NCBI RefSeq assembly: GCF_000975155.1
Contig: NZ_BBRG01000001.1
Location: 1,190,313-1,254,312, forward strand
Direction: 5' to 3'
From: Demequina globuliformis
GTDB lineage: Bacteria; Actinomycetota; Actinomycetes; Actinomycetales; Demequinaceae
Length of the DNA stretch: 64,000 bases
The position numbers and the translations under genes were made by a program. The notes under the pieces were generated by a model, which saw only the letters and a list, made by a program, of their open reading frames with translations, was not told the origin of the DNA and made no database searches. Shown one piece after another: positions 1 to 64,000 of the stretch (positions within the stretch are counted from its first letter, which is position 1; each line of letters starts with the position of its first letter).

Positions 1-318
1 GCCGTCAGCGGCCATCGACATGGTGGCATCGACAATGGCCTCGAACTCTGGCAGTCCGGGCTCCACGTCGGTGAGGGCCGCGGCGACCTCCGCATCCCAC
101 TGTTCGAATGCGTCGATGGCGATGGCGACAAGAAGGTCATCTTTGGTGGCGAAGTAGTCGTAAAAGCTTGACCGCGACAGCCCCGCGCGCTCGCACACTT
201 CCCGCGGCGTGCACGCTGCGAGGCCGGACTCGGCAAGCACGGCGGCGCCGGCGGCGACGAGAGCCGCGTGCTTGGCAGCGCGATGCTCAGCGACGGAACC
301 GGCGGAGATTTTGGGCAC
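1..318 (-). CDS. TetR-family transcriptional regulator, C-terminus cut by window edge
   Basis: The first 106 codons of a TetR-type repressor are present; the ligand-binding part lies outside the window. The start is a GTG giving MPKISAGSVAEHRAAK. Residues about 10-65 form the DNA-binding helix-turn-helix, with the typical signature REVCERAGLSRSSFYDYFATK near residues 40-60. It lies 66 nt downstream of a small membrane protein gene on the same strand, so the two are probably co-transcribed. An inverted repeat at 749-767 in the upstream promoter is a plausible operator for this protein (inference). Its ligand is unknown. Confidence 0.85.
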   Translation of the reverse strand, partial: MPKISAGSVAEHRAAKHAALVAAGAAVLAESGLAACTPREVCERAGLSRSSFYDYFATKDDLLVAIAIDAFEQWDAEVAAALTDVEPGLPEFEAIVDATMSMAADG

Positions 319-384
319 GCGCCCATTATGGCGGGTTGCCCCGCTGGTACCAGGGCGGTACGGCACCAGCGGGGCCTGACCGGG

Positions 385-738
385 CTACTTCCAGGTCGTG
401 GCGATGATGGTGTTGGCGATCGTCAGGAGCCCGAGCGCTGGAAGCACCCAGGAGGAGAGGGTCTCGCGCTTGCGGTGAATGAACGCGATCGCCACGATCG
501 CCAGCAACACGATGAGCTTGACGCTGATTTTGGTGTTGTTCACATCGTTGCCGAGCGGGTACTGCATGCCGACCAAGATGATGCCGGTCACGAGCATGGT
601 CCACGCGCCGTGCATCATGGGCGCGAGAATGCGCGCTGTGCCAGCACGCCATGCCTTGATTTGGTAGACCACGCCGCCCAGGAGCGCGACGACTCCGATG
701 ATGTGGACGGCGAGGATCAGGTTCTTGATGATTTCCAT
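385..738 (-). CDS. Small four-helix integral membrane protein
   Basis: A 117-residue protein with about four hydrophobic segments (near residues 5-25, 42-60, 70-88 and 95-114) separated by short loops. The fold resembles uncharacterised small actinobacterial membrane proteins; I do not recognise a function. It precedes the TetR gene and is likely its regulatory target. The start codon lies 6 nt after a possible -10 hexamer TATGGT, so the transcript may be leaderless. The hypothesis is efflux or stress-related; nothing in the sequence proves it. Confidence 0.75.
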   Translation of the reverse strand: MEIIKNLILAVHIIGVVALLGGVVYQIKAWRAGTARILAPMMHGAWTMLVTGIILVGMQYPLGNDVNNTKISVKLIVLLAIVAIAFIHRKRETLSSWVLPALGLLTIANTIIATTWK

Positions 739-773
739 GGCGCCACCATACCGACGGGGTGTCGGTAAAACCC
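739..773 (-). promoter_or_regulatory. Promoter with probable TetR operator
   Basis: On the minus strand a -10-like hexamer TATGGT (745-750) is followed by 6 nt and the ATG at 738. The inverted repeat TACCGAC-N5-GTCGGTA (749-767) has perfect 7-bp arms and overlaps the -10 while filling the 17-nt spacer region. A repressor bound there would block RNA polymerase, which fits autoregulation by the TetR gene downstream. The -35 (GGGTTT) is weak. Confidence 0.55.
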
Positions 774-802
774 TCCTCCGTGAGGACGATCTTCACGCGC
801 AG

Positions 803-1255
803 TTAGGGTGCAGCCGAGTCCGTCAGGTCCCCCCACGCCGGGCGCCCGCCCGCAGCCTCCAAGGCCTCGTGAACGCGTCCCAGCACCGTCTCGAAGTGCG
901 CATCATTGAACGCTGTACCCGAGCGTCGGTCCACGTCGAGGCGAACCGAACACCCGTCAACCGTCTCCGACAGTACTGACAGCCGGACGCGATACGGGTC
1001 CATATGCCTGCGCGATCCGGGGACGAGGCACAGGGGGAGCGCCTCGCTCACCGCCGCGATCATGACCCCGAGCCCTGTACGGCCGCGGTCCCACCAGAAC
1101 CCGTGCGCGCTGGCTGATCGCGCGGCGAAACCCTCGGTAGCGAGGGCGGCATCGCACGCCTTCAGGACGCGCTGGAGAGGGAGCGTCACGCTCACGTCGC
1201 GGCCAGGTCGAGCCATGCGCATGGACCACGGCTGTTTCGTCATGCCTGAGATCAT
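803..1255 (-). CDS. Hypothetical protein, 150 residues
   Basis: No family recognised. The protein is soluble and mixed alpha/beta by composition, with no signal peptide or membrane segment. A Gly/Trp-rich stretch HGFWWDRGRTGLG lies near residues 51-63. Codon third positions are GC-rich as in neighbouring genes, which supports it being real. The start is uncertain: ATG at 1255 or an in-frame ATG at 1243. It lies 64 nt after the end of the convergently unrelated dehydrogenase/phosphorylase block and follows glgP on the same strand. Confidence 0.55.
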   Translation of the reverse strand: MISGMTKQPWSMRMARPGRDVSVTLPLQRVLKACDAALATEGFAARSASAHGFWWDRGRTGLGVMIAAVSEALPLCLVPGSRRHMDPYRVRLSVLSETVDGCSVRLDVDRRSGTAFNDAHFETVLGRVHEALEAAGGRPAWGDLTDSAAP

Positions 1256-1319
1256 GCCGCAGACATGTGGAGACGGCCGGCACCCGCTCGTGGAACGTGC
1301 GCCGAATCCATCGACGCGG

Positions 1320-3821
1320 CTACGCGCGCCAGATGCGTGCCAAGTAGTCCCTGATAGAGCGGTCCGAGCTAAAGAAGCCCGTGCGCGCGGTGTTCAGGAT
1401 CGCGGAGCGGGTCCACCCGTCGTGATCCGCATAGGCCGACTCGACGCGCGCCTGGGAATCCACATACGAGCGGAAGTCCGCCAGCGCCATGAACCGGTCA
1501 CGCTCGATGAGGCTCGCGACCACGGATCCGACGAAGGACCCAGTCTCGCCGCCGGTGAAGTGACCCGAGGCAATGAGGTCGAGCGCGCTGCGCAGGTCCT
1601 CATCCTCCGCGTAGTACTTCTCCGGCTCGTAGCCGGCCGCCTGCAATGCGGCCACCTGGGGCTCATCCATGCCAAAGAGGAAGAAGTTGTCGTCACCCAC
1701 GAGCTCGCGGATTTCGATGTTTGCCCCGTCGTCGGTGCCAATGGTCAGCGCCCCGTTCAGGGCAAACTTCATGTTGCCGGTGCCGGAGGCCTCCTTGCCT
1801 GCAAGGGAGATCTGCTCAGACAGGTCCGATGCCGGGATGAGTTTTTCTGCGAGCGTCACGTTGTAGTTGGCGGGGAAGGCGACCTTGAGACGGCCCTGCA
1901 GCGCGGGGTCATTGTTGATCGTGGCGCCCACGTGGTTGATGAGCGCGATGGTTTCCTTGGCGCGCACATATCCCGGTGCCGCCTTCGCGCCAAAGACAAA
2001 GGTGCGGGGCGCGACGTCCTCAAGCGCGACCTTTCCGGTCGTGATCCGCTCGTACAGCGACACAATGTGCAGCAGCTTGAGTGACTGGCGCTTGTACTCG
2101 TGCAGGCGCTTGACCATCGCGTCGATCATGCCGTCCTGGGCGATCTCCAAGCCGTCCCTGGCACGCAGCACATCCGCGAAACGTCCCCTGTTGGCCCGCT
2201 TGATCGCCGCGTAGGCGCTACGGAACTCCGGGTCGTCGGCCAGGGGCTCAAGGTCGCGCAGGCGGTCAAGGTCGGACACCCAGCCGTCGCCGATCGCCGC
2301 GGTGATCAGACCTGACAGCCCGGGATTGGCTTGGGCAACGAAGCGGCGCGGCGTCACGCCATTGGTGACGTTAGTGAACTTCTCCGGGTACATCTCCGCG
2401 AAGTCCTTGAGCACCTTGTCAGCCAAGAGTTGCGAGTGGAGGGCGGCCACGCCATTGACCTTGAACGCGGTGACGGTGGCGAGGAAGGCCATCCTGACGG
2501 AGCGCACTGGCTCCTCTTGGATGATGGACATGTGCCGCACGCGCAGCGGCTCATGCGGGTACTGCTCGCGTACCTGCGCAAGGAACTGCTCGTTGATGCG
2601 GTAGATGATCTCCAGGTGGCGCGGGAGCAGCTTGCCAAGCAAGTCCACGGACCACACCTCCAGGGCCTCAGGCAGGAGCGTGTGGCAGGTGTAGGCAAAC
2701 GTGCGCTGCGTGACTGCCCAGGCGTCTGCCCAGTCCCAACCCCGCTCATCAACGAGGATGCGCATCAGTTCGGGGATCGCGATGACTGGGTGGGTGTCGT
2801 TGAGTTGGAAGGTGATGCGGTCCGGGAGTTCCGCGAGGTCCGTTCCGGCGGGCAGCACCTGATCGATGTAGTCGCGCAGCGAGCACGCCACAAAGAAATA
2901 CTGCTGCTGGAGTCGCAACTCTTTGCCCTGAGGCGTCGAGTCCTCGGGGTAGAGGACCTGCGAGATGGTCTCGGCACGCGTCTGAGCGCGCACGGCGTCC
3001 TCGAAGTCACCGGAGTTGAAGATCTTGAGGTCGAACGCGTGGGTAGCGCGAGCGCTCCACAGGCGCAGTGTGTTGACACGGCCGTTGCGATAGCCAGGAA
3101 CCATGTACGTGTAGGGCAGGCCCACCACGCGCGATCCGGGAACCCACCGGCGGCGCTCGCGGCCATCGCCGTCCGTGTACGCCTCGACGGTGCCGCCAAA
3201 GCCCACCTCGACGGACATCTCCGGGTGCGCCATCTCCCACGGGGAGCCCAGGCGTAGCCAGTTGTCCGCGTGTTCCACCTGGTGGCCGTCTTCGAAGGTC
3301 TGCTTAAAGATGCCGTACTCGTAGCGAATGCCGTAGCCAATGGACGGCACGTTCTCCGTGGCCATCGAGTCAATGAAGCACGCGGCAAGGCGCCCGAGGC
3401 CGCCATTGCCCAGCCCCGGCTCCACCTCAACGTCGCGCAGCGCATCGAGGTCAATGCCCAGGCCTTCCATGGCCTCGCGCGCGAGACCCTCCAGGTCAGC
3501 CGTGAGCAGGTTGTTGTCCAACTGGCGACCCATGAGGTACTCGGCGGACAAGTAGGCGACGCCCTTCTCGGTGCCCGGCTTGTCTTTGTCGAGCGTCTCC
3601 AACCACTCCGTGGTCAGGTAGGCGCGCACGGTGCGCGCCAGCGCTTGGTACTGGTCGTTGAGGGAGGACCGCTCGAGCGAGATGCCCTGGGTGAACGTGA
3701 GTTCACGGAGGAACTCACGTGTGAAGGACTCGACGGAGCGCTCGCGGGCGGCAATGGCGGGAATGGCAGACGTGGGGTTCACAGCTGGCGACCTCGGTGA
3801 CTTCAGGGACTTGAGGTGCAA
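1320..3821 (-). CDS. glgP: Glycogen/alpha-glucan phosphorylase
   Basis: Catalyses phosphorolysis of alpha-1,4-glucans to glucose-1-phosphate in the cytoplasm. At 833 residues it has the full length of the GT35 family. Visible signatures are the N-terminal glucan-binding region with GNGGLGRLAACF (around 140-150), NDTHP, and the pyridoxal-phosphate signature EASGTGNMKFALNG around residue 685, whose lysine binds the cofactor. A TTG start is chosen because a G-rich Shine-Dalgarno (GGGGGG) lies about 8 nt upstream; internal starts would shorten the N-terminus by up to about 15 residues. No other glycogen gene is adjacent. Confidence 0.96.
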   Translation of the reverse strand: MHLKSLKSPRSPAVNPTSAIPAIAARERSVESFTREFLRELTFTQGISLERSSLNDQYQALARTVRAYLTTEWLETLDKDKPGTEKGVAYLSAEYLMGRQLDNNLLTADLEGLAREAMEGLGIDLDALRDVEVEPGLGNGGLGRLAACFIDSMATENVPSIGYGIRYEYGIFKQTFEDGHQVEHADNWLRLGSPWEMAHPEMSVEVGFGGTVEAYTDGDGRERRRWVPGSRVVGLPYTYMVPGYRNGRVNTLRLWSARATHAFDLKIFNSGDFEDAVRAQTRAETISQVLYPEDSTPQGKELRLQQQYFFVACSLRDYIDQVLPAGTDLAELPDRITFQLNDTHPVIAIPELMRILVDERGWDWADAWAVTQRTFAYTCHTLLPEALEVWSVDLLGKLLPRHLEIIYRINEQFLAQVREQYPHEPLRVRHMSIIQEEPVRSVRMAFLATVTAFKVNGVAALHSQLLADKVLKDFAEMYPEKFTNVTNGVTPRRFVAQANPGLSGLITAAIGDGWVSDLDRLRDLEPLADDPEFRSAYAAIKRANRGRFADVLRARDGLEIAQDGMIDAMVKRLHEYKRQSLKLLHIVSLYERITTGKVALEDVAPRTFVFGAKAAPGYVRAKETIALINHVGATINNDPALQGRLKVAFPANYNVTLAEKLIPASDLSEQISLAGKEASGTGNMKFALNGALTIGTDDGANIEIRELVGDDNFFLFGMDEPQVAALQAAGYEPEKYYAEDEDLRSALDLIASGHFTGGETGSFVGSVVASLIERDRFMALADFRSYVDSQARVESAYADHDGWTRSAILNTARTGFFSSDRSIRDYLARIWRA

Positions 3822-3919
3822 GTCCGTTCACCCCCCAAGTTAGCGGTGCCCCGACAGATCCGCAGGGCCTTCAGTCCCACCTCCTGTCCGCCGCGCGTGT
3901 CGCATATCCCACAACGCAC

Positions 3920-3951
3920 AGTGGCCCCCACGCGTGTGCGTGGGGGCCACT
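3920..3951 (-). terminator. Strong hairpin downstream of the dehydrogenase
   Basis: A perfect 14-bp stem (3920-3933 with 3938-3951; arm begins AGTGGCCCCCAC) closes a GTGT loop. It lies about 60 nt beyond the stop of the minus-strand dehydrogenase and upstream of glgP, so it probably ends the dehydrogenase transcript. The U-tract is poor, as is common in actinobacterial terminators. Confidence 0.7.
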
Positions 3952-4012
3952 GGTACTGCCGGTCAGGCGGGCGACCGGCTCGCGCGCGGCGGTCCTGGCT
4001 AGCCGCCGCAGG

Positions 4013-5074
4013 CTACTGCGATGCCTGGGCGCTCACCAGGATCTTTGCTCCGGCGCCAGAGCGCAGGCGCTCCACGGCCTGGTGGACGTCGTCAACGCCG
4101 ATGGTCTCGACCCAGCCCGTGAAGTCGTACACGCCACTGGCAATAGCCTGGATAACGGCGGTGAAGTCCTCGGGAAGGTACGCCATCGCGCCCACGACGT
4201 CGCGCTCACCCAGCGCAAGGAGGCTGGGCTGCAGCTCGACGGGGCGCTCATACAGCGCCACCACGACCAAGCGACCGGCGGGGGCAAGGAGCGGAAGCGT
4301 CGACTGGAACGCCACGGGGGCACCCGCAGCGTCGAACGCGACATCCACGCCCTGGCCGTCGGTGAGTTCTGCAACCCGGGCGTTGAGATCGTCATTGACC
4401 GGATCCACGACTGCCGCCCCAAGGTCGGACAGCAGGGTGCGACGCTCGGCGCTGGGCTCTGACACCACGATCCGCGTGAGCCCCTGCGCCTTGAGCGCGA
4501 AGTAGATGCCGATGCCGATGGGGCCGGCGCCAACGATCACTGCGGTGGACTCGGGCGTCACCTGGCCGCGCGTCGTGGCGTGCCATGCCACGGCCATCGG
4601 CTCCACCAGCGCGCCCATCTTGACGTCCACGCCATCGGGGAGAGGGTGAACGCGGTCGGCGTCCACGACGGTGAACTCGGCCATGCCGCCACCGTCAGAG
4701 CTCAGGCCGTGGAAGCCGATGCGTGCGCACGCGTTCTCCCGGCCCTTGCGGCAAGCGGGGCATTCGCCGCATGCGTAGACGGGGTAGATCGCGGCGGGGG
4801 TGCCGACCGGGACGTCGACGCCGTCCCCTGCGGCCTCCACGGTCCCGGAGAACTCGTGGCCAAGAATCTGGGGAAGCGTGGAGCCCGTCACAGAGTGGGG
4901 ATCAGTCGCGCTGAGGCCAAGGGCCTCGGGCGCGAAGATGGCGTGGAGGTCTGATCCGCAAATGCCGGCGTAGCCGTTGCGAATCAGTACCTGGCCGGGG
5001 CCCGGGGTGGGAACGTCGACGTCTTCAATGCGCAGGTCTTCTTTACCGTGCAGCACAACAGCCTTCATGGGCAT
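4013..5074 (-). CDS. Zinc-dependent medium-chain dehydrogenase, 2,3-butanediol dehydrogenase type
   Basis: A 353-residue MDR-superfamily NAD(P)-dependent dehydrogenase. The catalytic zinc region shows GICGSDLHAI and GHEFSG (Cys about 39, His-Glu about 73-74). The structural zinc lobe shows the four-cysteine run CGECPACRKGRENAC. The Rossmann motif is VGAGPIGIG. The insertion between the catalytic Cys and GHE is typical of (R,R)-butanediol dehydrogenases rather than simple alcohol dehydrogenases, though sorbitol or threonine dehydrogenase activity is possible. An excellent Shine-Dalgarno (AAGGAGG) sits 6 nt before the ATG. Probably monocistronic, ending at the hairpin at 3920-3951. Confidence 0.88.
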   Translation of the reverse strand: MPMKAVVLHGKEDLRIEDVDVPTPGPGQVLIRNGYAGICGSDLHAIFAPEALGLSATDPHSVTGSTLPQILGHEFSGTVEAAGDGVDVPVGTPAAIYPVYACGECPACRKGRENACARIGFHGLSSDGGGMAEFTVVDADRVHPLPDGVDVKMGALVEPMAVAWHATTRGQVTPESTAVIVGAGPIGIGIYFALKAQGLTRIVVSEPSAERRTLLSDLGAAVVDPVNDDLNARVAELTDGQGVDVAFDAAGAPVAFQSTLPLLAPAGRLVVVALYERPVELQPSLLALGERDVVGAMAYLPEDFTAVIQAIASGVYDFTGWVETIGVDDVHQAVERLRSGAGAKILVSAQASQ

Positions 5075-5208
5075 GGTGAGCCTCCTTGCTCAGCGGTCGC
5101 AGTCCGTTCGGGTTGAACGGGCCACTAGGGGAACGTGTAGGGACCCCAGGACCTTAGGCATGGCTCGCCACGGTCACAGGACCGCGCATGCGTAGAACGT
5201 GAGAATTG

Positions 5209-6456
5209 TCACGTGTGGGAAAGGCCGCTCCGCTGCGAAAACTTGGCCGCCTTGTCCACCACGTCGAGTTGCGACATCGCCACCTCGCGCACCGTGGGGA
5301 GGGCCTCGGCGATTGCCGTCCGCAGTGCGCCTGACTGTTGCGCGAGCTCCCCCACGCGAGTCCGGAAAGCGTCCAGATCCAGGTCGGACGCCGCCGTCGC
5401 CCATTCGGCCAGGCCAAACATGTCGAGGACCTCGCGGTACTTGTGCGACCACCCCAAGACCAGGGTGGGCACTCCCATGGCAAGCGACGACACCATGGCG
5501 TGGAATCGTGAAGCGACAAAAAGGTCGCACCGGCCAATGAGGCTGCGCAAGACCTGGCTCGAGAGCTCGCCGTCGGGGAAGAAGACCTTCTCCGGGCTCT
5601 TCACCCGCGCCAGGATCGCTCGGCACACCGGCAGATCGTTGTTGTGCAGCTTGTCATCCTTGGACCGGGTGGAGTGCGCCACGAGGTACACCGGGCGGCC
5701 CAGTTCTTCCGTGAGGATGTCGATCTGCGCGGCCACCTCACCCACGTAGTCCTCGCCGCGTGCCTCTGCCGCCGCCCGCAGCACCTGCGACGGAGACACG
5801 CCCACGACATCACCGGAGTCAAAGAACGTCCCCGCCACGGCATCGGCCCGCTGCACGTCCGTGTCGCTCAACTCAAGCGTGAATGCAAGATCAGCGCCCG
5901 GCGTGGTGTTGGTAAGGCCCAAGCCGTCGAGGTGCTCCTGAGTCTTTGCCCCGCGTGACACGATCGCTGCCATCTTGGGCAGGAACGTGCGTGCCGCCCA
6001 GCGGTTGAGGCTGCCCTCAAACGGACCGAGGGCCTGCGCGCACTTCACCACGGGCGTCTTGGTGTTCAGAGCGGGGAGAATCGACGCCACGTTGTAGACC
6101 AGGTACTTCTCACGACCATCCACGAACGTGATGCCACCTTGGTCAAGCAGCACGTCGGCGTCGGCGATCGCCCCCACTTCAGGGACGGTGCGGCGAATAG
6201 CGTCGCGCAGGAATGGTGCGAACCTCCACGCCAACGCGCCCGAGTTGATCAGCACTCCAAGGCGCAGCGGCGAAGCGTCCATCACCGTGACGTTCGCGTA
6301 CGGATTGAGGTCTGCGTCCGAGCCTGGGTACATCGACAGGTGCGTGATGTGCACGTCGGGGTGGCGAGCCGTCAGGTGGGTGACAGCACTTTCCAGCATG
6401 GCGGCCGCACCCTTGTTGCCGGCGAATGCGGATCCGATGATGGCGACGTTCTTCAT
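5209..6456 (-). CDS. Polysaccharide pyruvyl transferase family protein
   Basis: 415 residues. The family transfers pyruvate from phosphoenolpyruvate to sugars of exopolysaccharides or wall polymers, or in some members acts in redox-linked glycan modification. Signatures are an N-terminal IIGSAFAGNKGAAAML, LLDQGGITFVDG near 100, and the C-terminal RFHAMVSSLAMGVPTLVLGW block with its conserved RxH. The ATG overlaps the stop of the upstream membrane-protein gene by 4 nt (ATGA), so translation is coupled. It is the last gene of the glycan operon. The acceptor is unknown. Confidence 0.88.
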   Translation of the reverse strand: MKNVAIIGSAFAGNKGAAAMLESAVTHLTARHPDVHITHLSMYPGSDADLNPYANVTVMDASPLRLGVLINSGALAWRFAPFLRDAIRRTVPEVGAIADADVLLDQGGITFVDGREKYLVYNVASILPALNTKTPVVKCAQALGPFEGSLNRWAARTFLPKMAAIVSRGAKTQEHLDGLGLTNTTPGADLAFTLELSDTDVQRADAVAGTFFDSGDVVGVSPSQVLRAAAEARGEDYVGEVAAQIDILTEELGRPVYLVAHSTRSKDDKLHNNDLPVCRAILARVKSPEKVFFPDGELSSQVLRSLIGRCDLFVASRFHAMVSSLAMGVPTLVLGWSHKYREVLDMFGLAEWATAASDLDLDAFRTRVGELAQQSGALRTAIAEALPTVREVAMSQLDVVDKAAKFSQRSGLSHT

Positions 6457-7442
6457 GAGTGCTCCTTGGTTGTACGGCGCGCGAGCGCGGACAGCAACAG
6501 GTAGATGCCGGCGATGAGGATGTCGGCAAAGGTGGCGAGCACGCGCGCCGCCAGCGCCACGATGATCGCCATGTCCGCGCCAAGGTAGGGCGCGGCGAAC
6601 AGGACAAAGACGGATTCGCGCACGCCAAGGCCAGACGGCACAAAGACCGCGAGAATCCCGATCGCTCCCGCAAGTGCGTAGGCCGCCGCCAGCGGGATCC
6701 ACGACTCCGGCGCGGCATCTGCGAGCGCGACCGAGATGATCACCACGCCCACGCCGTTGATGACCCGCGGCGCAAGGAACGCAAGCTGATACCCCAAGGC
6801 GACCGGCGTCGACAGCAGTTCGTCGCGGGGAACCTCGCGGCGCGCCCCCGCTGTCGCCCGCCCCAAGGTGCGCCTGCCCAGCACTGAAATGACGCGGCTG
6901 AGCACTCCAGGGTGCATCGCCACCGCGAGAGGCACCATGGCCGCCACGGCGATCCAGACGGTCGCGCTCACGGCCGTCTCGCCGCCGCGCGCTAGCAGCA
7001 AGATGGCGAGAGTGGGCACCGTGGACCCGATGAGGAGGAACGCGTTCTCGTAGACGACGGACAGCAACACCTTCAGGCGCGAGAGGCCGCGCTCGCGACC
7101 CCACACCACCTTGGAGGCGACAAAGCCGACTTGGCCGGGTATGTACTTGAGCAGCCAGGCTCTGTTGTGGGCGCGGATTGCTTCTTGGGGGCCGATGCGT
7201 GCGCCAGTGAGGCGGTGAACGACGCCACCCCACAGGGCGCCAGAGACGGCGACTGCGAGCACAAAGGCAATGGTCGCGAGAGGCGCCCACCACCCGAGCG
7301 ACAGATCCGCGGCTTGGAGGGACTCCCAGTTGCTCGCGAGGGTGACGCCAAAGAACCACGCGACGGCCGCGATGACGGCAACCGCGATGGCAGTGCGCCA
7401 CCACGGTTTGCGGCGAGCGGGCTCGCTACTGCTCGAGGCCAT
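6453..7442 (-). CDS. UPF0104 / lysylphosphatidylglycerol-synthase-TM-like membrane protein
   Basis: About 329 residues with roughly eight hydrophobic helices and no C-terminal aminoacyl-transfer domain, so it resembles AglD/UPF0104 proteins found in glycan loci rather than MprF itself. The motif LLKYIPGQVGFVASKVVW near residue 90 is typical of the family. Such proteins are thought to move lipid-linked substrates or to help glycosyltransferases; the role here is inferred from the operon. The ATG at 7442 overlaps the nitroreductase-like gene by 17 nt; a TTG at 7463 is an alternative start. The stop overlaps the next start as ATGA. Confidence 0.8.
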   Translation of the reverse strand: MASSSSEPARRKPWWRTAIAVAVIAAVAWFFGVTLASNWESLQAADLSLGWWAPLATIAFVLAVAVSGALWGGVVHRLTGARIGPQEAIRAHNRAWLLKYIPGQVGFVASKVVWGRERGLSRLKVLLSVVYENAFLLIGSTVPTLAILLLARGGETAVSATVWIAVAAMVPLAVAMHPGVLSRVISVLGRRTLGRATAGARREVPRDELLSTPVALGYQLAFLAPRVINGVGVVIISVALADAAPESWIPLAAAYALAGAIGILAVFVPSGLGVRESVFVLFAAPYLGADMAIIVALAARVLATFADILIAGIYLLLSALARRTTKEHS

Positions 7443-8514
7443 GGAACGTGCGCAGGTTGGCAATGTCCTTCTTCTGCGAGTACGCGACCAATGCGTCCGG
7501 GTCGGGATAGCCGACCGCGAGGAGCATGATGACGCGCTGGTGGGGCTTCAGCGACAGCGCCTTCGCCATCTTCGCCTCGAGCGGTTCAAAGTCAGGCCAG
7601 TTGATGACAGAACTCGACAAGCCCAACGTCTCCAGCGCGTAGATGAAGCCCATTGTCGCGAGCGATGCGTCAATGTACGGCACGTGGCGGTCGCGCGGCG
7701 AGAAGTAGTTGGACAGATCTCCCTTGACGACAATGACCGTAGGGATCTGGTGGGAGTAACCGGCGGCACCGAAAGGGATGCCAGCGATCTCCTGCACCTG
7801 ATCCGGGTTGTCAAAGACCTCAAACTCGTACGGCAGGCGATTGCACGCCGACGGCGACTGGCGTGCCACAAGCAGCGCCTTGTCGATCAGGTCGCGGGGC
7901 ACGGGCCTGTCCTCGAACCAGCGAATCGAACGGCGCGACTGCGCCAGCGCGAGCATCTGGTCGTACGTGATGTCTGTGCGCTTCAGGGTGCCCTGCGGGT
8001 ACGGGTGGACGTCCGAGGGAGTGCCAGGGGCCTTGATCGCGGCGAACCGCGCGCGGGCGCCTGCCACGACCGGGTCCGTGGGGGACACGATCGAGAAGTA
8101 CTCCGCGAGGACGTCGTGCGCCCACTGCATCTCGCCCGCGTCGAGGTTGCTGAACCCCAACGGCCGCGCGGAGGCAATCTCGTAGAACTCCACGGTCTCT
8201 TCGATGTAGTCGAGCGCAAAGACCTCACGCCGCGGCTGCATCAAGATGCCCTTCTCCAGGCGGTGGACGTTGCGGCGCAACTCGACATGATTCGCTCGGT
8301 GGCGCCCCAAGTTGCGGTAGTACGCACGGCGGCCAGACAACACCGCGAATTGCTCGCGGTTGAACGTGAAGAATCCCGGTACTGAGTACAGGGTCGCGCC
8401 CACGCGGCTCGAGCCGGCCGCCTCGAGAACTGCCCGGTTCGCGCCGTTGTAGGTCTTGCGAATCACGGGATTGGCGAGGGCGTTCTTGGCGACGCGCTTG
8501 AGCTTGCCGATCAT
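7426..8514 (-). CDS. Nitroreductase-family protein of a glycan operon
   Basis: 362 residues: an N-terminal alpha-helical extension of about 170 residues, then a flavin nitroreductase domain with SRRSIRWFEDRPVP (about 200-213), ARQSPSACNRLPYEFEV and a C-terminal MLLAVGYPDPDAL. Long forms like this often occur beside polysaccharide pyruvyl transferases and F420-hydrogenase beta-like proteins in polysaccharide clusters; the last partner is absent here. It likely uses FMN for a redox step in glycan modification (inference). The ATG overlaps the GT2 stop by 4 nt. Confidence 0.82.
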   Translation of the reverse strand: MIGKLKRVAKNALANPVIRKTYNGANRAVLEAAGSSRVGATLYSVPGFFTFNREQFAVLSGRRAYYRNLGRHRANHVELRRNVHRLEKGILMQPRREVFALDYIEETVEFYEIASARPLGFSNLDAGEMQWAHDVLAEYFSIVSPTDPVVAGARARFAAIKAPGTPSDVHPYPQGTLKRTDITYDQMLALAQSRRSIRWFEDRPVPRDLIDKALLVARQSPSACNRLPYEFEVFDNPDQVQEIAGIPFGAAGYSHQIPTVIVVKGDLSNYFSPRDRHVPYIDASLATMGFIYALETLGLSSSVINWPDFEPLEAKMAKALSLKPHQRVIMLLAVGYPDPDALVAYSQKKDIANLRTFHGLEQ

Positions 8515-9539
8515 GGGCGGTCCTTTGCGGAAACGGAGGTGTCGCGCGGCTGCTGCACCCCGTCGGCGCCCGGCGGGAATGCCGCCACGATGGCACCGTG
8601 GGCAGGGCCAAAGCGCTGCGCCTTGAGTTGCTCGAGCGACTGCTCCTGGAGCGTGCGGTTGGTGCGCAAGAGGTCGGACAGTACGCCCAACGCGAGCGAC
8701 AGGAACGCCCCCACCAAGAGCACGGTGCCCAGCAACAACGATTGGTAATGGTCGCCGCCTGCCCCAGCCAGCCTCAGCACCAAGAACCGCACGAACGGGA
8801 TCATGCCGATCGCGCCGAACAGCGCGGTGAGCCAGGCGAAGATCATCCACGGCTTAAACATGATGAATGAGCGAATGATCGCCAGCGCGGACTTCAGCAT
8901 GTGTTCGAACGAGTTCTTGAACAAGCGGGATTCGCGGGTCTTGGGATTAGTGTCGATCGGTATGGACACAATGGCCAGGCGTTTATTGCCAGCCTGAATG
9001 ATGGTCTCCATGCAGTAGCTGAACCTCGTCACGACGTTGAGGCGGTACAGCGAGTAGCGCGAGTAGGCGCGGAACCCAGATGCCGCGTCAGGCAGGTCCG
9101 TTCCGGCCGCCTTGTTCACCACCCAGGAGCCAAAGCGTTGCATGGACTTCTTGAACGGGGAGAAGTGCGCGATCGTGTGTGTCTGACGATCCCCCATGAC
9201 GATTTCCGCCTCGCCCCGGAGGATGGGCGCGACAAGGTCGCCAATACGCGCCTGGGGATACTGGTTGTCGCCGTCGGTGTTGACCACGATGTCCGCGCCG
9301 TGCGCGAGCGCGTATTCGATTCCATCACGGAAGGACTGAGCGAGCCCCATGGGCCTGGCGTGCCGCAGGACGTGCGCGCCGTGCTCGCGCGCAATGTCGC
9401 CAGTGCGGTCAGTTGAGCCGTCGTCGATCACGAGCAACTCGATCTCATCGATACCATCAATGTGAGTGGGAATCGACCCGAGCACGATCGCAAGGGTCGC
9501 CTCCTCATTGAGGCACGGAACCTGGACAACGAGTTTCAT
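8511..9539 (-). CDS. Membrane-associated GT2 glycosyltransferase (DPM1-like)
   Basis: 342 residues. A GT-A domain covers about 1-240: VPCLNEEATL at the N-terminus, VIDDGSTDRTGD near 40, and the metal-binding NTDGDNQY near 95. Two C-terminal membrane helices lie near 245-265 and 280-305, with a charged tail. It resembles polyprenyl-phosphate mannosyl/glucosyl transferases, so the probable product is a lipid-linked sugar used by the operon. The start is set by a G-rich Shine-Dalgarno (GGGGGA) directly upstream of MKLVVQVPCLNEE; a longer frame upstream has no support. Confidence 0.9.
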   Translation of the reverse strand: MKLVVQVPCLNEEATLAIVLGSIPTHIDGIDEIELLVIDDGSTDRTGDIAREHGAHVLRHARPMGLAQSFRDGIEYALAHGADIVVNTDGDNQYPQARIGDLVAPILRGEAEIVMGDRQTHTIAHFSPFKKSMQRFGSWVVNKAAGTDLPDAASGFRAYSRYSLYRLNVVTRFSYCMETIIQAGNKRLAIVSIPIDTNPKTRESRLFKNSFEHMLKSALAIIRSFIMFKPWMIFAWLTALFGAIGMIPFVRFLVLRLAGAGGDHYQSLLLGTVLLVGAFLSLALGVLSDLLRTNRTLQEQSLEQLKAQRFGPAHGAIVAAFPPGADGVQQPRDTSVSAKDRP

Positions 9540-9573
9540 AGTCCCCCAGCGTAGTGAGGCGTGGGCTAGGCCA

Positions 9574-9894
9574 CTACCGGCTGTGACCCGCGCGGCCGGT
9601 CGCCGCCCCGGCATCGGCCCGCTGCCGTGCCTGCCACCAGCGCCACAGCGTGAACCCTGCCCCCGTCACGGCGACAAGGACAATGCCGCCTACCGCCGCG
9701 CCAGCGATTGCGCCCGCGAGCTCGTGATCCCACAGCCATCGCGTGAAGGCGTCCCCCCACCACACCTGGCCCAGCCAGCCCCCCAGGGCGCCCACCAACG
9801 CAGCCACAATCCAGCCTGGATTGACGTAAGGGTGGACGCGCGCTGCGGTGGATCCGGTGAGCAGGCCTACTACCCACGGCACGAGTTCTTCCAC
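9574..9894 (-). CDS. Small membrane protein heading the glycan operon
   Basis: 106 residues with about three hydrophobic helices, glycine-rich (PGWIVAALVGALGGWLGQVW), ending in an Arg/Gln-rich cytoplasmic tail. The GTG start is chosen because AGGGGAGGT lies about 5 nt upstream. The gene ends 34 nt before the GT2 start, so it is probably in the same transcript. The glycine pattern resembles GlsB/YeaQ-type stress membrane proteins, but the match is loose and the function is unknown. Confidence 0.65.
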   Translation of the reverse strand: MEELVPWVVGLLTGSTAARVHPYVNPGWIVAALVGALGGWLGQVWWGDAFTRWLWDHELAGAIAGAAVGGIVLVAVTGAGFTLWRWWQARQRADAGAATGRAGHSR

Positions 9895-10074
9895 ACCTCT
9901 ACCTCCCCTGATGTCGCCGCGCCATGCTCGCACGGCGCCCGTTCAGCATACGGGGACCATCGGAGATGACGCCCGTGTAAGGACTGTGTGAACGTTGATC
10001 GACTCCGGATGCGAATGTCAGCGCGGGCGCATAACGTCGGTTCGGGTGGATATCCCCGACAACAAGGAGAAATG

Positions 10075-12426
10075 ATGACGAGACGGACACGAGCGGGCAT
10101 TTTGCCCGCCGCAGGCGCGAGCGCCGCTGCAGCGGGCGCTCTCGCGGTCACCGCATTCGCGGTTCCTGCGGCCGCGGCACCGGGGATGGGCGGCGCTGTT
10201 GCCGCCGAGATCGAGGCGCCGGAGGGCGGCAGCACCGTCCAGATCCTGGGGACCAACGACTTTCACGGTCGCATTTTGCCCGACGCCTTTGGCGGCTCCG
10301 CTGGAGCGGCGTCGCTTGCCGGGGCCGTGCAGAGCCTCGAGAGCGAATACGACAAGTCCGTGTTTGTCGCCGCGGGTGACCTCGTTGGCGCCTCGACGTT
10401 CGAGTCGTTCATTGCCCAGGACCAGCCCACCATTGATGCGCTGAACGCCGCTGGCCTCGATGTGTCTGCCGTGGGAAACCACGAGTTCGACACCGGCTAC
10501 GAGGACCTGCGCGACCGCATCATGGTCGAGGCTGAGTGGGAGTACCTGGGCGCGAACGTGCGCTTGCTCAACGGCGACCCCGCCCTGCCGGAAACATGGA
10601 TGCAGACCTTCGGCGAGGGCGACGGCGCCGTCGACGTGGGCTTCATTGGCGCGGTGACCGACGAGACCCCCTCATTGGTGACGCCCGCCGGTGTCGAGGA
10701 CCTTCACTTCGAGGAAGAGGCGGTTGCCGCCAACCGTTCGGCTACTGCCCTCGAGGACGCTGGCGCAGAGCTCATTGTGCTCCTGGTCCACGAAGGTGCG
10801 CCCACCACGGCATACGCAGACGCCGTCGACACGTCCAACGACTTTGGCGCCATGCTCGCCGACCTTGACCCCAGCATTGACGCCGTGGTCTCCGGTCACA
10901 CGCACCTGGCCTACGACCACCGGGTGCCGGTCGCGCAGTGGGAGGCAGAGGGTCGCACGGTGACCGAGCGTCCCGTCGTGTCCTCGGGCCAGTACGGCAT
11001 GAACCTCAATCGGCTGCTCTACACCTTCAACGCCGACGGCAGCGTGGCTGGCCTCGACACGTCGATTGTCGACCTCTTCGAGGATGGCGCCGACAACCCG
11101 GTGTTTGCGGCGGACCCCAACGTGGAGGCGCTGGTCGCCGCCGCCGAGGCCGAGGCAGAGGTCCTCGGTTCGGTGGAACTGGGGACCCTTGAGGACCCGC
11201 TCTACCGCGCACGGCTCGCAGACGGCACCCCCGGTTCCTCACGCGGCGCCGAGTCGACGCTCGGCAATTCCGTGGCCGACGTGCAACTGTGGGCGACGCA
11301 AGAGCTCGGAACCCAGATTGCATTCATGAACCCCGGTGGTTTGCGCGCCGACCTCCTTGGTGAGGCCGAGGGCAACCGCAAGGCGTATCCCTCGCCTGTG
11401 ACCTACAAGCAGGCCGCTGGCGTACAACCGTTCGCCAACACCCTGGTCGCGATGACGCTGACCGGAGAGCAGATTGCTCAGGTCCTCGAGGAACAGTGGC
11501 AGCCAGCCGGTTCCTCGCGTCCGTTCCTGCGTTTGGGTGTCTCCGAGGGCTTCGAGTACACCTACGACCCCGAGGCTCCCGCGGGCGAGCGGATCTTGTC
11601 GATGTGGTTGGGCGGCGAGCAGGTGACCTCAGATGGCACCTACCGCGTCGTGGCGAACTCGTTCCTTGCCGCAGGCGGCGACAACTTCGCCACCTTGGCT
11701 GAGGGGGCAGATGTCGCGGACTCCGGTCGCGTTGACCTCCAGGCGATGGTGGACTACCTGGAGGAGTTTGGCTCGCTCGAGGCGGACTACCGTCAGGCCG
11801 CGGTCTCCGTGACGGGGCTACCTGAGTCGCTGGCCGTGGGTGAAGACGTCACCTTCGACGTGGGCTCGCTGCTGATGACGGACCCGGGCGGCGTCACCGA
11901 CAAGAAGGTGCAGGTGCAGATCGCGGGCAAGAACCGCGGCGCCGAGACAGTCACCAATGAGGTCTCCGCCGATCCGTACGACGAGCACGGCACCGCCGAG
12001 ATCTCCTTCACCGTCCCGGCCGCCGCGAAGGGCGAGTCGGTCATCACCCTGACGGGCAAGCAGACGGGCACGACGGTCCGCATCCCAGTCACGGTTGACC
12101 CCAAGCCCCGGTGCGTCGTCGACTACGACATTCAGGGTCAGTGGCCCGGCGGCTTCATCGCGCAGGTCACGGTGGAGAACACCTCCAAGCGGGATATCGA
12201 TGGCTGGAACGTGGGCTGGGACTTCACGGGTGACGAGTCCATGCGTCAGCTGTGGAACGGCGACGTGACCACGGACGGCGCGAGCGTGTCTGTGGCCAAC
12301 CCGCACTGGGACACCGTGCTGGAGGCGGGCTCGACGGCGACCTTCGGGTTCCTGGGCAACTCCACCGACGGCCCTCAGACTCCTGCAGAGCTGACGCTCA
12401 ACGGTCAGACCTGCCTTGCGGGTTGA
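10075..12426 (+). CDS. Secreted 5'-nucleotidase/cyclic phosphodiesterase with C-terminal CBM2
   Basis: 783 residues. A signal peptide (about 1-35, ending near AVPAAAAPG) targets it for export. The metallophosphoesterase domain carries TNDFHGR, AAGDLVGAS, VGNHEFD and SGHTH (about 55-310). The 5'-nucleotidase C-terminal domain with NPGGLRADL follows (to about 590), then an Ig-like linker. The last 105 residues (from about RCVVDYDIQ) are a family-2 carbohydrate-binding module with three conserved Trp and two terminal Cys. It probably scavenges phosphate and nucleosides outside the cell while bound to cellulose or chitin. Shine-Dalgarno AAGGAGA is clear; ATG at 10072 or 10075. Confidence 0.92.
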   Translation: MTRRTRAGILPAAGASAAAAGALAVTAFAVPAAAAPGMGGAVAAEIEAPEGGSTVQILGTNDFHGRILPDAFGGSAGAASLAGAVQSLESEYDKSVFVAAGDLVGASTFESFIAQDQPTIDALNAAGLDVSAVGNHEFDTGYEDLRDRIMVEAEWEYLGANVRLLNGDPALPETWMQTFGEGDGAVDVGFIGAVTDETPSLVTPAGVEDLHFEEEAVAANRSATALEDAGAELIVLLVHEGAPTTAYADAVDTSNDFGAMLADLDPSIDAVVSGHTHLAYDHRVPVAQWEAEGRTVTERPVVSSGQYGMNLNRLLYTFNADGSVAGLDTSIVDLFEDGADNPVFAADPNVEALVAAAEAEAEVLGSVELGTLEDPLYRARLADGTPGSSRGAESTLGNSVADVQLWATQELGTQIAFMNPGGLRADLLGEAEGNRKAYPSPVTYKQAAGVQPFANTLVAMTLTGEQIAQVLEEQWQPAGSSRPFLRLGVSEGFEYTYDPEAPAGERILSMWLGGEQVTSDGTYRVVANSFLAAGGDNFATLAEGADVADSGRVDLQAMVDYLEEFGSLEADYRQAAVSVTGLPESLAVGEDVTFDVGSLLMTDPGGVTDKKVQVQIAGKNRGAETVTNEVSADPYDEHGTAEISFTVPAAAKGESVITLTGKQTGTTVRIPVTVDPKPRCVVDYDIQGQWPGGFIAQVTVENTSKRDIDGWNVGWDFTGDESMRQLWNGDVTTDGASVSVANPHWDTVLEAGSTATFGFLGNSTDGPQTPAELTLNGQTCLAG

Positions 12427-12487
12427 GCAGCCTGACAGGTTGACGTGAGGCGGCTCCTAGCAGTGTGAACCGGAGCCAGACCCGACA

Positions 12488-12538
12488 CGCCGGCGCGTCG
12501 CGCGATTCACTCGGATCGCACGGCGCGCCGGCGCTTTC
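12488..12538 (+). terminator. Terminator of the nucleotidase gene
   Basis: A stem of about 20 bp (left arm 12488-12507, beginning CGCCGGCGCG; right arm 12514-12533) with one mismatch and two or three wobble pairs is followed by CTTTCT. It lies 60 nt after the nucleotidase stop and before the gcvP promoter. Confidence 0.8.
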
Positions 12539-12595
12539 TGTGGTGCAAAGTGTCGGGGGGCGGGGTGTATCCCACCGCAGCCTGGGGCAATGCGA

Positions 12596-12608
12596 CACAA
12601 TGGGCGCG
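12596..12608 (+). promoter_or_regulatory. Leaderless-type promoter of gcvP
   Basis: The -10-like hexamer CACAAT (12596-12601) is separated by 6 nt from the GTG at 12608. The same 6-nt spacing recurs at many genes in this window. It supports the GTG as start, giving [14 protein letters not shown], which also matches the N-terminus usual for P-proteins. No glycine riboswitch was recognised. Confidence 0.45.
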
Positions 12609-15454
12609 TGACTGTGTTCAGCGATCGACACATTGGCCCTTCGGACGACGCCATCGAGCAGATGCTTGAGGCGATCGACTACCCGAGCCTTGACGCGCTT
12701 GCCGAGGCGGCCGTGCCCGAGAGCATTCGCCAGGACGAGGTCCTGGTGTTGCCAGATCCGCTCACGGAAAACGACACCCTGCACGCCCTGCAGGGCTTCG
12801 CCCAGCGCAACCAGGTCAACATTCAGATGATCGGCCAGGGTTATTCGGACACGATCACGCCCATGGTGATCCGCCGCAACGTCCTCGAGAATCCCGCCTG
12901 GTACACGGCCTACACCCCGTACCAGGCTGAGATCTCGCAGGGCCGCCTTGAGGCCATGCTGAACTTTCAGACAATGATCTCCGACCTCACCGCGCTGCCG
13001 GTAGCGGGGGCGTCGCTGCTGGACGAGGCGACCGCGGTGGCGGAGGCGATGCTGCTGATGCGCCGGGCCGTCAAGGGCCGCGACGACGGCGTCATTGTGC
13101 TGGACTCGGAATGCCTGCCTCAGACCATCTCGGTCGTGCAGGCGCATGCTGAGGCGATCGGGCTGCGGCTCGAGGTCCAGGACATCGACGCAGGGTGGTC
13201 GGCACCCGAGGACCTCGTCGGGCTCGTGCTTCAGCAGCCCGGCACCACGGGCGTGCTGCGAGAGATCCAGGACGTGATCGCCTCCGCACACGCGGCCGGC
13301 GGACTCGTGACGGTCGCGGCCGACCTCCTGTCACTGACCATGATCAAGGCGCCAGGCGAGATCGGTGCCGACATCGCTGTGGGTTCAGCGCAGCGCTTCG
13401 GGGTGCCGTTGTTCTTTGGCGGCCCGCATGCTGCATTCATCTCCGTGCGCCACGGTCTGGAGCGTCAACTCCCCGGCCGTTTGGTGGGAGTGAGCGTCGA
13501 TGCCGACGGCCGCACCGCCTACCGGCTCACGTTGCAAACCCGCGAGCAGCACATTCGTCGTGACCGGGCCACGTCCAACATCTGCACCGCGCAGGCGCTG
13601 TTGGCAGTGATCGCCGGTTTCTACGGCATCCATCACGGCCCCGAGGGTTTGCGCGCGATTGCGACGCAGGTGCACAACACCGCGGTGACGCTGGCGGATG
13701 CCCTGACGGCCGCAGGCGTCGAGGTGGTTCACGAACACTTCTTCGACACCGTCGTGGTGCGCGTTCCTGGGGGAGCGGACTCGGTGGTGGCGCGCGCGGC
13801 CGCCGAGCACATCAATGTGCGCCGTGTGGATGAGGACCACGTGGGCCTGTCGTGCGACGAGGTGACGAGTCTCGACATCCTTGACACCCTTGTTCAGGCC
13901 GTCACGGCCCGCAAGCGTCACGGCGTTTACAGTGCCCCCCGGGTGGCGATCCCACTGTCGCTGCGCCGCAGCAGCGAGTACCTGACGCACCCGATCTTCC
14001 ACCAGCACCGGTCGGAGACGTCGCTCATGCGGTACATGCGCCGGCTCGCGGACCGCGACCTGAGCCTGGACCGCACCATGATTCCGTTGGGCTCGTGCAC
14101 CATGAAGCTCAATGCGGCCGTGGAGATGGCTCCCATCAGCTGGCCTGGCTTCGCTCGCATTCACCCGTTCGCGCCATCCGACCAGACCGCGGGCTACCGC
14201 GACATGATCGCCCAGTTGGAGGAATGGCTCGCTGACATCACGGGCTACGCGGCGGTGTCTGTGCAGCCCAACTCGGGAGCCCAGGGCGAGTACGCCGGCC
14301 TGCTCGCGATCCGTTCGTACCACCGTGACAATGGCGGCGAGGAACGCGACGTCTGCCTCATCCCGGCCTCGGCTCACGGCACCAACGCCGCCAGCGCCGT
14401 CCTCGCGGGACTGCGCGTGGTGGTCGTCGCGACGGCGGACAACGGTGGGGTTGACCTCGAGGATCTGCACGCGAAGATCGCCGCCCACGACGGACGCATC
14501 GCGTGCATGATGATCACTTACCCCTCCACGCACGGCGTGTACGAGAGCCAGGTGCGGGACGTGTGCGCTGCGGTGCACGACGCCGGGGGTCAGGTCTACA
14601 TCGACGGTGCCAATCTCAATGCGCTCGTGGGGCTGGCCAAGCCCGGTCGCTTTGGTGGCGACGTGTCCCACCTCAACCTGCACAAGACGTTCTGCATCCC
14701 TCACGGTGGTGGCGGCCCGGGCGTGGGTCCGGTAGCCGTAGCCGAGCATTTGGTGCCGTACCTGCCCGCGCTGCGGCAAACCATCCAGCGCCCAGCAGAG
14801 TTGGCGCGCCGCGGTGCGCCCGTCTCGGCTGCACCCTTCGGGTCCGCGGGAATTCTGCCCATTACCTGGGCGTACATTGCGTTGATGGGTCATGAAGGCT
14901 TGGGCCGGGCTACGAAGGTCGCGGTTCTCGCGGCGAACTACGTCGCCACTGAGCTCGCAGACTCGTATCCGGTCTTGTACCGAGGGGTCAATGACCTGGT
15001 CGCCCACGAGTGCATCCTTGACATCCGCCCGCTGACGAAGACCAGCGGCGTCACCGCAGAGGACATCGCGAAGCGCCTCATCGACTTTGGCATCCACGCG
15101 CCCACCATGGCGTTCCCGGTTCCAGGCACGCTCATGGTGGAGCCGACGGAGAGCGAAGACCTGCGCGAAATCAACCGCTTCATCGAGGCCATGCGCGTGA
15201 TTCGCGAGGAGATCGCGGCCATTGAACGCGGGGACATCGCCGTCGAGGATTCGGCTCTGCGGCACGCGCCGCATACGGCCGATGCCGTGGTGGCGGATGG
15301 CTGGGACCGCAAATACGGCCGCGAGCAGGCAGCGTTCCCGGTGCCCGCACTGCGACAGGACAAGTACTTCCCGCCGGTGTCCCGCATCGATAACGCGCAC
15401 GGTGACCGCAACCTCGTGTGTGCGTGCCCGCCGCTGGACGAGTACGAGGCCTAA
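12608..15454 (+). CDS. gcvP: Glycine dehydrogenase (decarboxylating), P-protein of the glycine cleavage system
   Basis: 948 residues, full length for the homodimeric P-protein. It decarboxylates glycine with pyridoxal phosphate and passes the aminomethyl group to lipoyl-GcvH. The N-terminal [11 protein letters not shown] and the cofactor-lysine block [18 protein letters not shown] (Lys about 692) are intact, as is the [10 protein letters not shown] block near 500. An ATG at 12590 is an alternative start, but the GTG fits the family N-terminus and the promoter. The partners gcvT and gcvH lie 17 kb downstream, beyond the signalling cluster; no L-protein gene is in the window. Confidence 0.97.
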
Positions 15455-15635
15455 ACCCAGGCATCGGCCCTCCCCCCACAGGCGGTCAACCGCGGCGAAA
15501 GCCGTGCAACTTGTCACATTGACGCGCCTTTATTCCGGTGTGCCTGACTGTGGGCTAGAGTGACTCCGGTCCCATCGTGAGACTCAGGCTGAACAGCGCT
15601 CTGAGAGACATGACACAGGGAGGGGGGACGGAACT
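15455..15635 (+). promoter_or_regulatory. Leader and candidate promoter of the signalling cluster
   Basis: This 181-bp gap contains a GGCATCGGCCC 11-mer (15460-15470), a GCGGT-CA-ACCGC palindrome (15482-15493) and a -10-like TAGAGT (15556-15561) with only a weak -35. A strong Shine-Dalgarno (GGGAGGGGGG) precedes the kinase ATG, implying a leader of about 70 nt, in contrast to the leaderless gcv genes. Confidence 0.4.
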
Positions 15636-16748
15636 ATGGCGAAGCGCCAGGCGCTCAATCCACCCGTGCTGCCCGGGTACACCTACGTGCGACCCTTGGG
15701 ATCCGGTGGATTCTCCGATGTGTTCCTCTTCCAACAGGACATGCCCCGCCGGCTGGTCGCCGTCAAGGTGCTCCTGAGCCGGATCGAAGACGACGCCTCC
15801 GCCCGCGCGCTCGCCGCCGAGGCCGACGTCATGGCCCAGCTGAGCGCTCACCCCAGCATTCTCACCGTGTACCACGCAGGGGTGTCAGCGGACGGGCGGC
15901 CATTCCTGGTGACGGAGTACTGCCCGGCGTCGCTCACCAACCGGTACCGCCACGAGCAACTGCCGGTCGCTGAGGTGCTGTCCATCGGGATCAAGATTTC
16001 CTCCGCAGTTGAGACGGCCCACCGCGCCGGACTGCTGCACCGCGACATCAAGCCGTCGAACATTTTGCTGACTTCCTTTGGTCACCCCGTGCTGTCCGAC
16101 TTCGGCGTCGCGACGGCCCTGGAGCAGGGCGAGGACGACGTCATCGCGATGTCCCCGCCGTGGAGCGCGCCGGAACTGGTCGACCACAAGACCACGGGCA
16201 CTGTCGCCACAGAGGTGTGGGCGCTCGCGGCGACCGTGTACACGCTGCTCGCCCAGCACAGCCCCTTCGATCGCCCCGGTCAGCGCCGTGATGACGCAGA
16301 GCTGCACAAGCGCATCCTCAAGGCCAAGTACACGCCCATTGACCGCCCTGACGTGCCCGACGCTCTGCAGCGCGCACTGGAAGGCGGCATGCGGAAGTTG
16401 CCGGGCGACCGCTACGAGTCCGCTCAAGCCTTTGGCCACGCGCTGCAGCAGGTGGAGATGGAGATGGGGGTCCAGATCACGGGCCTCGAGATCCCCTCAG
16501 ACGCGTGGTCCCAGACCGCGGCGCCCATGCCCAGCGCGGACGAGCAGCGCCACGGCGTGCGCTCGACGGTGCCCGTCCAGTCCCAGCGACTGCGACGCGA
16601 CAGTGACACGACCGGGAGGGCCGGCACCAGCACCATGCGGGCCCGCAAGGCTGGCAAGGTGGGCCGGAACATTGCGGTCGGAGCGGCCATTGGCGGCGCG
16701 GCCGTGGTGGGAGCCATCGTCGCAGTCGTCCTGACGGTGGGGGCATAA
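15636..16748 (+). CDS. Tail-anchored Hanks-type serine/threonine protein kinase
   Basis: 370 residues. The kinase domain (about 15-275) is complete: glycine loop LGSGGFSDV (21-29), Lys44 in VAVKV, catalytic HRDIKPSNIL with Asp137, and DFG with Asp155. It phosphorylates Ser/Thr of cytoplasmic targets. A linker rich in Ser/Thr/Arg (about 285-340) precedes a single membrane helix that ends at the last residue, so unlike PknB it has no extracellular sensor; the PASTA module is on the next gene product. It is the likely writer for the threonine motifs in the FHA, phosphatase and repeat proteins. Its order with the next genes matches pkb2 of bifidobacteria (recalled from literature). Confidence 0.93.
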   Translation: MAKRQALNPPVLPGYTYVRPLGSGGFSDVFLFQQDMPRRLVAVKVLLSRIEDDASARALAAEADVMAQLSAHPSILTVYHAGVSADGRPFLVTEYCPASLTNRYRHEQLPVAEVLSIGIKISSAVETAHRAGLLHRDIKPSNILLTSFGHPVLSDFGVATALEQGEDDVIAMSPPWSAPELVDHKTTGTVATEVWALAATVYTLLAQHSPFDRPGQRRDDAELHKRILKAKYTPIDRPDVPDALQRALEGGMRKLPGDRYESAQAFGHALQQVEMEMGVQITGLEIPSDAWSQTAAPMPSADEQRHGVRSTVPVQSQRLRRDSDTTGRAGTSTMRARKAGKVGRNIAVGAAIGGAAVVGAIVAVVLTVGA

Positions 16749-16752
16749 CTGC

Positions 16753-19700
16753 ATGAGCGGCGTCGAGGAGGGGCTCGGACGTGCCACGGCAGCACGGTGG
16801 CGCAACGTACGGCGCGCAGGCGTGGGACTGCTGATCGCGGCAGTGGGCGTGGGGGCTTTCCTCGCGCCCGGCTTCGACGAGCGTGAGATCACCCCCGACA
16901 GTCCATCTGTATGGGCGCTCCAGACCTCGGCAGGCCAGCGCATGGCGCGCATCAATACCTCGGTCTCCGAACTCGACACGGTGAAGCAGGTCGCGTCTCC
17001 GACGGACCTTGTCCAGGCTGACGACACCCTGCTGGTGTACTCCAACAACCTCGGCTCGGTGACAACGATGAATGTCGCCCAGCCTCACGACATTGCCGCG
17101 GAGTCGCCTGAGTCCACGGTTGGTACCCCGCTTGGCACGGACGTGGTGCACAGCACGGGCGACTACGTGGTCTACCTGACGGATACCGGCGAGGTTTTCA
17201 CGGGGTCGGTCTCCGCGGGCACGGCCGTGACGCCCGTCCAACTCGACCCCTTTGCCGACGTCGAGGTCGCCGAGGGCGAGGACCGGCCGCAGTTTGTCGC
17301 CAACGCAGTCGCCGTGTCCACCACCGGGCAGGTAGCGGCCTATTCGATCGAACGCCGTGCAGTGCTGACCGGGACCAGCGCCACCGAACTGCGCACGAGC
17401 GCGCTGCCCGAAGGCCCTGACAGCGAGGACATCCAGCTTGCGTGGGTAGGCGAACGCTGGGTGCTGCTTGACGGCGACAGCGGGCTGCTGTGGATTCAGG
17501 ACGTCGAGGAGCCGGTGTCAACGGGCATTGGCGAGGGCGCGGCGCTTCAGAAGTCCGGCGAGGAGGCCAGCACGGTAGCGGTCGCCGACGAGTACGGCCT
17601 TGTCACCGTCACGCTCGAGGAGCCCGCTGGCACGCGCGTGCATGGCTCCACGGAGTCGCTATCACTCGGTGAGGCTGCGCGGCCGCTCCAGGATCCAGCC
17701 TCAGGCGGCATCGTGGCTGCGTGGCTACCCGAGGGCACCGGCCCCGGAACGCTGTGGCGCGACGGTCAGACCCCCGCGGAGTTGAGCTACGGCGGCCAGA
17801 ACCTAGGCGAGCGTGTGGTGCCGACTCTGCGGACCAACGGCTCGCGGTTGATCCTCAACGAAGGACGCTCCGGGTGGGTCTGGGACGTGCGCACGGGCAG
17901 GCTGGTGCCGTCGTCCCAGGCGTGGGACGCCGACGACGACGTCCAGGTGGCCGCTGATGACGAGGAGGTCGCGACGGAAGTCACCGAGCCGCGCCCTCCG
18001 GTCGCCGAGAAGGACTCCTTTGGCGTCAGGGCAGGCCGTCAGATTGTGCTTCCGGTGCTGCTCAACGATCACGACCCCAACAAAGACGTGCTCACCATCG
18101 AACCCGGATCCGTCACGGGCCTGTCGGAGTCATTCGGAACCGTGGCGGTGGCCGACGACGCGCAGGCCATTGTGGTGGACGTCCTCGAGGACGTGACGGG
18201 GACGGCATCGTTCACGTACTCGATCACCGACGGCACCACGGATGACGGGCTGATGTCCGACCCGGCCTCGGTCAGCCTCACCGTGCAGGACTCGTCGGTG
18301 AACTCTCCGCCCGAGTGGTGTGGGGTGGATGACTGTCAGCTCGATTGGCCGGCGCCACAGGTCTCTCCCGGCGGGACCGTCACGGCAGACGTGTTGACGG
18401 GCTGGGTTGACCCCGAGGGCGACCCCATTTACTTGGCAGGGGCCACGACCACCTCAAGCGTGGGCGTCGTTGCGGCCTCGCCTGAGGGACAGCTCGTGTT
18501 CCAACACACGGACGCGTCGTCGACTGAGACGGGAGCCGTCCCGATCTCCGTCACGGTGTCCGACGTGCACGGTGCGAGCGAGACTAAGGACCTTGCGGTC
18601 GCGGTGCTGGGCGAACCGGAACTCCTCGTGAAAGACGCCGCCGTCACCGTGTCAGCGGGCGTCACCGCAGCTATTGACGTCGCCGACCACGTCACGGGCG
18701 CTCGCGGCCCGCTGACCGTGACGGAGGCGACGCTCGGCCCCGACGACGATGCGGTCGTCACGACCTTGCAGGGCGACGTGGGCTTCTCCTTCGTGGCAGA
18801 GGGCCCCGGCAACTACGTCGTGGACTTTGTGGTCAGCGATGGGGTCGCGGAGGCGCGCGGCGCCGCCCGCGTGACCGTGGTCGCGGCGGAGGACGAGCAA
18901 CTCACCACCGTCCCGTTGACTGCCTTTGTGCGGGCGAAGGAGGACGTGACGGTCGACGTCTTGGCGGCAGTGACGAACCCCCGCCGGTCCGTGCTGCTGC
19001 TGTCCGACCTCTCGACCGCACCGGCCGACGGCGCACAACTGTCCGCTGACATCGTGGGCCACTCGGCCCTACGCCTCAGCGGCGACACCAGCGACGGCCA
19101 GCCGGGCGCCTTGGGAACCGTGACGTACACGGTCTCCGATGGATCCGGACGTCCAGAGGGCACCGTGACCGGCGAGGTCACGGTGGTGTTGCTCGGGACC
19201 GATGTGCCATCGACGCCCCTGGCCGTCGATGACGCGATCACGGTGCGGGCGAACACGCAGGCCGACATCAAGGTCCTCGCCAATGACATTGCCCCCGCGG
19301 GCAACGTGATCGCCCTCGACGCGGCCTCGGTGTCGCTGTCCGAGGGTGGCGGGCTCGCTTTCCCTGCCGGGTCGATCATTCGTTACCTCGCGCCCAGTGA
19401 GCCTGGCACGTATGCCATCGACTACGGCGCCTACGTTCTTGGCTACCCGACTCAGGCGGACACCGCGAAGGTGGTGGTGACCGTCACGGCCGACGAGACC
19501 AATCAGCCTCCCGTGCCCAAGCCCATCAGCGGCAGGGTCGCGTCCGGCCAGGAGGTGCGGCTGCCCTTCGACGGCACCGGTGCTGACCCCGACGGCGACG
19601 CGGTCACACTCAAGGGCATTGAGACCCAGCCAGAGTCCGGTGCGGCGCGCGTGTCCTCTGACGGACGTTCGCTCGTCTACACCGCTGACTCTGGTTTCGC

Positions 19701-22700
19701 TGGCCAGGTGTCGTTCACCTTCACTGTCGAGGACGCGCGCGGCGCGACTGCCGTGGCGACCGCATCCGTTGGCGTGTTGGCGGCCGAGCTCGACCCCCGC
19801 CCCGTCACCTACACCGACTATGTGCAGGCGCAAGTGGGAGACGACCGTCGCGTGGTCATCAACCCCACGGCGAACGATCAGGACCTCAGCGGCGGTCTGC
19901 TCCAGCTCCTCAGCGTGACTCCCGACGCCAACCCAGACTCCGACGAGTACGCGCAGCTTGACTCTCATCTCGTGAAGAACGCCGACGGCGAGGTGGCGCT
20001 CGAGGACGGCCGCGTCACCCTCGACGTGGGCACTGAGCCCGGCACGTACGCCTACGTGTACACCGTGGCCAACGACTCCGGCTCGACGTCGATCGGTCGC
20101 ATCATCCTCAAGGCCGTGCGTGAGCCGATCGCCGACGTGCCGATCATTGCCGACACCATCCTGACCTCGGAGAACCGCGACACCTTTACCGGTGGCGTGG
20201 ACGTGATCACCGGCATGGTCTCGTGGGGCGCCGGAGACGTGAACGAGCTCGCTCTCAGCGTGTGGGGCACGCAGGACGACCTTACGGTCAGCGGCTGGCA
20301 GATTGCGGGGCCGCTACCGCAGGCGCCGCGCCTCATTCCTTTCCAGGTCACGGGCGCGAACTTTGCCGGCGAGGACGTGGTCTCCTACGGCTTCCTGCGC
20401 ATCCCTGGAGAGCAAGAGATCCGCGTGTCCCTGCGTGAGAACTTCGCGGCGCCGGAAGTCAACGAGAACGAGTCCGTGTCCTTCGACATGCGTGACCTCA
20501 TCGCGTTGTCAGCGGACACGTCCTTCACGATCCCGGCCGATGCCGTGAGCGCCTCAGGCGCTCGGGCGCAAGCGACGTGCGCACTAGTGAGCGGGACCAC
20601 ACTGCGCTACGACGCGGGCGAAGGTGAGCCCTACACCGACACGTGCCAGGTACCCATCCTGGTGGAAGGCGCAGACGAGCCCGAGTTCCTTCCCGTCCCC
20701 ATCATCGTGATTCCTGAGATTGCACAGCCAGTGCTCACGGGAGCGGCGTTGGAGATTTCTCCCGGCGACTCGGCCTCCTTTGACCTGGGTGGCATGGTGA
20801 CCTGGCCAGACGGTGCCGACGGCCGTCCGGTCGAGATCGGCATGACGTACGTGGGCGAACAGTTCACCGTCAGCCGCTCGGGCGACTCGCTGACGATCGT
20901 GGCCTCGGACACGGCGGTCCCGGGCGCGGTCGACACCGTCACCGTGACCCTGACCTCTGAGGCGGAGGTGGCGCCGGTGACCCTGACGCTCGAGGTGGGT
21001 CCTGCGCCATCGACTCTGCCCAAGGGCGGCTCCACGTCACAGCAGTGCTCGCAAAGCGACGGCAACTCGTGCACTATCTCGGTCATCGGGGCATCTGGCG
21101 AGGTCAACCCGTTCACCACGACACCCCTTGTTCTCGACTCTGTGAGCTCCGACGGCACGTGTAAGGGTGTGACGTTCTCGGTGGCCTCCGACACCGCCGT
21201 GCGTGCCTCCTGGACGGGGGACACCGCGGGCGCCGTGTGCAACGCGAGCTTTGTCGTGGTCGACGCTCAGGGGCGCAAGAGTTCCGGTGACCGCCTGGGC
21301 CAGGTCAGCCTTGACCTGCAGGGATTCCCCGGGAGCCCGTCGGCCCTGTCCCAAACCGCGTACGGAGACGGAACTGTCACCCTCGCGGTCGACCCAGGTC
21401 CTGCATCGGCCTCCTACCCTGGCATCACCGGCTTCACCGTGACCGCCGGTGGCAGCGAGGTCGCCACCTGCACCGCCAAGGGTGCGTGCTCCCAGATCAC
21501 GGGCCTCGCCAATGGCGAAAAGACCCAGTACACCGTGGTCGCGAACAACTCCGTGGGCAACTCCAAGGGGTCGGCTAGCACTACCGCGTGGTCATATGCG
21601 CCCCCTCAGCGGCCATCGCTGGTGAGCTGGAAGCCGTCCAAGGCGGGGGATGCCGGCCTCAAGGCGGACCTCGTCATCCGCGTGCAGGACTCGTCCACGC
21701 GGCAACTGTCGATCACCTCGCCTACGGGCGAGCAGCGCGTTGTCACCGTGTCCGGGCGCGGGAACCAGACGGTGTCCAACTACCTCGTGGGCTCAAACGC
21801 GGCGACCGACATCACGATCACCCCCGTGACGGGCCACGAGATTCCACCCGTGGGCGGCGGGAGCACGCAAGGCGAGGCCCTGTCCGCCCGCGTGAACGGC
21901 GTGGGTGCTCCACAGATCTCCAACCCCGACTGGACGTCCAGCCAGGACGGCCGCCAGGTGACGTTCACGGTTGACGTCGCGTCTGCGGGCGCGGGATCCA
22001 CCACGTGGCTGGGCGTCAGTTCCGGTGGACGCTGCGAGCCGACCGTGCAGGCCAACGGCGGGCGTGGCGCCGTGCCGATTACATTCAGCCCCAACGAGCA
22101 GCCGCGCGACTACACGATCTGCGCGCAGAGCCGCTACGACTCGACCGCCTACGGTGACGCGACCACCACCGTCACGGGTGTCTTCACCTACGTGGCGCCG
22201 GGTAGCCCGCCGGAGAAGCGATCCGGATACTCATTCTTCGACCGCTGTGGCACCAATGGAGCCTTGTCCTGCGAAGCGGGCTACAACAACCCTCATTACC
22301 GCTCCGTCGACCGGAACTTCACGGTGCGCTACGGCACCAACCCCAACGACACCACGGAAAACACCGACGTCAGGGTGGGCGAGATTCCGTCGATCAACGC
22401 GTACCACTGCATCAGTTTTGGCGGCGCGCCTGTGCAGTGTGCCGACAACGGTGTGAAGGTCGCGACGGACTCCACGGTGAAGTACCGCGCGGGCGTCCAG
22501 TACCAGCGGTGCTGGGCCGACGGCGGCGGGCGCGACACGGAGTTCCGCGTCGAGGGCAACTCGAGTGACTACACCGTCACCGAAGAGTGGTTCCGCGACC
22601 AGTGGGGCACGCGTCCGGCCGAAGACGGCAAGCCGTGGACCTTCAACTATGCCCGTATCAAGGTGGCGTTCTCCGGAAATCTCCAGGGCGTGCGCGAGTG

Positions 22701-23100
22701 GACATCGGGTCTGCGCGACTGCGACAACTCCGCCACAGAGCAGGTCGAGGTCCCGGGGGTGATGGGCCTCAGCCGCAACGACGCAGAACGCGCGATCCGC
22801 AATGCGAACCTGACGCCCGTCGTTGTCACGCGTGACACCAAGGTCGAGAGCGAGGCGGGCACGGTGCTCAGCCAAAGCCCAGGACCCGGGAACCAGGTGG
22901 ACATCAACTCCAACGTCACCATCGAGATCGGCAACTATGTGCCCGATCCCGAGCCCTCGCCGGATCCCACCGCGGCCGCCGCTGGCATTGCACCGCAGCC
23001 AGGAGATCCGGGCGCAGACCTGCCCGCACACACGGCCTACCTCGCAGCAGCGCTGCGCACGACTCAGACCAGGCCATCAACCCGCCCCATCAATCGCTAG
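16753..23100 (+). CDS. Giant exported Ig-like/FN3 protein with C-terminal PASTA domain
   Basis: 2115 residues. A short basic N-terminus and one membrane helix (about 20-40) anchor it with a long extracellular part. Residues about 50-400 look like a beta-propeller. About 410-1450 contain repeated Ig/cadherin-like units with VLLNDHDPNKD- or DPDGD-type motifs. About 1500-1860 include FN3-like domains. A PASTA domain (VPGVMGLSRNDAERAIRNAN) occupies about 1996-2060, before a Pro-rich tail. PASTA domains bind peptidoglycan fragments or lipid II. It starts 4 nt after the kinase stop, which suggests it is the kinase's sensory partner (inference). It corresponds in position to fn3 of the bifidobacterial cluster. 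Confidence 0.88.
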   Translation: MSGVEEGLGRATAARWRNVRRAGVGLLIAAVGVGAFLAPGFDEREITPDSPSVWALQTSAGQRMARINTSVSELDTVKQVASPTDLVQADDTLLVYSNNLGSVTTMNVAQPHDIAAESPESTVGTPLGTDVVHSTGDYVVYLTDTGEVFTGSVSAGTAVTPVQLDPFADVEVAEGEDRPQFVANAVAVSTTGQVAAYSIERRAVLTGTSATELRTSALPEGPDSEDIQLAWVGERWVLLDGDSGLLWIQDVEEPVSTGIGEGAALQKSGEEASTVAVADEYGLVTVTLEEPAGTRVHGSTESLSLGEAARPLQDPASGGIVAAWLPEGTGPGTLWRDGQTPAELSYGGQNLGERVVPTLRTNGSRLILNEGRSGWVWDVRTGRLVPSSQAWDADDDVQVAADDEEVATEVTEPRPPVAEKDSFGVRAGRQIVLPVLLNDHDPNKDVLTIEPGSVTGLSESFGTVAVADDAQAIVVDVLEDVTGTASFTYSITDGTTDDGLMSDPASVSLTVQDSSVNSPPEWCGVDDCQLDWPAPQVSPGGTVTADVLTGWVDPEGDPIYLAGATTTSSVGVVAASPEGQLVFQHTDASSTETGAVPISVTVSDVHGASETKDLAVAVLGEPELLVKDAAVTVSAGVTAAIDVADHVTGARGPLTVTEATLGPDDDAVVTTLQGDVGFSFVAEGPGNYVVDFVVSDGVAEARGAARVTVVAAEDEQLTTVPLTAFVRAKEDVTVDVLAAVTNPRRSVLLLSDLSTAPADGAQLSADIVGHSALRLSGDTSDGQPGALGTVTYTVSDGSGRPEGTVTGEVTVVLLGTDVPSTPLAVDDAITVRANTQADIKVLANDIAPAGNVIALDAASVSLSEGGGLAFPAGSIIRYLAPSEPGTYAIDYGAYVLGYPTQADTAKVVVTVTADETNQPPVPKPISGRVASGQEVRLPFDGTGADPDGDAVTLKGIETQPESGAARVSSDGRSLVYTADSGFAGQVSFTFTVEDARGATAVATASVGVLAAELDPRPVTYTDYVQAQVGDDRRVVINPTANDQDLSGGLLQLLSVTPDANPDSDEYAQLDSHLVKNADGEVALEDGRVTLDVGTEPGTYAYVYTVANDSGSTSIGRIILKAVREPIADVPIIADTILTSENRDTFTGGVDVITGMVSWGAGDVNELALSVWGTQDDLTVSGWQIAGPLPQAPRLIPFQVTGANFAGEDVVSYGFLRIPGEQEIRVSLRENFAAPEVNENESVSFDMRDLIALSADTSFTIPADAVSASGARAQATCALVSGTTLRYDAGEGEPYTDTCQVPILVEGADEPEFLPVPIIVIPEIAQPVLTGAALEISPGDSASFDLGGMVTWPDGADGRPVEIGMTYVGEQFTVSRSGDSLTIVASDTAVPGAVDTVTVTLTSEAEVAPVTLTLEVGPAPSTLPKGGSTSQQCSQSDGNSCTISVIGASGEVNPFTTTPLVLDSVSSDGTCKGVTFSVASDTAVRASWTGDTAGAVCNASFVVVDAQGRKSSGDRLGQVSLDLQGFPGSPSALSQTAYGDGTVTLAVDPGPASASYPGITGFTVTAGGSEVATCTAKGACSQITGLANGEKTQYTVVANNSVGNSKGSASTTAWSYAPPQRPSLVSWKPSKAGDAGLKADLVIRVQDSSTRQLSITSPTGEQRVVTVSGRGNQTVSNYLVGSNAATDITITPVTGHEIPPVGGGSTQGEALSARVNGVGAPQISNPDWTSSQDGRQVTFTVDVASAGAGSTTWLGVSSGGRCEPTVQANGGRGAVPITFSPNEQPRDYTICAQSRYDSTAYGDATTTVTGVFTYVAPGSPPEKRSGYSFFDRCGTNGALSCEAGYNNPHYRSVDRNFTVRYGTNPNDTTENTDVRVGEIPSINAYHCISFGGAPVQCADNGVKVATDSTVKYRAGVQYQRCWADGGGRDTEFRVEGNSSDYTVTEEWFRDQWGTRPAEDGKPWTFNYARIKVAFSGNLQGVREWTSGLRDCDNSATEQVEVPGVMGLSRNDAERAIRNANLTPVVVTRDTKVESEAGTVLSQSPGPGNQVDINSNVTIEIGNYVPDPEPSPDPTAAAAGIAPQPGDPGADLPAHTAYLAAALRTTQTRPSTRPINR

Positions 23101-23130
23101 CAGCCGCGAGAAACACGAGGAACTCACGCA

Positions 23131-24096
23131 ATGACAGTCACCGACGAGCAGGCGAGTTGGTTCGCCTCCACGTTCACTGCGCTGACCGACAATGTGGAGC
23201 GCGCCGTGCTCGGCAAGCGCCACGTGGTCGAACTTGCCTTCACGGCCATGGTGTCGGAGGGGCACCTGCTGCTTGAGGACGTTCCCGGCACCGGCAAGAC
23301 CTCGTTGGCGCGTGCGCTCGCCCAGACGGTCAAGGGTTCCTCCAGCCGCATTCAGTTCACCCCGGACCTACTGCCAGGCGACGTCACGGGCATCACAGTC
23401 TTTGACCAGCGCCAGGGCACCTTCGAGTTCCACGCCGGACCCATCTTCGCGAACGTGGTGCTCGCTGACGAGATCAACCGCGCCTCCCCCAAGACGCAGT
23501 CCGCTCTCCTGGAGGTCATGGAAGAGGGCTCGGTCACCGTGGACGGGGTGACGCGCGAGGCCGGGTCGCCATTCATGGTGGTGGCCACGCAGAACCCGGT
23601 TGAGCAGGCGGGAACCTACTCGCTGCCTGAGGCACAGCTCGATCGCTTCATGATGCGCACCTCGCTCGGCTACCCCGACCACGGCGCCACCTTGCAGATC
23701 CTCGACGCGGGCCGCCCCGTCAAGGTCACGGTGCCGCAGATCGCGGAACTGCAGACCATTGGCGCCATGACGGGCCTGTCGCGTGAGGTGCACACCAGCC
23801 CGCTGATTCTGGACTACATCGCACGCATCGTGGACGCGACGCGCTCCGCCACCCAGGTGCGATTGGGAGTGTCCGTGCGTGGCGCGATCTCGCTGTCACG
23901 GACGGCCCGCACCTGGGCGCTCGCCCACGGCCGCACCTATGTCACGCCGGACGATGTCAAGACGCTGGCCGAGCCAGTGCTCGCACACCGTCTCATCTTG
24001 GACCCCGAGGCCGAGTTCGATGGCGTCACTGCTACCGCGGTGATTGGCCAGATCCTGCTCGACACGCCCCCGCCCTCGCAGCAGGACCTCAAGTAA
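23131..24096 (+). CDS. MoxR-family AAA+ ATPase
   Basis: 321 residues. Walker A is DVPGTGKTSLA (about 50-60) and Walker B is VVLADEINRASPKTQ (about 110-124), with the MoxR-specific sensor stretch VVATQNPVEQAGTYSLPEAQ. MoxR proteins act as chaperone-like ATPases together with DUF58 and transglutaminase-like proteins, which follow directly (4 nt and then a 4-nt overlap). The substrate is unknown; folding or release of the giant exported protein or other membrane partners is a reasonable inference. Confidence 0.94.
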   Translation: MTVTDEQASWFASTFTALTDNVERAVLGKRHVVELAFTAMVSEGHLLLEDVPGTGKTSLARALAQTVKGSSSRIQFTPDLLPGDVTGITVFDQRQGTFEFHAGPIFANVVLADEINRASPKTQSALLEVMEEGSVTVDGVTREAGSPFMVVATQNPVEQAGTYSLPEAQLDRFMMRTSLGYPDHGATLQILDAGRPVKVTVPQIAELQTIGAMTGLSREVHTSPLILDYIARIVDATRSATQVRLGVSVRGAISLSRTARTWALAHGRTYVTPDDVKTLAEPVLAHRLILDPEAEFDGVTATAVIGQILLDTPPPSQQDLK

Positions 24097-24099
24097 GCC

Positions 24100-25491
24100 A
24101 TGACCCAGGCCCCACCCCGCCGCCGCGGCGACACGCGCACCCACACGAGGACCTCGCGGACTCGTACGGGCTACACGCATGCCACGACGCGCACGCACAC
24201 GCAGTACGCGGAGGAATCGCGCGGGCGTTGGGTGAGCCTGGGACTTTGGGGCTTGCGCACCGGCCGGTCGGTGGCGGACTGGTCCCGCCGGGCATGGCGA
24301 ACCGTCGCCTCCGTCACCACACCTGCCGGGTGGGCCGTGATCGTGTGGACCATCGCTGGTCTGACCGTTGGCCTGGCGTTGGGATGGGGCGAGTTCCTCA
24401 TTGGCGCATTGGTGGGCCTGGTGCTGCTGCTGATCGCCTTGCCCTTCCTGCTAGGCAAGGAGCCCTACGAGGTCGACTTCCGGCTGCTTCACGACGCCGT
24501 GGTGGCGGGACACGACGCCGAGGCGGAGATTGTGGTGCGCAACCGCCACTCGCGGCTGGCGCTACCTGGCCAGGTTGACGTGCCCGTGGGGGAAGGCCTG
24601 ATCGACTTCCACGTGCCGTTGTTGCGCAAGGGCAGTGAGCATCACGAGCCACTGGTGATCCCAGGAGCGCGGCGCGGCATTATCGACGTGGGGCCGGCGA
24701 CCACGATCCGCGCTGATCCGCTGAGGCTCGTCCAGCGCACCTTCCATTGGGCGGACGTCCAGACGTTGTACATCCACCCGGTCACGATCGCGATCCCCAG
24801 TACCTCCATGGGCTTCATCCGCGACCTTGAGGGCCGCGCCACGCGCTCGCTCACCAACGAGGACATTTCTTTCCACGCCGTGCGCGAGTATGCGCGCGGC
24901 GACGCCCAGCGCCAGATCCACTGGAAGTCGACGGCGAAGACCGGCACGCTCATGGTGCGCCAGTTCGAGGAGACGCGTCGGTCCACGTTGTCGATCATCC
25001 TCGACCTCGACGAGGTCAACTACGCGAACGAGAGCGAGTTCGAGATGGCGGTCTCTGCCGCCGGATCGCTGGGCGTGCGTGCCGTCCGCGACGGTCGCGA
25101 CGTCCAGGTCGTGATCTCCGGCGAGGTGCCCGAGTTTGCGAAGGCCTCCGTGCGCTCGCTTGCGCAGTTGAATGTGACGACGCCGCGTCGCCTCCTCGAC
25201 GACCTCTCGGGTGTCGAGGCGGCGTCGACCGTGGTTCCGCTGCCGACGCTCACTCGCATGCTGGTCGAGGTCACGAATGAGACGTCGTTGGCCTTCCTGG
25301 TCACCGGCTCGCGAGCCGAACTCAGCGAGCTCAGTGCGGCGGCCTTGGCCTTCCCCATCGACGTGGCGGTTGCCGCGGTGGTGTGTGACCCCGAGTCTGA
25401 GCCGGCGATGCACGCGGTGGGTCGCACGCGCATCTTGAGCCTGGGCATTCTGGATGACCTGCGCCAGTTGCTCGCGAAGGGGGCGCGATGA
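24100..25491 (+). CDS. DUF58 membrane protein
   Basis: 463 residues. Two membrane helices (about 76-95 and 100-125) follow a cytoplasmic N-terminus rich in Thr, Arg and His (RTHTRTSRTRTGYTHATTRT). The DUF58 signature HAVREYARGDAQRQIHWKS is at about 264-282, and a von Willebrand-like core follows. DUF58 proteins pair with MoxR ATPases. The unusual Thr/Arg N-terminus may be a kinase substrate (inference). The stop overlaps the next start by 4 nt. Confidence 0.92.
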   Translation: MTQAPPRRRGDTRTHTRTSRTRTGYTHATTRTHTQYAEESRGRWVSLGLWGLRTGRSVADWSRRAWRTVASVTTPAGWAVIVWTIAGLTVGLALGWGEFLIGALVGLVLLLIALPFLLGKEPYEVDFRLLHDAVVAGHDAEAEIVVRNRHSRLALPGQVDVPVGEGLIDFHVPLLRKGSEHHEPLVIPGARRGIIDVGPATTIRADPLRLVQRTFHWADVQTLYIHPVTIAIPSTSMGFIRDLEGRATRSLTNEDISFHAVREYARGDAQRQIHWKSTAKTGTLMVRQFEETRRSTLSIILDLDEVNYANESEFEMAVSAAGSLGVRAVRDGRDVQVVISGEVPEFAKASVRSLAQLNVTTPRRLLDDLSGVEAASTVVPLPTLTRMLVEVTNETSLAFLVTGSRAELSELSAAALAFPIDVAVAAVVCDPESEPAMHAVGRTRILSLGILDDLRQLLAKGAR

Positions 25492-28055
25492 GCCGCCGAC
25501 GCCTCTCGCGGCACACGCCCGCCATGGGCCTGATGCCGACGCTCATCAACGCTCTATTCATGATGGCGGTCGCCGCCGTCGCTGCGTGGACGCTCTACCC
25601 GGTCTATGAGTCAGTTCGCTACCTTATGGTGATGCCGCTGGCGATCGTGGGCGGCGCCGCCATTGCCGTGATCGCGTCACGCGCGGGTTGGAGCGGCGTC
25701 ACCACGGCCCTTGTCGCCGCGGGGCTGTACGTCGTGGGCGGGCTCACCTTGGCTGTCCCCGGCGCCACCAGTGGGGTGGACTCCGCCGTGGGCGCCGCCT
25801 TTGAGCTCGTACGCGGGCCCATCCTGGGCTGGAAGGACATTGCCACCCTGCCCCTGCCGCTGGGCGAGTACCGCGCCACGCTGGTGCCGGTCTACGCGCT
25901 GTTCTTGCTGTGTTCGGTGTGGGCGACGTGGCTCGCCGTCCGGTCAGAACGCCGGTGGGGTGCAGCAGCGGTCGTGGTGACGGGCCTACAGGTAGCGGCC
26001 ATCGCTCTTGGCCCGGCTACCCGTGCGGAGGCCTACGAATGGGCGCCCTTCGGCGTCTACATGAGTCGCGAGTTCCTCGTGGGCCTCGCCGCCTTCTTGA
26101 TCCTCCTCGCCTGGTTCGCGTGGCGCGCCTCGTGGGCCCGGCGCACGGCTATTGCCCAGGCCCAGGGAACGGCATCGGCCCGCCTCGCCAGCGCCCCCAA
26201 GGGCCGGACCCTCGCCGCCGTGGGCGCGGTCGCCGCCATGCTCGTCGTCGCCACTGTCGTGGGACTTCTCGCAGCTGGCCCCATCGCCGCGACCACCCCA
26301 CGCGACGTTGCTCGAAGTGCGATCGACCCTGAACTCACCGTTGACGCCGCCGTCACGCCGCTCGCGGACTTCCGCTCGAATTTCACCGATGCGGCGTATG
26401 ACACGGTGCTGTTCTCGGTAGCGGTCGCGCAAGGGGCGCCCGACCGCGTGCGCGTGGCCACGCTGCCGTACTTCGACGGTGAGAGTTTCACGGCATCGGC
26501 CCCGCAAGGCGCCGCTCCCGATCGCTACCAGCGGGTGCCCTCGACCTTGGAGGCTGTGCACGGTGGGGACGCGGTGTCCGCCGAGGTATCGATCGCAGCA
26601 GGAGGGGGCATTTGGGTGCCCATGACGGGCGAACTCGAATCCATCACGTTCTCCGGCGCGCGTCGCAGCCAACTCGTCGACTCCTTCTACTACCAACGCG
26701 AGGCGGCATCGGGCGTCATGGCCCTCGACGGCGGCCTCACCACAGGCGACTCGTACACCGTCAGCGCGTACTACGCGGCTCCCAGCTCGCTCGCCGACCT
26801 CGGAGACCCGACCGGCAATGGCCAGGTAGCGTCGTCGCTGATCCCTGACTCGTTGCGCGACTGGGTCGCCAACCAGGCGGTCACGAACGATGGCGCAGGA
26901 CTCGCCGACCTCGTGCAACGGTTGCGTGAGCGTGGCTACCTCAGCCACAGCCTGCTCGAGGATGAGGCGGCGGCGACGTGGATGGAGGACCTGGGTGCCT
27001 ACACCTTCGTTGGCTCCGCAGCAGGGCATTCGCGGGACCGCATTGACCGCATGTTCATCTCTCTCAACGAACGTGAGGCGGAGGTAGGCCCCACCGACGA
27101 CAACTCGGAGCTCGTCGCGGCGCCAGGCGACGACGAGCAGTTCGCGACGGCCGTCGCGCTGATTGCGTCCGACATGGGGTACGCGTCCCGAGTCGTGCTC
27201 GGCGCGCGGCTCGATTCGACCGACGACTCGGGCTTCGCCGCGCCGCCATGCGAGGCCGGCGAATGCCGCGGCAAGAATATGACGGCCTGGGTTGAGGTGC
27301 AGGCTGCGGATGGCCGTTGGATTCCCGTGGACGTGACGCCGCAGCACGGCAACGTCGTGGCGCCGGACATCAGCACGCAGACCGATCCCGAATACGCCTC
27401 GCCGCTCGATCCCAAGCACGCTGAGGCGATCGTGCCGCCCTCCACGCAACGCGGCACGTCGGACACCTCCGACCCAGTGGAGATCGAGGAGCCCGGCGAG
27501 GAGTCGTGGATTCTCCCAGTGCTGCGCATCGCCGGAGCTGGGCTGCTGGGATTCGCCATTGTGCTCGGCCCCATCCTGGCCATCCTGATCTGGAAGTCGA
27601 TCCGCAGGGGCCGCAGGCGCAAGGGGACGCCGGCCGCTGCCGTCTACGGTGGCTGGGACGAGTATCTCGACACCGCCGTCGACGCGGGCCTGGCGCCCAT
27701 GCCACTGGCCACGCGCAGCGAGGTCGCCACCACCTACGCCACTGCCAATGGCGCGGCGCTCGCGACGTTGACCGACCGCGTGACCTTCTCCGGACGCCCG
27801 TCGTCGCCAGAGGAAGCCGACCTGTTCTGGGCGATGATGGAGGAAGACCGCAAGCAGTGGCTCGCCTCGCGCAGTTGGTGGTCGCGAATCAAGATGCGCC
27901 TGTCACTGCGGTCGCTGTGGCACGCCACGACGGAACAGGCCGATGCTCCCGGCGCGCCGAGCGAGAGCGACCGAGTGCAGTGGCGAAGCGACCACACTGG
28001 TGCCACGGGCACGCGCAGAGGGCGCAGCCGCACGCGCAACAGCAAGAAGAGGTAA
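25488..28055 (+). CDS. TgpA-like transglutaminase-fold membrane protein, catalytic residues lost
   Basis: 855 residues. About six membrane helices cover 1-265, an extracellular domain follows to about 680, a further helix lies near 690-715, and a basic cytoplasmic tail ends the protein. The transglutaminase-core region is present (GDDEQFATAVALIASDMGYA, then MTAWVEV, then VDVTP). In active family members the first block reads G-x-C and the second HAWVE. Here Asp549 replaces the nucleophile Cys and Thr599 replaces His, while the final Asp remains. It is therefore probably a non-enzymatic scaffold. It corresponds in position to tgm of the bifidobacterial cluster. Confidence 0.85.
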   Translation: MSRRRLSRHTPAMGLMPTLINALFMMAVAAVAAWTLYPVYESVRYLMVMPLAIVGGAAIAVIASRAGWSGVTTALVAAGLYVVGGLTLAVPGATSGVDSAVGAAFELVRGPILGWKDIATLPLPLGEYRATLVPVYALFLLCSVWATWLAVRSERRWGAAAVVVTGLQVAAIALGPATRAEAYEWAPFGVYMSREFLVGLAAFLILLAWFAWRASWARRTAIAQAQGTASARLASAPKGRTLAAVGAVAAMLVVATVVGLLAAGPIAATTPRDVARSAIDPELTVDAAVTPLADFRSNFTDAAYDTVLFSVAVAQGAPDRVRVATLPYFDGESFTASAPQGAAPDRYQRVPSTLEAVHGGDAVSAEVSIAAGGGIWVPMTGELESITFSGARRSQLVDSFYYQREAASGVMALDGGLTTGDSYTVSAYYAAPSSLADLGDPTGNGQVASSLIPDSLRDWVANQAVTNDGAGLADLVQRLRERGYLSHSLLEDEAAATWMEDLGAYTFVGSAAGHSRDRIDRMFISLNEREAEVGPTDDNSELVAAPGDDEQFATAVALIASDMGYASRVVLGARLDSTDDSGFAAPPCEAGECRGKNMTAWVEVQAADGRWIPVDVTPQHGNVVAPDISTQTDPEYASPLDPKHAEAIVPPSTQRGTSDTSDPVEIEEPGEESWILPVLRIAGAGLLGFAIVLGPILAILIWKSIRRGRRRKGTPAAAVYGGWDEYLDTAVDAGLAPMPLATRSEVATTYATANGAALATLTDRVTFSGRPSSPEEADLFWAMMEEDRKQWLASRSWWSRIKMRLSLRSLWHATTEQADAPGAPSESDRVQWRSDHTGATGTRRGRSRTRNSKKR

Positions 28056-28060
28056 GACCC

Positions 28061-30538
28061 ATGGGAATGCTGGTCGTGATCCCGCTCCTCGTGGGCGGAG
28101 TGATCAACCTGATCTGGATGGGCTTTGCCCTGGGTGCGGTGCTGCGCAAAGTGGGGCAATCGCCGGCCCCCGCCTTTGTCCCGGTGTGGCGGTGGGTGGC
28201 AGCTGCGCAGGCGGCGCGCCTGTCTCCCATTCCCGTGGCGATCGCTCGCGGTGTCGCATTCGTCGGCGCTTGTGTCGCGTTCGCGGCGCTCATCCTCGAA
28301 CAGGCGTTGGCCGATGTCGACATCAGCGTGGTGCGAGGGTTGCTCGTCGCTGGCGTGATCGTGTGTGTGCTGGGCTCGTTGGTGGGTTGGGTGATGTGGA
28401 TTTATGGCGCCGGAACCATCGAGTTGCGCCTCCAGGCTCCGTCGCTACTGACATGGGTGGCGGCTCTGTCGCCCGTCATTTGGGCGTCCATTGTGGGGTG
28501 GGGTCCCTACGGCCCGGCCGGGCGCACCTCGGAGGCCGCGCGGGCCGCCGCCCATAGCCCCCATGCCGCTGGGCACGTGTCAGACGCGGCGTCGCCCCCG
28601 GCAGAGGTGAGCACGGGCGTCCCGGCAGCCGCGCCACCCACACCGTCCCCTGAGCCGCCGGTCCTTGCCGCAGCGTACCCCGGCGCCCCCGACGCCCCCG
28701 ACGCCCCCGCGCCGCCGGACGTCGCGTCCATGGCTCCGGCGGCATCGGCCCTGTCCACAGACCCACCCGTCAGCGCCCCGAGCGCCGCAGAGCCTGAGCC
28801 CCAGGTGCCACCCACCGCCGCTGCAGATGCGACACCTGTCATTGAGGAGGCAGCTGTGCCGAACGCCACCGACGACCACTCTCAAGGCGGTCACCCCACC
28901 CCCACGGGCGACCCGTTCGCGGACGCTCGCCCGGAGGCTGCCGCGCCGCAGCAGTGGGCGTGGGGCGCCGTGCGCGAGGTCGAGCCGGACGAGGAAACGA
29001 TCATCGCGCGCCCCGCAGGGACGGCGGAAGCTGACGCTCAGGGCGGCTCCGCCGCTGATGCTCCGCCGCCGCCGACTGGCGCCCCCGTGTCTGGACCGGG
29101 CGTTCCGCCGCCACCGACTGGCGCCCCCGTGTCTGGACCCGGCGTTCCGCCGCCGCCGACTGGCGCCCCCATGTCTGGACCGGGTGTTCCGCCGCCGCCG
29201 ACTGGCGCCCCCGTGTCTGGACCCGGTGTTCCGCCGCCCCCGGACTCGGTAGCGGCGTCTGCCCCTGGCCCGAGCCCTGCTCCGGCGGCCCCGGTGGCCT
29301 CGCCTCCGCCAGCGGCCCCATCGGCTCCCGGCGAACAGCAAGAACAGCAGGCGTCGGCGAGTGCCGGCGTGATCGGCTTGCCGCCCGGGTGGGCGGCGAC
29401 AGCTCAGCCGGAGTCGACCACGCCCGCGGCCCCGCGTGTCGACAGTGCTCCCGACCTCCCCGCGCCGGCACCATCCCCCAGCTCAGTCGACGCGCCCGCG
29501 GTGCTGCCATCCGCACCATCGGCTCCCGTGGCGCGCGAGCCGCACAGTGCAGACTCGGAGCACGAGAACGTGTCGCCGTACCTGTCGCAGCCGCCTACGG
29601 GAGCCGTGCCCGTCGTCGATGCGACTCGGGATGCGTCGGCAGTGTCGCGTTCAGCGCCAGCGGTGTCGCCGTACGGCGCCCCTGAGCCGGAGTCTGCTCC
29701 TGAGCCGGACTGGCTCGTCAAGGCGCGGGCCGATGCCGCAGCCGCCCAGGCGGCCGCCTCGCCGGTCGAGGAGGACGAGCAGCCGAGCACGTCAGTCGCT
29801 GCGGATCACTCTGGCGCTGGGATGAAACCCGTCGAGCACGACGCGCCCGCGACGCCTTCCGCCAGTGCGGCTCCTGACGCGACTGCGGCTCCTGACGCGA
29901 CTGCCGCTCCTGGGGCGCCTGACGCGCCTGCGGTGTCTGAACTGCCGGCGGCACCCGCCGCTGGTGCCGCACCCGTCACCGGTGCCGCACCCGTCACCGG
30001 TGCCGCACCCGTCACCGGTGCCGTGCCCGGGGTAGGTGTGAGCGCTGCGCCCGAGGTCGTATCGGCCCGGAGCGCGGAGCCCGCGCCCTACGTCGAAAGT
30101 CTGCCGACCGCTCCGGTGCCGACGCGTTCGGCCCTCCCGCCCGCGCCAGCCGCGACGCCGTCTGGAATGCCCGAGGAGGACGACGACCACACGGTGATCG
30201 CTTCCCGTCGCCGCGTGAGTGCGCAGCTTGTCGTCGACGGCGGCCAGTCGTATGACCTCGCAGGCACGACCATCACGGTCGGGCGCCTCAGTGCCGCGAG
30301 CGACGGAATCCTGGGGATCACTGACCCCACCAAGACCATGTCGAAAAAACACGCCACCTTGCAGCTCGTCGACGGTGCGTGGCACGTGCTGGACCTGGGC
30401 TCGACCAACGGCACCTACCTACGCAACGAGGCGGGGCGCGAGACCGAGGTCAGCCCGGGCGTGCTCGCGCGCATCGAAGGCGTGCTGATTCTCGGCGACC
30501 TTGAGGCGCGCATCGTAATGAGCGAGGGCGGCCAGTGA
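28061..30538 (+). CDS. Membrane-anchored FHA-domain protein with Pro/Ala-rich linker
   Basis: 825 residues. Four hydrophobic helices (about 1-150) are followed by a very long Pro/Ala-rich linker with four 14-residue tandem repeats (335-390) and AAPVTG repeats (about 635-652). The C-terminal FHA domain (about 719-825) shows the usual VGR, SKKHATLQ and LGSTNGTYL motifs that bind phosphothreonine. Just before it lies DDDHTVIASRRR (Thr711), and another acidic EETIIAR motif contains Thr313; both resemble the repeats of the last gene in the cluster. By analogy with GarA/OdhI, phosphorylation of Thr711 could engage the adjacent FHA domain. The ATG at 28061 has a Shine-Dalgarno (AGAGG), 5 nt after the previous stop. 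Confidence 0.88.
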   Translation: MGMLVVIPLLVGGVINLIWMGFALGAVLRKVGQSPAPAFVPVWRWVAAAQAARLSPIPVAIARGVAFVGACVAFAALILEQALADVDISVVRGLLVAGVIVCVLGSLVGWVMWIYGAGTIELRLQAPSLLTWVAALSPVIWASIVGWGPYGPAGRTSEAARAAAHSPHAAGHVSDAASPPAEVSTGVPAAAPPTPSPEPPVLAAAYPGAPDAPDAPAPPDVASMAPAASALSTDPPVSAPSAAEPEPQVPPTAAADATPVIEEAAVPNATDDHSQGGHPTPTGDPFADARPEAAAPQQWAWGAVREVEPDEETIIARPAGTAEADAQGGSAADAPPPPTGAPVSGPGVPPPPTGAPVSGPGVPPPPTGAPMSGPGVPPPPTGAPVSGPGVPPPPDSVAASAPGPSPAPAAPVASPPPAAPSAPGEQQEQQASASAGVIGLPPGWAATAQPESTTPAAPRVDSAPDLPAPAPSPSSVDAPAVLPSAPSAPVAREPHSADSEHENVSPYLSQPPTGAVPVVDATRDASAVSRSAPAVSPYGAPEPESAPEPDWLVKARADAAAAQAAASPVEEDEQPSTSVAADHSGAGMKPVEHDAPATPSASAAPDATAAPDATAAPGAPDAPAVSELPAAPAAGAAPVTGAAPVTGAAPVTGAVPGVGVSAAPEVVSARSAEPAPYVESLPTAPVPTRSALPPAPAATPSGMPEEDDDHTVIASRRRVSAQLVVDGGQSYDLAGTTITVGRLSAASDGILGITDPTKTMSKKHATLQLVDGAWHVLDLGSTNGTYLRNEAGRETEVSPGVLARIEGVLILGDLEARIVMSEGGQ
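29063..29230 (+). repeat. Four tandem 42-bp coding repeats
   Basis: Four near-identical 42-bp units encode PPPPTGAPVSGPGV (Met for Val in the third). A partial fifth unit follows. They extend the flexible linker between the membrane part and the FHA domain and are likely to vary in copy number between strains. Confidence 0.9.
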
Positions 30539-31377
30539 CGGTCGGCTCGCATTGGGCCACGGGCGCGGGCGACACCAATCAAGGGCCGCGCGCCCGCAAC
30601 GAAGACTCGTATCTGTCCCGCGGCAACGTGCACATCGTCGCCGACGGTATGGGTGGGCACCACGCCGGAGCCGCCGCGAGTGCGGCCGTTGTTGAGACCT
30701 TCGCGGCGCTCGCTGACCTCCCCGTCGTGACGCCACCGGAGGTCGCTGCCGCGGTGGTGCAGGCACAACGGGCAGTCCTTGAGGTGTCGCTGTCAGTGGG
30801 AGGAGAGTCCGGCACCACCGTGACCGGCGCCGTTGCCGTGGAGCACGACGGCGGACCGTGGTGGATGATCCTTAACGTCGGCGACTCGCGGACGTACTTG
30901 GTGGACGGCGACGTGGTTCATCAGGTGACGCGCGACCACTCGCACGTCCAGGACCTGGTTGATGCGGGACGGATCACTGCTGAGGAAGCCGAGCGACACC
31001 CGGACCGGAACATCGTGACCCGAGCCATAGGCGACGGACTCCCAGAGTTCGATGCCTGGCTCGTTCCCGTGATGCCTGGCATGAGGCTCGTGGTGGCGAG
31101 CGACGGCTTGACGAAGGTGGTGTCAGATGCGCGCATTGGAGTCACCGCAGGTAGCGCTGAGGAGCCGCAGACGGCCGCGTCGGCGCTCGTTAACGAAGCA
31201 CTGGCCCTTGGCACGGGCGACAACGTCACTGTCGTGGTGGCAGACGTTCTCGACGCCGTGACCCCTCCCGGACTGAGCGTGGCGCCCTGGAGGCTGTGGG
31301 GCGAGCAGTGGGAGCCAGCGGACGACGACCTTGAGGACGACACGACCCAGACCTCGCGCCGGAGGGCACGAGTATGA
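30535..31377 (+). CDS. PP2C-type serine/threonine phosphatase
   Basis: 280 residues. All PP2C metal-binding motifs are present: NQGPRARNEDSYL (about 18-30), VADGMGGHHAG (about 37-47), NVGDSRTYLV, VASDGLTKVVSD and GDNVTVVVADV. It removes phosphate from Ser/Thr and should oppose the cluster kinase. It has no membrane helix. Its C-terminus, EDDTTQTSRRRARV, resembles the acidic-T-R-R motif of the neighbouring proteins (Thr270/271), so it may dock to the FHA protein when phosphorylated (inference). The GTG start overlaps the FHA stop (GTGA), and its stop overlaps the next ATG (ATGA). Confidence 0.94.
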   Translation: MTVGSHWATGAGDTNQGPRARNEDSYLSRGNVHIVADGMGGHHAGAAASAAVVETFAALADLPVVTPPEVAAAVVQAQRAVLEVSLSVGGESGTTVTGAVAVEHDGGPWWMILNVGDSRTYLVDGDVVHQVTRDHSHVQDLVDAGRITAEEAERHPDRNIVTRAIGDGLPEFDAWLVPVMPGMRLVVASDGLTKVVSDARIGVTAGSAEEPQTAASALVNEALALGTGDNVTVVVADVLDAVTPPGLSVAPWRLWGEQWEPADDDLEDDTTQTSRRRARV

Positions 31378-32222
31378 GCGACGAGCGCGATTCGGCCGCA
31401 GACCACACCGACGATCCCACAGTGGTGTCGTCCCGCCGGGCGCCCTCGGCTCCGAAGGGGGACTTCGACGATGACTCGACGGTGATGTCCTCGCGTCGCT
31501 CGGCAGCTGCCGCCAAGGACGAGGATGCCGACGATGACTCGACGGTGCTGTCATCGCGCCGAGTATCTGGCGGTGCGGGCGGCTCCGGTCTGCCGGCTGA
31601 AGAGGATGATTCCACGGTGTTGTCTTCCCGCCGAGCGGCGAGCGGCGCCGGTATGGCCGGTCCGGCAGACGACGACGATGACTCGACGGTGCTGTCATCG
31701 CGCCGAGTGTCCGGCGGTGCGGAGGCGTCCGAACAGCCAGCCGATGACGACGACGATGACTCGACGATCCTGTCCTCCCGCCGTGGGGCCCTGCCCCCGG
31801 CGTCCCCATCCGCGCCCGAACCGCCCGGCATTCCGGACGCCACGCCGACCGCGCCCGCGCACCCACGTGTGACCCGCTCGCGTGCGCCACGCTCAGCGCT
31901 CCCGCCCGGGTACTCGCTGCCCGGCGAAGCAGCCGTGCGGCCCGGCAGCGTCGAGGCCGGCCAAAAAGAGCAGGCATACCAGCCGCGACTCGCGCCCGAA
32001 GTCGCGAACGCGGTGCCGGAGGAGCTCCGGTCGCCGCACCCTCACGGTGCGACGGCGGGTCAAAGCGCCTACGAGCAGGTGGTGCCGCCGCAGGAGGCAG
32101 CGCGCCGGCGAGCAGCGAAGCGTCGCAAGCGCCTCATCACGGTGTCGGTCGTCGCTGCGGTGGCAGCGGCTGTGCTCACGGCCGCCGTGGTGCTCGCCGT
32201 CACGCTCGCGCTCGGCGGGTAG
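31374..32222 (+). CDS. Tail-anchored protein with six acidic S-T-V-L-S-S-R-R motifs
   Basis: 282 residues, no family recognised. The N-terminal half holds six copies of an acidic run followed by (S/P)-T-(V/I)-(V/M/L)-S-S-R-R. The threonines are 16, 36, 57, 81, 105 and 131, spaced 20-26 residues apart by Gly/Ala/Ser linkers. A Pro-rich middle follows, then a basic stretch RRRAAKRRKR and one membrane helix ending at the C-terminus, so the repeats face the cytoplasm. The order kinase-FHA-phosphatase-repeat protein suggests a multivalent phosphothreonine docking platform. No catalytic domain is visible. Confidence 0.85.
   Translation: MSDERDSAADHTDDPTVVSSRRAPSAPKGDFDDDSTVMSSRRSAAAAKDEDADDDSTVLSSRRVSGGAGGSGLPAEEDDSTVLSSRRAASGAGMAGPADDDDDSTVLSSRRVSGGAEASEQPADDDDDDSTILSSRRGALPPASPSAPEPPGIPDATPTAPAHPRVTRSRAPRSALPPGYSLPGEAAVRPGSVEAGQKEQAYQPRLAPEVANAVPEELRSPHPHGATAGQSAYEQVVPPQEAARRRAAKRRKRLITVSVVAAVAAAVLTAAVVLAVTLALGG
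31410..31784 (+). repeat. Six-copy threonine-motif array
   Basis: Direct coding repeats with the core D-D-S-T-V-L-S-S-R-R. The core codons are well conserved (for example GATGACTCGACGGTGCTGTC), whereas the linkers differ in length and sequence. This suggests duplication followed by selection on the core. Confidence 0.9.
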
Positions 32223-32315
32223 TCAGCTGCTCTGGATCGATTCGTCGTTGCGCGCCACGCCTCGGCCTGCCAGCGGGGTCCGCCGCGCTGCACTCCAGCG
32301 CCGGCATCGATGGCT

Positions 32316-32328
32316 TAGGTTGGGAGCG
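32316..32328 (+). promoter_or_regulatory. Leaderless-type promoter of gcvT
   Basis: TAGGTT (32316-32321) lies exactly 6 nt before the GTG at 32328. The 105 bp between the signalling cluster and gcvT hold no other obvious signal and no glycine riboswitch. It indicates that gcvT-gcvH can be transcribed independently of the upstream cluster. Confidence 0.5.
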
Positions 32329-33461
32329 TGACGAACCTCGAAACGCCCTTGCTCAAGCAGCACCACGACCTTGGCGCCACGATGGTGGATTTCGCGGGGT
32401 GGAGCATGCCCCTGCGCTACTCCGGCGATGTTGCCGAGCATCAGGCGGTGCGCCAGGCGGCTGGTCTGTTCGACCTGTCGCACATGGGCGAGTTGATGGT
32501 GACGGGCGCCGATGCTGCGGCGGCGCTGGACTACGCCCTCGTGGGTCACATGAGCCGCATGGGACTGTGGGCGGCCAAGTACACGATGATGTGCACACCG
32601 GACGGCGGCGTGATCGACGACTTGGTCGTGTACCGGCGCGACTGGGAGCACTTCATGGTCGTCGCCAACGCGGCTAACCGCGAGGCGGTTCTCGGGCAGT
32701 TGCGCGATCGCATTGCGGCAGGTGGGTTCGACGCCGAGGTGACCGATGAGACGGCCTCGATCGCGCTCATCGCTGTGCAGGGCCCAGCGGCCGTCGACAT
32801 TGTGACCGCGATGTGCGAGTTGGGGGCGGAAGATCCCCCGGCACTCAAGTACTACACCGCGGCGAACGTGCTGCTCGAGGGAGGCCACCACGCCTTTGTG
32901 GCCCGCACGGGGTATACCGGCGAGGACGGTTTCGAGCTCTTTGTTCCTGCGGATCTTGCCGCGGATGTGTGGACGCTCGCGATGGACCGTGGCGCCGAGC
33001 GGGGCCTGATTCCCTGTGGCCTCGCGTCGCGGGACTCGCTGCGCTTGGAGGCGGGCATGCCGCTGTACGGCAATGAACTGTCGCGCACGCTGTCGCCCTT
33101 CGCCGCGGGCTTGGGCCGCGTCGTGAATTTTGGTCGCGCGGACGGCCCCGAGCGCGGTGACTTTGTGGGACGCGAGGCGTTGGCGAAGGTCAAGGAAGCC
33201 GGCACCGAGCGAGTGTTGGTGGGCTTGGTGGGCGCGGGCCGACGCGCGGCTCGGGCGGGTTACCCGGTGGTCACGGAGGCCGGTGAGGACGTGGGCGTCG
33301 TCACCTCGGGGCTGCCGTCGCCGACTCTGGGATCGCCTGTCGCGATGGCCTACGTTGACCGCGGTGTGTCCGAGCCTGGGACGTCGCTTGCCGTCGACGT
33401 GCGCGGTCGTCACGAGCAGATGAACGTGGTCGCGCTACCGTTCTATCGACGGGGCGCGTAG
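32328..33461 (+). CDS. gcvT: Aminomethyltransferase, T-protein of the glycine cleavage system
   Basis: 377 residues, full length. It transfers the one-carbon unit from aminomethyl-lipoyl-GcvH to tetrahydrofolate and releases ammonia. The N-terminal block [12 protein letters not shown] and SHMGEL, the folate-binding central region, [11 protein letters not shown] (about 200) and the C-terminal barrel are all present. It is followed by gcvH after 43 nt, with a Shine-Dalgarno for the latter. Confidence 0.96.
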
Positions 33462-33504
33462 CCTCGTTCCTGAGAGGTCCCTCCGCGAGCGAAAGGTGGG
33501 CCAG

Positions 33505-33888
33505 GTGCCTGACATTCCTGACAATCTGCTGTACTCCGCCGAGCACGAGTGGGTGCGCGGCGATGCGTCGCCCGAGTCCATCGTCACGGTGGGCATCACC
33601 GCGTATGCGGCCGATGCTCTGGGTGACGTTGTGTACGTCGAGGCGCCCTCCGTGGGGGATGAGGTCAAGGCGGGTGACGTCTGTGGCGAACTCGAGTCCA
33701 CTAAGGCCGTGTCGGAGCTGTACTCGCCCGTGACGGGCGTGGTCGCGGAGGTCAACGGTCAACTCGAGAGCGCTCCGGACCTGATCAACTCGGATACCTA
33801 TGGCGAGGGTTGGATTTTCAAGGTCGAGTTGACTGAGGCGGCGCCGGATCTTCTCGATCCTGACGCCTACGCAGACGTCACCGAATAG
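33505..33888 (+). CDS. gcvH: Glycine cleavage system H-protein (lipoyl carrier)
   Basis: 127 residues. The lipoylated lysine lies in [14 protein letters not shown] (about residue 62). It shuttles the aminomethyl group between P-, T- and L-proteins. The GTG at 33505 is preferred over one at 33496 because AAAGGTGGG then lies 4-5 nt upstream as ribosome-binding site and the protein starts [11 protein letters not shown]. It lies 8 nt before the MutT-type gene. Confidence 0.96.
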
Positions 33889-33896
33889 CCACGCTG

Positions 33897-34409
33897 GTGG
33901 GTACTTCGACGCGACTGGTGGTGGCTGCCGCCATCACCGACGATCTTGTCGTCCCGCGCACCTTGCTCGCCGCGCGCCGTACAGCACCCTCCGCGCTTGC
34001 CGGCCTGTGGGAGTTTCCGGGCGGCAAGGTCGAAAGAGGGGAGACGCCCGAGCAGGCGTTGCGGCGCGAGTTGCGCGAGGAGCTCGGCGTCGAGGTCGAG
34101 ATCGGTGAAGAGTTGCTGGGCCCGGACGACGGCAGCGGGATTGAGTCCCAGTGCGCGGACACTCCCGTGTGGATGCTGCGCCCGGGCGATGCTGATGCGG
34201 AGCGCCTCGTGATGCGCGTGTGGTGGGCCCGGATTCTGCCAGGCGCCGATGGTGCGGCAGTCGAGCCTCGTCCGCTCGAGGACCACGACTTGCTGCGCAC
34301 GCTTGAGCCTGGTGGTTGGCGCGATGTCGCGTGGCTTCCTGCCGACAAGCGGATTGTCGAGGCGCTCCTCGATGACGCGCGCGACCGTCATCGCCGCGCG
34401 TACTGCTAG
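33897..34409 (+). CDS. NUDIX hydrolase, MutT/8-oxo-dGTP type
   Basis: 170 residues. The NUDIX box [20 protein letters not shown] followed by ELGV (about 41-64) is complete and preceded by GLWEFPGG, typical of MutT enzymes that clean oxidised nucleotides. The GTG start is 8 nt beyond the gcvH stop, so it is probably the third gene of the gcvT-gcvH operon. Substrate preference cannot be read from sequence alone. Confidence 0.88.
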
Positions 34410-34471
34410 CTCACGTCGCGCGTCTCTGTCGCTGCGCGTCTGCCACGCTCGAGTCGCGAGCCTGACCGCTG

Positions 34472-36067
34472 TCAGTTACGGGGTCGATCTGCGGCAGACG
34501 AGGATGGCGCCGGCCTCGCGTCTGAACCGGGTGACGTCGGCATCGTGTCTGAGCCGGGCGGCCCTTGGTCGGACCCAGTCGGCGCCCCATGATCGAGCGT
34601 GAGCGCGGCACGACCCCCCAGAATCGGCCGCCTCTCGGGATCATGCGACGCCGGTGGGATCAGCCATACGCGCGTGGGGGTCGTGGAGATCTCCCACCCC
34701 GTGTCATGGATCCTGTGGTGGCACGCAGTGCACAGCAACACGCCATTGTCGAGGTCCGAGGTGCCGCGGTCCCGCGCCCACCATTTCACGTGGTGGGCGT
34801 CGCAATAGCTCACCGGAGCGTGACACCATGCGCAGCCCCCATCGCGCTCTGCCAATGCGATGCGCTGAGCGCGCGAGAACTGGCGCCGCGACCTCCCGAG
34901 GTCGAGCGGCTCGCTCGCGCCCCCAAGGACAACGGGAAGGATCTCGGCGTCGACGGCCAGCAGACGCAAAGTGCTGATCGAGATGGGGCCGCTGGTCGTA
35001 TCGCATTCTGCGACTCCCGTGCCAGCGTTCAGATCTGATTGGGCAACGCGCACCACCACCGTCGCTTTGACGCCCATCGTCGGCTCCTCGCAGCCCAGGC
35101 CGTGCTTGGCGAGGTCAGCGATCGCATCTGCGCGCATCTGACCGGGGGTGCGATCGTCGACGCCGTGCGGAAGTCCGTGCCGTGCTTGGAAGCCTTGCCG
35201 GACGTGCGCGTCGACCCATGCGCGCAAAGGCGCCGCCGCCGTGGGATCAAGGCGCCCGGAGATGGTCGTCATGCCATCAGCGTCTTCCGTGAACGCGATA
35301 AAGCGTTCGGCCCGCTGGTGGCGCTCGAGCTGCTCAAGATCCTGTGGCGCCCTATGCGCCCGCAGTTGCCGGCACGCACGCCGGAGCTCGGACAGCGACA
35401 ACTTCTTCGCCCGTGCCACGAGTTGACGCTCCAGGCGGCCGACGCCCTGCGCATACGGGGTCATCGACCCGGCCCGCGTTGGAGTGGTCGACGATGGACC
35501 AGCGGAACCTTCGGCTTTCGCGGCGACCTCGAGGGTGCGCGTAATCTCAGCGGCCGCTGCGGCCGTCAGCTCACCATCTGTTAGCGCCTGTGCGACACGT
35601 GGAAAGCGCGACTGTTGCGGCGCGCCCGCTTCGCCGCCCGCAGGGTCGTTCAACCCCGGTACAAGGTTGTTGTCGCGGTCACTGCCGTCACCGGCGGCGG
35701 ATTGGGGGTTCCCTTGGTGGTCGGGCCGGGGAGGCGTGGCCGGTACAGCGAGGGGCTGGAGCGACTTCCCGACGTCTATGAGGCGCCCCGCTTCGCCGTG
35801 GCCAAGGCCCCATTCTCGCGCGATGGACTCCACCGGGCTGGAGTGCCCCTCCTGCCGTGCCAACCCGTTCGCGCCCAGGCTGGGGTCAGAGCGCCTCGCG
35901 ACCTCTGCCGCGACGGTCGCAGAAACGGCGTCAAGCGCACGGCGAGCGGCACCGACCGCAGCGCGCACCTCCGCCAGGCGAGCGCGGTCGAGAGTGACGG
36001 GCTCGACGCCTTCGAACGCGCGCAACCGAGAGACCTCGCGGTCGAGAACCTCGGTGTTGAGCGCCAT
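34472..36067 (-). CDS. DUF222/HNH endonuclease (13E12-repeat type)
   Basis: 531 residues. The N-terminal about 400 residues form the DUF222 region shared by the multicopy 13E12 repeat family of actinobacteria. The HNH domain near 425-475 has the zinc Cys pairs and catalytic His (CAWCHAPVSYCDAHH, then LCTACHHRIH). A Pro/Ser/Asp-rich tail follows. Such genes are often dispersed and have been considered mobile or phage-like, but no flanking repeats or integrase are visible here. Converges with the MutT gene. Confidence 0.88.
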   Translation of the reverse strand: MALNTEVLDREVSRLRAFEGVEPVTLDRARLAEVRAAVGAARRALDAVSATVAAEVARRSDPSLGANGLARQEGHSSPVESIAREWGLGHGEAGRLIDVGKSLQPLAVPATPPRPDHQGNPQSAAGDGSDRDNNLVPGLNDPAGGEAGAPQQSRFPRVAQALTDGELTAAAAAEITRTLEVAAKAEGSAGPSSTTPTRAGSMTPYAQGVGRLERQLVARAKKLSLSELRRACRQLRAHRAPQDLEQLERHQRAERFIAFTEDADGMTTISGRLDPTAAAPLRAWVDAHVRQGFQARHGLPHGVDDRTPGQMRADAIADLAKHGLGCEEPTMGVKATVVVRVAQSDLNAGTGVAECDTTSGPISISTLRLLAVDAEILPVVLGGASEPLDLGRSRRQFSRAQRIALAERDGGCAWCHAPVSYCDAHHVKWWARDRGTSDLDNGVLLCTACHHRIHDTGWEISTTPTRVWLIPPASHDPERRPILGGRAALTLDHGAPTGSDQGPPGSDTMPTSPGSDARPAPSSSAADRPRN

Positions 36068-36147
36068 GGATCTATCCCATCATGGGGGTGTGACAAAGAG
36101 GATCAAAAGCCATCAAAGTGTGTAAAGAGAGCCATTAGGAGGCGCCT

Positions 36148-36220
36148 GGGGACAACGCCGGGTGGACCCTGGGGACACGCCGGGGGCGGGACCGGGGGGA
36201 CAACGCCCCGGGGCACCGCC
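36148..36220. repeat. Degenerate direct repeats in an intergenic gap
   Basis: Three imperfect units of about 24 bp share GGGGACAACGCC-like cores between tag and the HNH gene. The function is unknown; no promoter is clear here. Confidence 0.5.
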
Positions 36221-36256
36221 GTACCCCGCCAATCCTTCGCAACTTCCCCGCGCGCC

Positions 36257-36826
36257 TCATCCCGTACGCGCCACGCAACCCGCGATGTGATCGTCCACCA
36301 ATCCGACGGCTTGCATCAGGGCGTACATGGTCGTCGGCCCCACGAACACGAAGCCCAGCGCCTTCAATTCCTTGGCTAGTGCCGTTGACTCGGCAGTGGA
36401 CGCGGGGACCTCGGACCAATCCGCAGGGGGAGCGTCGCGCGGCGCGGGCTGGTGGCTCCAAATGACCTCGTCGAGCGTGCGACCGTTGTCGTGGAGTGCC
36501 ACGACGGCGCGAGCATTGGTGATGGCCGCATCGATCTTGCGGCGATTGCGGACAATGCCGGGGTCGTTCATGAGCCGGTCGCGATCCTCGTCAGTGAATG
36601 CGGCGACGGCCTCCGGGTTAAACCCCGCGAATGCGTCGCGGAAGTTGTCCCGCTTGCGAAGGATCGTGAGCCACGACAGCCCCGACTGGAATCCTTCAAG
36701 CGTCATGCGTTCAAAGAGCCCGTCTTCGGTATGGACCTCATGCCCCCACTCGTGATCGTGGTACTCCTCGTAGAGCGTGTCGCCTGCGCCAAAACAGCGG
36801 ATCAAGTCGTTGGTCTCGGTGATCAT
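36257..36826 (-). CDS. tag: DNA-3-methyladenine glycosylase I
   Basis: 189 residues, the usual length. It excises 3-methyladenine from alkylated DNA. Family signatures are IRCFGAGDTLYEEYHDHEWG at 8-27 (zinc Cys and His), EGFQSGLSWLTILRKR, and the C-terminal DDHIAGC with the other two zinc ligands. The ATG at 36826 is preferred because it aligns with the family N-terminus and has CACACT 6 nt before it as a possible leaderless promoter. Confidence 0.94.
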   Translation of the reverse strand: MITETNDLIRCFGAGDTLYEEYHDHEWGHEVHTEDGLFERMTLEGFQSGLSWLTILRKRDNFRDAFAGFNPEAVAAFTDEDRDRLMNDPGIVRNRRKIDAAITNARAVVALHDNGRTLDEVIWSHQPAPRDAPPADWSEVPASTAESTALAKELKALGFVFVGPTTMYALMQAVGLVDDHIAGCVARTG

Positions 36827-37014
36827 TGCCCCAGTGTGACTCGGCCCCGCGACCTGTGCCGCGTGCCCCGCACAAACCCGTGGACAAGCCCTCGACATCC
36901 GCCGCCTGGGGACTACGGCCCTAGTGGCGCTCAGCCGTGCTGCCCACCCGAGCATCGTCCCTGTTCAGGGACCGAGTGCTGCCCGGGGCATCGGCCCCCT
37001 GACCGCCTGTCCGC

Positions 37015-37031
37015 TATTGTTGCGACCGCTA
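37015..37031 (+). promoter_or_regulatory. Candidate -10 of metF
   Basis: TATTGT (37015-37020) lies 10 nt before the metF ATG, so the transcript would have at most a few leader bases. There is no room for a SAM or cobalamin riboswitch after that start site. An 11-mer copy, GGCATCGGCCC, lies just upstream (36987-36997). Confidence 0.45.
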
Positions 37032-37912
37032 TGACGATCCGTGAACTCCTGAGTGCGCGCAAGCCCACTCTCAGCTACGAGCTCTTCCCTCCGCGCACGC
37101 CCGCGGCCGAGTCGACCCTCGAAGCGACGATGCGAATGCTCGTGGACACGGACCCGGACTTCATTTCCATCACATACGGCGCGGCCGGCGCTACGCGCGA
37201 CACGTCGCGCGGCGTGGTGCAGAAGCTTGCGAGCAGCCACACCATCCCTCCGCTCGCGCACCTCACCTGCGTAGACCAGTCGCGAGACGAGGTCATTCAG
37301 GTCATCGAGGAGTACCTCGAAGAGGGAGTGCTGGACTTCTTGGCTCTGCGTGGCGACCCGCCGGCCGGTCAGGCGGATTGGCAGCCTCACCCGGACGGCC
37401 TGCGATACGCGCATGAGCTCGTGACGCTGTTGCGACAGGTGGCGCACGCGCACGGAATCGACAACCTGAGCATTGGTGTGGCGGCCTTTCCCGCCCAGCA
37501 CGTGCTCCCGCAGTGGCGCGATCAGGGGCTCCAGGTCCTGCGTTCCAAGCAGGACGCGGGCGCGGATTTCGCAATTACCCAGGTGTTTTACGACATTGGC
37601 CACTACACGTCGCTGGTGGAGGACGCGCGCGCCGAGGGCATCACAATTCCGATCATCCCGGAGGTGATGCCGCTCGTGACCGCGCAGCGCGCCCACCGTG
37701 CCGCGCAGATCACGGGCGTTGCGACCCCCGCGGAGATCATTGCCGACCTCGAGGCCGCGGAAGATAACGCCACGGCGCGCGCGGCGGGCGTGGCCCATGC
37801 TGCAAGGTTGTCATGCGGACTGCTCGACGCGGGGGCGCCTGGCATCCACGTGATCACGTTCAACAAGCATGAGGCCGCCATGGACCTCGTGACGGAACTG
37901 CCGCTGCGCTAG
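37031..37912 (+). CDS. metF: 5,10-methylenetetrahydrofolate reductase
   Basis: 293 residues. It reduces methylene-THF to methyl-THF with FAD, supplying methyl groups to MetE encoded 0.8 kb downstream. The N-terminal YELFPPRTP block, SITYGAAG (about 46), ALRGDPP (about 104) and the QVFYD block (about 183) are visible. The ATG is set by the family N-terminus MTIRELL. The one-carbon product of the glycine cleavage genes in this window feeds the same folate pool. Confidence 0.95.
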   Translation: MTIRELLSARKPTLSYELFPPRTPAAESTLEATMRMLVDTDPDFISITYGAAGATRDTSRGVVQKLASSHTIPPLAHLTCVDQSRDEVIQVIEEYLEEGVLDFLALRGDPPAGQADWQPHPDGLRYAHELVTLLRQVAHAHGIDNLSIGVAAFPAQHVLPQWRDQGLQVLRSKQDAGADFAITQVFYDIGHYTSLVEDARAEGITIPIIPEVMPLVTAQRAHRAAQITGVATPAEIIADLEAAEDNATARAAGVAHAARLSCGLLDAGAPGIHVITFNKHEAAMDLVTELPLR

Positions 37913-37930
37913 GCCGCGCCCTCACCGCGA

Positions 37931-37990
37931 AGTGGCGAAAAATGGCCGCTATAGCGCCGCAAAACAGTCAAATGGAGCCATTTGGCGGGG
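37931..37990 (-). repeat. 60-bp intergenic repeat, copy 1
   Basis: Starts AGTGGC and ends CAAATGGAGCCATTTGGCGG on the plus strand. It lies in the convergent gap between metF and the OsmC-like gene. Read on the minus strand it gives an inverted repeat around CAAATGGCTCCATTTG followed by CTGTTTT, resembling a terminator for the OsmC-like gene. Confidence 0.85.
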
Positions 37991-38026
37991 ACGGCGGCCG
38001 GGAAGGCGGCGGGCCGATGCCGCGAG

Positions 38027-38452
38027 CTAGACCTCGCGGAGCGTCACCTCAGCGCCGTGGACAACGGTGCGGGACACGGTGCAGGTCTTCTCTTCCGCGG
38101 ACTTGAGGGCGGCGGCCACACGTGCGCGAGCCTTGTCGCCCTCGGCGCCCTCGGGGAAGGCCACGTCGAATGCCACGTCAATGTCGCGCAGGATGGCGGG
38201 CGACGAGCCGCCGACCTTGTCCGCCGTGACCGTGGCGTCGAACTTGGTGGGCTCGGACCGCCGGGACGTCATCATGTCGAGGTCGGTGGCGGAGCAACCC
38301 GCGATAGCGACCATCAGGAGCTCGACGGCGCTGAGTGCACCGTCCACGTTGTAGCCAAACCGGTACTCCGCGCCGTCGGGGTTGCGGGCGACGTAGACGC
38401 CCTCGGCTTCGCGCACCAGCGTGACCTGCTTGGGAGTGATTTCTTCAGCCAT
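38027..38452 (-). CDS. OsmC/Ohr-family protein
   Basis: 141 residues. Two conserved cysteines, in AGCSATDL (about 53) and EKTCTVS (about 122), match the peroxidatic pair of OsmC-like thiol peroxidases. It probably reduces organic hydroperoxides or is of the YhfA-like subgroup. A possible -10 (GACACT) lies 6 nt before the ATG. It converges with metF, with a 60-bp repeat between. Confidence 0.85.
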   Translation of the reverse strand: MAEEITPKQVTLVREAEGVYVARNPDGAEYRFGYNVDGALSAVELLMVAIAGCSATDLDMMTSRRSEPTKFDATVTADKVGGSSPAILRDIDVAFDVAFPEGAEGDKARARVAAALKSAEEKTCTVSRTVVHGAEVTLREV

Positions 38453-38565
38453 CTGTCCAGTGTCTCACTCGCCCCTGACGCGGCGCTCACCGCACGCGAT
38501 CCAGCCCGGCCACCGGAGCTTTACCAGGCCGTCTCGCTATGTGGACAAGGTGTCTCAACTGGCGG

Positions 38566-38594
38566 TGGCAATTCCTACCACGACGCGCTAGAAT
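38566..38594 (+). promoter_or_regulatory. Candidate promoter of metE
   Basis: TGGCAA, 17 nt, TAGAAT (38589-38594) gives a transcript with a leader of about 83 nt before metE. No cobalamin or SAM riboswitch motif was recognised in the 231-bp gap. Confidence 0.5.
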
Positions 38595-38683
38595 CGCGAG
38601 CGCACCCCTCGGCGCAGCGTAGACGCGCGTCGACCAAGCGCAATGGCGAGCCCGCCGCGCACCCCAAACCTCTACGAGGAACT

Positions 38684-41011
38684 ATGTCTGACATCACTCA
38701 GTCCTCTGCCCCTGCGCCCGCCTTCCCCGGCGGCACCATCCTTGGATACCCGCGCATCGGCCGAATGCGTGAGCTCAAGCGGGCACTGGAGTCGTTCTGG
38801 AAGGGCAACTCCTCCGAGGCGGACCTCGAGAAGGTCGCCGCGGACCTGCGGGCCGCCAACCGCGACCGCATCGCCGGTCTGGGCCTGGGCCGCGAGGACA
38901 GCTCCATCCCGTCCAACTTCTCCTTCTACGACCACGTGCTGGATGCGGCTGTCACCTTTGGCGCCATCCCCGCTCGCTTCGCTGACCTCCGCGCGGAAGA
39001 CGGCTCCGTCGACCTCGCCGGCTACTCCACGATCGCCCGCGGAAAGGGCGACAAGGCCCCCCTCGAAATGACCAAGTGGTTCGACTCGAACTACCACTAC
39101 CTGGTTCCCGAGATCGGCCCCGACACCGAGTTCTCGCTGAACTCCACCCGCTGGGTTGACGAGTTCGTCGAGGCCAAGGAAGCCGGCTTCATCACCCGCC
39201 CGGTCATCACCGGCCCGCTGACCTTCCTGTACCTGTCGAAGGCCGCCGACGAGGCACCCGAGGGCTACCAGCCCATCGATCGCCTCGACGACCTGCTGCC
39301 CGTGTACATCGAACTGCTGGCCGCCTTCAAGGCCGCCGGTGTCGAGTGGGTTCAGATCGACGAGCCGATTCTGGTCGCGGACATCGACGCCGACCGCGCC
39401 GAGGTCCTCGACAACGCCACCAAGGTCTACCGCGCCCTGGTCGCCGCTGAGTCGCGCCCCGCGCTGTTCGTCGCCGCTCCGTACAACTCGCTCGACGACG
39501 CACTTCCGGTGCTGAAGAACACCGCCGTGGATGCCATCGGAATCGACCTGGTGCGAGGCTCCGTGCCTCAGGGCGTTGACCTCAAGGGCGCGACGATCGT
39601 CGCGGGCGTCGTTGACGGCCACAACATCTGGCGCACCGACCTCGACGAGGCGCTGCGCAAGGCCGATGAGGTCGTGGCGCTCGGCGCCAACGTCACCATC
39701 GCGACCTCCACCTCGCTGTTCCACGTGCCCCACACCCTCCAGGGTGAGGAGCACCTGGGCGAGGAGCTGCTCAGCTGGCTCGCTTTCGCGGATGAGAAGG
39801 TGGGCGAGGTCGTCACGCTGTCGACCGCTCTCACCCAGGGCGACCAGGCCGTCGCCGGTGCGCTCGGCGAGGCCCGCGCCGCGCTCAAGGCACGCGCCGA
39901 GCACCCCGGCACCAACCGCGCCGACGTCCGCGACGCTCTCGCCGCGGTCAAGGACGGCGACTTCGAGCGCACCGCATACTCGGTGCGTGCCGCCGCTCAG
40001 GACGCCCGCTTCAACCTGCCGGAGCTCGCGACCACGACCATCGGCTCGTTCCCCCAGACCCCCGAGATTCGCAAGGCGCGCGCCGCGTGGGCCAAGGGTC
40101 AACTGTCGGACGCCGACTACGAGCAGGCGATGAAGGACGAGATCGCCCAGGTCGTGAAGCTGCAGGAGGACTTGGGGCTCGACGTCCTGGTCCACGGCGA
40201 GGCCGAGCGCAACGACATGGTGCAGTACTTCGCTGAACTCCTCGAGGGCTTCGACGTCACCAAGAACGGCTGGGTCCAGTCCTACGGTTCGCGCTGCACC
40301 CGCCCCTCCATCCTGTGGGGTGACGTGGCTCGCTCCGAGGCCATGACGGTGACGTGGGCCAAGTACGCCCAGTCGCTGTCGGACAAGCCGGTCAAGGGCA
40401 TGCTGACTGGTCCGGTGACGATCCTCGCGTGGTCGTTCGTGCGTGACGACCAGCCGCTGGGCGACACCGCCTTCCAGGTGGGCCTGGCCCTGCGTGGCGA
40501 GATCAAGGACCTCGAGGACGCCGGCATTGGCATCATCCAGGTCGACGAGCCCGCCCTGCGCGAGCTGCTGCCACTCAAGAAGGCCGACCAGCCCGCCTAC
40601 CTCGACTGGTCCGTGAAGTCCTTCCGCCTCGCGACCTCCGGCGCTCAGGACGACACCCAGGTGCACACCCACCTGTGCTACTCCGAGTTCGGCGAGGTCA
40701 TCGACGCGATCGACGGCCTGAACGCAGACGTCACCTCGATCGAGGCCGCGCGCTCCCGCATGGAGGTGCTGCCCGCGATTAAGGACCACGGCTACGAGCG
40801 CCAGATTGGCCCCGGCGTGTGGGACATCCACTCGCCCCGCGTGCCCTCGACCGAGGAAGTCACCGAGCTCCTGCAGCTCGCGAAGGACTCGATTCCCGGC
40901 AAGCAGCTGTGGGTCAACCCCGACTGCGGTCTGAAGACCCGCGGCTACGAGGAGACCAACGCCTCGCTCGAGAACATGCTCGCCGCGACTAAGGCAGTGC
41001 GCTCGGCGTAA
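38684..41011 (+). CDS. metE: Cobalamin-independent methionine synthase
   Basis: 775 residues, full length. It transfers the methyl group of methyl-THF polyglutamate to homocysteine. The N-terminal GYPRIGRMRELK block, the C-terminal catalytic barrel starting TTTIGSFPQT (about 450), and the zinc ligands in HTHLCYSEF and NPDCGLKTR are present. The start has a clear Shine-Dalgarno (GAGGA). It ends at a strong terminator. Codon bias is very high (nearly all G/C third positions, preferred codons), suggesting high expression. Confidence 0.97.
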   Translation: MSDITQSSAPAPAFPGGTILGYPRIGRMRELKRALESFWKGNSSEADLEKVAADLRAANRDRIAGLGLGREDSSIPSNFSFYDHVLDAAVTFGAIPARFADLRAEDGSVDLAGYSTIARGKGDKAPLEMTKWFDSNYHYLVPEIGPDTEFSLNSTRWVDEFVEAKEAGFITRPVITGPLTFLYLSKAADEAPEGYQPIDRLDDLLPVYIELLAAFKAAGVEWVQIDEPILVADIDADRAEVLDNATKVYRALVAAESRPALFVAAPYNSLDDALPVLKNTAVDAIGIDLVRGSVPQGVDLKGATIVAGVVDGHNIWRTDLDEALRKADEVVALGANVTIATSTSLFHVPHTLQGEEHLGEELLSWLAFADEKVGEVVTLSTALTQGDQAVAGALGEARAALKARAEHPGTNRADVRDALAAVKDGDFERTAYSVRAAAQDARFNLPELATTTIGSFPQTPEIRKARAAWAKGQLSDADYEQAMKDEIAQVVKLQEDLGLDVLVHGEAERNDMVQYFAELLEGFDVTKNGWVQSYGSRCTRPSILWGDVARSEAMTVTWAKYAQSLSDKPVKGMLTGPVTILAWSFVRDDQPLGDTAFQVGLALRGEIKDLEDAGIGIIQVDEPALRELLPLKKADQPAYLDWSVKSFRLATSGAQDDTQVHTHLCYSEFGEVIDAIDGLNADVTSIEAARSRMEVLPAIKDHGYERQIGPGVWDIHSPRVPSTEEVTELLQLAKDSIPGKQLWVNPDCGLKTRGYEETNASLENMLAATKAVRSA

Positions 41012-41034
41012 CCCTTGGCGCGTGAAGCGCGACG

Positions 41035-41080
41035 GTGAGGGCCGATGCTCGGGTGACCCGGGCATCGGCCCTCACCTTTT
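41035..41080 (+). terminator. metE terminator
   Basis: A 19-bp stem (41035-41053 with 41057-41075) with one wobble and a TGA loop is followed by CTTTT. Each arm contains the 11-mer motif: GGGCCGATGCT on the left and its complement GGCATCGGCCC on the right. Confidence 0.88.
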
Positions 41081-41217
41081 GTATCGACGCGCCCCAACCA
41101 CCGCCGCGTGCATCTGAGTGCCGGTTTCGTCCCCAAAGTCGGCACTCACATGCACGAACCGTGGGGCACGCGAGGTAGGGGATCTTTCGCGTCACCCGGG
41201 CAAGCTCAGGGCGGCAC

Positions 41218-41706
41218 TTACGAGGTGGACAGCTGGAAGTACGCGACGTCGATCCAGCGATCGAACTTGCGGCCTGCCTCGACGAGCGTGCCCACCTCCG
41301 CGAAGCCCAAAGAGCGGTGCAGGCCTATGGATGCGTCGTTGGGAAGGGCAATGAGCGCGATCGCGCTGTGAGCATGCGAGGCTCGCAGGCCGTCGAGTAG
41401 CGCCGTGTACAGCGCGCGCCCGGTCCCGCGTCCGCGTGACTCCATGCCGAGGTAGATCGAGGTCTCAACCGTGTGCAGGTAGGCGGCACGCGGCCGGTAG
41501 GGAGCCGCGTACGCGAATCCGACAATGCCGCCGTCTTCCTCGGCCACGAGGTAGGGCAGCTCCTTGTCGAGCACGGCCTGAATGCGCTCCGCAATCGCAT
41601 CCGCGGAGACCTCGTCGTACTCGAAGGTAATGACGGTGTCGCGCACGTAAGGGTTGTAGAGAGAGGCGATGGCGGCGGCGTCGGCCACCGTGGCGTTCCT
41701 GATCAT
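41218..41706 (-). CDS. GNAT acetyltransferase, phosphinothricin-acetyltransferase type
   Basis: 162 residues. The N-terminus IRNATVADAAAIASLYNPYV and the VETSIYLGMESRGRGTGRAL acetyl-CoA-binding block match the Pat/Bar/YncA family, which acetylates methionine sulfoximine, phosphinothricin or related amines. The substrate here is unknown. It lies 4 nt after the transporter gene stop and is probably co-transcribed with it. Confidence 0.88.
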   Translation of the reverse strand: MIRNATVADAAAIASLYNPYVRDTVITFEYDEVSADAIAERIQAVLDKELPYLVAEEDGGIVGFAYAAPYRPRAAYLHTVETSIYLGMESRGRGTGRALYTALLDGLRASHAHSAIALIALPNDASIGLHRSLGFAEVGTLVEAGRKFDRWIDVAYFQLSTS

Positions 41707-41710
41707 TCCT

Positions 41711-43420
41711 CTATTGTGCGGCAGGTTCAGTGCCTGGTTCGGTCACGTCGGCGCTCGCCACAGCGGCATCGGCCCATGGTGCGGTGGCCGCTGCGCGCTG
41801 AATGACCTGAGCCGCAGCCTCGACCGCGCTGTCAGCGGCCTCAACTGCCAGTGCGGCCTCCGTCGCGACCGCCTGGGCCTGCGGGGTCGCAGAAGCGTCT
41901 CGCTCAGCGAGGGCCGTGACAGCCTCGTCGACCATGGCCCGCACCTCAGCCACGTCCTCTGCGCTGATGTAGCCGGCGGGCTCCACTAGGTAGTGGCGCG
42001 TATCGAGGGCCGATGCATCGGCTGGGACTTCCACGGAGACCTCGGCGGGCAGCGGCGCGCCGGCGGCAGGAACGGTGGCGAACGACTGGATCGCCGGGAC
42101 GGTGGCGGCTTCCGTGCCGCGGCGTGCGGGGCGGCGCAAGTAGTGCCAGGCCGCTAGCGCGGTGAGGACACCCACACCGCCCGCAACGGCGGTGACTGCG
42201 AACCCGGCCTGGGAGCCGCCCGCATCGATCGCCACGCCTGCGCCCCACGCGCCAATGGCGACGCCGAGGTCAATGCCCGTGCGGGTCCAGGTCATGCCTT
42301 CGGTCATCCGTGCGCGCGACACCGATTGGTGCACGAGCGAGTCACCAATCACCATGTTGGGCGCAATGAACAGCCCCATGCCAAACAGCAGGCCGCCCAG
42401 CACAAACATGGACGGGGCGAAGGCGAGCATGGCGGCAAAGGTGCCGGTCGCCGTGACGCCCAGGACCAGGCGCGTGGCCAAGGAGCGACGCCACCCGATC
42501 ACCCCGTACGCTAGGCCGCCGACGAGCGAGCCCACCGACCACACGCCCAGGATCAGGCCGGAGGCCTCCTTCACGTGCAACGCCTCGGTGAACGCCACCA
42601 CCGCCGCATCGATCGACGCGAACATGGCGCCCTGCGTCAAGAAGATCAGCGCCGCAATCGCCAGAGTCGGCGTGGTCAACAGCAGGTTGCCGGCGAAGGG
42701 ATTGCGGTAGCGCCGTACGCGGCGCACGGTCGAGGTCTCTACGGCAGGCAACGCAGCGCCCGCCCCCGCCGTCGCAGGAGTGACGGCCAAGGCGGCCTCA
42801 GTGAGTCCGGCATCGGCGCTCAGGCGGCGCACAGGAGGCTCGGTCGCCTTAAGCGCCAGGAACGCGTAGCCGCCCACGGCGAGGGAGATAACTGCGATGA
42901 CGGACGGCAGCCACGAGGCCACGGACACGGCAAGCACGGTGGACACGGCCGGGCCGCCAATCCACAGCAGCTGTTCCATCGAGGATTCGAAGGAGAACGC
43001 CGTCGCAAGTTGCTTGTCGTCCTTGACCGCGTGGCTCCAGCGTGCACGCGTGAGCGTGGACTGCGAGCCGCCCGCGGCGAAGGTGGGGGCAATGAGTACC
43101 AGCACCCATAGCGGTGCTCCATTGAGCGCCGCCACCAGCAGACCCACGCGACCAGCGATCGCGATCGCGTACCCCCACCGCAGCACCCTGGCTTGCCCGT
43201 GCGCGTCGACGAGGCGTGCCACCTGCGGCGCAATCAGCACGTAGGACACGGATATGGCCGCCAGCATGACGCCGCCCGCGGCGTAGGAGCCGTACTCCAT
43301 CTGCACCAGCAGGAAGGTAGCCAGGCCCGTCATGCCCATTTGTAGGCGAGCGATCAGGCCCCAGAACGCGAAAGCGCGGGCACCGGGCAGCGAGAGGACC
43401 TCGCGGTAGCGCGACAACAC
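41711..43420 (-). CDS. Major facilitator superfamily transporter with long Ala-rich C-terminus
   Basis: 569 residues. Twelve predicted helices cover about 15-415. The loop LTRARWSHAVKDD after helix 4 is shared with the paralogue at 57189-58475. A C-terminal extension of about 140 residues, rich in Ala and Glu and probably helical, is absent from that paralogue. A GTG start (VLSRYREVLSLPGARAFAF) aligns with the paralogue's N-terminus and has AAGGA about 9 nt upstream. The substrate is unknown. Its long 5' leader may regulate it through a short upstream reading frame. Followed by a GNAT gene. Confidence 0.82.
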   Translation of the reverse strand: MLSRYREVLSLPGARAFAFWGLIARLQMGMTGLATFLLVQMEYGSYAAGGVMLAAISVSYVLIAPQVARLVDAHGQARVLRWGYAIAIAGRVGLLVAALNGAPLWVLVLIAPTFAAGGSQSTLTRARWSHAVKDDKQLATAFSFESSMEQLLWIGGPAVSTVLAVSVASWLPSVIAVISLAVGGYAFLALKATEPPVRRLSADAGLTEAALAVTPATAGAGAALPAVETSTVRRVRRYRNPFAGNLLLTTPTLAIAALIFLTQGAMFASIDAAVVAFTEALHVKEASGLILGVWSVGSLVGGLAYGVIGWRRSLATRLVLGVTATGTFAAMLAFAPSMFVLGGLLFGMGLFIAPNMVIGDSLVHQSVSRARMTEGMTWTRTGIDLGVAIGAWGAGVAIDAGGSQAGFAVTAVAGGVGVLTALAAWHYLRRPARRGTEAATVPAIQSFATVPAAGAPLPAEVSVEVPADASALDTRHYLVEPAGYISAEDVAEVRAMVDEAVTALAERDASATPQAQAVATEAALAVEAADSAVEAAAQVIQRAAATAPWADAAVASADVTEPGTEPAAQ

Positions 43421-43749
43421 AGCAGAACATCCTTGAAGAACAAAAAGGGGTGTCCTTGAGCGAGGGGCAGAAACTGCTTGCCTGGGTGGGGACCGCATCC
43501 GGGCTCGCCCGCATGCTTGCCACATCACCCGCGCGGTGTGGCCAGCGCGTCACCCGCTCAGACGGGGTGACGAGATCAATATTCACACAGCGATTCGGGT
43601 GCAGGTGACCATTTTTGCGAGCATTTTTTCGCCAGCACAAGCACGGGTCAAGTCCGCTTTGGTGGACCCTTGGGCAGGAGTGGGCCGATGCCCCGGCTGG
43701 GTCAAGAAATGACCCCCCGAACGGTCACATTTGGGTAGGTCGCCGGTCG
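43421..43749 (-). promoter_or_regulatory. Long structured 5' leader of the transporter gene
   Basis: This gap of 329 bases has no long gene. On the minus strand: TTGACC (43646-43651), 17 nt, AAAAAT (43623-43628) as promoter candidate; then a 9-residue reading frame MVTCTRIAV (43583-43612) starting 10 nt later; a hairpin CGTCACCC/GGGTGACG (43548-43572); and a run of Ts near 43442-43446 before the Shine-Dalgarno. An 11-mer copy (43682-43692) lies in the upstream part. The arrangement resembles translation-coupled attenuation leaders of resistance genes. Confidence 0.4.
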
Positions 43750-44982
43750 CTACGGCAGCCGCGCCGGGGTTCGCGGTGGCGGGGTTCTGCGCAAGAAGCG
43801 AGGAGAAGGGATCTTGTCGGCAAAGCGCATGAGGAGCGAGCCGGTGAACGCCAAGATCAACACGTAGCCTGCGGCGAGCGGACCGAGTTGGGGCTCGACC
43901 CCGGCCGCGACGCCCAGCCCTGCGATGACGATCGAGAACTCGCCGCGGGGAACCAGGGACAGGCCCGTGCGCCATTGGCCCTTGGGGCCAATCCCGTTGC
44001 GTTTCGCGGCGTAGATGCCGACGGCGATTTTGGTCACTGCGGTGATGGCGGCGAGGATCAGCGCCGGGACCAGCACGGGGATGAGGTTGCGTGGGTCGAT
44101 CCCGATGCCAAAGAACACAAAGAACAGGCCGCCAAAGACATCTCGCAGGGGCGGCAGCAGGCCCCGGACGTCGTCGGCCACCTGGCCGGACAAGGTCAGT
44201 CCCAAGAGGAATGCGCCCACGGCGGCGGAGACCTGGACCGCGTCTGCGAGGCCAGCGACCAAGAAGGTGAGGCCCAGGACGGTCAGCAGCAACAGCTCGC
44301 GCGAATGCGAGTGCACCATCGAGGAGACCTTCTCGGAGTACCGCATGGACACTACGAAGGCGAGCGCGACCAGGGTGAGAGCGATCGCGGCGGCGATGGC
44401 GCCTTGGATGACCGTGGCGCCCACGAGCAGCACCGCGGTGATGGGGAGGAACACCGCCATCACGATGTCCTCCATGACGAGGATGCTCAGCAGGATGGGA
44501 GTCTCGCGGTTCGCGATGCGATCAAAGTCATCCAGCAGGCGCGCGATGATCCCCGAGGAGGAGATGTAGGTCACGCCGGCCAGCAGCAGGGAGGCCGTGG
44601 GCGACCAGCCGAGGATGAGGCCCATCGCGAACCCAGGCACTCCGTTGGCCAGGCCGTCGAGCAGGCCAGCTACCCAGTTGGACTTGAGGCCATTGCGGAG
44701 GTCCCGTGGAGAGTACTCGAGGCCCAGGAGCAGCAGGAGCAGTACCACGCCGATCTCCGCGCCCACCTCGAGGAACTCTTCGCCTGCGGACACAGGGATG
44801 AGGCCGCCCTCTCCCATGAGGAGGCCGGCCAGCAGGTACAGCGGAATGGACGGGATCCCCATGCGCGCGGCGAGGCGACCGAGCCCTGCGAGGACCAGCA
44901 GGATGATGCCCAGCTCGATGAGCACCTCTCCGGCATGGCTCGCCTCGGGCTCGGGGAGAACCTCGAGCGGTAGGGGGATCAT
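43750..44982 (-). CDS. CPA2-family cation:proton antiporter, membrane subunit
   Basis: 410 residues with about 12-13 membrane helices and no RCK domain. Motifs include LLLLLLGLEYSPRDL (about 80-95), a TYISSSGIIARLL stretch and SLVPRGEFSIVIAGLG near the C-terminus, typical of KefB/KhtU-like K+/H+ or Na+/H+ exchangers. The regulatory RCK-C subunit is encoded 5 nt upstream on the same strand, as in the Bacillus KhtTU pair. It probably exports K+ or Na+ in exchange for protons under alkaline or toxic stress. Confidence 0.9.
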   Translation of the reverse strand: MIPLPLEVLPEPEASHAGEVLIELGIILLVLAGLGRLAARMGIPSIPLYLLAGLLMGEGGLIPVSAGEEFLEVGAEIGVVLLLLLLGLEYSPRDLRNGLKSNWVAGLLDGLANGVPGFAMGLILGWSPTASLLLAGVTYISSSGIIARLLDDFDRIANRETPILLSILVMEDIVMAVFLPITAVLLVGATVIQGAIAAAIALTLVALAFVVSMRYSEKVSSMVHSHSRELLLLTVLGLTFLVAGLADAVQVSAAVGAFLLGLTLSGQVADDVRGLLPPLRDVFGGLFFVFFGIGIDPRNLIPVLVPALILAAITAVTKIAVGIYAAKRNGIGPKGQWRTGLSLVPRGEFSIVIAGLGVAAGVEPQLGPLAAGYVLILAFTGSLLMRFADKIPSPRFLRRTPPPRTPARLP

Positions 44983-44987
44983 GGCGA

Positions 44988-45467
44988 CTACCGGGTCAGG
45001 ATGGCGGTGGCCTGGCGGACTGCGCTCGCGCTGCCCATCACAAGGACGGTGTCCCCCGGTTCAAAGACAAAGTCGGGTCCCGGGCCGGGTAGGCCCGTTT
45101 CGCCACGGATGATCGCGACAACAGAGGCGCTCGTTTCGGTGCGGATCTTGCCGTCGGCAATGGTCTGGCCTGTCAGGCCGCCAGCGGAAGGCATCGTGAT
45201 CCACTCGATCGCGAGGCCTTCGACGTTGTGGCGCAGCGACTCCAAACGGGCGGTGATGGAGGTGCCGCCCAGGAGCTCGGCGAGCTTCGCCGAGTCCCCT
45301 TCGGACAGTTCCACGGTGCCGCGGCAGGAGTCCGGATCGTCGCGGTCGTACAGCGCGAAGTCACGCTTGCCGTCGCGTCGCACGACCACGCCTACGTGGT
45401 CGCCGCTGTCCGCCTGGAACTCGTACCGGACGCCAATGCCCGGAAGCGGAGTCTCGTAGATGTCCAT
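44988..45467 (-). CDS. Antiporter regulatory subunit with RCK-C (TrkA-C) domain, KhtT-like
   Basis: 159 residues. The N-terminal half begins MDIYETPLPGIGVRYEF, as in KhtT-type proteins; the C-terminal half (about 85-159) is a TrkA-C/RCK-C ligand-binding domain ending in PGDTVLVMGSASAVRQ. It likely senses a nucleotide or pH and gates the antiporter encoded next. The ATG is 7 nt after a weak -10-like CAGACT. Confidence 0.88.
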   Translation of the reverse strand: MDIYETPLPGIGVRYEFQADSGDHVGVVVRRDGKRDFALYDRDDPDSCRGTVELSEGDSAKLAELLGGTSITARLESLRHNVEGLAIEWITMPSAGGLTGQTIADGKIRTETSASVVAIIRGETGLPGPGPDFVFEPGDTVLVMGSASAVRQATAILTR

Positions 45468-45494
45468 GCGGCCCAGTCTGCCACTTCTCCCTCT

Positions 45495-45552
45495 CCGCCA
45501 AATGGAGCCATTTGGTTGTTATGGCCGTGCATGCCAGCCAAAACGTGCCACT
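45495..45552 (+). repeat. 60-bp intergenic repeat, copy 2 (opposite orientation)
   Basis: Its reverse complement starts AGTGGCAC and ends CCAAATGGCTCCATTTGGCG. The middle is the most diverged of the four copies, but the total length is still about 60 bp. Confidence 0.75.
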
Positions 45553-45606
45553 TCGTGCACGTACGGCCCCCGATTGGCCACCTCGCGTCTGGTGATCGTG
45601 GAGTAG

Positions 45607-45700
45607 GCCGGCGCCGTAGGGTGCAGCCAAGCCCGCCGGCGCCGTGGGGTGCAGCCAAGCCGGCCAGCGCCGTGGGGTGCAGCCAATCCCGCCGGCGCCG
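45607..45700. repeat. 28-bp tandem repeat, about 3.4 units
   Basis: Units at 45607-45634, 45635-45662 and 45663-45690 plus a partial fourth. Each begins GCCGGCGCCGTGGGGTGCAG with few changes. There are no spacers, so it is not a CRISPR array. Confidence 0.85.
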
Positions 45701-45800
45701 GCTTGCGCCCTGGCCAGCCCGCCCCGCGCGCCAGATCACCCAGCCCGCGCGCTACGCCACCCGGTTCGCGCCCGGGTGCCTGGCGCATCGGCCCGGCTGA

Positions 45801-45860
45801 AGTGGCACAAAGTGCCTGTTATAGCTCGCTAAAACAGCCAAATGGAGCCATTTGGCGGGG
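45801..45860 (-). repeat. 60-bp intergenic repeat, copy 3
   Basis: Begins AGTGGCACAAAGTGCC and ends CCAAATGGAGCCATTTGGCG on the plus strand. It abuts the stop codon of the phosphotransferase-like gene (45861), where on the minus strand it reads as an inverted repeat followed by CTGTTTTAG. Confidence 0.88.
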
Positions 45861-46778
45861 TTAGGCCTCGTGAGCCAGGTCGAGTTCGATCAGGCGCTCC
45901 CAGGCCATCCGCAGCAGGTAAGGATCGTCGATCTCGATGTAGCGCAACGCCGCAAACAGTTGGTACGCCTGCGCTCGACGCATGGTCCCGGGGCTTGCGT
46001 AACCGTAACCGGCCCAGAACCGGTCCTGGAGGTGCGCGGGCACGATGTTGAGCGCGCATCCCAGGTCCGCGGCGGGGTCGCCGGCACCAAAGTTGTGCCA
46101 CAACAGCAGCCCGCGGAAGGCGCCTTGATCGGAGCAGACCGAGCGCGGCTCGATGCGCCCGTGCGTCCACGTGGGCGGGATGTCGATGGGCTCGGCAGCG
46201 CGATCGACGAACCGTGCCACCAGACTCGCGGCGTCCATCACGCGGTTCTCCGGGCCCACGCGATTCTTCACTCGCGCGACCAGCGCCTCGAAACGGCCGA
46301 TGCGCGCGTCCAGGCTCACGTTCGTGCGGGGGTTGCCAGGGGCGCCCAGCGGCGCTGGGGTGTGGATCTCCCGCAACGCGCGGCCGAACGGAACCGCGGC
46401 ATCGTCCCTCAACGGCACAAAGGCGGCGGTCGATGACGAGACCCATTCGACGACGATCCACTGCCACGGGAATCCATGCCCTGGCTTGCCCGTCGCAAGC
46501 GGCGTGCTTGCGGGAAATGTCCAGGACTTGGACGGCCCCGCGATCAGGTCAGTCACGCGGCCGTAGAGCTCCGCATACGCGGCCACACGCGGAAACACCG
46601 CACCGTAGTCGTCGCCAATCCGCATCGCAAAGTGATCCTCGAGCGTGTAGCGCCGCCCCAGCTCGCGATCCTTGAGCCACGGGAACTGCTCGTCGACGAG
46701 CGCGCGCACGGTGTCATCGGAGATGTACAGGGGGCCATCAGACGGCCCGGAGGCATGGTGCTCAACCGGCAGGGACAC
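45861..46778 (-). CDS. Phosphotransferase-fold protein with degenerate active site
   Basis: 305 residues with the overall layout of the aminoglycoside phosphotransferase (APH) family: WTFPAS, an IVVEWV region, GRALREIHTPAP, WTHGRIEPRSV and GAGDPAADLG. In active members the catalytic loop reads HGDLHxxN and the metal site IDWG. Here these read HGRIEPRS and LWHNFG, so the catalytic Asp, the Asn and the metal Asp are all replaced. It is probably non-catalytic or has a new function. It begins 5 nt after the GNAT stop. The paralogue at 48554-49462 keeps all residues. Confidence 0.8.
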   Translation of the reverse strand: MSLPVEHHASGPSDGPLYISDDTVRALVDEQFPWLKDRELGRRYTLEDHFAMRIGDDYGAVFPRVAAYAELYGRVTDLIAGPSKSWTFPASTPLATGKPGHGFPWQWIVVEWVSSSTAAFVPLRDDAAVPFGRALREIHTPAPLGAPGNPRTNVSLDARIGRFEALVARVKNRVGPENRVMDAASLVARFVDRAAEPIDIPPTWTHGRIEPRSVCSDQGAFRGLLLWHNFGAGDPAADLGCALNIVPAHLQDRFWAGYGYASPGTMRRAQAYQLFAALRYIEIDDPYLLRMAWERLIELDLAHEA

Positions 46779-46783
46779 GGATG

Positions 46784-47350
46784 TCAGTCCTGTTCGCGGC
46801 GCGCGCGCCAGTCGCGCGCGAGCAGGCCGTAGATGGCGTCATCGCTGACCTCGTCCTCCACCCAATAGGCTTCCCGCCGGATGCCTTCGGCAAGGAACCC
46901 GATCCGTTCAAGGACGCGCACCGACGCGATGTTGTGGGGGTGGGTGGAGGCTTCTATGCGGTGGACGCCCAGGTCGAAGACCGCGTAGTCCACGAGGCGC
47001 GCGGTGGCCTCCGTGGCGTAGTGATGCCCGCGCGCCCACGGGTGGAGGGTGAATCCCACCTCCGCGGTCTTGCCGTTGCCGCTGAGGTACACGGCGACGT
47101 CGCCCAGCACCTTCGCATCACGGCGCCGCTCCACGGCGAGCTGGTACCAGTGCCCCGGCATGGGTCCGGGCCGTGAAGTGATGTCTGCGATGAGTTCGCG
47201 TGCACGTTCAACCGGGTAGGGCGCGCGCCACGCCTGGTATTGCGCGGTCGTGGTGTCGGAGCGGCGTTCGGCCAAATCCTCCGCGTCGTCCATGGTCATG
47301 GCGCGCAAAATGAGGCGGTCAGTCTCGAGCGGGGCGAACGTGTGCTCCAT
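46784..47350 (-). CDS. GNAT acetyltransferase, RimJ/RimL type
   Basis: 188 residues. It starts METDRL-like (MEHTFAPLETDRLILRAMTM) and contains VGFTLHPWARGHHYATEA (acetyl-CoA loop) and ASTHPHNIASVRVLERIGF, typical of RimJ/RimL-like N-acetyltransferases. The target is unknown. TACCGT lies 7 nt before the ATG, a possible leaderless promoter, divergent from the topoisomerase promoter. Co-transcribed with the degenerate phosphotransferase. Confidence 0.88.
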   Translation of the reverse strand: MEHTFAPLETDRLILRAMTMDDAEDLAERRSDTTTAQYQAWRAPYPVERARELIADITSRPGPMPGHWYQLAVERRRDAKVLGDVAVYLSGNGKTAEVGFTLHPWARGHHYATEATARLVDYAVFDLGVHRIEASTHPHNIASVRVLERIGFLAEGIRREAYWVEDEVSDDAIYGLLARDWRARREQD

Positions 47351-47400
47351 GGCACCCACGGTATCGGCCCCGGGTGTGGCGCGCATCACAGGCTCGCCCC

Positions 47401-47436
47401 AAGACAGCGCCGCGACCAGGGATTACTGTCATGTCA
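47401..47436 (+). promoter_or_regulatory. Leaderless promoter of the topoisomerase gene
   Basis: AAGACA (47401-47406), 17 nt, TACTGT (47424-47429), 6 nt, ATG. This is the clearest promoter of its type in the window and shows the 6-nt spacing rule. The opposite-strand hexamer TACCGT for the GNAT gene lies at 47358-47363. Confidence 0.6.
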
Positions 47437-48557
47437 TGCCTAGGCTTCGACGTTCCCGACCCGCTCAGCCGGGGCTTACCCGCCGGCGCAGCGGCCAGGG
47501 TTGGACGTACCGCGACGCGGCTGGAGAAACGGTGCGCGATGCCGAGGTGCGGGCGCGCATCGAGTCGCTGGCTATCCCGCCCGCGTGGACCGACGTGTGG
47601 ATCTGTCCGGATCCGCACGGCCACTTGCAGGCGCTGGGGACGGACGACGCCGGCCGGCGCCAGTACATCTACCACCCCGCGTGGCGGGAGCGCCGGGATC
47701 GCGCCAAGCACGCACGGGTGTTGGAAGTCGCGTCGGGCATGCCGGCGGCACGCGCCGTGGCTGAAGGCGACATTGCCCGGGGTGACCTGTCCCGCGAGCA
47801 CGTGCTGGGCGTGGCGTTCCGGTTGCTGGACCGCGGTTTGTTCCGTGTGGGCGGTGAGGGCTATGCCGCTGACAACGGGTCGTATGGGCTGGCAACGGTG
47901 CTGCGGGACCATGCGCGAGTGAGCGGCGATGAAGTGACGTTCGACTACGTCGCGAAGTCCGGCAAGGACCGGCACGTGGTGGTGGCCGATGCTGACGTGG
48001 CTTCCGCGATCACGACCCTGAAGCGCCGGGCTGGGGACGGCGAGGAGTTGCTGGCGTACCGGGTGCAGGAGTCTCCGGTGAAGTGGCGCGATCTCACCAG
48101 TGACGACATCAACGGCTACATCCAGATGGTGGTCCAGCCGGACGCCACCGCTAAGGACTTCCGTACATGGCACGGGACTGTCATTGCTGCGCACGCCTTG
48201 GCGGGGGCCGATGCCGCGGAGGACTTGTCGCCCACGGCACGTAAGCGCGTGGTCGCGTCGGTGATGCGAGAGGTGGCGGCTCAATTGGGCAACACTCCCG
48301 CGGTAGCCCGCGCCTCCTACGTGGATCCGCGGGTGGTGGACCTGTGGGAGGACGGCGTCACCATTGAGCCGGTGGTCGACGCGTTGGGTGAGCACGCAGA
48401 GGACTTGTCGCCCTCGGCGAGGGATGCCGCAGTGCAAGCCGCGCTCGAGCAAGCGGTGGTGGACATGCTGACGCAGGCGCCGGACGTGCGTGAGGCGCGC
48501 CTGCGTCGTGACGCGCGCCGGGCAGCGCAGATCGCTCGCGCGACGGATCCGAACTAG
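47436..48557 (+). CDS. DNA topoisomerase IB (eukaryote-like)
   Basis: 373 residues. It relaxes supercoils by transient cleavage of one strand through a 3'-phosphotyrosine. Visible elements are the N-terminal IPPAWTDVWICPDPHGHLQALG, KSGKDRHV, DFRTWHGT and the active-site block NTPAVARASYVDPRV with the catalytic Tyr near residue 294. Such enzymes occur sporadically in bacteria, mainly actinobacteria and proteobacteria. Its stop codon overlaps the convergent phosphotransferase stop as CTAG. Confidence 0.92.
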   Translation: MPRLRRSRPAQPGLTRRRSGQGWTYRDAAGETVRDAEVRARIESLAIPPAWTDVWICPDPHGHLQALGTDDAGRRQYIYHPAWRERRDRAKHARVLEVASGMPAARAVAEGDIARGDLSREHVLGVAFRLLDRGLFRVGGEGYAADNGSYGLATVLRDHARVSGDEVTFDYVAKSGKDRHVVVADADVASAITTLKRRAGDGEELLAYRVQESPVKWRDLTSDDINGYIQMVVQPDATAKDFRTWHGTVIAAHALAGADAAEDLSPTARKRVVASVMREVAAQLGNTPAVARASYVDPRVVDLWEDGVTIEPVVDALGEHAEDLSPSARDAAVQAALEQAVVDMLTQAPDVREARLRRDARRAAQIARATDPN

Positions 48558-49462
48558 CGAGACCCGTCGGTCACGTGCGCGAGGGCGCGTCGCCCCGCGG
48601 CTCGGTATGGGTCGTCTTCCATCGCAGCGAGGGTCAAGGCGTAGTGAAGGGCCTCAGCTTTGACATGCCGACGCCCGGCAGCGCTCGCGATAAAACTGGC
48701 GGCACCATCGGTGGCGACTCCGGCGTATGCGTCGATCATGGGGGCAACATTCGCCCGCCCCACCAGCACCGCGGCTTGGCCCAGGTCAGTTGCGGGTGAG
48801 CCGGCCGCGGCGTCGCCCCAGTCGATGATTCCGGCGAGCCTGCCGCCTCGAGTGAGCACGTTCTCGCCGTGGAGGTCGAGGTGAGTCCACGTGCGGGGCG
48901 GAGCGGTGGACGTGAGCGCCGCCTGAAAGGCCGCGCGCAATGGTCCGGTCGCGATGTCCATGTCGCGTTCGACGAGGGCGAGCCTGGAGTTGAACTGCTC
49001 GGCGCGCTCGGCGAGTTGAAGCGAGCGGAACGGATTCTCAGGCGCGTCCTCTGGCGCAGGCTGATGAACCTGTGCGAGCGCGCGGCCCAGGTCCCGGGCG
49101 CCCTCCACGGACAGCGGCTCGTCGTACGCGATGGTGCCGTCGATCCACGGGACGACGGCCCACCGCCAGGGGTACGTTCCCTGCGGAACGCCCGTGCGCT
49201 GAGGAATGGGACACGGGAACGTCCACGTCCTGGCGATGGTCGGGAGCCAGTCGAGTTCGGTGGCCGCGATGCGCGCGCCAATCTCCCGGCGCGGGAGGCG
49301 CACGGCGAGCGTGTCGCCCAGCCTGTACGTGATGTTGTCCCAGCCCTCGACCCGCGCGCCAATGGGCAGCGTGGCGAGGTCGGGGTGTTGCTCGTTGAGC
49401 AGCGCCCGTACCAGGGCGTCGTCTACCTCGACCTCGGCCTCCGGGGTGGCCATCATCGTCAT
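48554..49462 (-). CDS. Aminoglycoside phosphotransferase-family kinase
   Basis: 302 residues. The kinase loop WTHLDLHGENVL and IIDWGDAAAGSPATDLG carry the catalytic Asp, Asn and metal Asp. The N-terminal lobe shows GWDNITYRLGDTLAVRLPRR with the ATP-binding pattern. It resembles MphB/APH-like small-molecule kinases; the substrate may be an antibiotic or a metabolite, and resistance is not shown by sequence alone. TACGGT lies 7 nt before the ATG. The stop overlaps the topoisomerase stop. Confidence 0.88.
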   Translation of the reverse strand: MTMMATPEAEVEVDDALVRALLNEQHPDLATLPIGARVEGWDNITYRLGDTLAVRLPRREIGARIAATELDWLPTIARTWTFPCPIPQRTGVPQGTYPWRWAVVPWIDGTIAYDEPLSVEGARDLGRALAQVHQPAPEDAPENPFRSLQLAERAEQFNSRLALVERDMDIATGPLRAAFQAALTSTAPPRTWTHLDLHGENVLTRGGRLAGIIDWGDAAAGSPATDLGQAAVLVGRANVAPMIDAYAGVATDGAASFIASAAGRRHVKAEALHYALTLAAMEDDPYRAAGRRALAHVTDGSR

Positions 49463-49534
49463 GCATCTCACCGTAGCGCCGGTGTGGACGTTCTCCGCAA
49501 GCGCCACTCGCCACTGTGATGGGAACGCAACTCT

Positions 49535-50752
49535 TTACGCGAGCAACGTCTCTCCGACGTAGCCGCCGGCAGAGCAGCCCGGCGGGATCGCGAAGACCGC
49601 GGAACCGATGGGCGTTGTCCACGTGTTGAGGAGGTCGGCCTCGTCAAGCCTGCGCTGGATGGGCACAAACTGGCGCACAGGGTCCGCTTGATAGGACGCG
49701 AACAGCAACCCCGACTCGGAGACTCCGTCGCCGGAAGGTGGCACGTCGTAGTTGTACCCGCGCCTGAAAATGACCTCATGCGGCTCGACGGGCCGCGAGC
49801 GCGCGATGTGCGAGACGGGAGAGATCACGGTGTGGCCGGCGGGTGTGGTGGCCTCGAAGTCGGGTTCGTCCGACTCGCGACTGCCAGTGAGCGGCGCCCC
49901 GGTGGAAATGTCGCGGCCGACCGAAAACGACCGGCCGGTGGGGTCCACTTCGTCCCACGTATCAAGGTTGAGGCGGATCCGGCGCAGCACCAGTGACGTG
50001 CCGCCTGCCATCCAGCCGTCGGTCGACCACACGACCTTGTCGAACGTGGGTGTGCCGGGGTTCGGATTGGTCGTGCCGTCGACTTGGCCAAAGAGGTTGC
50101 GCATGGTGGTGCCGGAGACCTCCGAGCCGTACGCGCGCCGGAAGCCGTCTTGGCGCCACTTGAGCGTCGCGAACGAGCGCGCGTCCTTGAGGAGCATCCT
50201 GACCGCGTGCGCCACAGTGACCTGGTCGTCGGCGCTCACGAGGAGCAACAGGTCGCCATCGCTGTAGGCCTCATTGAGGTCATCGATTCCGAACGCCGGC
50301 AGCGGAGCCAGCCACGCGGGCGTCGGCCCGTCGGCCCGCTTCACGAAGCCTGGACCAAATCCAAAGGTGACCGTCAGCCCGGCCGGCACGGTTGCGAGCT
50401 CGGGCTCTGTGTCAGCGAGGGCGCCGCGGCCCTCCATGAGGCGCGCGGCGTCGTCGCTCAGGACCCGCATGAGGCGGCGCAACGCCTCGCGATTTATGCC
50501 GGCGTTCAGGTCGAGCGCCACAAAGGATGCGTACGACGCCACCGGGGTAGCGATGCCGCTTTGGTGTGCGCCGTGAAACAGGTGCGCGACCGCGCCGTTG
50601 ATTCCGGTCGTGTCAGGCACGGGGGCGGCCTGGCCAGCGGCCGCCCGGTCAGTGGTGAGTGCCACGGCAGCGCCGAGCCCGGCGGCTGCCCCTCCAAAGA
50701 GGAGCCGCCGCCGGGTGGTGCCGTGGCCCGAGGACGCGTCGGGCTCAGTCAT
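49535..50752 (-). CDS. DyP-type heme peroxidase, Tat-exported (EfeB-like)
   Basis: 405 residues. The N-terminus has a twin-arginine motif (TTRRRLLFGG) and a hydrophobic stretch ending near AAAGQA. The GXXDG motif appears as GQVDGTTNP and the proximal heme ligand in SHIARSRP; an Arg-rich IFRRGYNYD follows. It oxidises dyes or porphyrinogens with peroxide outside the membrane. EfeO and EfeU are absent; instead a PCu(A)C lipoprotein starts the operon 2 nt upstream, as seen in other actinobacteria. Confidence 0.93.
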   Translation of the reverse strand: MTEPDASSGHGTTRRRLLFGGAAAGLGAAVALTTDRAAAGQAAPVPDTTGINGAVAHLFHGAHQSGIATPVASYASFVALDLNAGINREALRRLMRVLSDDAARLMEGRGALADTEPELATVPAGLTVTFGFGPGFVKRADGPTPAWLAPLPAFGIDDLNEAYSDGDLLLLVSADDQVTVAHAVRMLLKDARSFATLKWRQDGFRRAYGSEVSGTTMRNLFGQVDGTTNPNPGTPTFDKVVWSTDGWMAGGTSLVLRRIRLNLDTWDEVDPTGRSFSVGRDISTGAPLTGSRESDEPDFEATTPAGHTVISPVSHIARSRPVEPHEVIFRRGYNYDVPPSGDGVSESGLLFASYQADPVRQFVPIQRRLDEADLLNTWTTPIGSAVFAIPPGCSAGGYVGETLLA

Positions 50753-50754
50753 GA

Positions 50755-51330
50755 CTAGTGATCGTTGCCCGAGTGGTCCTCGTCTGAGCCCGCGTCTCCC
50801 GAGTGCTCCATGGAACCGTGGTCCTTGTCGCCTACGTACTCCTCGTTTGCTCCGGTGTAGTCCTTGGCAACCGTGTCCATCTCGACGGTGCCGCCACCCT
50901 CAAACTCGAGCGTGACCGGCACATCGGCCCCGGCCTCAATGGGGTCGGTGACGCCCATCAGCATGATGTGGTTGCCGCCCGGCTCGAGGACCAGGGTGTC
51001 GCCCGCCTCGATCGTGAAGCCGCCATCCTTTTCAGACATGGACATGCCGCCTGCGTCGTCCATCGACGTCTCATGCAGCTCAACCATGGAAGAGGCGTCG
51101 GTGGTTGCGGCGATGAGGGTGATGGCCTCATCTCCCTCGTTTGTGATCTCTCCAAAGGTCGCGGTCATGCCGGAGTCGGTGGCCTTGGTCCACGCGTCGA
51201 CGATCGCGACGTCGACGTTCGTAGCGGAGCCCGCCTCGGTGGCATCATCGCTGCTCGCGCATGCGGCGAGCGATGCGGCGGCGAGGACAGCGACGGCGCT
51301 CAGGCGCGCGTGGGTGGGGACAGTAAACAT
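50755..51330 (-). CDS. PCu(A)C-family copper-chaperone lipoprotein
   Basis: 191 residues. A lipoprotein signal ends at the lipobox LAAC (Cys about 24). The copper motif is H-x(n)-M-x(n)-H-x-M: HETSMDDAGGMSM and, 20-odd residues later, NHIMLM. The acidic C-terminus is His-rich (DKDHGSMEHSG and SDEDHSGNDH) and may bind extra metal. It probably hands copper to exported enzymes or to an oxidase. The ATG has a GGAG Shine-Dalgarno. The leader contains two short hairpins (around 51345-51400). Confidence 0.9.
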   Translation of the reverse strand: MFTVPTHARLSAVAVLAAASLAACASSDDATEAGSATNVDVAIVDAWTKATDSGMTATFGEITNEGDEAITLIAATTDASSMVELHETSMDDAGGMSMSEKDGGFTIEAGDTLVLEPGGNHIMLMGVTDPIEAGADVPVTLEFEGGGTVEMDTVAKDYTGANEEYVGDKDHGSMEHSGDAGSDEDHSGNDH

Positions 51331-51428
51331 GGGTAGTTCTCCAAGAATCTCAGGGCGTGGTGCCCTGGTGTCAGCACACATGGGGGCGCGAGAGATCGCG
51401 CCAAAAGAAGACCTATTGCGGCACGCGC

Positions 51429-51488
51429 AGTGGCACAAAATGCCCGCTATAGGTACCTAAAACAGCGAAATGGAGCCATTTGGTGTGA
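51429..51488 (-). repeat. 60-bp intergenic repeat, copy 4
   Basis: Begins AGTGGCACAAAATGCC and carries GAAATGGAGCCATTTGGT. It overlaps the 3' end of the membrane-protein gene and supplies its last codons and stop. Confidence 0.82.
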
Positions 51489-52065
51489 GGGGAGGGCCGC
51501 GTAGGCCGATGCCGCCGGTCACCGGGGAGGGCCGCGGCGCCTGACTGGGGGTCGCGACCGCGACGAGGGTGCGAGGGACGGGCGGGAGGGCGCGAGCCGC
51601 ACCGAGGTCGAGGACGGGCGCGAACAGCGATCGCATGGCGCGGCCTGCACGCACGAGCGCCCAGTCCACACGCGCGAGCAACACCGTCGTCACCACAGCT
51701 GCTGCCAGGTGCGACAGCGTCATGACGCCGCCACCGTGGGCACCGTGAACAGCGGCCTCGGCGCTCAAGGCGCCAGGTTCAAGATGGTGAGCGTGGGCGC
51801 CCGCGGCCGTCACGGTAGCGCCGGAACCGACCACAAAGAGGGTGTGAAAGAGGGCTTGGCTCGCCGTCACGGCGAGCCCGGTACGCCACCAGGACCCCAT
51901 GCGCCCGGCCAGCTGCCAGCAGACGGCAAAGGACAACACGACGGGGACCAGCACACCGGTCAGGCTGGGGACAGAGCCGCCACCGGTCACGTGGGAGCCC
52001 AAGGCGACGAGCGTCGCAATCGCGGCTGCGGTCAGGGCGCGCGCGGCGCGCACGCCGCGACTCAT
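51457..52065 (-). CDS. Membrane protein with His-rich loop, metal-handling neighbourhood
   Basis: 202 residues with about five hydrophobic helices. A loop near 95-120 contains AHAHHLEP and HGAHGGG, suggesting metal binding. It lies upstream of the PCu(A)C and DyP genes on the same strand, separated from them by a leader. No family is recognised with confidence. The ATG at 52065 has GGGGAG about 7 nt upstream; a GTG at 52086 is an alternative. The last residues (PNGSISLF) and the stop lie inside the 60-bp repeat. Confidence 0.7.
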   Translation of the reverse strand: MSRGVRAARALTAAAIATLVALGSHVTGGGSVPSLTGVLVPVVLSFAVCWQLAGRMGSWWRTGLAVTASQALFHTLFVVGSGATVTAAGAHAHHLEPGALSAEAAVHGAHGGGVMTLSHLAAAVVTTVLLARVDWALVRAGRAMRSLFAPVLDLGAARALPPVPRTLVAVATPSQAPRPSPVTGGIGLRGPPLTPNGSISLF

Positions 52066-52137
52066 CCCCTGGCTCCCCGTGGTCACGGCACGATTCTCGC
52101 ACGACCCAACCGGGGCATCGGCCCGCTCGACGGAGCA

Positions 52138-53316
52138 CTACCCCCGGTGTGTCGAAGCGCCCATGCGGCGCACGGCTTCAGTGATGATCTCGGGGTGCGT
52201 CGCGATGTTCAGGCGCACGTGCCCCGCGCCACCGGCGCCGAAGGTGGGTCCGGAGTTGAGCGCCACCCGGGCGTGCTCAAGGAAGTGAGCGGCAGGGTCG
52301 GCACCGAGTTCCAGGCCCGTGCAATCAATCCAGGTCAGGTACGTCGCCTGCGGTATCGCATAAGCGGCACCGGCCAGGTGTTCCTCGACAAGCGTGCCGA
52401 GCAGGCGGCGGTTGGCGTCGAGGCCCTCAAGCAAGGCATCGAGCCACGGCCCACCGTGACGGTACGCGGCGGTCTGCGCGATCGTCCCAAAGTGGGTGGG
52501 CCCGTGGTGGGTCGACGCGGCGTAGCGGGCGACCTCGGCCTGCACGGCGGAGCCACCCACCACGATCGCCGCGGGGATGCCCGCAAGATTCCATGCCTTG
52601 GACGCAGCCATGATGGAGAAACCACGCTCGCCACCATTGACGCTCAGGTACGGCACAAACTCGGCGTCGTTGAACACGATCGGAGCATGGATCTCATCCA
52701 CGACCACCGTCACTCCGTACTGATCGGCGAGTGCCGCGACGCGTTCCAGTTCCGCGCGTGTGTGCGCCACCCCCGTGGGGTTGTGCGGGCTGCACAGGAG
52801 GTAGGCAGCAGGCTTGCCGTCCGCGGTCGCGGTCCTGAACGCCTCCTCGAGTGAATCGAAGTCCAGGCGCAGGTCAGCGCCAAGGGGCGCATCCGTGATG
52901 CGGCGGTCTGCGGCCTTCAGGTAAGAGAAGAAGGGTGGGTAGACGGGTGGATTGACAACCACCTGGGAGCCGGGCTCGGTCATCATCACGATGATGTCGA
53001 CGTATCCGGTAATGACGTCCGTGACCGTGGACATTTGACCAGGGGACACGTTCCAGCCCCAGCGCTGTTCGGCGAACTGGGCTAGCGACTCCGTGTAGTC
53101 CGCCCCGGACGCGTAGCCCATGTCGCCGCTCGACACCGCCCGGGCGAGCTCCTCGCGGATGGGCTCCGCGAGCGCCACGTCCATCTCCGCGACCCACAGT
53201 GGGAGGACGTCGGGATCGTACTTACGCCACTTTGCACTCGTGCGCGAGCGCAGGTCGGACAGCGAAAGCGCCGTGAGCGGATTGGGTTCAGTCGTCTGAA
53301 GGGCAGGCTGGGCCAT
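52138..53316 (-). CDS. MalY/PatB-type pyridoxal-phosphate aminotransferase or C-S lyase
   Basis: 392 residues, fold-type I. WVAEMDVALAEPI (about 43), CSPHNPTGVAHTRAEL (about 175), VVDEIHAPIVF (about 205) and the cofactor lysine in MAASKAWNLAG (about 238) match the MalY/PatB cystathionine beta-lyase group. It may cleave cystathionine to homocysteine, which would feed metE, but the family also includes true aminotransferases. The ATG at 53316 is favoured by a CACAGT hexamer 6 nt upstream; a GTG at 53322 is an alternative. Confidence 0.9.
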   Translation of the reverse strand: MAQPALQTTEPNPLTALSLSDLRSRTSAKWRKYDPDVLPLWVAEMDVALAEPIREELARAVSSGDMGYASGADYTESLAQFAEQRWGWNVSPGQMSTVTDVITGYVDIIVMMTEPGSQVVVNPPVYPPFFSYLKAADRRITDAPLGADLRLDFDSLEEAFRTATADGKPAAYLLCSPHNPTGVAHTRAELERVAALADQYGVTVVVDEIHAPIVFNDAEFVPYLSVNGGERGFSIMAASKAWNLAGIPAAIVVGGSAVQAEVARYAASTHHGPTHFGTIAQTAAYRHGGPWLDALLEGLDANRRLLGTLVEEHLAGAAYAIPQATYLTWIDCTGLELGADPAAHFLEHARVALNSGPTFGAGGAGHVRLNIATHPEIITEAVRRMGASTHRG

Positions 53317-53426
53317 TGTCACACTGTGGCAACCCGGCGCGTCCGGCGCAAGTGCGTGTGGGTTCTCTCACGCCTTGACGCGCGTCCACCGGCCGTCCCC
53401 GCCGGGCGCCAACTACGCTCGCTTCC

Positions 53427-54482
53427 ATGAGCAGGCGCGGCGCGATCCCAGACAGGAACGATGCTGGGCGGGTCCCCATTGGCGCGATCCTCACCGTACT
53501 AATTTTGGCGGGCGCGGGGTTCGGTGCGTACTGGTTCCTGGGCGAGTACGGCTTCATCGACGACGGGTCCGGCGGCGCCGATGAGGCCGCTGGCGAGGCT
53601 CCCGGCATTGTTGCCGACGGCGAAGAGCCCGAGTGGCTCGCAGGAACAGGCCACGACTTGCCTGACGTGATTGACGCCAGTGGTGAGCGCCCCGCGATGT
53701 ATGAGCTGCCCGACTGGATCTGGGAGGTCAACGACCAATCGTGGGACCTCACCGTCGTTCGCGAGGGAGAAGGCGACGGCCAGGAAGCGCTTGCTGAAAG
53801 GCAAAACCTCGTGCTCGTGAGCCCCACCGACGAGCTCTTCTTGGTGACCGATGAGCTCCGCAATGATTACTTGATGTCCGTGGTCCACTGGGACGCCGAG
53901 CAGGACGTGACGTGGCTGCGGCGCGGCGGCCGCCCAGGACCGACCGTCGTCACGGAGTTGTCCCTCGTGACCGGCGAGGCGGACACCCAGTGGGACAACG
54001 GTGCAGTCGCGCCGGTCAACAACGTGGACGGCGACATCGTGGACGTGGGCTACATCGGGATCCAGCCAGATGGCCTTGAACTGTGGGAGTCCGCCTCTTC
54101 CGGCAAGTACCTCACGGGAGTGTTGTGGCGCGACGGTGACGACTTTGTGCGGTCGCTGATCAGCGCGCGCATTGAGCGCATGGCGGCGCAAGGGTTTGGC
54201 GACGGCGCAGGGGTCGAGGCCTGGATTGACGTCAACGGCATGCGCGCCGTCTATCACGGCACCTACGACGGTGACGGCGAGCCGGAGGAGCAGTGGCTCG
54301 TGCACAACCTCAGTGACGACTCGTTCGCGGAAGCCTCGGTTGATGTGCCCAGTGTGGGCTGTACGCCGGTGGATGCCGTGCGCCGCGGAGCCTTCGACGG
54401 TGACCTCATTGAGGCCAAATGTGACGGCGTCACCTACCTGCTTGACCCCTACGAGTCGGGGGCGCCGCAGGCTCAGGAGTAG
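53427..54482 (+). CDS. Single-pass exported protein of unknown function
   Basis: 351 residues. A basic N-terminus and one helix (about 17-38) anchor a large acidic extracellular domain (residues about 50-351, rich in Asp, Glu and Trp). Two Cys near the C-terminus (GCTPVD and AKCDGV) may form a disulfide. No family recognised. TACGCT lies 7 nt before the ATG. The 3' end overlaps the convergent gene by 53 nt. Confidence 0.75.
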   Translation: MSRRGAIPDRNDAGRVPIGAILTVLILAGAGFGAYWFLGEYGFIDDGSGGADEAAGEAPGIVADGEEPEWLAGTGHDLPDVIDASGERPAMYELPDWIWEVNDQSWDLTVVREGEGDGQEALAERQNLVLVSPTDELFLVTDELRNDYLMSVVHWDAEQDVTWLRRGGRPGPTVVTELSLVTGEADTQWDNGAVAPVNNVDGDIVDVGYIGIQPDGLELWESASSGKYLTGVLWRDGDDFVRSLISARIERMAAQGFGDGAGVEAWIDVNGMRAVYHGTYDGDGEPEEQWLVHNLSDDSFAEASVDVPSVGCTPVDAVRRGAFDGDLIEAKCDGVTYLLDPYESGAPQAQE

Positions 54483-54882
54483 GCCTCGGGTCGATCACCG
54501 TTTCCCCGCTCTTGGCGAGCGCGGCGCGAAAACTCTCGACGTCGCCGCCGCACCTGCTGAGGTCAGCGGCGTCGAGCACTGTCACCAAGGCATCGGCCCG
54601 CTTGGCCAGCACGACCGGTAGCCCTGTGACGGCGACCTTGGCCCGCAGGTCGGGCGACAGTTCGTTCCGGTGCAGGAGCCGGAAGGGGGCGCCAAGGTCC
54701 GCGACCATGCGATCCCACGCGCGTTTGCGGCGCACGGGCGAGTGGGTGATGTCGCACAGCGCGCACTCCCGCTGCCCCATCAGGTGGCCCACCACGTACG
54801 CGACCTCGCCGCGCACACCGCCGTCCGCGTCGTAAATGCCCACGTACTCAGTGGGGGCGTCGGCATGCGCTGCGTTGCTCAT
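54430..54882 (-). CDS. Small uncharacterised protein with CxLC motif
   Basis: 150 residues, soluble. RECALCDITHSPVRRKRAW near residues 38-56 contains a C-x-x-C pair followed by His. The following region reads like an alpha/beta fold (LPVVLAKRADALVTVLDAADL). I do not recognise a characterised family. Its C-terminal 17 codons overlap the convergent gene, so one of the two 3' ends may be shorter in related genomes. GC-rich third positions support coding. Confidence 0.7.
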   Translation of the reverse strand: MSNAAHADAPTEYVGIYDADGGVRGEVAYVVGHLMGQRECALCDITHSPVRRKRAWDRMVADLGAPFRLLHRNELSPDLRAKVAVTGLPVVLAKRADALVTVLDAADLSRCGGDVESFRAALAKSGETVIDPRPTPEPAAPPTRRGQAGR

Positions 54883-54936
54883 AGTGACAGTAACGCCGCG
54901 CGGCTCCCATCACTTCCTGGGGGCCGATGCCCGTGG

Positions 54937-55776
54937 TTACGGCAGCAGCGCGCGGAACGCCTCGGCGGCGCGCTCGGGTGCGCCACCGGAGGTGTGGAGG
55001 AACAGGCTGGGCTCGGCGAGCTCGAGCTCAAGAATGACGGGACCGTCCTCCGTTGGCAGGAGGTCGACGCGGGCGTAGGCCAGGGGAGGCAGCGTCGCCA
55101 CCACCCTGTCGGCGAGTGCGCGCTCCTGCTCCGAGGGCGTGTACTCGGAAATCTCCTCGTCTGCGTACAGGCCCGTCGAGTTTGTCTGTTCCTTGGACAA
55201 GATCGCGGCCTTGCGTGCGGCGTGCGAGAACCGACCCCCCAGGTAGACCATCGCGGTTTCGCCCACCGTGTCCACCTGTTCCAGGTACGGCTGCACCATC
55301 GCGACCTTGCCCTGGCCGTGCAGCGCCGCCATGTGCTCGCGCGCCGCGGATGGCTGGTGGCGGAACAGTCGTGCGCCGGCGGAGCCCGCACCCACGGAGG
55401 GCTTGACGACGACCATGCCGGACAGGTCGCCGTCCCACTCGTCACCGGGGGCGACGAACGTGGTCGGCACCACGGGCAGGTCGCGATCGGCAAGGTCGGC
55501 CAGGTAGCGCTTGTCCGTGTTCCACAACAGCGTCGGAAGGGGGTTCATCAACGTCGTGACTTCCGCCGTGCGCGCTGCCCAGGCGAGGAACTCGTCGAGG
55601 CGCTCGGTGTAGTTCCACGTGGAACGGATGATGGCGACATCGAAGCGCGACCAGTCAACCTCGGGGTCATCCCAGGCCGCCAGTTCTGCCTCCTGCAAGT
55701 GCGGAAGTAAGAGCTGCTCGTCGCCGTCAGGCTCGGGCAGTTCGACGGTCGTCACGATGGCAATGCGTGCGGTCAT
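54937..55776 (-). CDS. ATP-grasp domain protein
   Basis: 279 residues. Segments WNTDKRYL (about 85), VVVKPSVGAGSAGARLF (about 121) and the C-terminal YARVDLLPTEDGPVILELEL with acidic metal ligands match ATP-grasp ligases of the glutathione-synthetase/DcsG-like group. It forms an amide or similar bond from a carboxylate and an amine; substrates are unknown. It starts 9 nt after the VanZ-like gene stop and is likely in its operon. Confidence 0.85.
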   Translation of the reverse strand: MTARIAIVTTVELPEPDGDEQLLLPHLQEAELAAWDDPEVDWSRFDVAIIRSTWNYTERLDEFLAWAARTAEVTTLMNPLPTLLWNTDKRYLADLADRDLPVVPTTFVAPGDEWDGDLSGMVVVKPSVGAGSAGARLFRHQPSAAREHMAALHGQGKVAMVQPYLEQVDTVGETAMVYLGGRFSHAARKAAILSKEQTNSTGLYADEEISEYTPSEQERALADRVVATLPPLAYARVDLLPTEDGPVILELELAEPSLFLHTSGGAPERAAEAFRALLP

Positions 55777-55785
55777 GCGGTGAGG

Positions 55786-56922
55786 CTACCGGTCGTAGCG
55801 GTCCGCGTGAAAAGCCTGGTCGCCTGTCGGGTCATGGGGCGTAGCGGCGATCGACGGCACGGAGCGCACCCGGGACGCGGAGGCCAGCGCCGTGATGGAG
55901 CGCCGGTCCCCACGGACGATCGCGCTGGCGCCATCGGCCATGACCATGAGCGGCCCCGCGACGGCGGGCGACACCACCCACGGCAGCCAGCGCACAAGCC
56001 CGCGCACCACCACCGACCAGCCCCGTGGTCGGCGGCCGTGCGAGTCCTCCCGCACGGGAGCGAGGTTCATGACGGCTTGCCCGAGCGTCGCACGGTCCCG
56101 GCGCAGGAGCGGAATCAGCAGCCCCATGGTCGTGGCGCTCGCGATCCGCGCGGCCATGGTGAGCGTCGCGCTGGCAGGCTCGCGGCTGGGGTCGCCTCCC
56201 AAGGCGATGTCCCACACCATGACGGCGCCGATTTCGATGGCGCTCAGCAGGACGAACCCCACCGCCAGGTCCACTCCCACGGCTACGGCGCGGCGGATCC
56301 GTCCCGGCGGGCCCAGGTCTGGCTCCGGGGAGGGGCGAGTGAAGGAGAAGATCGCGCCAATGATGGCGGAGGCGATGACGCCCAGGATTGCCCCCGTGGT
56401 GTTGGTGACAATGTCGTCGATGTCGAAGCGGCGGTACGGGCAGGGGTAGAGCCCAAAGAACGCTGTCCCTTGCGACAGTTCGATCATGGCGGACACCATG
56501 AAGGAGGTCGCCACGACGGCAATCGCCGGCCAGCGAGCCGCCTGGTGGAGGAAGAAGCCGAACGGTACGAACAGGGCCACGTTGGCGGCGAGTTGCCAGA
56601 ACGTGAAGGACGTCAGCGTCGCCGTGGCGCCAAGCCCGGCGTTGAGTGCGCGGAGTTCATCGAGCGAGTGGCCCAGATCGAGCTGCCACGACTGCACTCC
56701 CCCGGCGCTACACAGCAGGTCGGCCTCGGTGGGCAGTGGAAAGACGGTGAACGCGGCGAGCGCCACTGCGGAGGCGAGGAGCCCCGCCGCTGCGAACAAC
56801 GGCCACCCACGCAGGCGTCCGTAGCGGCGCACTGTCGCGGCGAGGACGGGGATGGTCGCGAGTGGGATCAATGCGGCCGTAGCGAACACGGTCAGCATGG
56901 CACTCGAGTAGTACAGGCTCAC
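55786..56922 (-). CDS. VanZ-like membrane protein fused to an RDD-like domain
   Basis: 378 residues with about ten hydrophobic helices. The first half (about 1-200) is VanZ-like: NVALFVPFGFFLHQAAR and SAMIELSQ ... YRRFDIDDIVTNTTGAILG. The second half, from about 215, has the RDD-like arrangement RIRRAVAVGVDLAVGFVLLSAIE. VanZ proteins give low-level teicoplanin resistance in some hosts, but most are uncharacterised. The GTG at 56922 (SLYYSSAML) is supported by TATTCT 6 nt upstream; the ATG at 56898 is an alternative. Confidence 0.82.
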   Translation of the reverse strand: MSLYYSSAMLTVFATAALIPLATIPVLAATVRRYGRLRGWPLFAAAGLLASAVALAAFTVFPLPTEADLLCSAGGVQSWQLDLGHSLDELRALNAGLGATATLTSFTFWQLAANVALFVPFGFFLHQAARWPAIAVVATSFMVSAMIELSQGTAFFGLYPCPYRRFDIDDIVTNTTGAILGVIASAIIGAIFSFTRPSPEPDLGPPGRIRRAVAVGVDLAVGFVLLSAIEIGAVMVWDIALGGDPSREPASATLTMAARIASATTMGLLIPLLRRDRATLGQAVMNLAPVREDSHGRRPRGWSVVVRGLVRWLPWVVSPAVAGPLMVMADGASAIVRGDRRSITALASASRVRSVPSIAATPHDPTGDQAFHADRYDR

Positions 56923-56979
56923 CGCGTCAGAATAGGCGGAGGACCTGTGAGTGCGGTCCGTTGTGCCGGAGATGATCCG

Positions 56980-57019
56980 GCGTCGGCGCCTCGGGGGGAG
57001 GGGCGGGAGGCGCCGACGC
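56980..57019. terminator. Hairpin between the MFS and VanZ-like genes
   Basis: An 11-bp perfect stem (GCGTCGGCGCC, 56980-56990, with 57009-57019) and an 18-nt G-rich loop, downstream of the minus-strand transporter. No U-tract. Confidence 0.45.
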
Positions 57020-57163
57020 TCGGAAGAGTGGCGGCTCAGGCGACCTAGTCCCCGGATGATCGCCCGAGCCACTTCTTTGTCGGTGACCTCTGCGTCACCT
57101 GACGACACTTGAAGACTATGGCGCCGCCAGGCACGACTTCTGGGCCCTTGGTCCCCTGCGCTG

Positions 57164-57179
57164 TGTGACGTGGGTCACG
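57164..57179. promoter_or_regulatory. Possible CRP/GlxR-like site
   Basis: TGTGA-N6-TCACG matches the CRP/GlxR consensus at 9 of 10 half-site positions. It lies just after the transporter stop codon and about 240 nt upstream of the VanZ-like gene; no known target fits. Confidence 0.3.
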
Positions 57180-57188
57180 CCACGGGAT

Positions 57189-58475
57189 TTACACGTTGGG
57201 TGGCAGCGGCGGGGTGTCGACCCAGTCGTCTGCGCCGTGCATGGACGGCGGCTCGGCCTCCGTTGAGGCCACGCCGGGACGCTCCGTGCCCCGGCGCACA
57301 ACGGGAGCGGTGAGCACAGCGATGCCAAGCATGGCGACCGCCGCGCCCGCTCCCAGGAACAGCCCCGCCTGGGCATCGATGTGATCGACAAGATAGCCGC
57401 CGGCCCAGGCGCCAAAGCTCACCCCCACGCCTTGGCCGATCCGGAGCCAGCCCATGCCCTCCGTGATTTGGTCGCGGCGCACGACGCGCTGCACCACGGT
57501 GTCGCAGTTGGTGAGCGTAGGCGCGATCGCAATGCCGGCCACGAATCCCACCGCCCCCAACATGATCATATTGACTGACAGCGACAGCACGCTCATTCCG
57601 ATGGCGAGCATGGCAGTGCCGATGATGAGCCGCTTCCACAGCGGGGTCTTCCAGTGGCGCGTGCCGTACATCAGGCCGCCCATGAATGAGCCGAAGGCGA
57701 TGACCCCTAGCGCGAGGCCCGCCCAACCTTGGTTGCCCATCTCTTCCGCGAACGCCACGATGGAAATGTCGATGGCCCCGAACATCACTCCCAGGCCAAG
57801 TGCCACGAACGTGACCGCGACGATCGCAGGGGGAATGCGCAGGCCCAGGGTCTGACCTGCGCCAGAGGTGCGGCGCGCGGGGGGTTCGGTCGACCGCTGC
57901 GACAAGAGAATGGCAAGTCCCACCACCATCGCCGTAGTTGACACCACGAGTCCGGCCGCAGGCCACACTGCGGTAGCCAAGATGGTCGCGAGGGCGGGGC
58001 CGGAGATGAAGAGCACCTCGTCGAGCGCGCCTTCAAGCGCAAACGCGGTGTGGATGTCCTCATCTGAATCCAGCATGTGGGACCACCGCGCGCGGGTGAG
58101 CGACCCCAAGGGGCCTTGGAACGAGGCGAGGATGACGGCGATCCACAGGACCCATTCCGGCTCCTGATTGATGGCGGCCCACACGCCCACCACTGCGCCC
58201 GTAACGTGCAGCATCGCGAGCGGGATCATCGCCGCCCGTTGGCCGATGCGGTCGGCCAGGCGGCTCGTGGGCACCGTTTGCAGGGCCCAGCACAGAATGC
58301 CGATGGCGGCCACACGGCCAGCCATTTCATAGCTGCCGTACTCGATTTGCACCATGAGGATGAAGGAGATGTTGAACATCGACATGGGTAGGCGCGACAG
58401 GAGTCCCGCGAACGCGAACGCGGCGGCGCCAGGCTTGCTCAGAATTGAGCGGTAGGGAGAGAGCACGTGCTCCAT
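57189..58475 (-). CDS. Major facilitator superfamily transporter (paralogue)
   Basis: 428 residues with twelve predicted helices. The N-terminus HVLSPYRSILSKPGAAAFAF and loop LTRARWSHMLDSDED parallel those of the transporter at 41711-43420, so they are paralogues. It lacks the long C-terminal extension of that copy and ends in a Pro-rich tail. The substrate is unknown; the family includes drug exporters. The ATG has GGTGAG as ribosome-binding site. Confidence 0.85.
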   Translation of the reverse strand: MEHVLSPYRSILSKPGAAAFAFAGLLSRLPMSMFNISFILMVQIEYGSYEMAGRVAAIGILCWALQTVPTSRLADRIGQRAAMIPLAMLHVTGAVVGVWAAINQEPEWVLWIAVILASFQGPLGSLTRARWSHMLDSDEDIHTAFALEGALDEVLFISGPALATILATAVWPAAGLVVSTTAMVVGLAILLSQRSTEPPARRTSGAGQTLGLRIPPAIVAVTFVALGLGVMFGAIDISIVAFAEEMGNQGWAGLALGVIAFGSFMGGLMYGTRHWKTPLWKRLIIGTAMLAIGMSVLSLSVNMIMLGAVGFVAGIAIAPTLTNCDTVVQRVVRRDQITEGMGWLRIGQGVGVSFGAWAGGYLVDHIDAQAGLFLGAGAAVAMLGIAVLTAPVVRRGTERPGVASTEAEPPSMHGADDWVDTPPLPPNV

Positions 58476-58493
58476 GCTCTCACCGTTCTTGCC

Positions 58494-59324
58494 CTAGCGC
58501 GGCGGTGAGTCCGCGCTGGGGGCCCCGCCGGAGCCATGGTCGTCGGAGTCGCCACGGACCACGGGCGGCGGGAGGTGAGTGCGCTTGGATGCGCGCCGGT
58601 CCTGGATCACCAGCGCGGTAGCTCCGCCGATCACGACCGCGAAGCCGGCGATGATCGCGGCCCAGGTGCCGATGGTTCCCCACGGGATGGAAGGCGTGGC
58701 TCCGGCGACAATTCTGATCTCAGGGGTGGTGGCGAGGTCCGCAAGCCCGAGCGTGACCGTGTTGCCGGTGACATCCCCCGCGGTCGCCTCGGTGACGGGG
58801 CCGGGGAACGTGAATGTTGCCTGGACATTCACGGTTTGCTCGATCAGACCGAGCTGGCTCTCGCCGAGCGCCATCAGCGCGAGTGCGTCGTCCGTCGACG
58901 CCCGTACAGAGATCACGTATGACCCATCCTCGACGGCGATCGAGGCAGTGGCGCCGACGCTCTTCAGCACCTCTCCGGAGGCGTCCTCGAAGGCCTCGAG
59001 CGGCAGATCGGTGAGTGTCAGCTCGAGGCCCGACATCTCGCCTTCGCTATAGTCAGCCAACTCAATCTGTCCGGGGTACTGAGCCTGGAGTGCGAGAAAT
59101 TCGTCCGACTCGTCCAGGGTTCCCACGACGGCGTTGACGTCGACGCCGAGCCTGTCCGTGAGCTCGTCTGCAACGGACGGTTCGTAGGCCACGATCGCGT
59201 GCTGGGAAAACGTCTCGTCCTCGTGGAACGTTGTTTCAGCGGTGGCCCGGACGCAACCGGTCAACGCAAGCACCCCCGTGGCGACAGCTGCCGCGGACAG
59301 TGCGAGTCGGATGCGGTCCATCAC
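58494..59324 (-). CDS. LppM-type lipoprotein
   Basis: 276 residues. A lipobox (LTGC, Cys about 24) is followed by an extracellular LppM-like domain (about 25-210) with the repeated TFTFPGPVTEA block, one membrane helix (about 220-242) and a short cytoplasmic tail. LppM of Mycobacterium affects phagosome traffic; here the role is unknown. Its start overlaps the stop of the next upstream LppM-like gene (GTGA), so the two are co-translated. Confidence 0.8.
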   Translation of the reverse strand: MMDRIRLALSAAAVATGVLALTGCVRATAETTFHEDETFSQHAIVAYEPSVADELTDRLGVDVNAVVGTLDESDEFLALQAQYPGQIELADYSEGEMSGLELTLTDLPLEAFEDASGEVLKSVGATASIAVEDGSYVISVRASTDDALALMALGESQLGLIEQTVNVQATFTFPGPVTEATAGDVTGNTVTLGLADLATTPEIRIVAGATPSIPWGTIGTWAAIIAGFAVVIGGATALVIQDRRASKRTHLPPPVVRGDSDDHGSGGAPSADSPPR

Positions 59325-60304
59325 CGTGCGGGTGGCTCCTGATCGCGGTCATCGTCGCCCCTGTTGCCGTCGGCGTCGAGGTCCCCGGCGCCGTCGCCGT
59401 CGTGGTCCCCGGTGCCGTCGCATTCGGCGGGCGTGGGCTCTGGCTCGGGCGAGCCGTCGTTCCGCTCGGGTGCATCCGGATACGCGGATGCGGGTGCCTC
59501 GGGCGTGACCGCTGAAGCCTCGTCCGTGGTGAGTGGCACTGTCGCGGGTGTGTCGCCGGCCGGAGCGGGCGCCGCGGGCTGCGATGCGTCGGTCGGAACC
59601 GGCGGTGCAACGTAGTTGGCCTGAGGCGCAGCGGGGTAGCCCGCCTCCCCGGGGCCCCCCTCTGTGGCGGGCTTCTTTCCTCGTGCGATCAGCCACATGG
59701 CGATGCCAACGGCGACGCCAATGCCAAGGCCGATCGCGAGGACGATCCACAGCGAGAATCCAGAGTCCGGCTCGGCGGCACCGCGCGCGTAGATGCCGTC
59801 CTCTGCCTCGAAGAGATTCCACGTCACCGTGGTGCCGTCGACGGTGCCATTGGCGTCCTCGATGGGGCCGGGGAACGTGACGGTCATCGTGGCTTCGGCA
59901 GAAGAGGGCAACTCATCGGCATTTGCACCCTCCGTGGGTGACGTGGGGCTCTCGACCACGAAGAAGTCGCCGTCGCGATAGACCTGAATGTCCTCATCCT
60001 CCCCATTGAACTCCGCCAGCGGGGTGTTCTCGAAGGTGATGGTCTGGCCAACGAATCCGTCCTCGTTGTATTCACTGATCACGCCACCGGGAAGTCCCTC
60101 GCCCGAGTCGTCGTAGATCTGTCCCAGCACGTCCTCATCGCTCAGACCAAAGGCCTCGCCCGTGCCTTCCGCGACGGCGATCGTGGCTGAGCCGGACACG
60201 GTGTCGTCCGAGTTGAGCGTGAGGTCCATGTCGACCTTGAGGCACCCGGCGAGGGCCAAGACAGCGACGATGGAGAGCGCGACGGCGCGTGCGGTGGCTT
60301 TCAT
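59321..60304 (-). CDS. LppM-type lipoprotein with long acidic tail
   Basis: 327 residues. Lipobox LAGC (Cys about 21), then KVDMDLTLNSDDTVSGSATIA, which starts the LppM domain and matches the family better than the following gene. A TVTFPGPIEDANG block, a membrane helix (about 183-207) and a Pro/Asp-rich cytoplasmic tail of about 115 residues follow. Together with the next gene it forms a tandem pair from duplication. No partner is identifiable. Confidence 0.82.
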   Translation of the reverse strand: MKATARAVALSIVAVLALAGCLKVDMDLTLNSDDTVSGSATIAVAEGTGEAFGLSDEDVLGQIYDDSGEGLPGGVISEYNEDGFVGQTITFENTPLAEFNGEDEDIQVYRDGDFFVVESPTSPTEGANADELPSSAEATMTVTFPGPIEDANGTVDGTTVTWNLFEAEDGIYARGAAEPDSGFSLWIVLAIGLGIGVAVGIAMWLIARGKKPATEGGPGEAGYPAAPQANYVAPPVPTDASQPAAPAPAGDTPATVPLTTDEASAVTPEAPASAYPDAPERNDGSPEPEPTPAECDGTGDHDGDGAGDLDADGNRGDDDRDQEPPAR

Positions 60305-60367
60305 GGCGCCAAGCCAATCACACCCCACTGACCTACGCGAGACGGTATTTGAGCCGCGCGGATGAGG

Positions 60368-61012
60368 TCAGGCCCTAGCCGGCCCGTTCGAGCGGTGGAC
60401 CAACTGACGGAATTGCTCAGCGTTCATTGGCTGCGTGGGGAGGTCATGGGTTGCGGCGCTCGCACGCAGACCGTCGAGATAGATGTCGAGGCTGCGGCGC
60501 AGCATGGCGGCTTCTCTCGCGGTGGGCTTGCCCACAAGGCCGCCCAACGCGAACGGGATCAGGGCGAGGTCGCTGCCGCTCACTCCGGCACGCATGCTGC
60601 CCTCAGCCTGGGCTTGAGCGATGAGCGCGTTGAGGACCTCCGCCATCGATCTCGAGGGGTCGTGGGACGGGTCGAGGTCGTACAGCCGCCTCATGATGGT
60701 GCGCAGCGCAGGCATGTCTGCCACCGCGAAGGTGACGTTCTCCAAGAGCAGCGCGATGCGTTCCCAGGCCGTCGGCAGTGACGGCACTGCGGCGGCAGCC
60801 GCCATGAGGCGCGCAAGCGCCTCGTCATAGAGCGCGTGGATGAGATCCGTGTGGTGTGGAAAGTGGCGGTACGCCGTGCCAATGCCCAGCCCCGCGGAGA
60901 CGGCAAGTTCCCGCACCGTCACATCGGCATCGCGCTCGGCCAGAATGTCAAAAGCCGTAGCGATGAGTTTTTCGCGATTGGCGACGGCATCGCGCCTGGT
61001 CGGGCCTGGCAT
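60368..61012 (-). CDS. TetR-family transcriptional regulator
   Basis: 214 residues. The helix-turn-helix region (about 10-60) reads ANREKLIATAFDILAERDAD and LGIGTAYRHFPHHTDLIHAL; the C-terminal domain ends QFRQLVHRS. TAGAAT lies 6 nt before the ATG, so the transcript is probably leaderless. It is divergent from the surface-protein gene. No clear palindromic operator was found in the 142-bp gap. Confidence 0.92.
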   Translation of the reverse strand: MPGPTRRDAVANREKLIATAFDILAERDADVTVRELAVSAGLGIGTAYRHFPHHTDLIHALYDEALARLMAAAAAVPSLPTAWERIALLLENVTFAVADMPALRTIMRRLYDLDPSHDPSRSMAEVLNALIAQAQAEGSMRAGVSGSDLALIPFALGGLVGKPTAREAAMLRRSLDIYLDGLRASAATHDLPTQPMNAEQFRQLVHRSNGPARA

Positions 61013-61154
61013 GTGGCAATTCTAAATCGCGTGGCTTCGCTTGTTTCTCTCAAGTGCACGTTCCCCGTAGCCGATGTACCTTTTGTCGGATAGCGTGAGC
61101 CTTGGATAGTGAACGCGTGCATTCGCTCGTGTTCTCGGGGCAGGCAGGGGAACG
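61013..61154. promoter_or_regulatory. Divergent promoter region
   Basis: Minus strand: TAGAAT at 61019-61024 for the TetR gene. Plus strand: TTGTCG, 18 nt, TAGTGA (near 61084-61113) and a Shine-Dalgarno (AGGGGAA) for the surface-protein gene at 61155. Confidence 0.4.
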
Positions 61155-64000
61155 ATGTCACTTTTGAACGGAACGTGGGACAAAGGGACAAGCGCTGTCA
61201 GTGCCGCGCTCGTCGCTATCGTCGCGGCGACGGCGGTGGTCACCACCGCAGCGCCAGCGTCGGCCGACCCCGCGCCAGCGAACATCACGATCTCGAAGAG
61301 CGGCCCGGCTCCCGAGGACCTTCCGTTAGCTCCAGGTGACACGTTCAACTACGTCATCGAAGTGACGTGCAGCACCGCGAACTGCTACGACGCGACCATG
61401 ACGGACCCGCTGCCCCCGCCGCTGGTGCTCAACGGCACGCCGACCGTGGTGGGCAATGACCCCTTCGTGATCACGCCTTCTGACAGCAATGGGGACGGCG
61501 TCGATGACACCGTGTCCGTCGAATTCAACAAGGACTTCAACGACCTTGCCAACCCGGGCTCGGGCATGACGGCAGGAAACACCACCACGATCACGATCCC
61601 CGTGAAGGTGCCGGACGACGCCAACTACGATTTCAGCGGTGAGACGTTGGTCAATGAGGCGACCTTCGATTCCACTAACTCCTCGACAGGGCCTGCCACG
61701 GATGACTGGCCCATCGAGATTGACGTCCCGCTCAATCTCGACACCAGCGTCGAGAAGTCCTTCGATCCCACGTCAGCGAGCGCGAGCGCGGGCGAGTCGA
61801 CGACGGCGACCATTACTGCAAACAACCAGTCGGAGACCGGCGGTGACAGCTTCTCGATCACGGACCCTGCGCCTGGCTCGGCAAGCAACACCTTTGACTT
61901 CCTCGACCTCGACGGCATCACGATTGTGTCCGTCCCCGAGGGTGCCGATGACGTCACCATCACCGTGAACACCACGGGCGGGGACGTCACCCAGACCATC
62001 CCCGTGGGTGATCTGGACCCGCTGCCGTACGACGTTGACTTGACGGGCATTTCCCCCGACGCAGTGACCGGGATCAACGTCGAGTTCACTGACGATGGGA
62101 CCGCGCCGCTCATTAGCGCCGACGCCGAGGCCGTGATCGAGCTGGACTTGGTCCAGCAGGACCCGGGCGAGTTGACGGACGATCAAGTGGTGGTGAACTT
62201 CGCGGGCTCCGAAGTGTCGCGCGACGACGACACCGACACGGCGACGTCGAACGAGGCCGACTACACCATCGAGACCAACATCCCCACGGTTGAGGGCTCC
62301 AAGTCCTTCTCGCCAGACACCGTGGTGCACGGCGACAGCAGTGTCGCGACCATCACCGCGGGCGTGGGGGGCGAACTCCCGGTCGAGTCACTTACCGTGA
62401 CCGAGCCGAGTTCCGGCTCGTTCTCTCCCGATGGCATGCAGTTCGAGGGTTTTGCCGGTCCGGTGACGTACCCGACTGGTGCCGACAGCGCCGAGATCAC
62501 GTTCCAGACGACCTCGGGGCCCGTGACGGTTCCGGTCGCCAACGGCGAGACGCCCGTTCTTCCGCCGCCCAACCCTGAGGACGTGACGAGCTTCTCGATC
62601 ACCTTCACGAACGAGGACGACGACCCGATTGTCCCCGACGGCGATGACGCTTCCTTCTCCATCAACGTGGGCACCGCGGAGGTCGACGGGACAGAGAAGA
62701 TCGACTACCCCAATGACGTCACGGTCACGGGCACGACTGAGGACGGCGTCAACGGTCTCATCGACGTCGGCGACATCTTGCATGCCTTTGACGAGCGAAT
62801 CGACGCAGTCGCGGACAAGTCCATTACGCCCAACCTGGTCCCCGGCTTTGCCGGTGAGTGGGTGGTCTTGCAACTGACCGGTGGCATTGCCGACCAGCCA
62901 GTTGACGGAAGCACCGATCCGCCGTATTCGACCATTGGCGCGGACGAGATCGTGATCCAGGACCCTGAGGTCCCCGGCAGCTCGGACTTCTGGGACGCCT
63001 TCAACCCGTCGTCCATCGCAGACGTTTCTGTGCCGGCGGGCACCACCTTGAACGTGAACTACTACAACACCAGCACTGGCGCCTGGGAACCACTGCCAGG
63101 GATGCCGGTGGTGGGTGAACAGACCTACAGCGCTTCGTTCCCGCCCCCAGACCCAGCCAACATTGGTGGCCTCCAGTTTGTGTACACGCCCACCAACCCT
63201 GGGGACACCTTCGACCCGGGAACGACGTTCAAGCCCAATGTCGTGATGAACCTCGACGACGCGTGGCTTGACTCCGTTGACTGGGGCGACGACGGCTTGG
63301 CGAGCGTCACCAACTGTGCCTCTGCTGATGCAGAGGGAACGGCAGGAACCGAACCCATCACCCCTGACGAGCCGGCGACGGCGTGTGAAGACGTCACGAT
63401 CACCGAACCCGACTCCGACGGGACGGGACCGGAGATCAACAAGACGTTCGTCAACAACAATGGCGACGAGCAGGAGAGCCTCCCTGCTCGCTCGCACCGG
63501 CAGACGACGGGGCGCATCCTGTGGTCCACAGGCGGGACGTCCAATGTCGATGTAATGACGATTGTTGACGAGCCGTTTGTGCCGGCGACGGATCAGAACA
63601 CCCCGTTTGACTCCGACGGCTCCTTTTACGATGTGTTCGACCTCATGTCCGTCTCTGTGACTGACCCTTTGCTACCCTACGATGCCGTCGACGCCGTGCA
63701 GATTTATAACGGCGACACGGGAACGTGGGTCAAGCCCACCAACTCGCAGTGTGATGGGGTCATTGACAACACCCCTGAGCCCGCCTGCGAAGGGGCCATG
63801 CCCGAATTCTCGTTGACCGCCGTCGAGCGCACCACGACTGTCGCGGTGCGCCTGGTGTACATCGAAAACCCCGATGAGTCCGCCCGTGCGACCGTGCCCG
63901 GTGAGATTGTCCCGCCCGTGGGATCGGGCGTCGCCCGCTCGGATCAGACCGACGGGCGCACCGTGGACCTGCGCTTCAGGTTGCGCGACTGGCTCCGGTC
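61155..64000 (+). CDS. Large secreted surface protein with DUF11-like repeats, C-terminus cut by window edge
   Basis: At least 948 residues; the frame is open to the window end. A signal peptide (about 1-40, cleaved near TAAPASADPAP) is followed by beta-rich repeats. Units starting ITISKSGPAPEDLPLAPGD, TSVEKSFDPTSASASAGEST and VEGSKSFSPDTVVHGDSS share a KSFxPxTV / sTATIT pattern, like DUF11 or adhesin B-type domains with isopeptide potential. Thr, Asp and Pro are frequent and Cys rare. It is probably a wall-associated adhesin or stalk; sorting signals would lie downstream of 64000. Confidence 0.85.
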   Translation, partial: MSLLNGTWDKGTSAVSAALVAIVAATAVVTTAAPASADPAPANITISKSGPAPEDLPLAPGDTFNYVIEVTCSTANCYDATMTDPLPPPLVLNGTPTVVGNDPFVITPSDSNGDGVDDTVSVEFNKDFNDLANPGSGMTAGNTTTITIPVKVPDDANYDFSGETLVNEATFDSTNSSTGPATDDWPIEIDVPLNLDTSVEKSFDPTSASASAGESTTATITANNQSETGGDSFSITDPAPGSASNTFDFLDLDGITIVSVPEGADDVTITVNTTGGDVTQTIPVGDLDPLPYDVDLTGISPDAVTGINVEFTDDGTAPLISADAEAVIELDLVQQDPGELTDDQVVVNFAGSEVSRDDDTDTATSNEADYTIETNIPTVEGSKSFSPDTVVHGDSSVATITAGVGGELPVESLTVTEPSSGSFSPDGMQFEGFAGPVTYPTGADSAEITFQTTSGPVTVPVANGETPVLPPPNPEDVTSFSITFTNEDDDPIVPDGDDASFSINVGTAEVDGTEKIDYPNDVTVTGTTEDGVNGLIDVGDILHAFDERIDAVADKSITPNLVPGFAGEWVVLQLTGGIADQPVDGSTDPPYSTIGADEIVIQDPEVPGSSDFWDAFNPSSIADVSVPAGTTLNVNYYNTSTGAWEPLPGMPVVGEQTYSASFPPPDPANIGGLQFVYTPTNPGDTFDPGTTFKPNVVMNLDDAWLDSVDWGDDGLASVTNCASADAEGTAGTEPITPDEPATACEDVTITEPDSDGTGPEINKTFVNNNGDEQESLPARSHRQTTGRILWSTGGTSNVDVMTIVDEPFVPATDQNTPFDSDGSFYDVFDLMSVSVTDPLLPYDAVDAVQIYNGDTGTWVKPTNSQCDGVIDNTPEPACEGAMPEFSLTAVERTTTVAVRLVYIENPDESARATVPGEIVPPVGSGVARSDQTDGRTVDLRFRLRDWLR

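Follow-up and report, generated by a model that had tools for sequence, protein, structure and literature searches.

The stretch of DNA analysed here (64,000 nucleotides, genus Demequina; hereafter the window) contains a PFNA-type gene cluster that ends with genes encoding an FHA protein, a PP2C phosphatase and a protein for which no Pfam or NCBIfam family was matched. No known link among these three was found in the literature covered. The cited papers were covered in part and statements on them refer to those parts.

Gene content of the cluster

All features described lie on the + strand. The cluster starts with an ORF for a Ser/Thr kinase with a C-terminal hydrophobic anchor (15636-16748; PF00069, E 7.9e-40), in which the catalytic motifs VAVK, HRDIKPSN and DFG were all found. 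It is followed by genes encoding a large Ig-repeat protein with an N-terminal hydrophobic segment and PASTA near the C-terminus (16753-23100), a MoxR-type AAA ATPase (23131-24096; AAA_3, E 7.2e-62), a DUF58 protein (24100-25491; PF01882, E 2.6e-11) and a transglutaminase-like membrane protein (25488-28055; PF01841, E 2e-07). The FHA protein (ORF 28061-30538; FHA, E 9.8e-08) has a hydrophobic N-terminal part, a long low-complexity linker and the FHA domain at its C-terminus. The PP2C phosphatase (30535-31377; PF00481, E 1.1e-11) contains the motifs NED, DGMGG, SDG and GDN, which we take to be the usual acidic metal-site motifs of this family. The last ORF (31374-32222), whose start overlaps the PP2C stop, encodes a protein with six copies of the motif described below, then a basic stretch and a C-terminal hydrophobic anchor (32133-32219, by eye); it is called array protein here. 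The hydrophobic segments on the kinase, the FHA and the array protein were likewise assigned by eye from the sequence, with no topology program.

The order kinase, surface protein, MoxR, DUF58 and transglutaminase is that of the PFNA cluster of Bifidobacterium, which is described as pkb2, fn3, aaa-atp, duf58, tgm, prpC, hypothetical and fha, and both clusters also contain a PP2C gene, a gene named without a function and an FHA gene (PMC8430577). The two differ in that the optional genes prpC, hypothetical and fha are reordered here to FHA-PP2C-array and in that the surface protein matches Big_9 and PASTA instead of FN3, an fn3 match being absent. The kinase was rejected as a PASTA kinase (PknB/Stk1; PknB_PASTA model, 135.6 bits versus a cut-off of 450); such a kinase has both domains in one protein, and here PASTA was matched on a second protein, the Ig-repeat protein. 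Also rejected were assignments of the FHA protein to the OdhI equivalog (23.6 bits, cut-off 200), the FhaB equivalog (38.1 bits, cut-off 125) and the TagH family of the Type VI threonine pathway (15.9 bits, cut-off 120.25).

A threonine motif shared by the last three genes

An earlier note had named threonine sites in the array protein, the FHA protein and the PP2C; all of them exist, and the observation proved stronger than first stated. T(V/I)xSSRR occurs six times in the array protein, at Thr16 (31410-31439), Thr36 (31470-31499), Thr57 (31533-31562), Thr81 (31605-31634), Thr105 (31677-31706) and Thr131 (31755-31784), and a further copy, EDDDHTVIASRRR, is found in the FHA protein (30176-30214; Thr711, codon 30191-30193), approximately 28 residues N-terminal to the FHA domain (Pfam span 30275-30439). 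The core expression matched six times in the array protein and once in the FHA protein, against a shuffle mean of 0.0 (5000 shuffles per protein, three proteins), and a looser form was found once each in the FHA protein (shuffle probability 0.004) and the PP2C (0.006). In the 2.62 Mb genome the strict DNA pattern gave seven matches, all seven in the array and FHA genes, and the reversed-pattern control gave none. Five further FHA domains were found in the host genome, all without the motif, and the cluster kinase contains no copy. In many Demequina loci the tail of the kinase has the sequence RSTVPVxSxR, which is without the acids and was not counted. Across 41 genomes of the genus a looser DNA pattern matched 90 times (reversed control 14), 50 times inside and 40 times outside the cluster loci fetched, and some of the outside matches may sit in clusters beyond that set. 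The motif has a strong charge pattern, DDD...RR.

The copy in the C-terminal tail of the PP2C (EDDTTQTSRRR, Thr270/271; 31333-31365) is weaker: it is divergent, with Gln at +2 in the best register, and lies outside the strict matches. Thr313 of the FHA protein (DEETIIAR; 28997-28999), proposed as a weak site, exists as well, but it is not conserved: in the region preceding the juxta-domain site only two such motifs were found among 97 FHA ORFs, one of them Thr313 itself, versus 0.45 in shuffles, and it was judged incidental and no part of the motif set. A literature search of titles and abstract openings within open-licence sources returned no description of the motif.

Conservation in related clusters

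The cluster core looks widespread in the order of the window, since 231 of 396 sampled genomes match its DUF58 protein with E 1e-70 or better, a match that alone is no proof of a whole cluster. From 153 DUF58 loci 130 were left after removal of near-copies and 128 of these had a transglutaminase gene; one set of loci was the best 80 of 577 and is skewed to close relatives. One result named beforehand as speaking against the earlier interpretation was that homologous clusters would lack the motif, and no such loss was found: the FHA site and the array are kept in clusters of other Demequina, Microbacterium, Cryobacterium and Homoserinimonas, and the FHA-side threonine, in altered spelling, is present in further clusters of the order. 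The relatives give the consensus [DE][DE]xT-x-(V/I/L)-(S/A/V)-x-R in place of acidic-x-T-(V/I)-x-(S/A)-S-R-R.

Among the FHA proteins (102 ORFs, 98 after omission of L070, L073, L084 and L119, in which the S-K/R-x-H core was unrecognised) the juxta-domain threonine was found in 97/98, always 45-58 residues ahead of the S-K-x-H core, with a hydrophobic residue at +2 in 95/98 and Ala, Val, Ser or Thr at +3. Windows farther upstream showed the same pattern in only 0 to 2 of 96-97. The pocket residues G-R, S..H and N-G are invariant in a 47-row alignment; the invariance of the threonine in this alignment is no separate evidence because the rows were picked for having it. In the FHA protein a conserved threonine motif precedes an FHA domain whose pocket is intact, the arrangement of self-binding FHA proteins. 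The best folds for the domain were GarA, OdhI and MDC1, some of them with their own peptide. In the AlphaFold2 model the core block of the domain had a pLDDT of 86-96, and the motif, modelled without phosphate, was disordered (pLDDT 52-54) with no docking in cis.

An array gene was found in 78 of the 128 loci, and no array was found by the rule used in 33 of the 110 loci with enough downstream DNA; in L173-L180 this rule found neither FHA nor array. The 78 genes hold 329 copies by a loose rule, a small number of them matches by chance (as in L075, L132, L152 and L157, where other sequence lies in frame), with up to 14 copies in one gene, and 256 copies of the strict form versus a shuffle mean of 2.2. 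The T-slot is occupied by Thr 236, Ala seven and Ser two times (n=261), even though Ser is as common as Thr; the count is biased by the choice of array genes with two or more T-motifs. Position +3 is mostly Ser (155/329), followed by Val (91/329). Between the six copies of the window 64 synonymous and 19 non-synonymous codon differences were counted. The linkers are of low complexity and vary between loci. In L075 the array is fused to the PP2C; fusion to a kinase-like domain is clear in L110 and weak in L132. Of 73 PP2C proteins, 70 remained for the tail count (L073, L075 and L079 omitted), and a looser acid-T-R form was found in the tails of 60.

FHA site and array are spelled alike

At +3, a position of general weight in FHA recognition (PMC5549992), FHA site and array agree in having Val or not in 66 of 72 loci and disagree in six; the Fisher value of 2.9e-11 is inflated because only few independent changes underlie it (by parsimony four on the FHA side and six in the array). 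A match over four positions amounted to 1.42 within the same locus versus 0.82 after permutation, and to 1.30 after permutation within clades drawn by hand from the tree order (P 0.0004). Pocket residues were compared by eye with the +3 residue, the changes being too few for a test.

A model for the function of the motif

On balance we favour reading the motif as the cluster's dedicated phosphothreonine tag, written by the kinase and read by the FHA domain, with the juxta-domain copy as self-ligand and the array as a multivalent competitor or tether at the membrane. A membrane kinase, most likely that of the cluster, would phosphorylate the threonines, and the FHA domain would bind the phosphorylated tag, as suggested by its intact pocket and the likeness of the motif to known ligands. 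The domain would bind the copy that precedes it, in the simplest case in cis, the way GarA, OdhI and DgcB do. Since the membrane-anchored array would supply many competing copies, kinase activity could shift the FHA protein from a self-bound state to a multivalent membrane complex. Where a PP2C is present, the related tag at its C-terminus may dock it to the same FHA reader, and the PP2C would reset the tags. The earlier proposal of a network of kinase, FHA protein and phosphatase at the membrane fits the T-slot, the pocket, the catalytic motifs and the hydrophobic segments, but the trio of FHA, PP2C and array is not always self-contained because no PP2C was found nearby in 19 of the 72 loci with FHA and array. 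Position +3 of the array is less hydrophobic than in GarA, OdhI and DgcB, which counts against the favoured reading, as does the basic residue at +5, which PknA-dependent sites have at +4.

The motif ahead of the domain might instead act between molecules only, linking FHA domains into dimers or chains as in MDC1 and TIFA, with the array co-assembling into a membrane cluster and no autoinhibition. The fold match to the MDC1 FHA domain with its own pThr4 peptide, the up to 14 copies per array gene and the fibre and head-to-head modes given for FHA tails (PMC6733907) agree with this, but the spacing of about 28 residues permits binding in cis too, and we consider the purely intermolecular case rather unlikely. 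Slightly less likely still is that the motif is merely a substrate or docking consensus of the kinase, with several substrates in the cluster and an FHA domain that binds something else. At PknA-dependent sites an acidic residue ahead of Thr is enriched, as are Leu/Val at position +3 and Lys/Arg at position +4 (PMC7164672). The motif resembles them in its acid, its hydrophobic residue at +3 and its basic residue, which here stands at +5, a likeness that also speaks for the favoured reading. A generic substrate rule does not account for the fixed position of the site before the S-K-x-H core in 97/98 FHA proteins, nor for the matched spelling at FHA site and array, nor for the lack of the motif at the remaining FHA domains found in this genome.

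The strong charge pattern would also suit an unphosphorylated acidic-to-basic linear motif recognised by a different partner such as the MoxR ATPase or the transglutaminase complex; this would leave unexplained why Thr so far outnumbers Ser (236 to two) beside a phosphothreonine reader, a kinase and a phosphatase, and is very improbable. Functionless drift of low-complexity repeats, which the variable linkers might suggest, can practically be dismissed given conservation across genera, mostly synonymous differences between copies and a strict form found only in the cluster within its genome. Returning to the dedicated tag, it would be the link that joins FHA protein, PP2C and array protein, it suggests a role for the last gene and it provides peptides for direct tests of FHA specificity and its evolution. 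As a speculation we add that the locus could represent a kind of bacterial signalling module not described so far: a dedicated, co-evolving phosphothreonine tag on a tail-anchored array with up to 14 sites, read by an FHA protein that is plugged by this tag on its own chain, the array serving as a multisite threshold or membrane condensate switch that controls the MoxR/DUF58/transglutaminase surface machine throughout the order.

Relation to known systems

Self-binding FHA tails are marked by Glu at -2 and hydrophobic residues at +2/+3, and GarA, OdhI and DgcB share with the protein described here a threonine motif ahead of the FHA domain, the acid at -2 and the hydrophobic +2; an array protein sharing the motif is unmentioned in the part of that account covered (PMC6733907). 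In the human MST2-SLMAP-STRIPAK system a single FHA domain, which recruits a phosphatase, redundantly reads several phosphothreonine sites of one protein. The resemblance is in working only; there it is the kinase that bears the sites, and the phosphatase is PP2A, not PP2C (PMC5663475). The Type VI pathway of PpkA, PppA, Fha and TssL also combines a kinase, a phosphatase and an FHA reader of a membrane-protein phosphothreonine (LPpTVVE), but with a single TssL site, no repeated tag and an unrelated machine, in Agrobacterium (PMC3953482). MoxR conflict systems were rejected as a match, FHA and PP2C occurring there in other gene settings (PMC7159879). For the Bifidobacterium PFNA cluster a role towards host cytokines was proposed, and the threonine motif, the array and the FHA ligand are unnamed in the covered part of that account (PMC8430577). 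In nine loci of presumed Bifidobacteriaceae four FHA genes were found, and all four have the threonine ahead of the domain; three are encoded on the opposite strand relative to the cluster.

A threonine motif shared by the FHA, phosphatase and repeat proteins

In the window, one cluster of eight genes, all on the + strand, was found in the 2.62 Mb genome of D. globuliformis. A kinase (15636-16748) is followed by an Ig/PASTA protein (16753-23100), by MoxR ATPase, DUF58 and transglutaminase genes and by genes encoding an FHA protein (28061-30538), a PP2C phosphatase (30535-31377) and a repeat protein (31374-32222), here called the array. The gene set is close to that of the PFNA cluster of Bifidobacterium, as described in excerpts of PMC8430577. 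The PASTA domain is part of the Ig-repeat protein rather than of the kinase, an arrangement that resembles a split PASTA kinase.

The core motif of the earlier note (T(V/I)xSSRR type) was indeed present six times in the array and once, at Thr711, about 28 residues before the FHA domain; the copy described for the PP2C C-terminus (EDDTTQTSRRR) is there, but divergent. In 5000 shuffles of each protein, core matches had a printed mean of 0.0, and the looser form arose by chance with a probability of 0.004 in the FHA protein and 0.006 in the PP2C. At the DNA level, the strict pattern had seven matches genome-wide, one for each of the six repeats and one for the FHA site; its reversal had none. A slightly different pattern gave 90 matches in 41 genomes of the genus, 50 of them in the roughly 0.8 Mb of cluster loci retrieved and 40 elsewhere, with 14 for the reversed control; the motif is therefore strictly confined to the cluster in the D. 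globuliformis genome and less tightly so across the genus. Between the repeats, 64 differences are synonymous and 19 non-synonymous (15 pairs of 10 codons), indicating that the protein is under selection and that the repeats are not freshly duplicated. None of the five further FHA domains encoded in the genome has the motif; one of these proteins, which looks like GarA, has a Thr segment of its own.

Conservation of the motif among relatives

The gathered cluster loci and 80 named loci (the best 80 of 577) gave 130 distinct loci, 128 with a transglutaminase gene. Of 102 FHA ORFs, the 98 with a recognisable core were counted, and the motif proved to be kept: 97 have a Thr preceded by at least two acids, 45-58 residues N-terminal to the S-K-x-H core, and 95 have in addition V, I, L or M at +2 relative to this Thr. 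Equal-length windows further upstream matched in 0 to 2 of 96-97 ORFs. The single exception, L048, has a Thr (GETRMQ) slightly further out. Across an alignment of 47 rows, the pocket residues G-R, S, H and N-G do not vary; neither does the Thr, for which the rows had been picked. Four FHA genes were found in nine loci of putative Bifidobacteriaceae, all with WD(G/S)TVLS before the domain and three on the strand opposite to the cluster; in the remaining five loci no FHA gene was found.

An array gene, defined by at least two motif copies and a C-terminal hydrophobic stretch, was present in 78 of 128 loci, 59 of them with at least three copies and the largest with 14; 33 of the 110 loci with enough downstream DNA have none. 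Among the 75 stand-alone arrays preceded by an FHA or PP2C gene, 72 have a possible start at most 20 bases from the stop of the preceding gene, 54 of these being offset by a single base (ATGA type). One locus has the array fused to PP2C, and two have it fused to a kinase-like domain. No Pfam or NCBIfam family was assigned to the array proteins scanned (five, or four without the kinase part), and no earlier description of such a repeat-tag protein was found in the literature searched. Of 261 T-slots, each defined by its surroundings, 236 held Thr, 7 Ala, 5 Glu, 3 Val and 2 Ser, with Thr and Ser making up 6.5% and 6.2% of all residues; array genes were picked by their T-motifs, which biases this count but hardly accounts for a hundredfold preference of Thr over Ser.

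The spellings of FHA site and array also correlate. At +3, the FHA site and the majority of array copies agree in having or lacking Val or Ile in 18 + 48 loci, with 4 + 2 discordant (Fisher 2.9e-11, which is overstated because parsimony on the DUF58 tree counts just 4 and 6 changes). Over four positions the match was 1.42 in the same locus versus 0.82 after permutation and versus 1.30 when permuted inside seven clades drawn by hand from the tree (P 0.0004).

Phosphatase, kinase and the possible function of the motif

The motif observation is confirmed and widened. The motif, with the consensus [DE][DE]xT-x-(V/I/L)-(S/A/V)-x-R, is taken as a putative phosphothreonine tag, and the claim that the kinase marks it, the FHA domain reads it and the phosphatase erases it is partly supported. 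The tag would be written by the membrane kinase and read by the FHA domain; the FHA protein's own juxta-domain copy could plug the pocket or link molecules, and the anchored array, with its many copies, would act as a competitor at the membrane. In loci that have it, PP2C may dock through its tail and erase the tag. Catalytic motifs of kinase and PP2C are both present in the window. An acid, Thr and Arg at +4 to +6 were found in 60 of 70 PP2C tails versus 6% of internal windows. For 19 of the 72 loci that have both the FHA site and an array, no PP2C was found in the vicinity; the named ones among these 19 are mostly Microbacterium.

AlphaFold2 predicted an FHA fold (core blocks pLDDT 86-96; motif 52-54), and the top PDB matches were GarA with PknB, OdhI, and MDC1 with its own pThr4 peptide. 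According to excerpts of the sources, DgcB, GarA and OdhI bind such tails, with Glu at -2 and hydrophobic residues at +2/+3, by their own FHA domain (PMC6733907), and a type VI Fha protein binds the peptide LPpTVVE (PMC3953482). PknA-dependent sites, as excerpted from PMC7164672, are enriched in acids at -1 and -3 to -6, Pro at +2, Leu/Val at +3 and Lys/Arg at +4, similar to the motif but in another register, since the motif has the acid at -2 and Arg at +5. A functional parallel to the proposed mechanism exists in MST2: SLMAP, through its FHA domain, reads several pThr sites on this protein and recruits a phosphatase (excerpt of PMC5663475). The system would be a variant of the known FHA/kinase/phosphatase signalling that includes a repeat-tag protein.

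The kinase of the window has no motif copy. Between its kinase domain and C-terminal anchor (15636-16748), as in kinases of many Demequina loci, lies a conserved RSTVPVxSxR without the acids of the motif. A second kinase-like gene in one relative (L110:15931-17439) encodes a C-terminal anchor and eight motif copies similar to DDHTVLSTRR. With degenerate-looking catalytic motifs (HGR, GFD), its product is perhaps a pseudokinase scaffold. Where the kinase gene comes last (L048, L050, L051, L052, L058 and L181), the cluster encodes a second FHA protein. Several of these clusters have PP2C tails close to DTVPR or DTLPR and kinase sites resembling DATVxR or DATVLR, which may be a parallel tag whose Arg is at +3.
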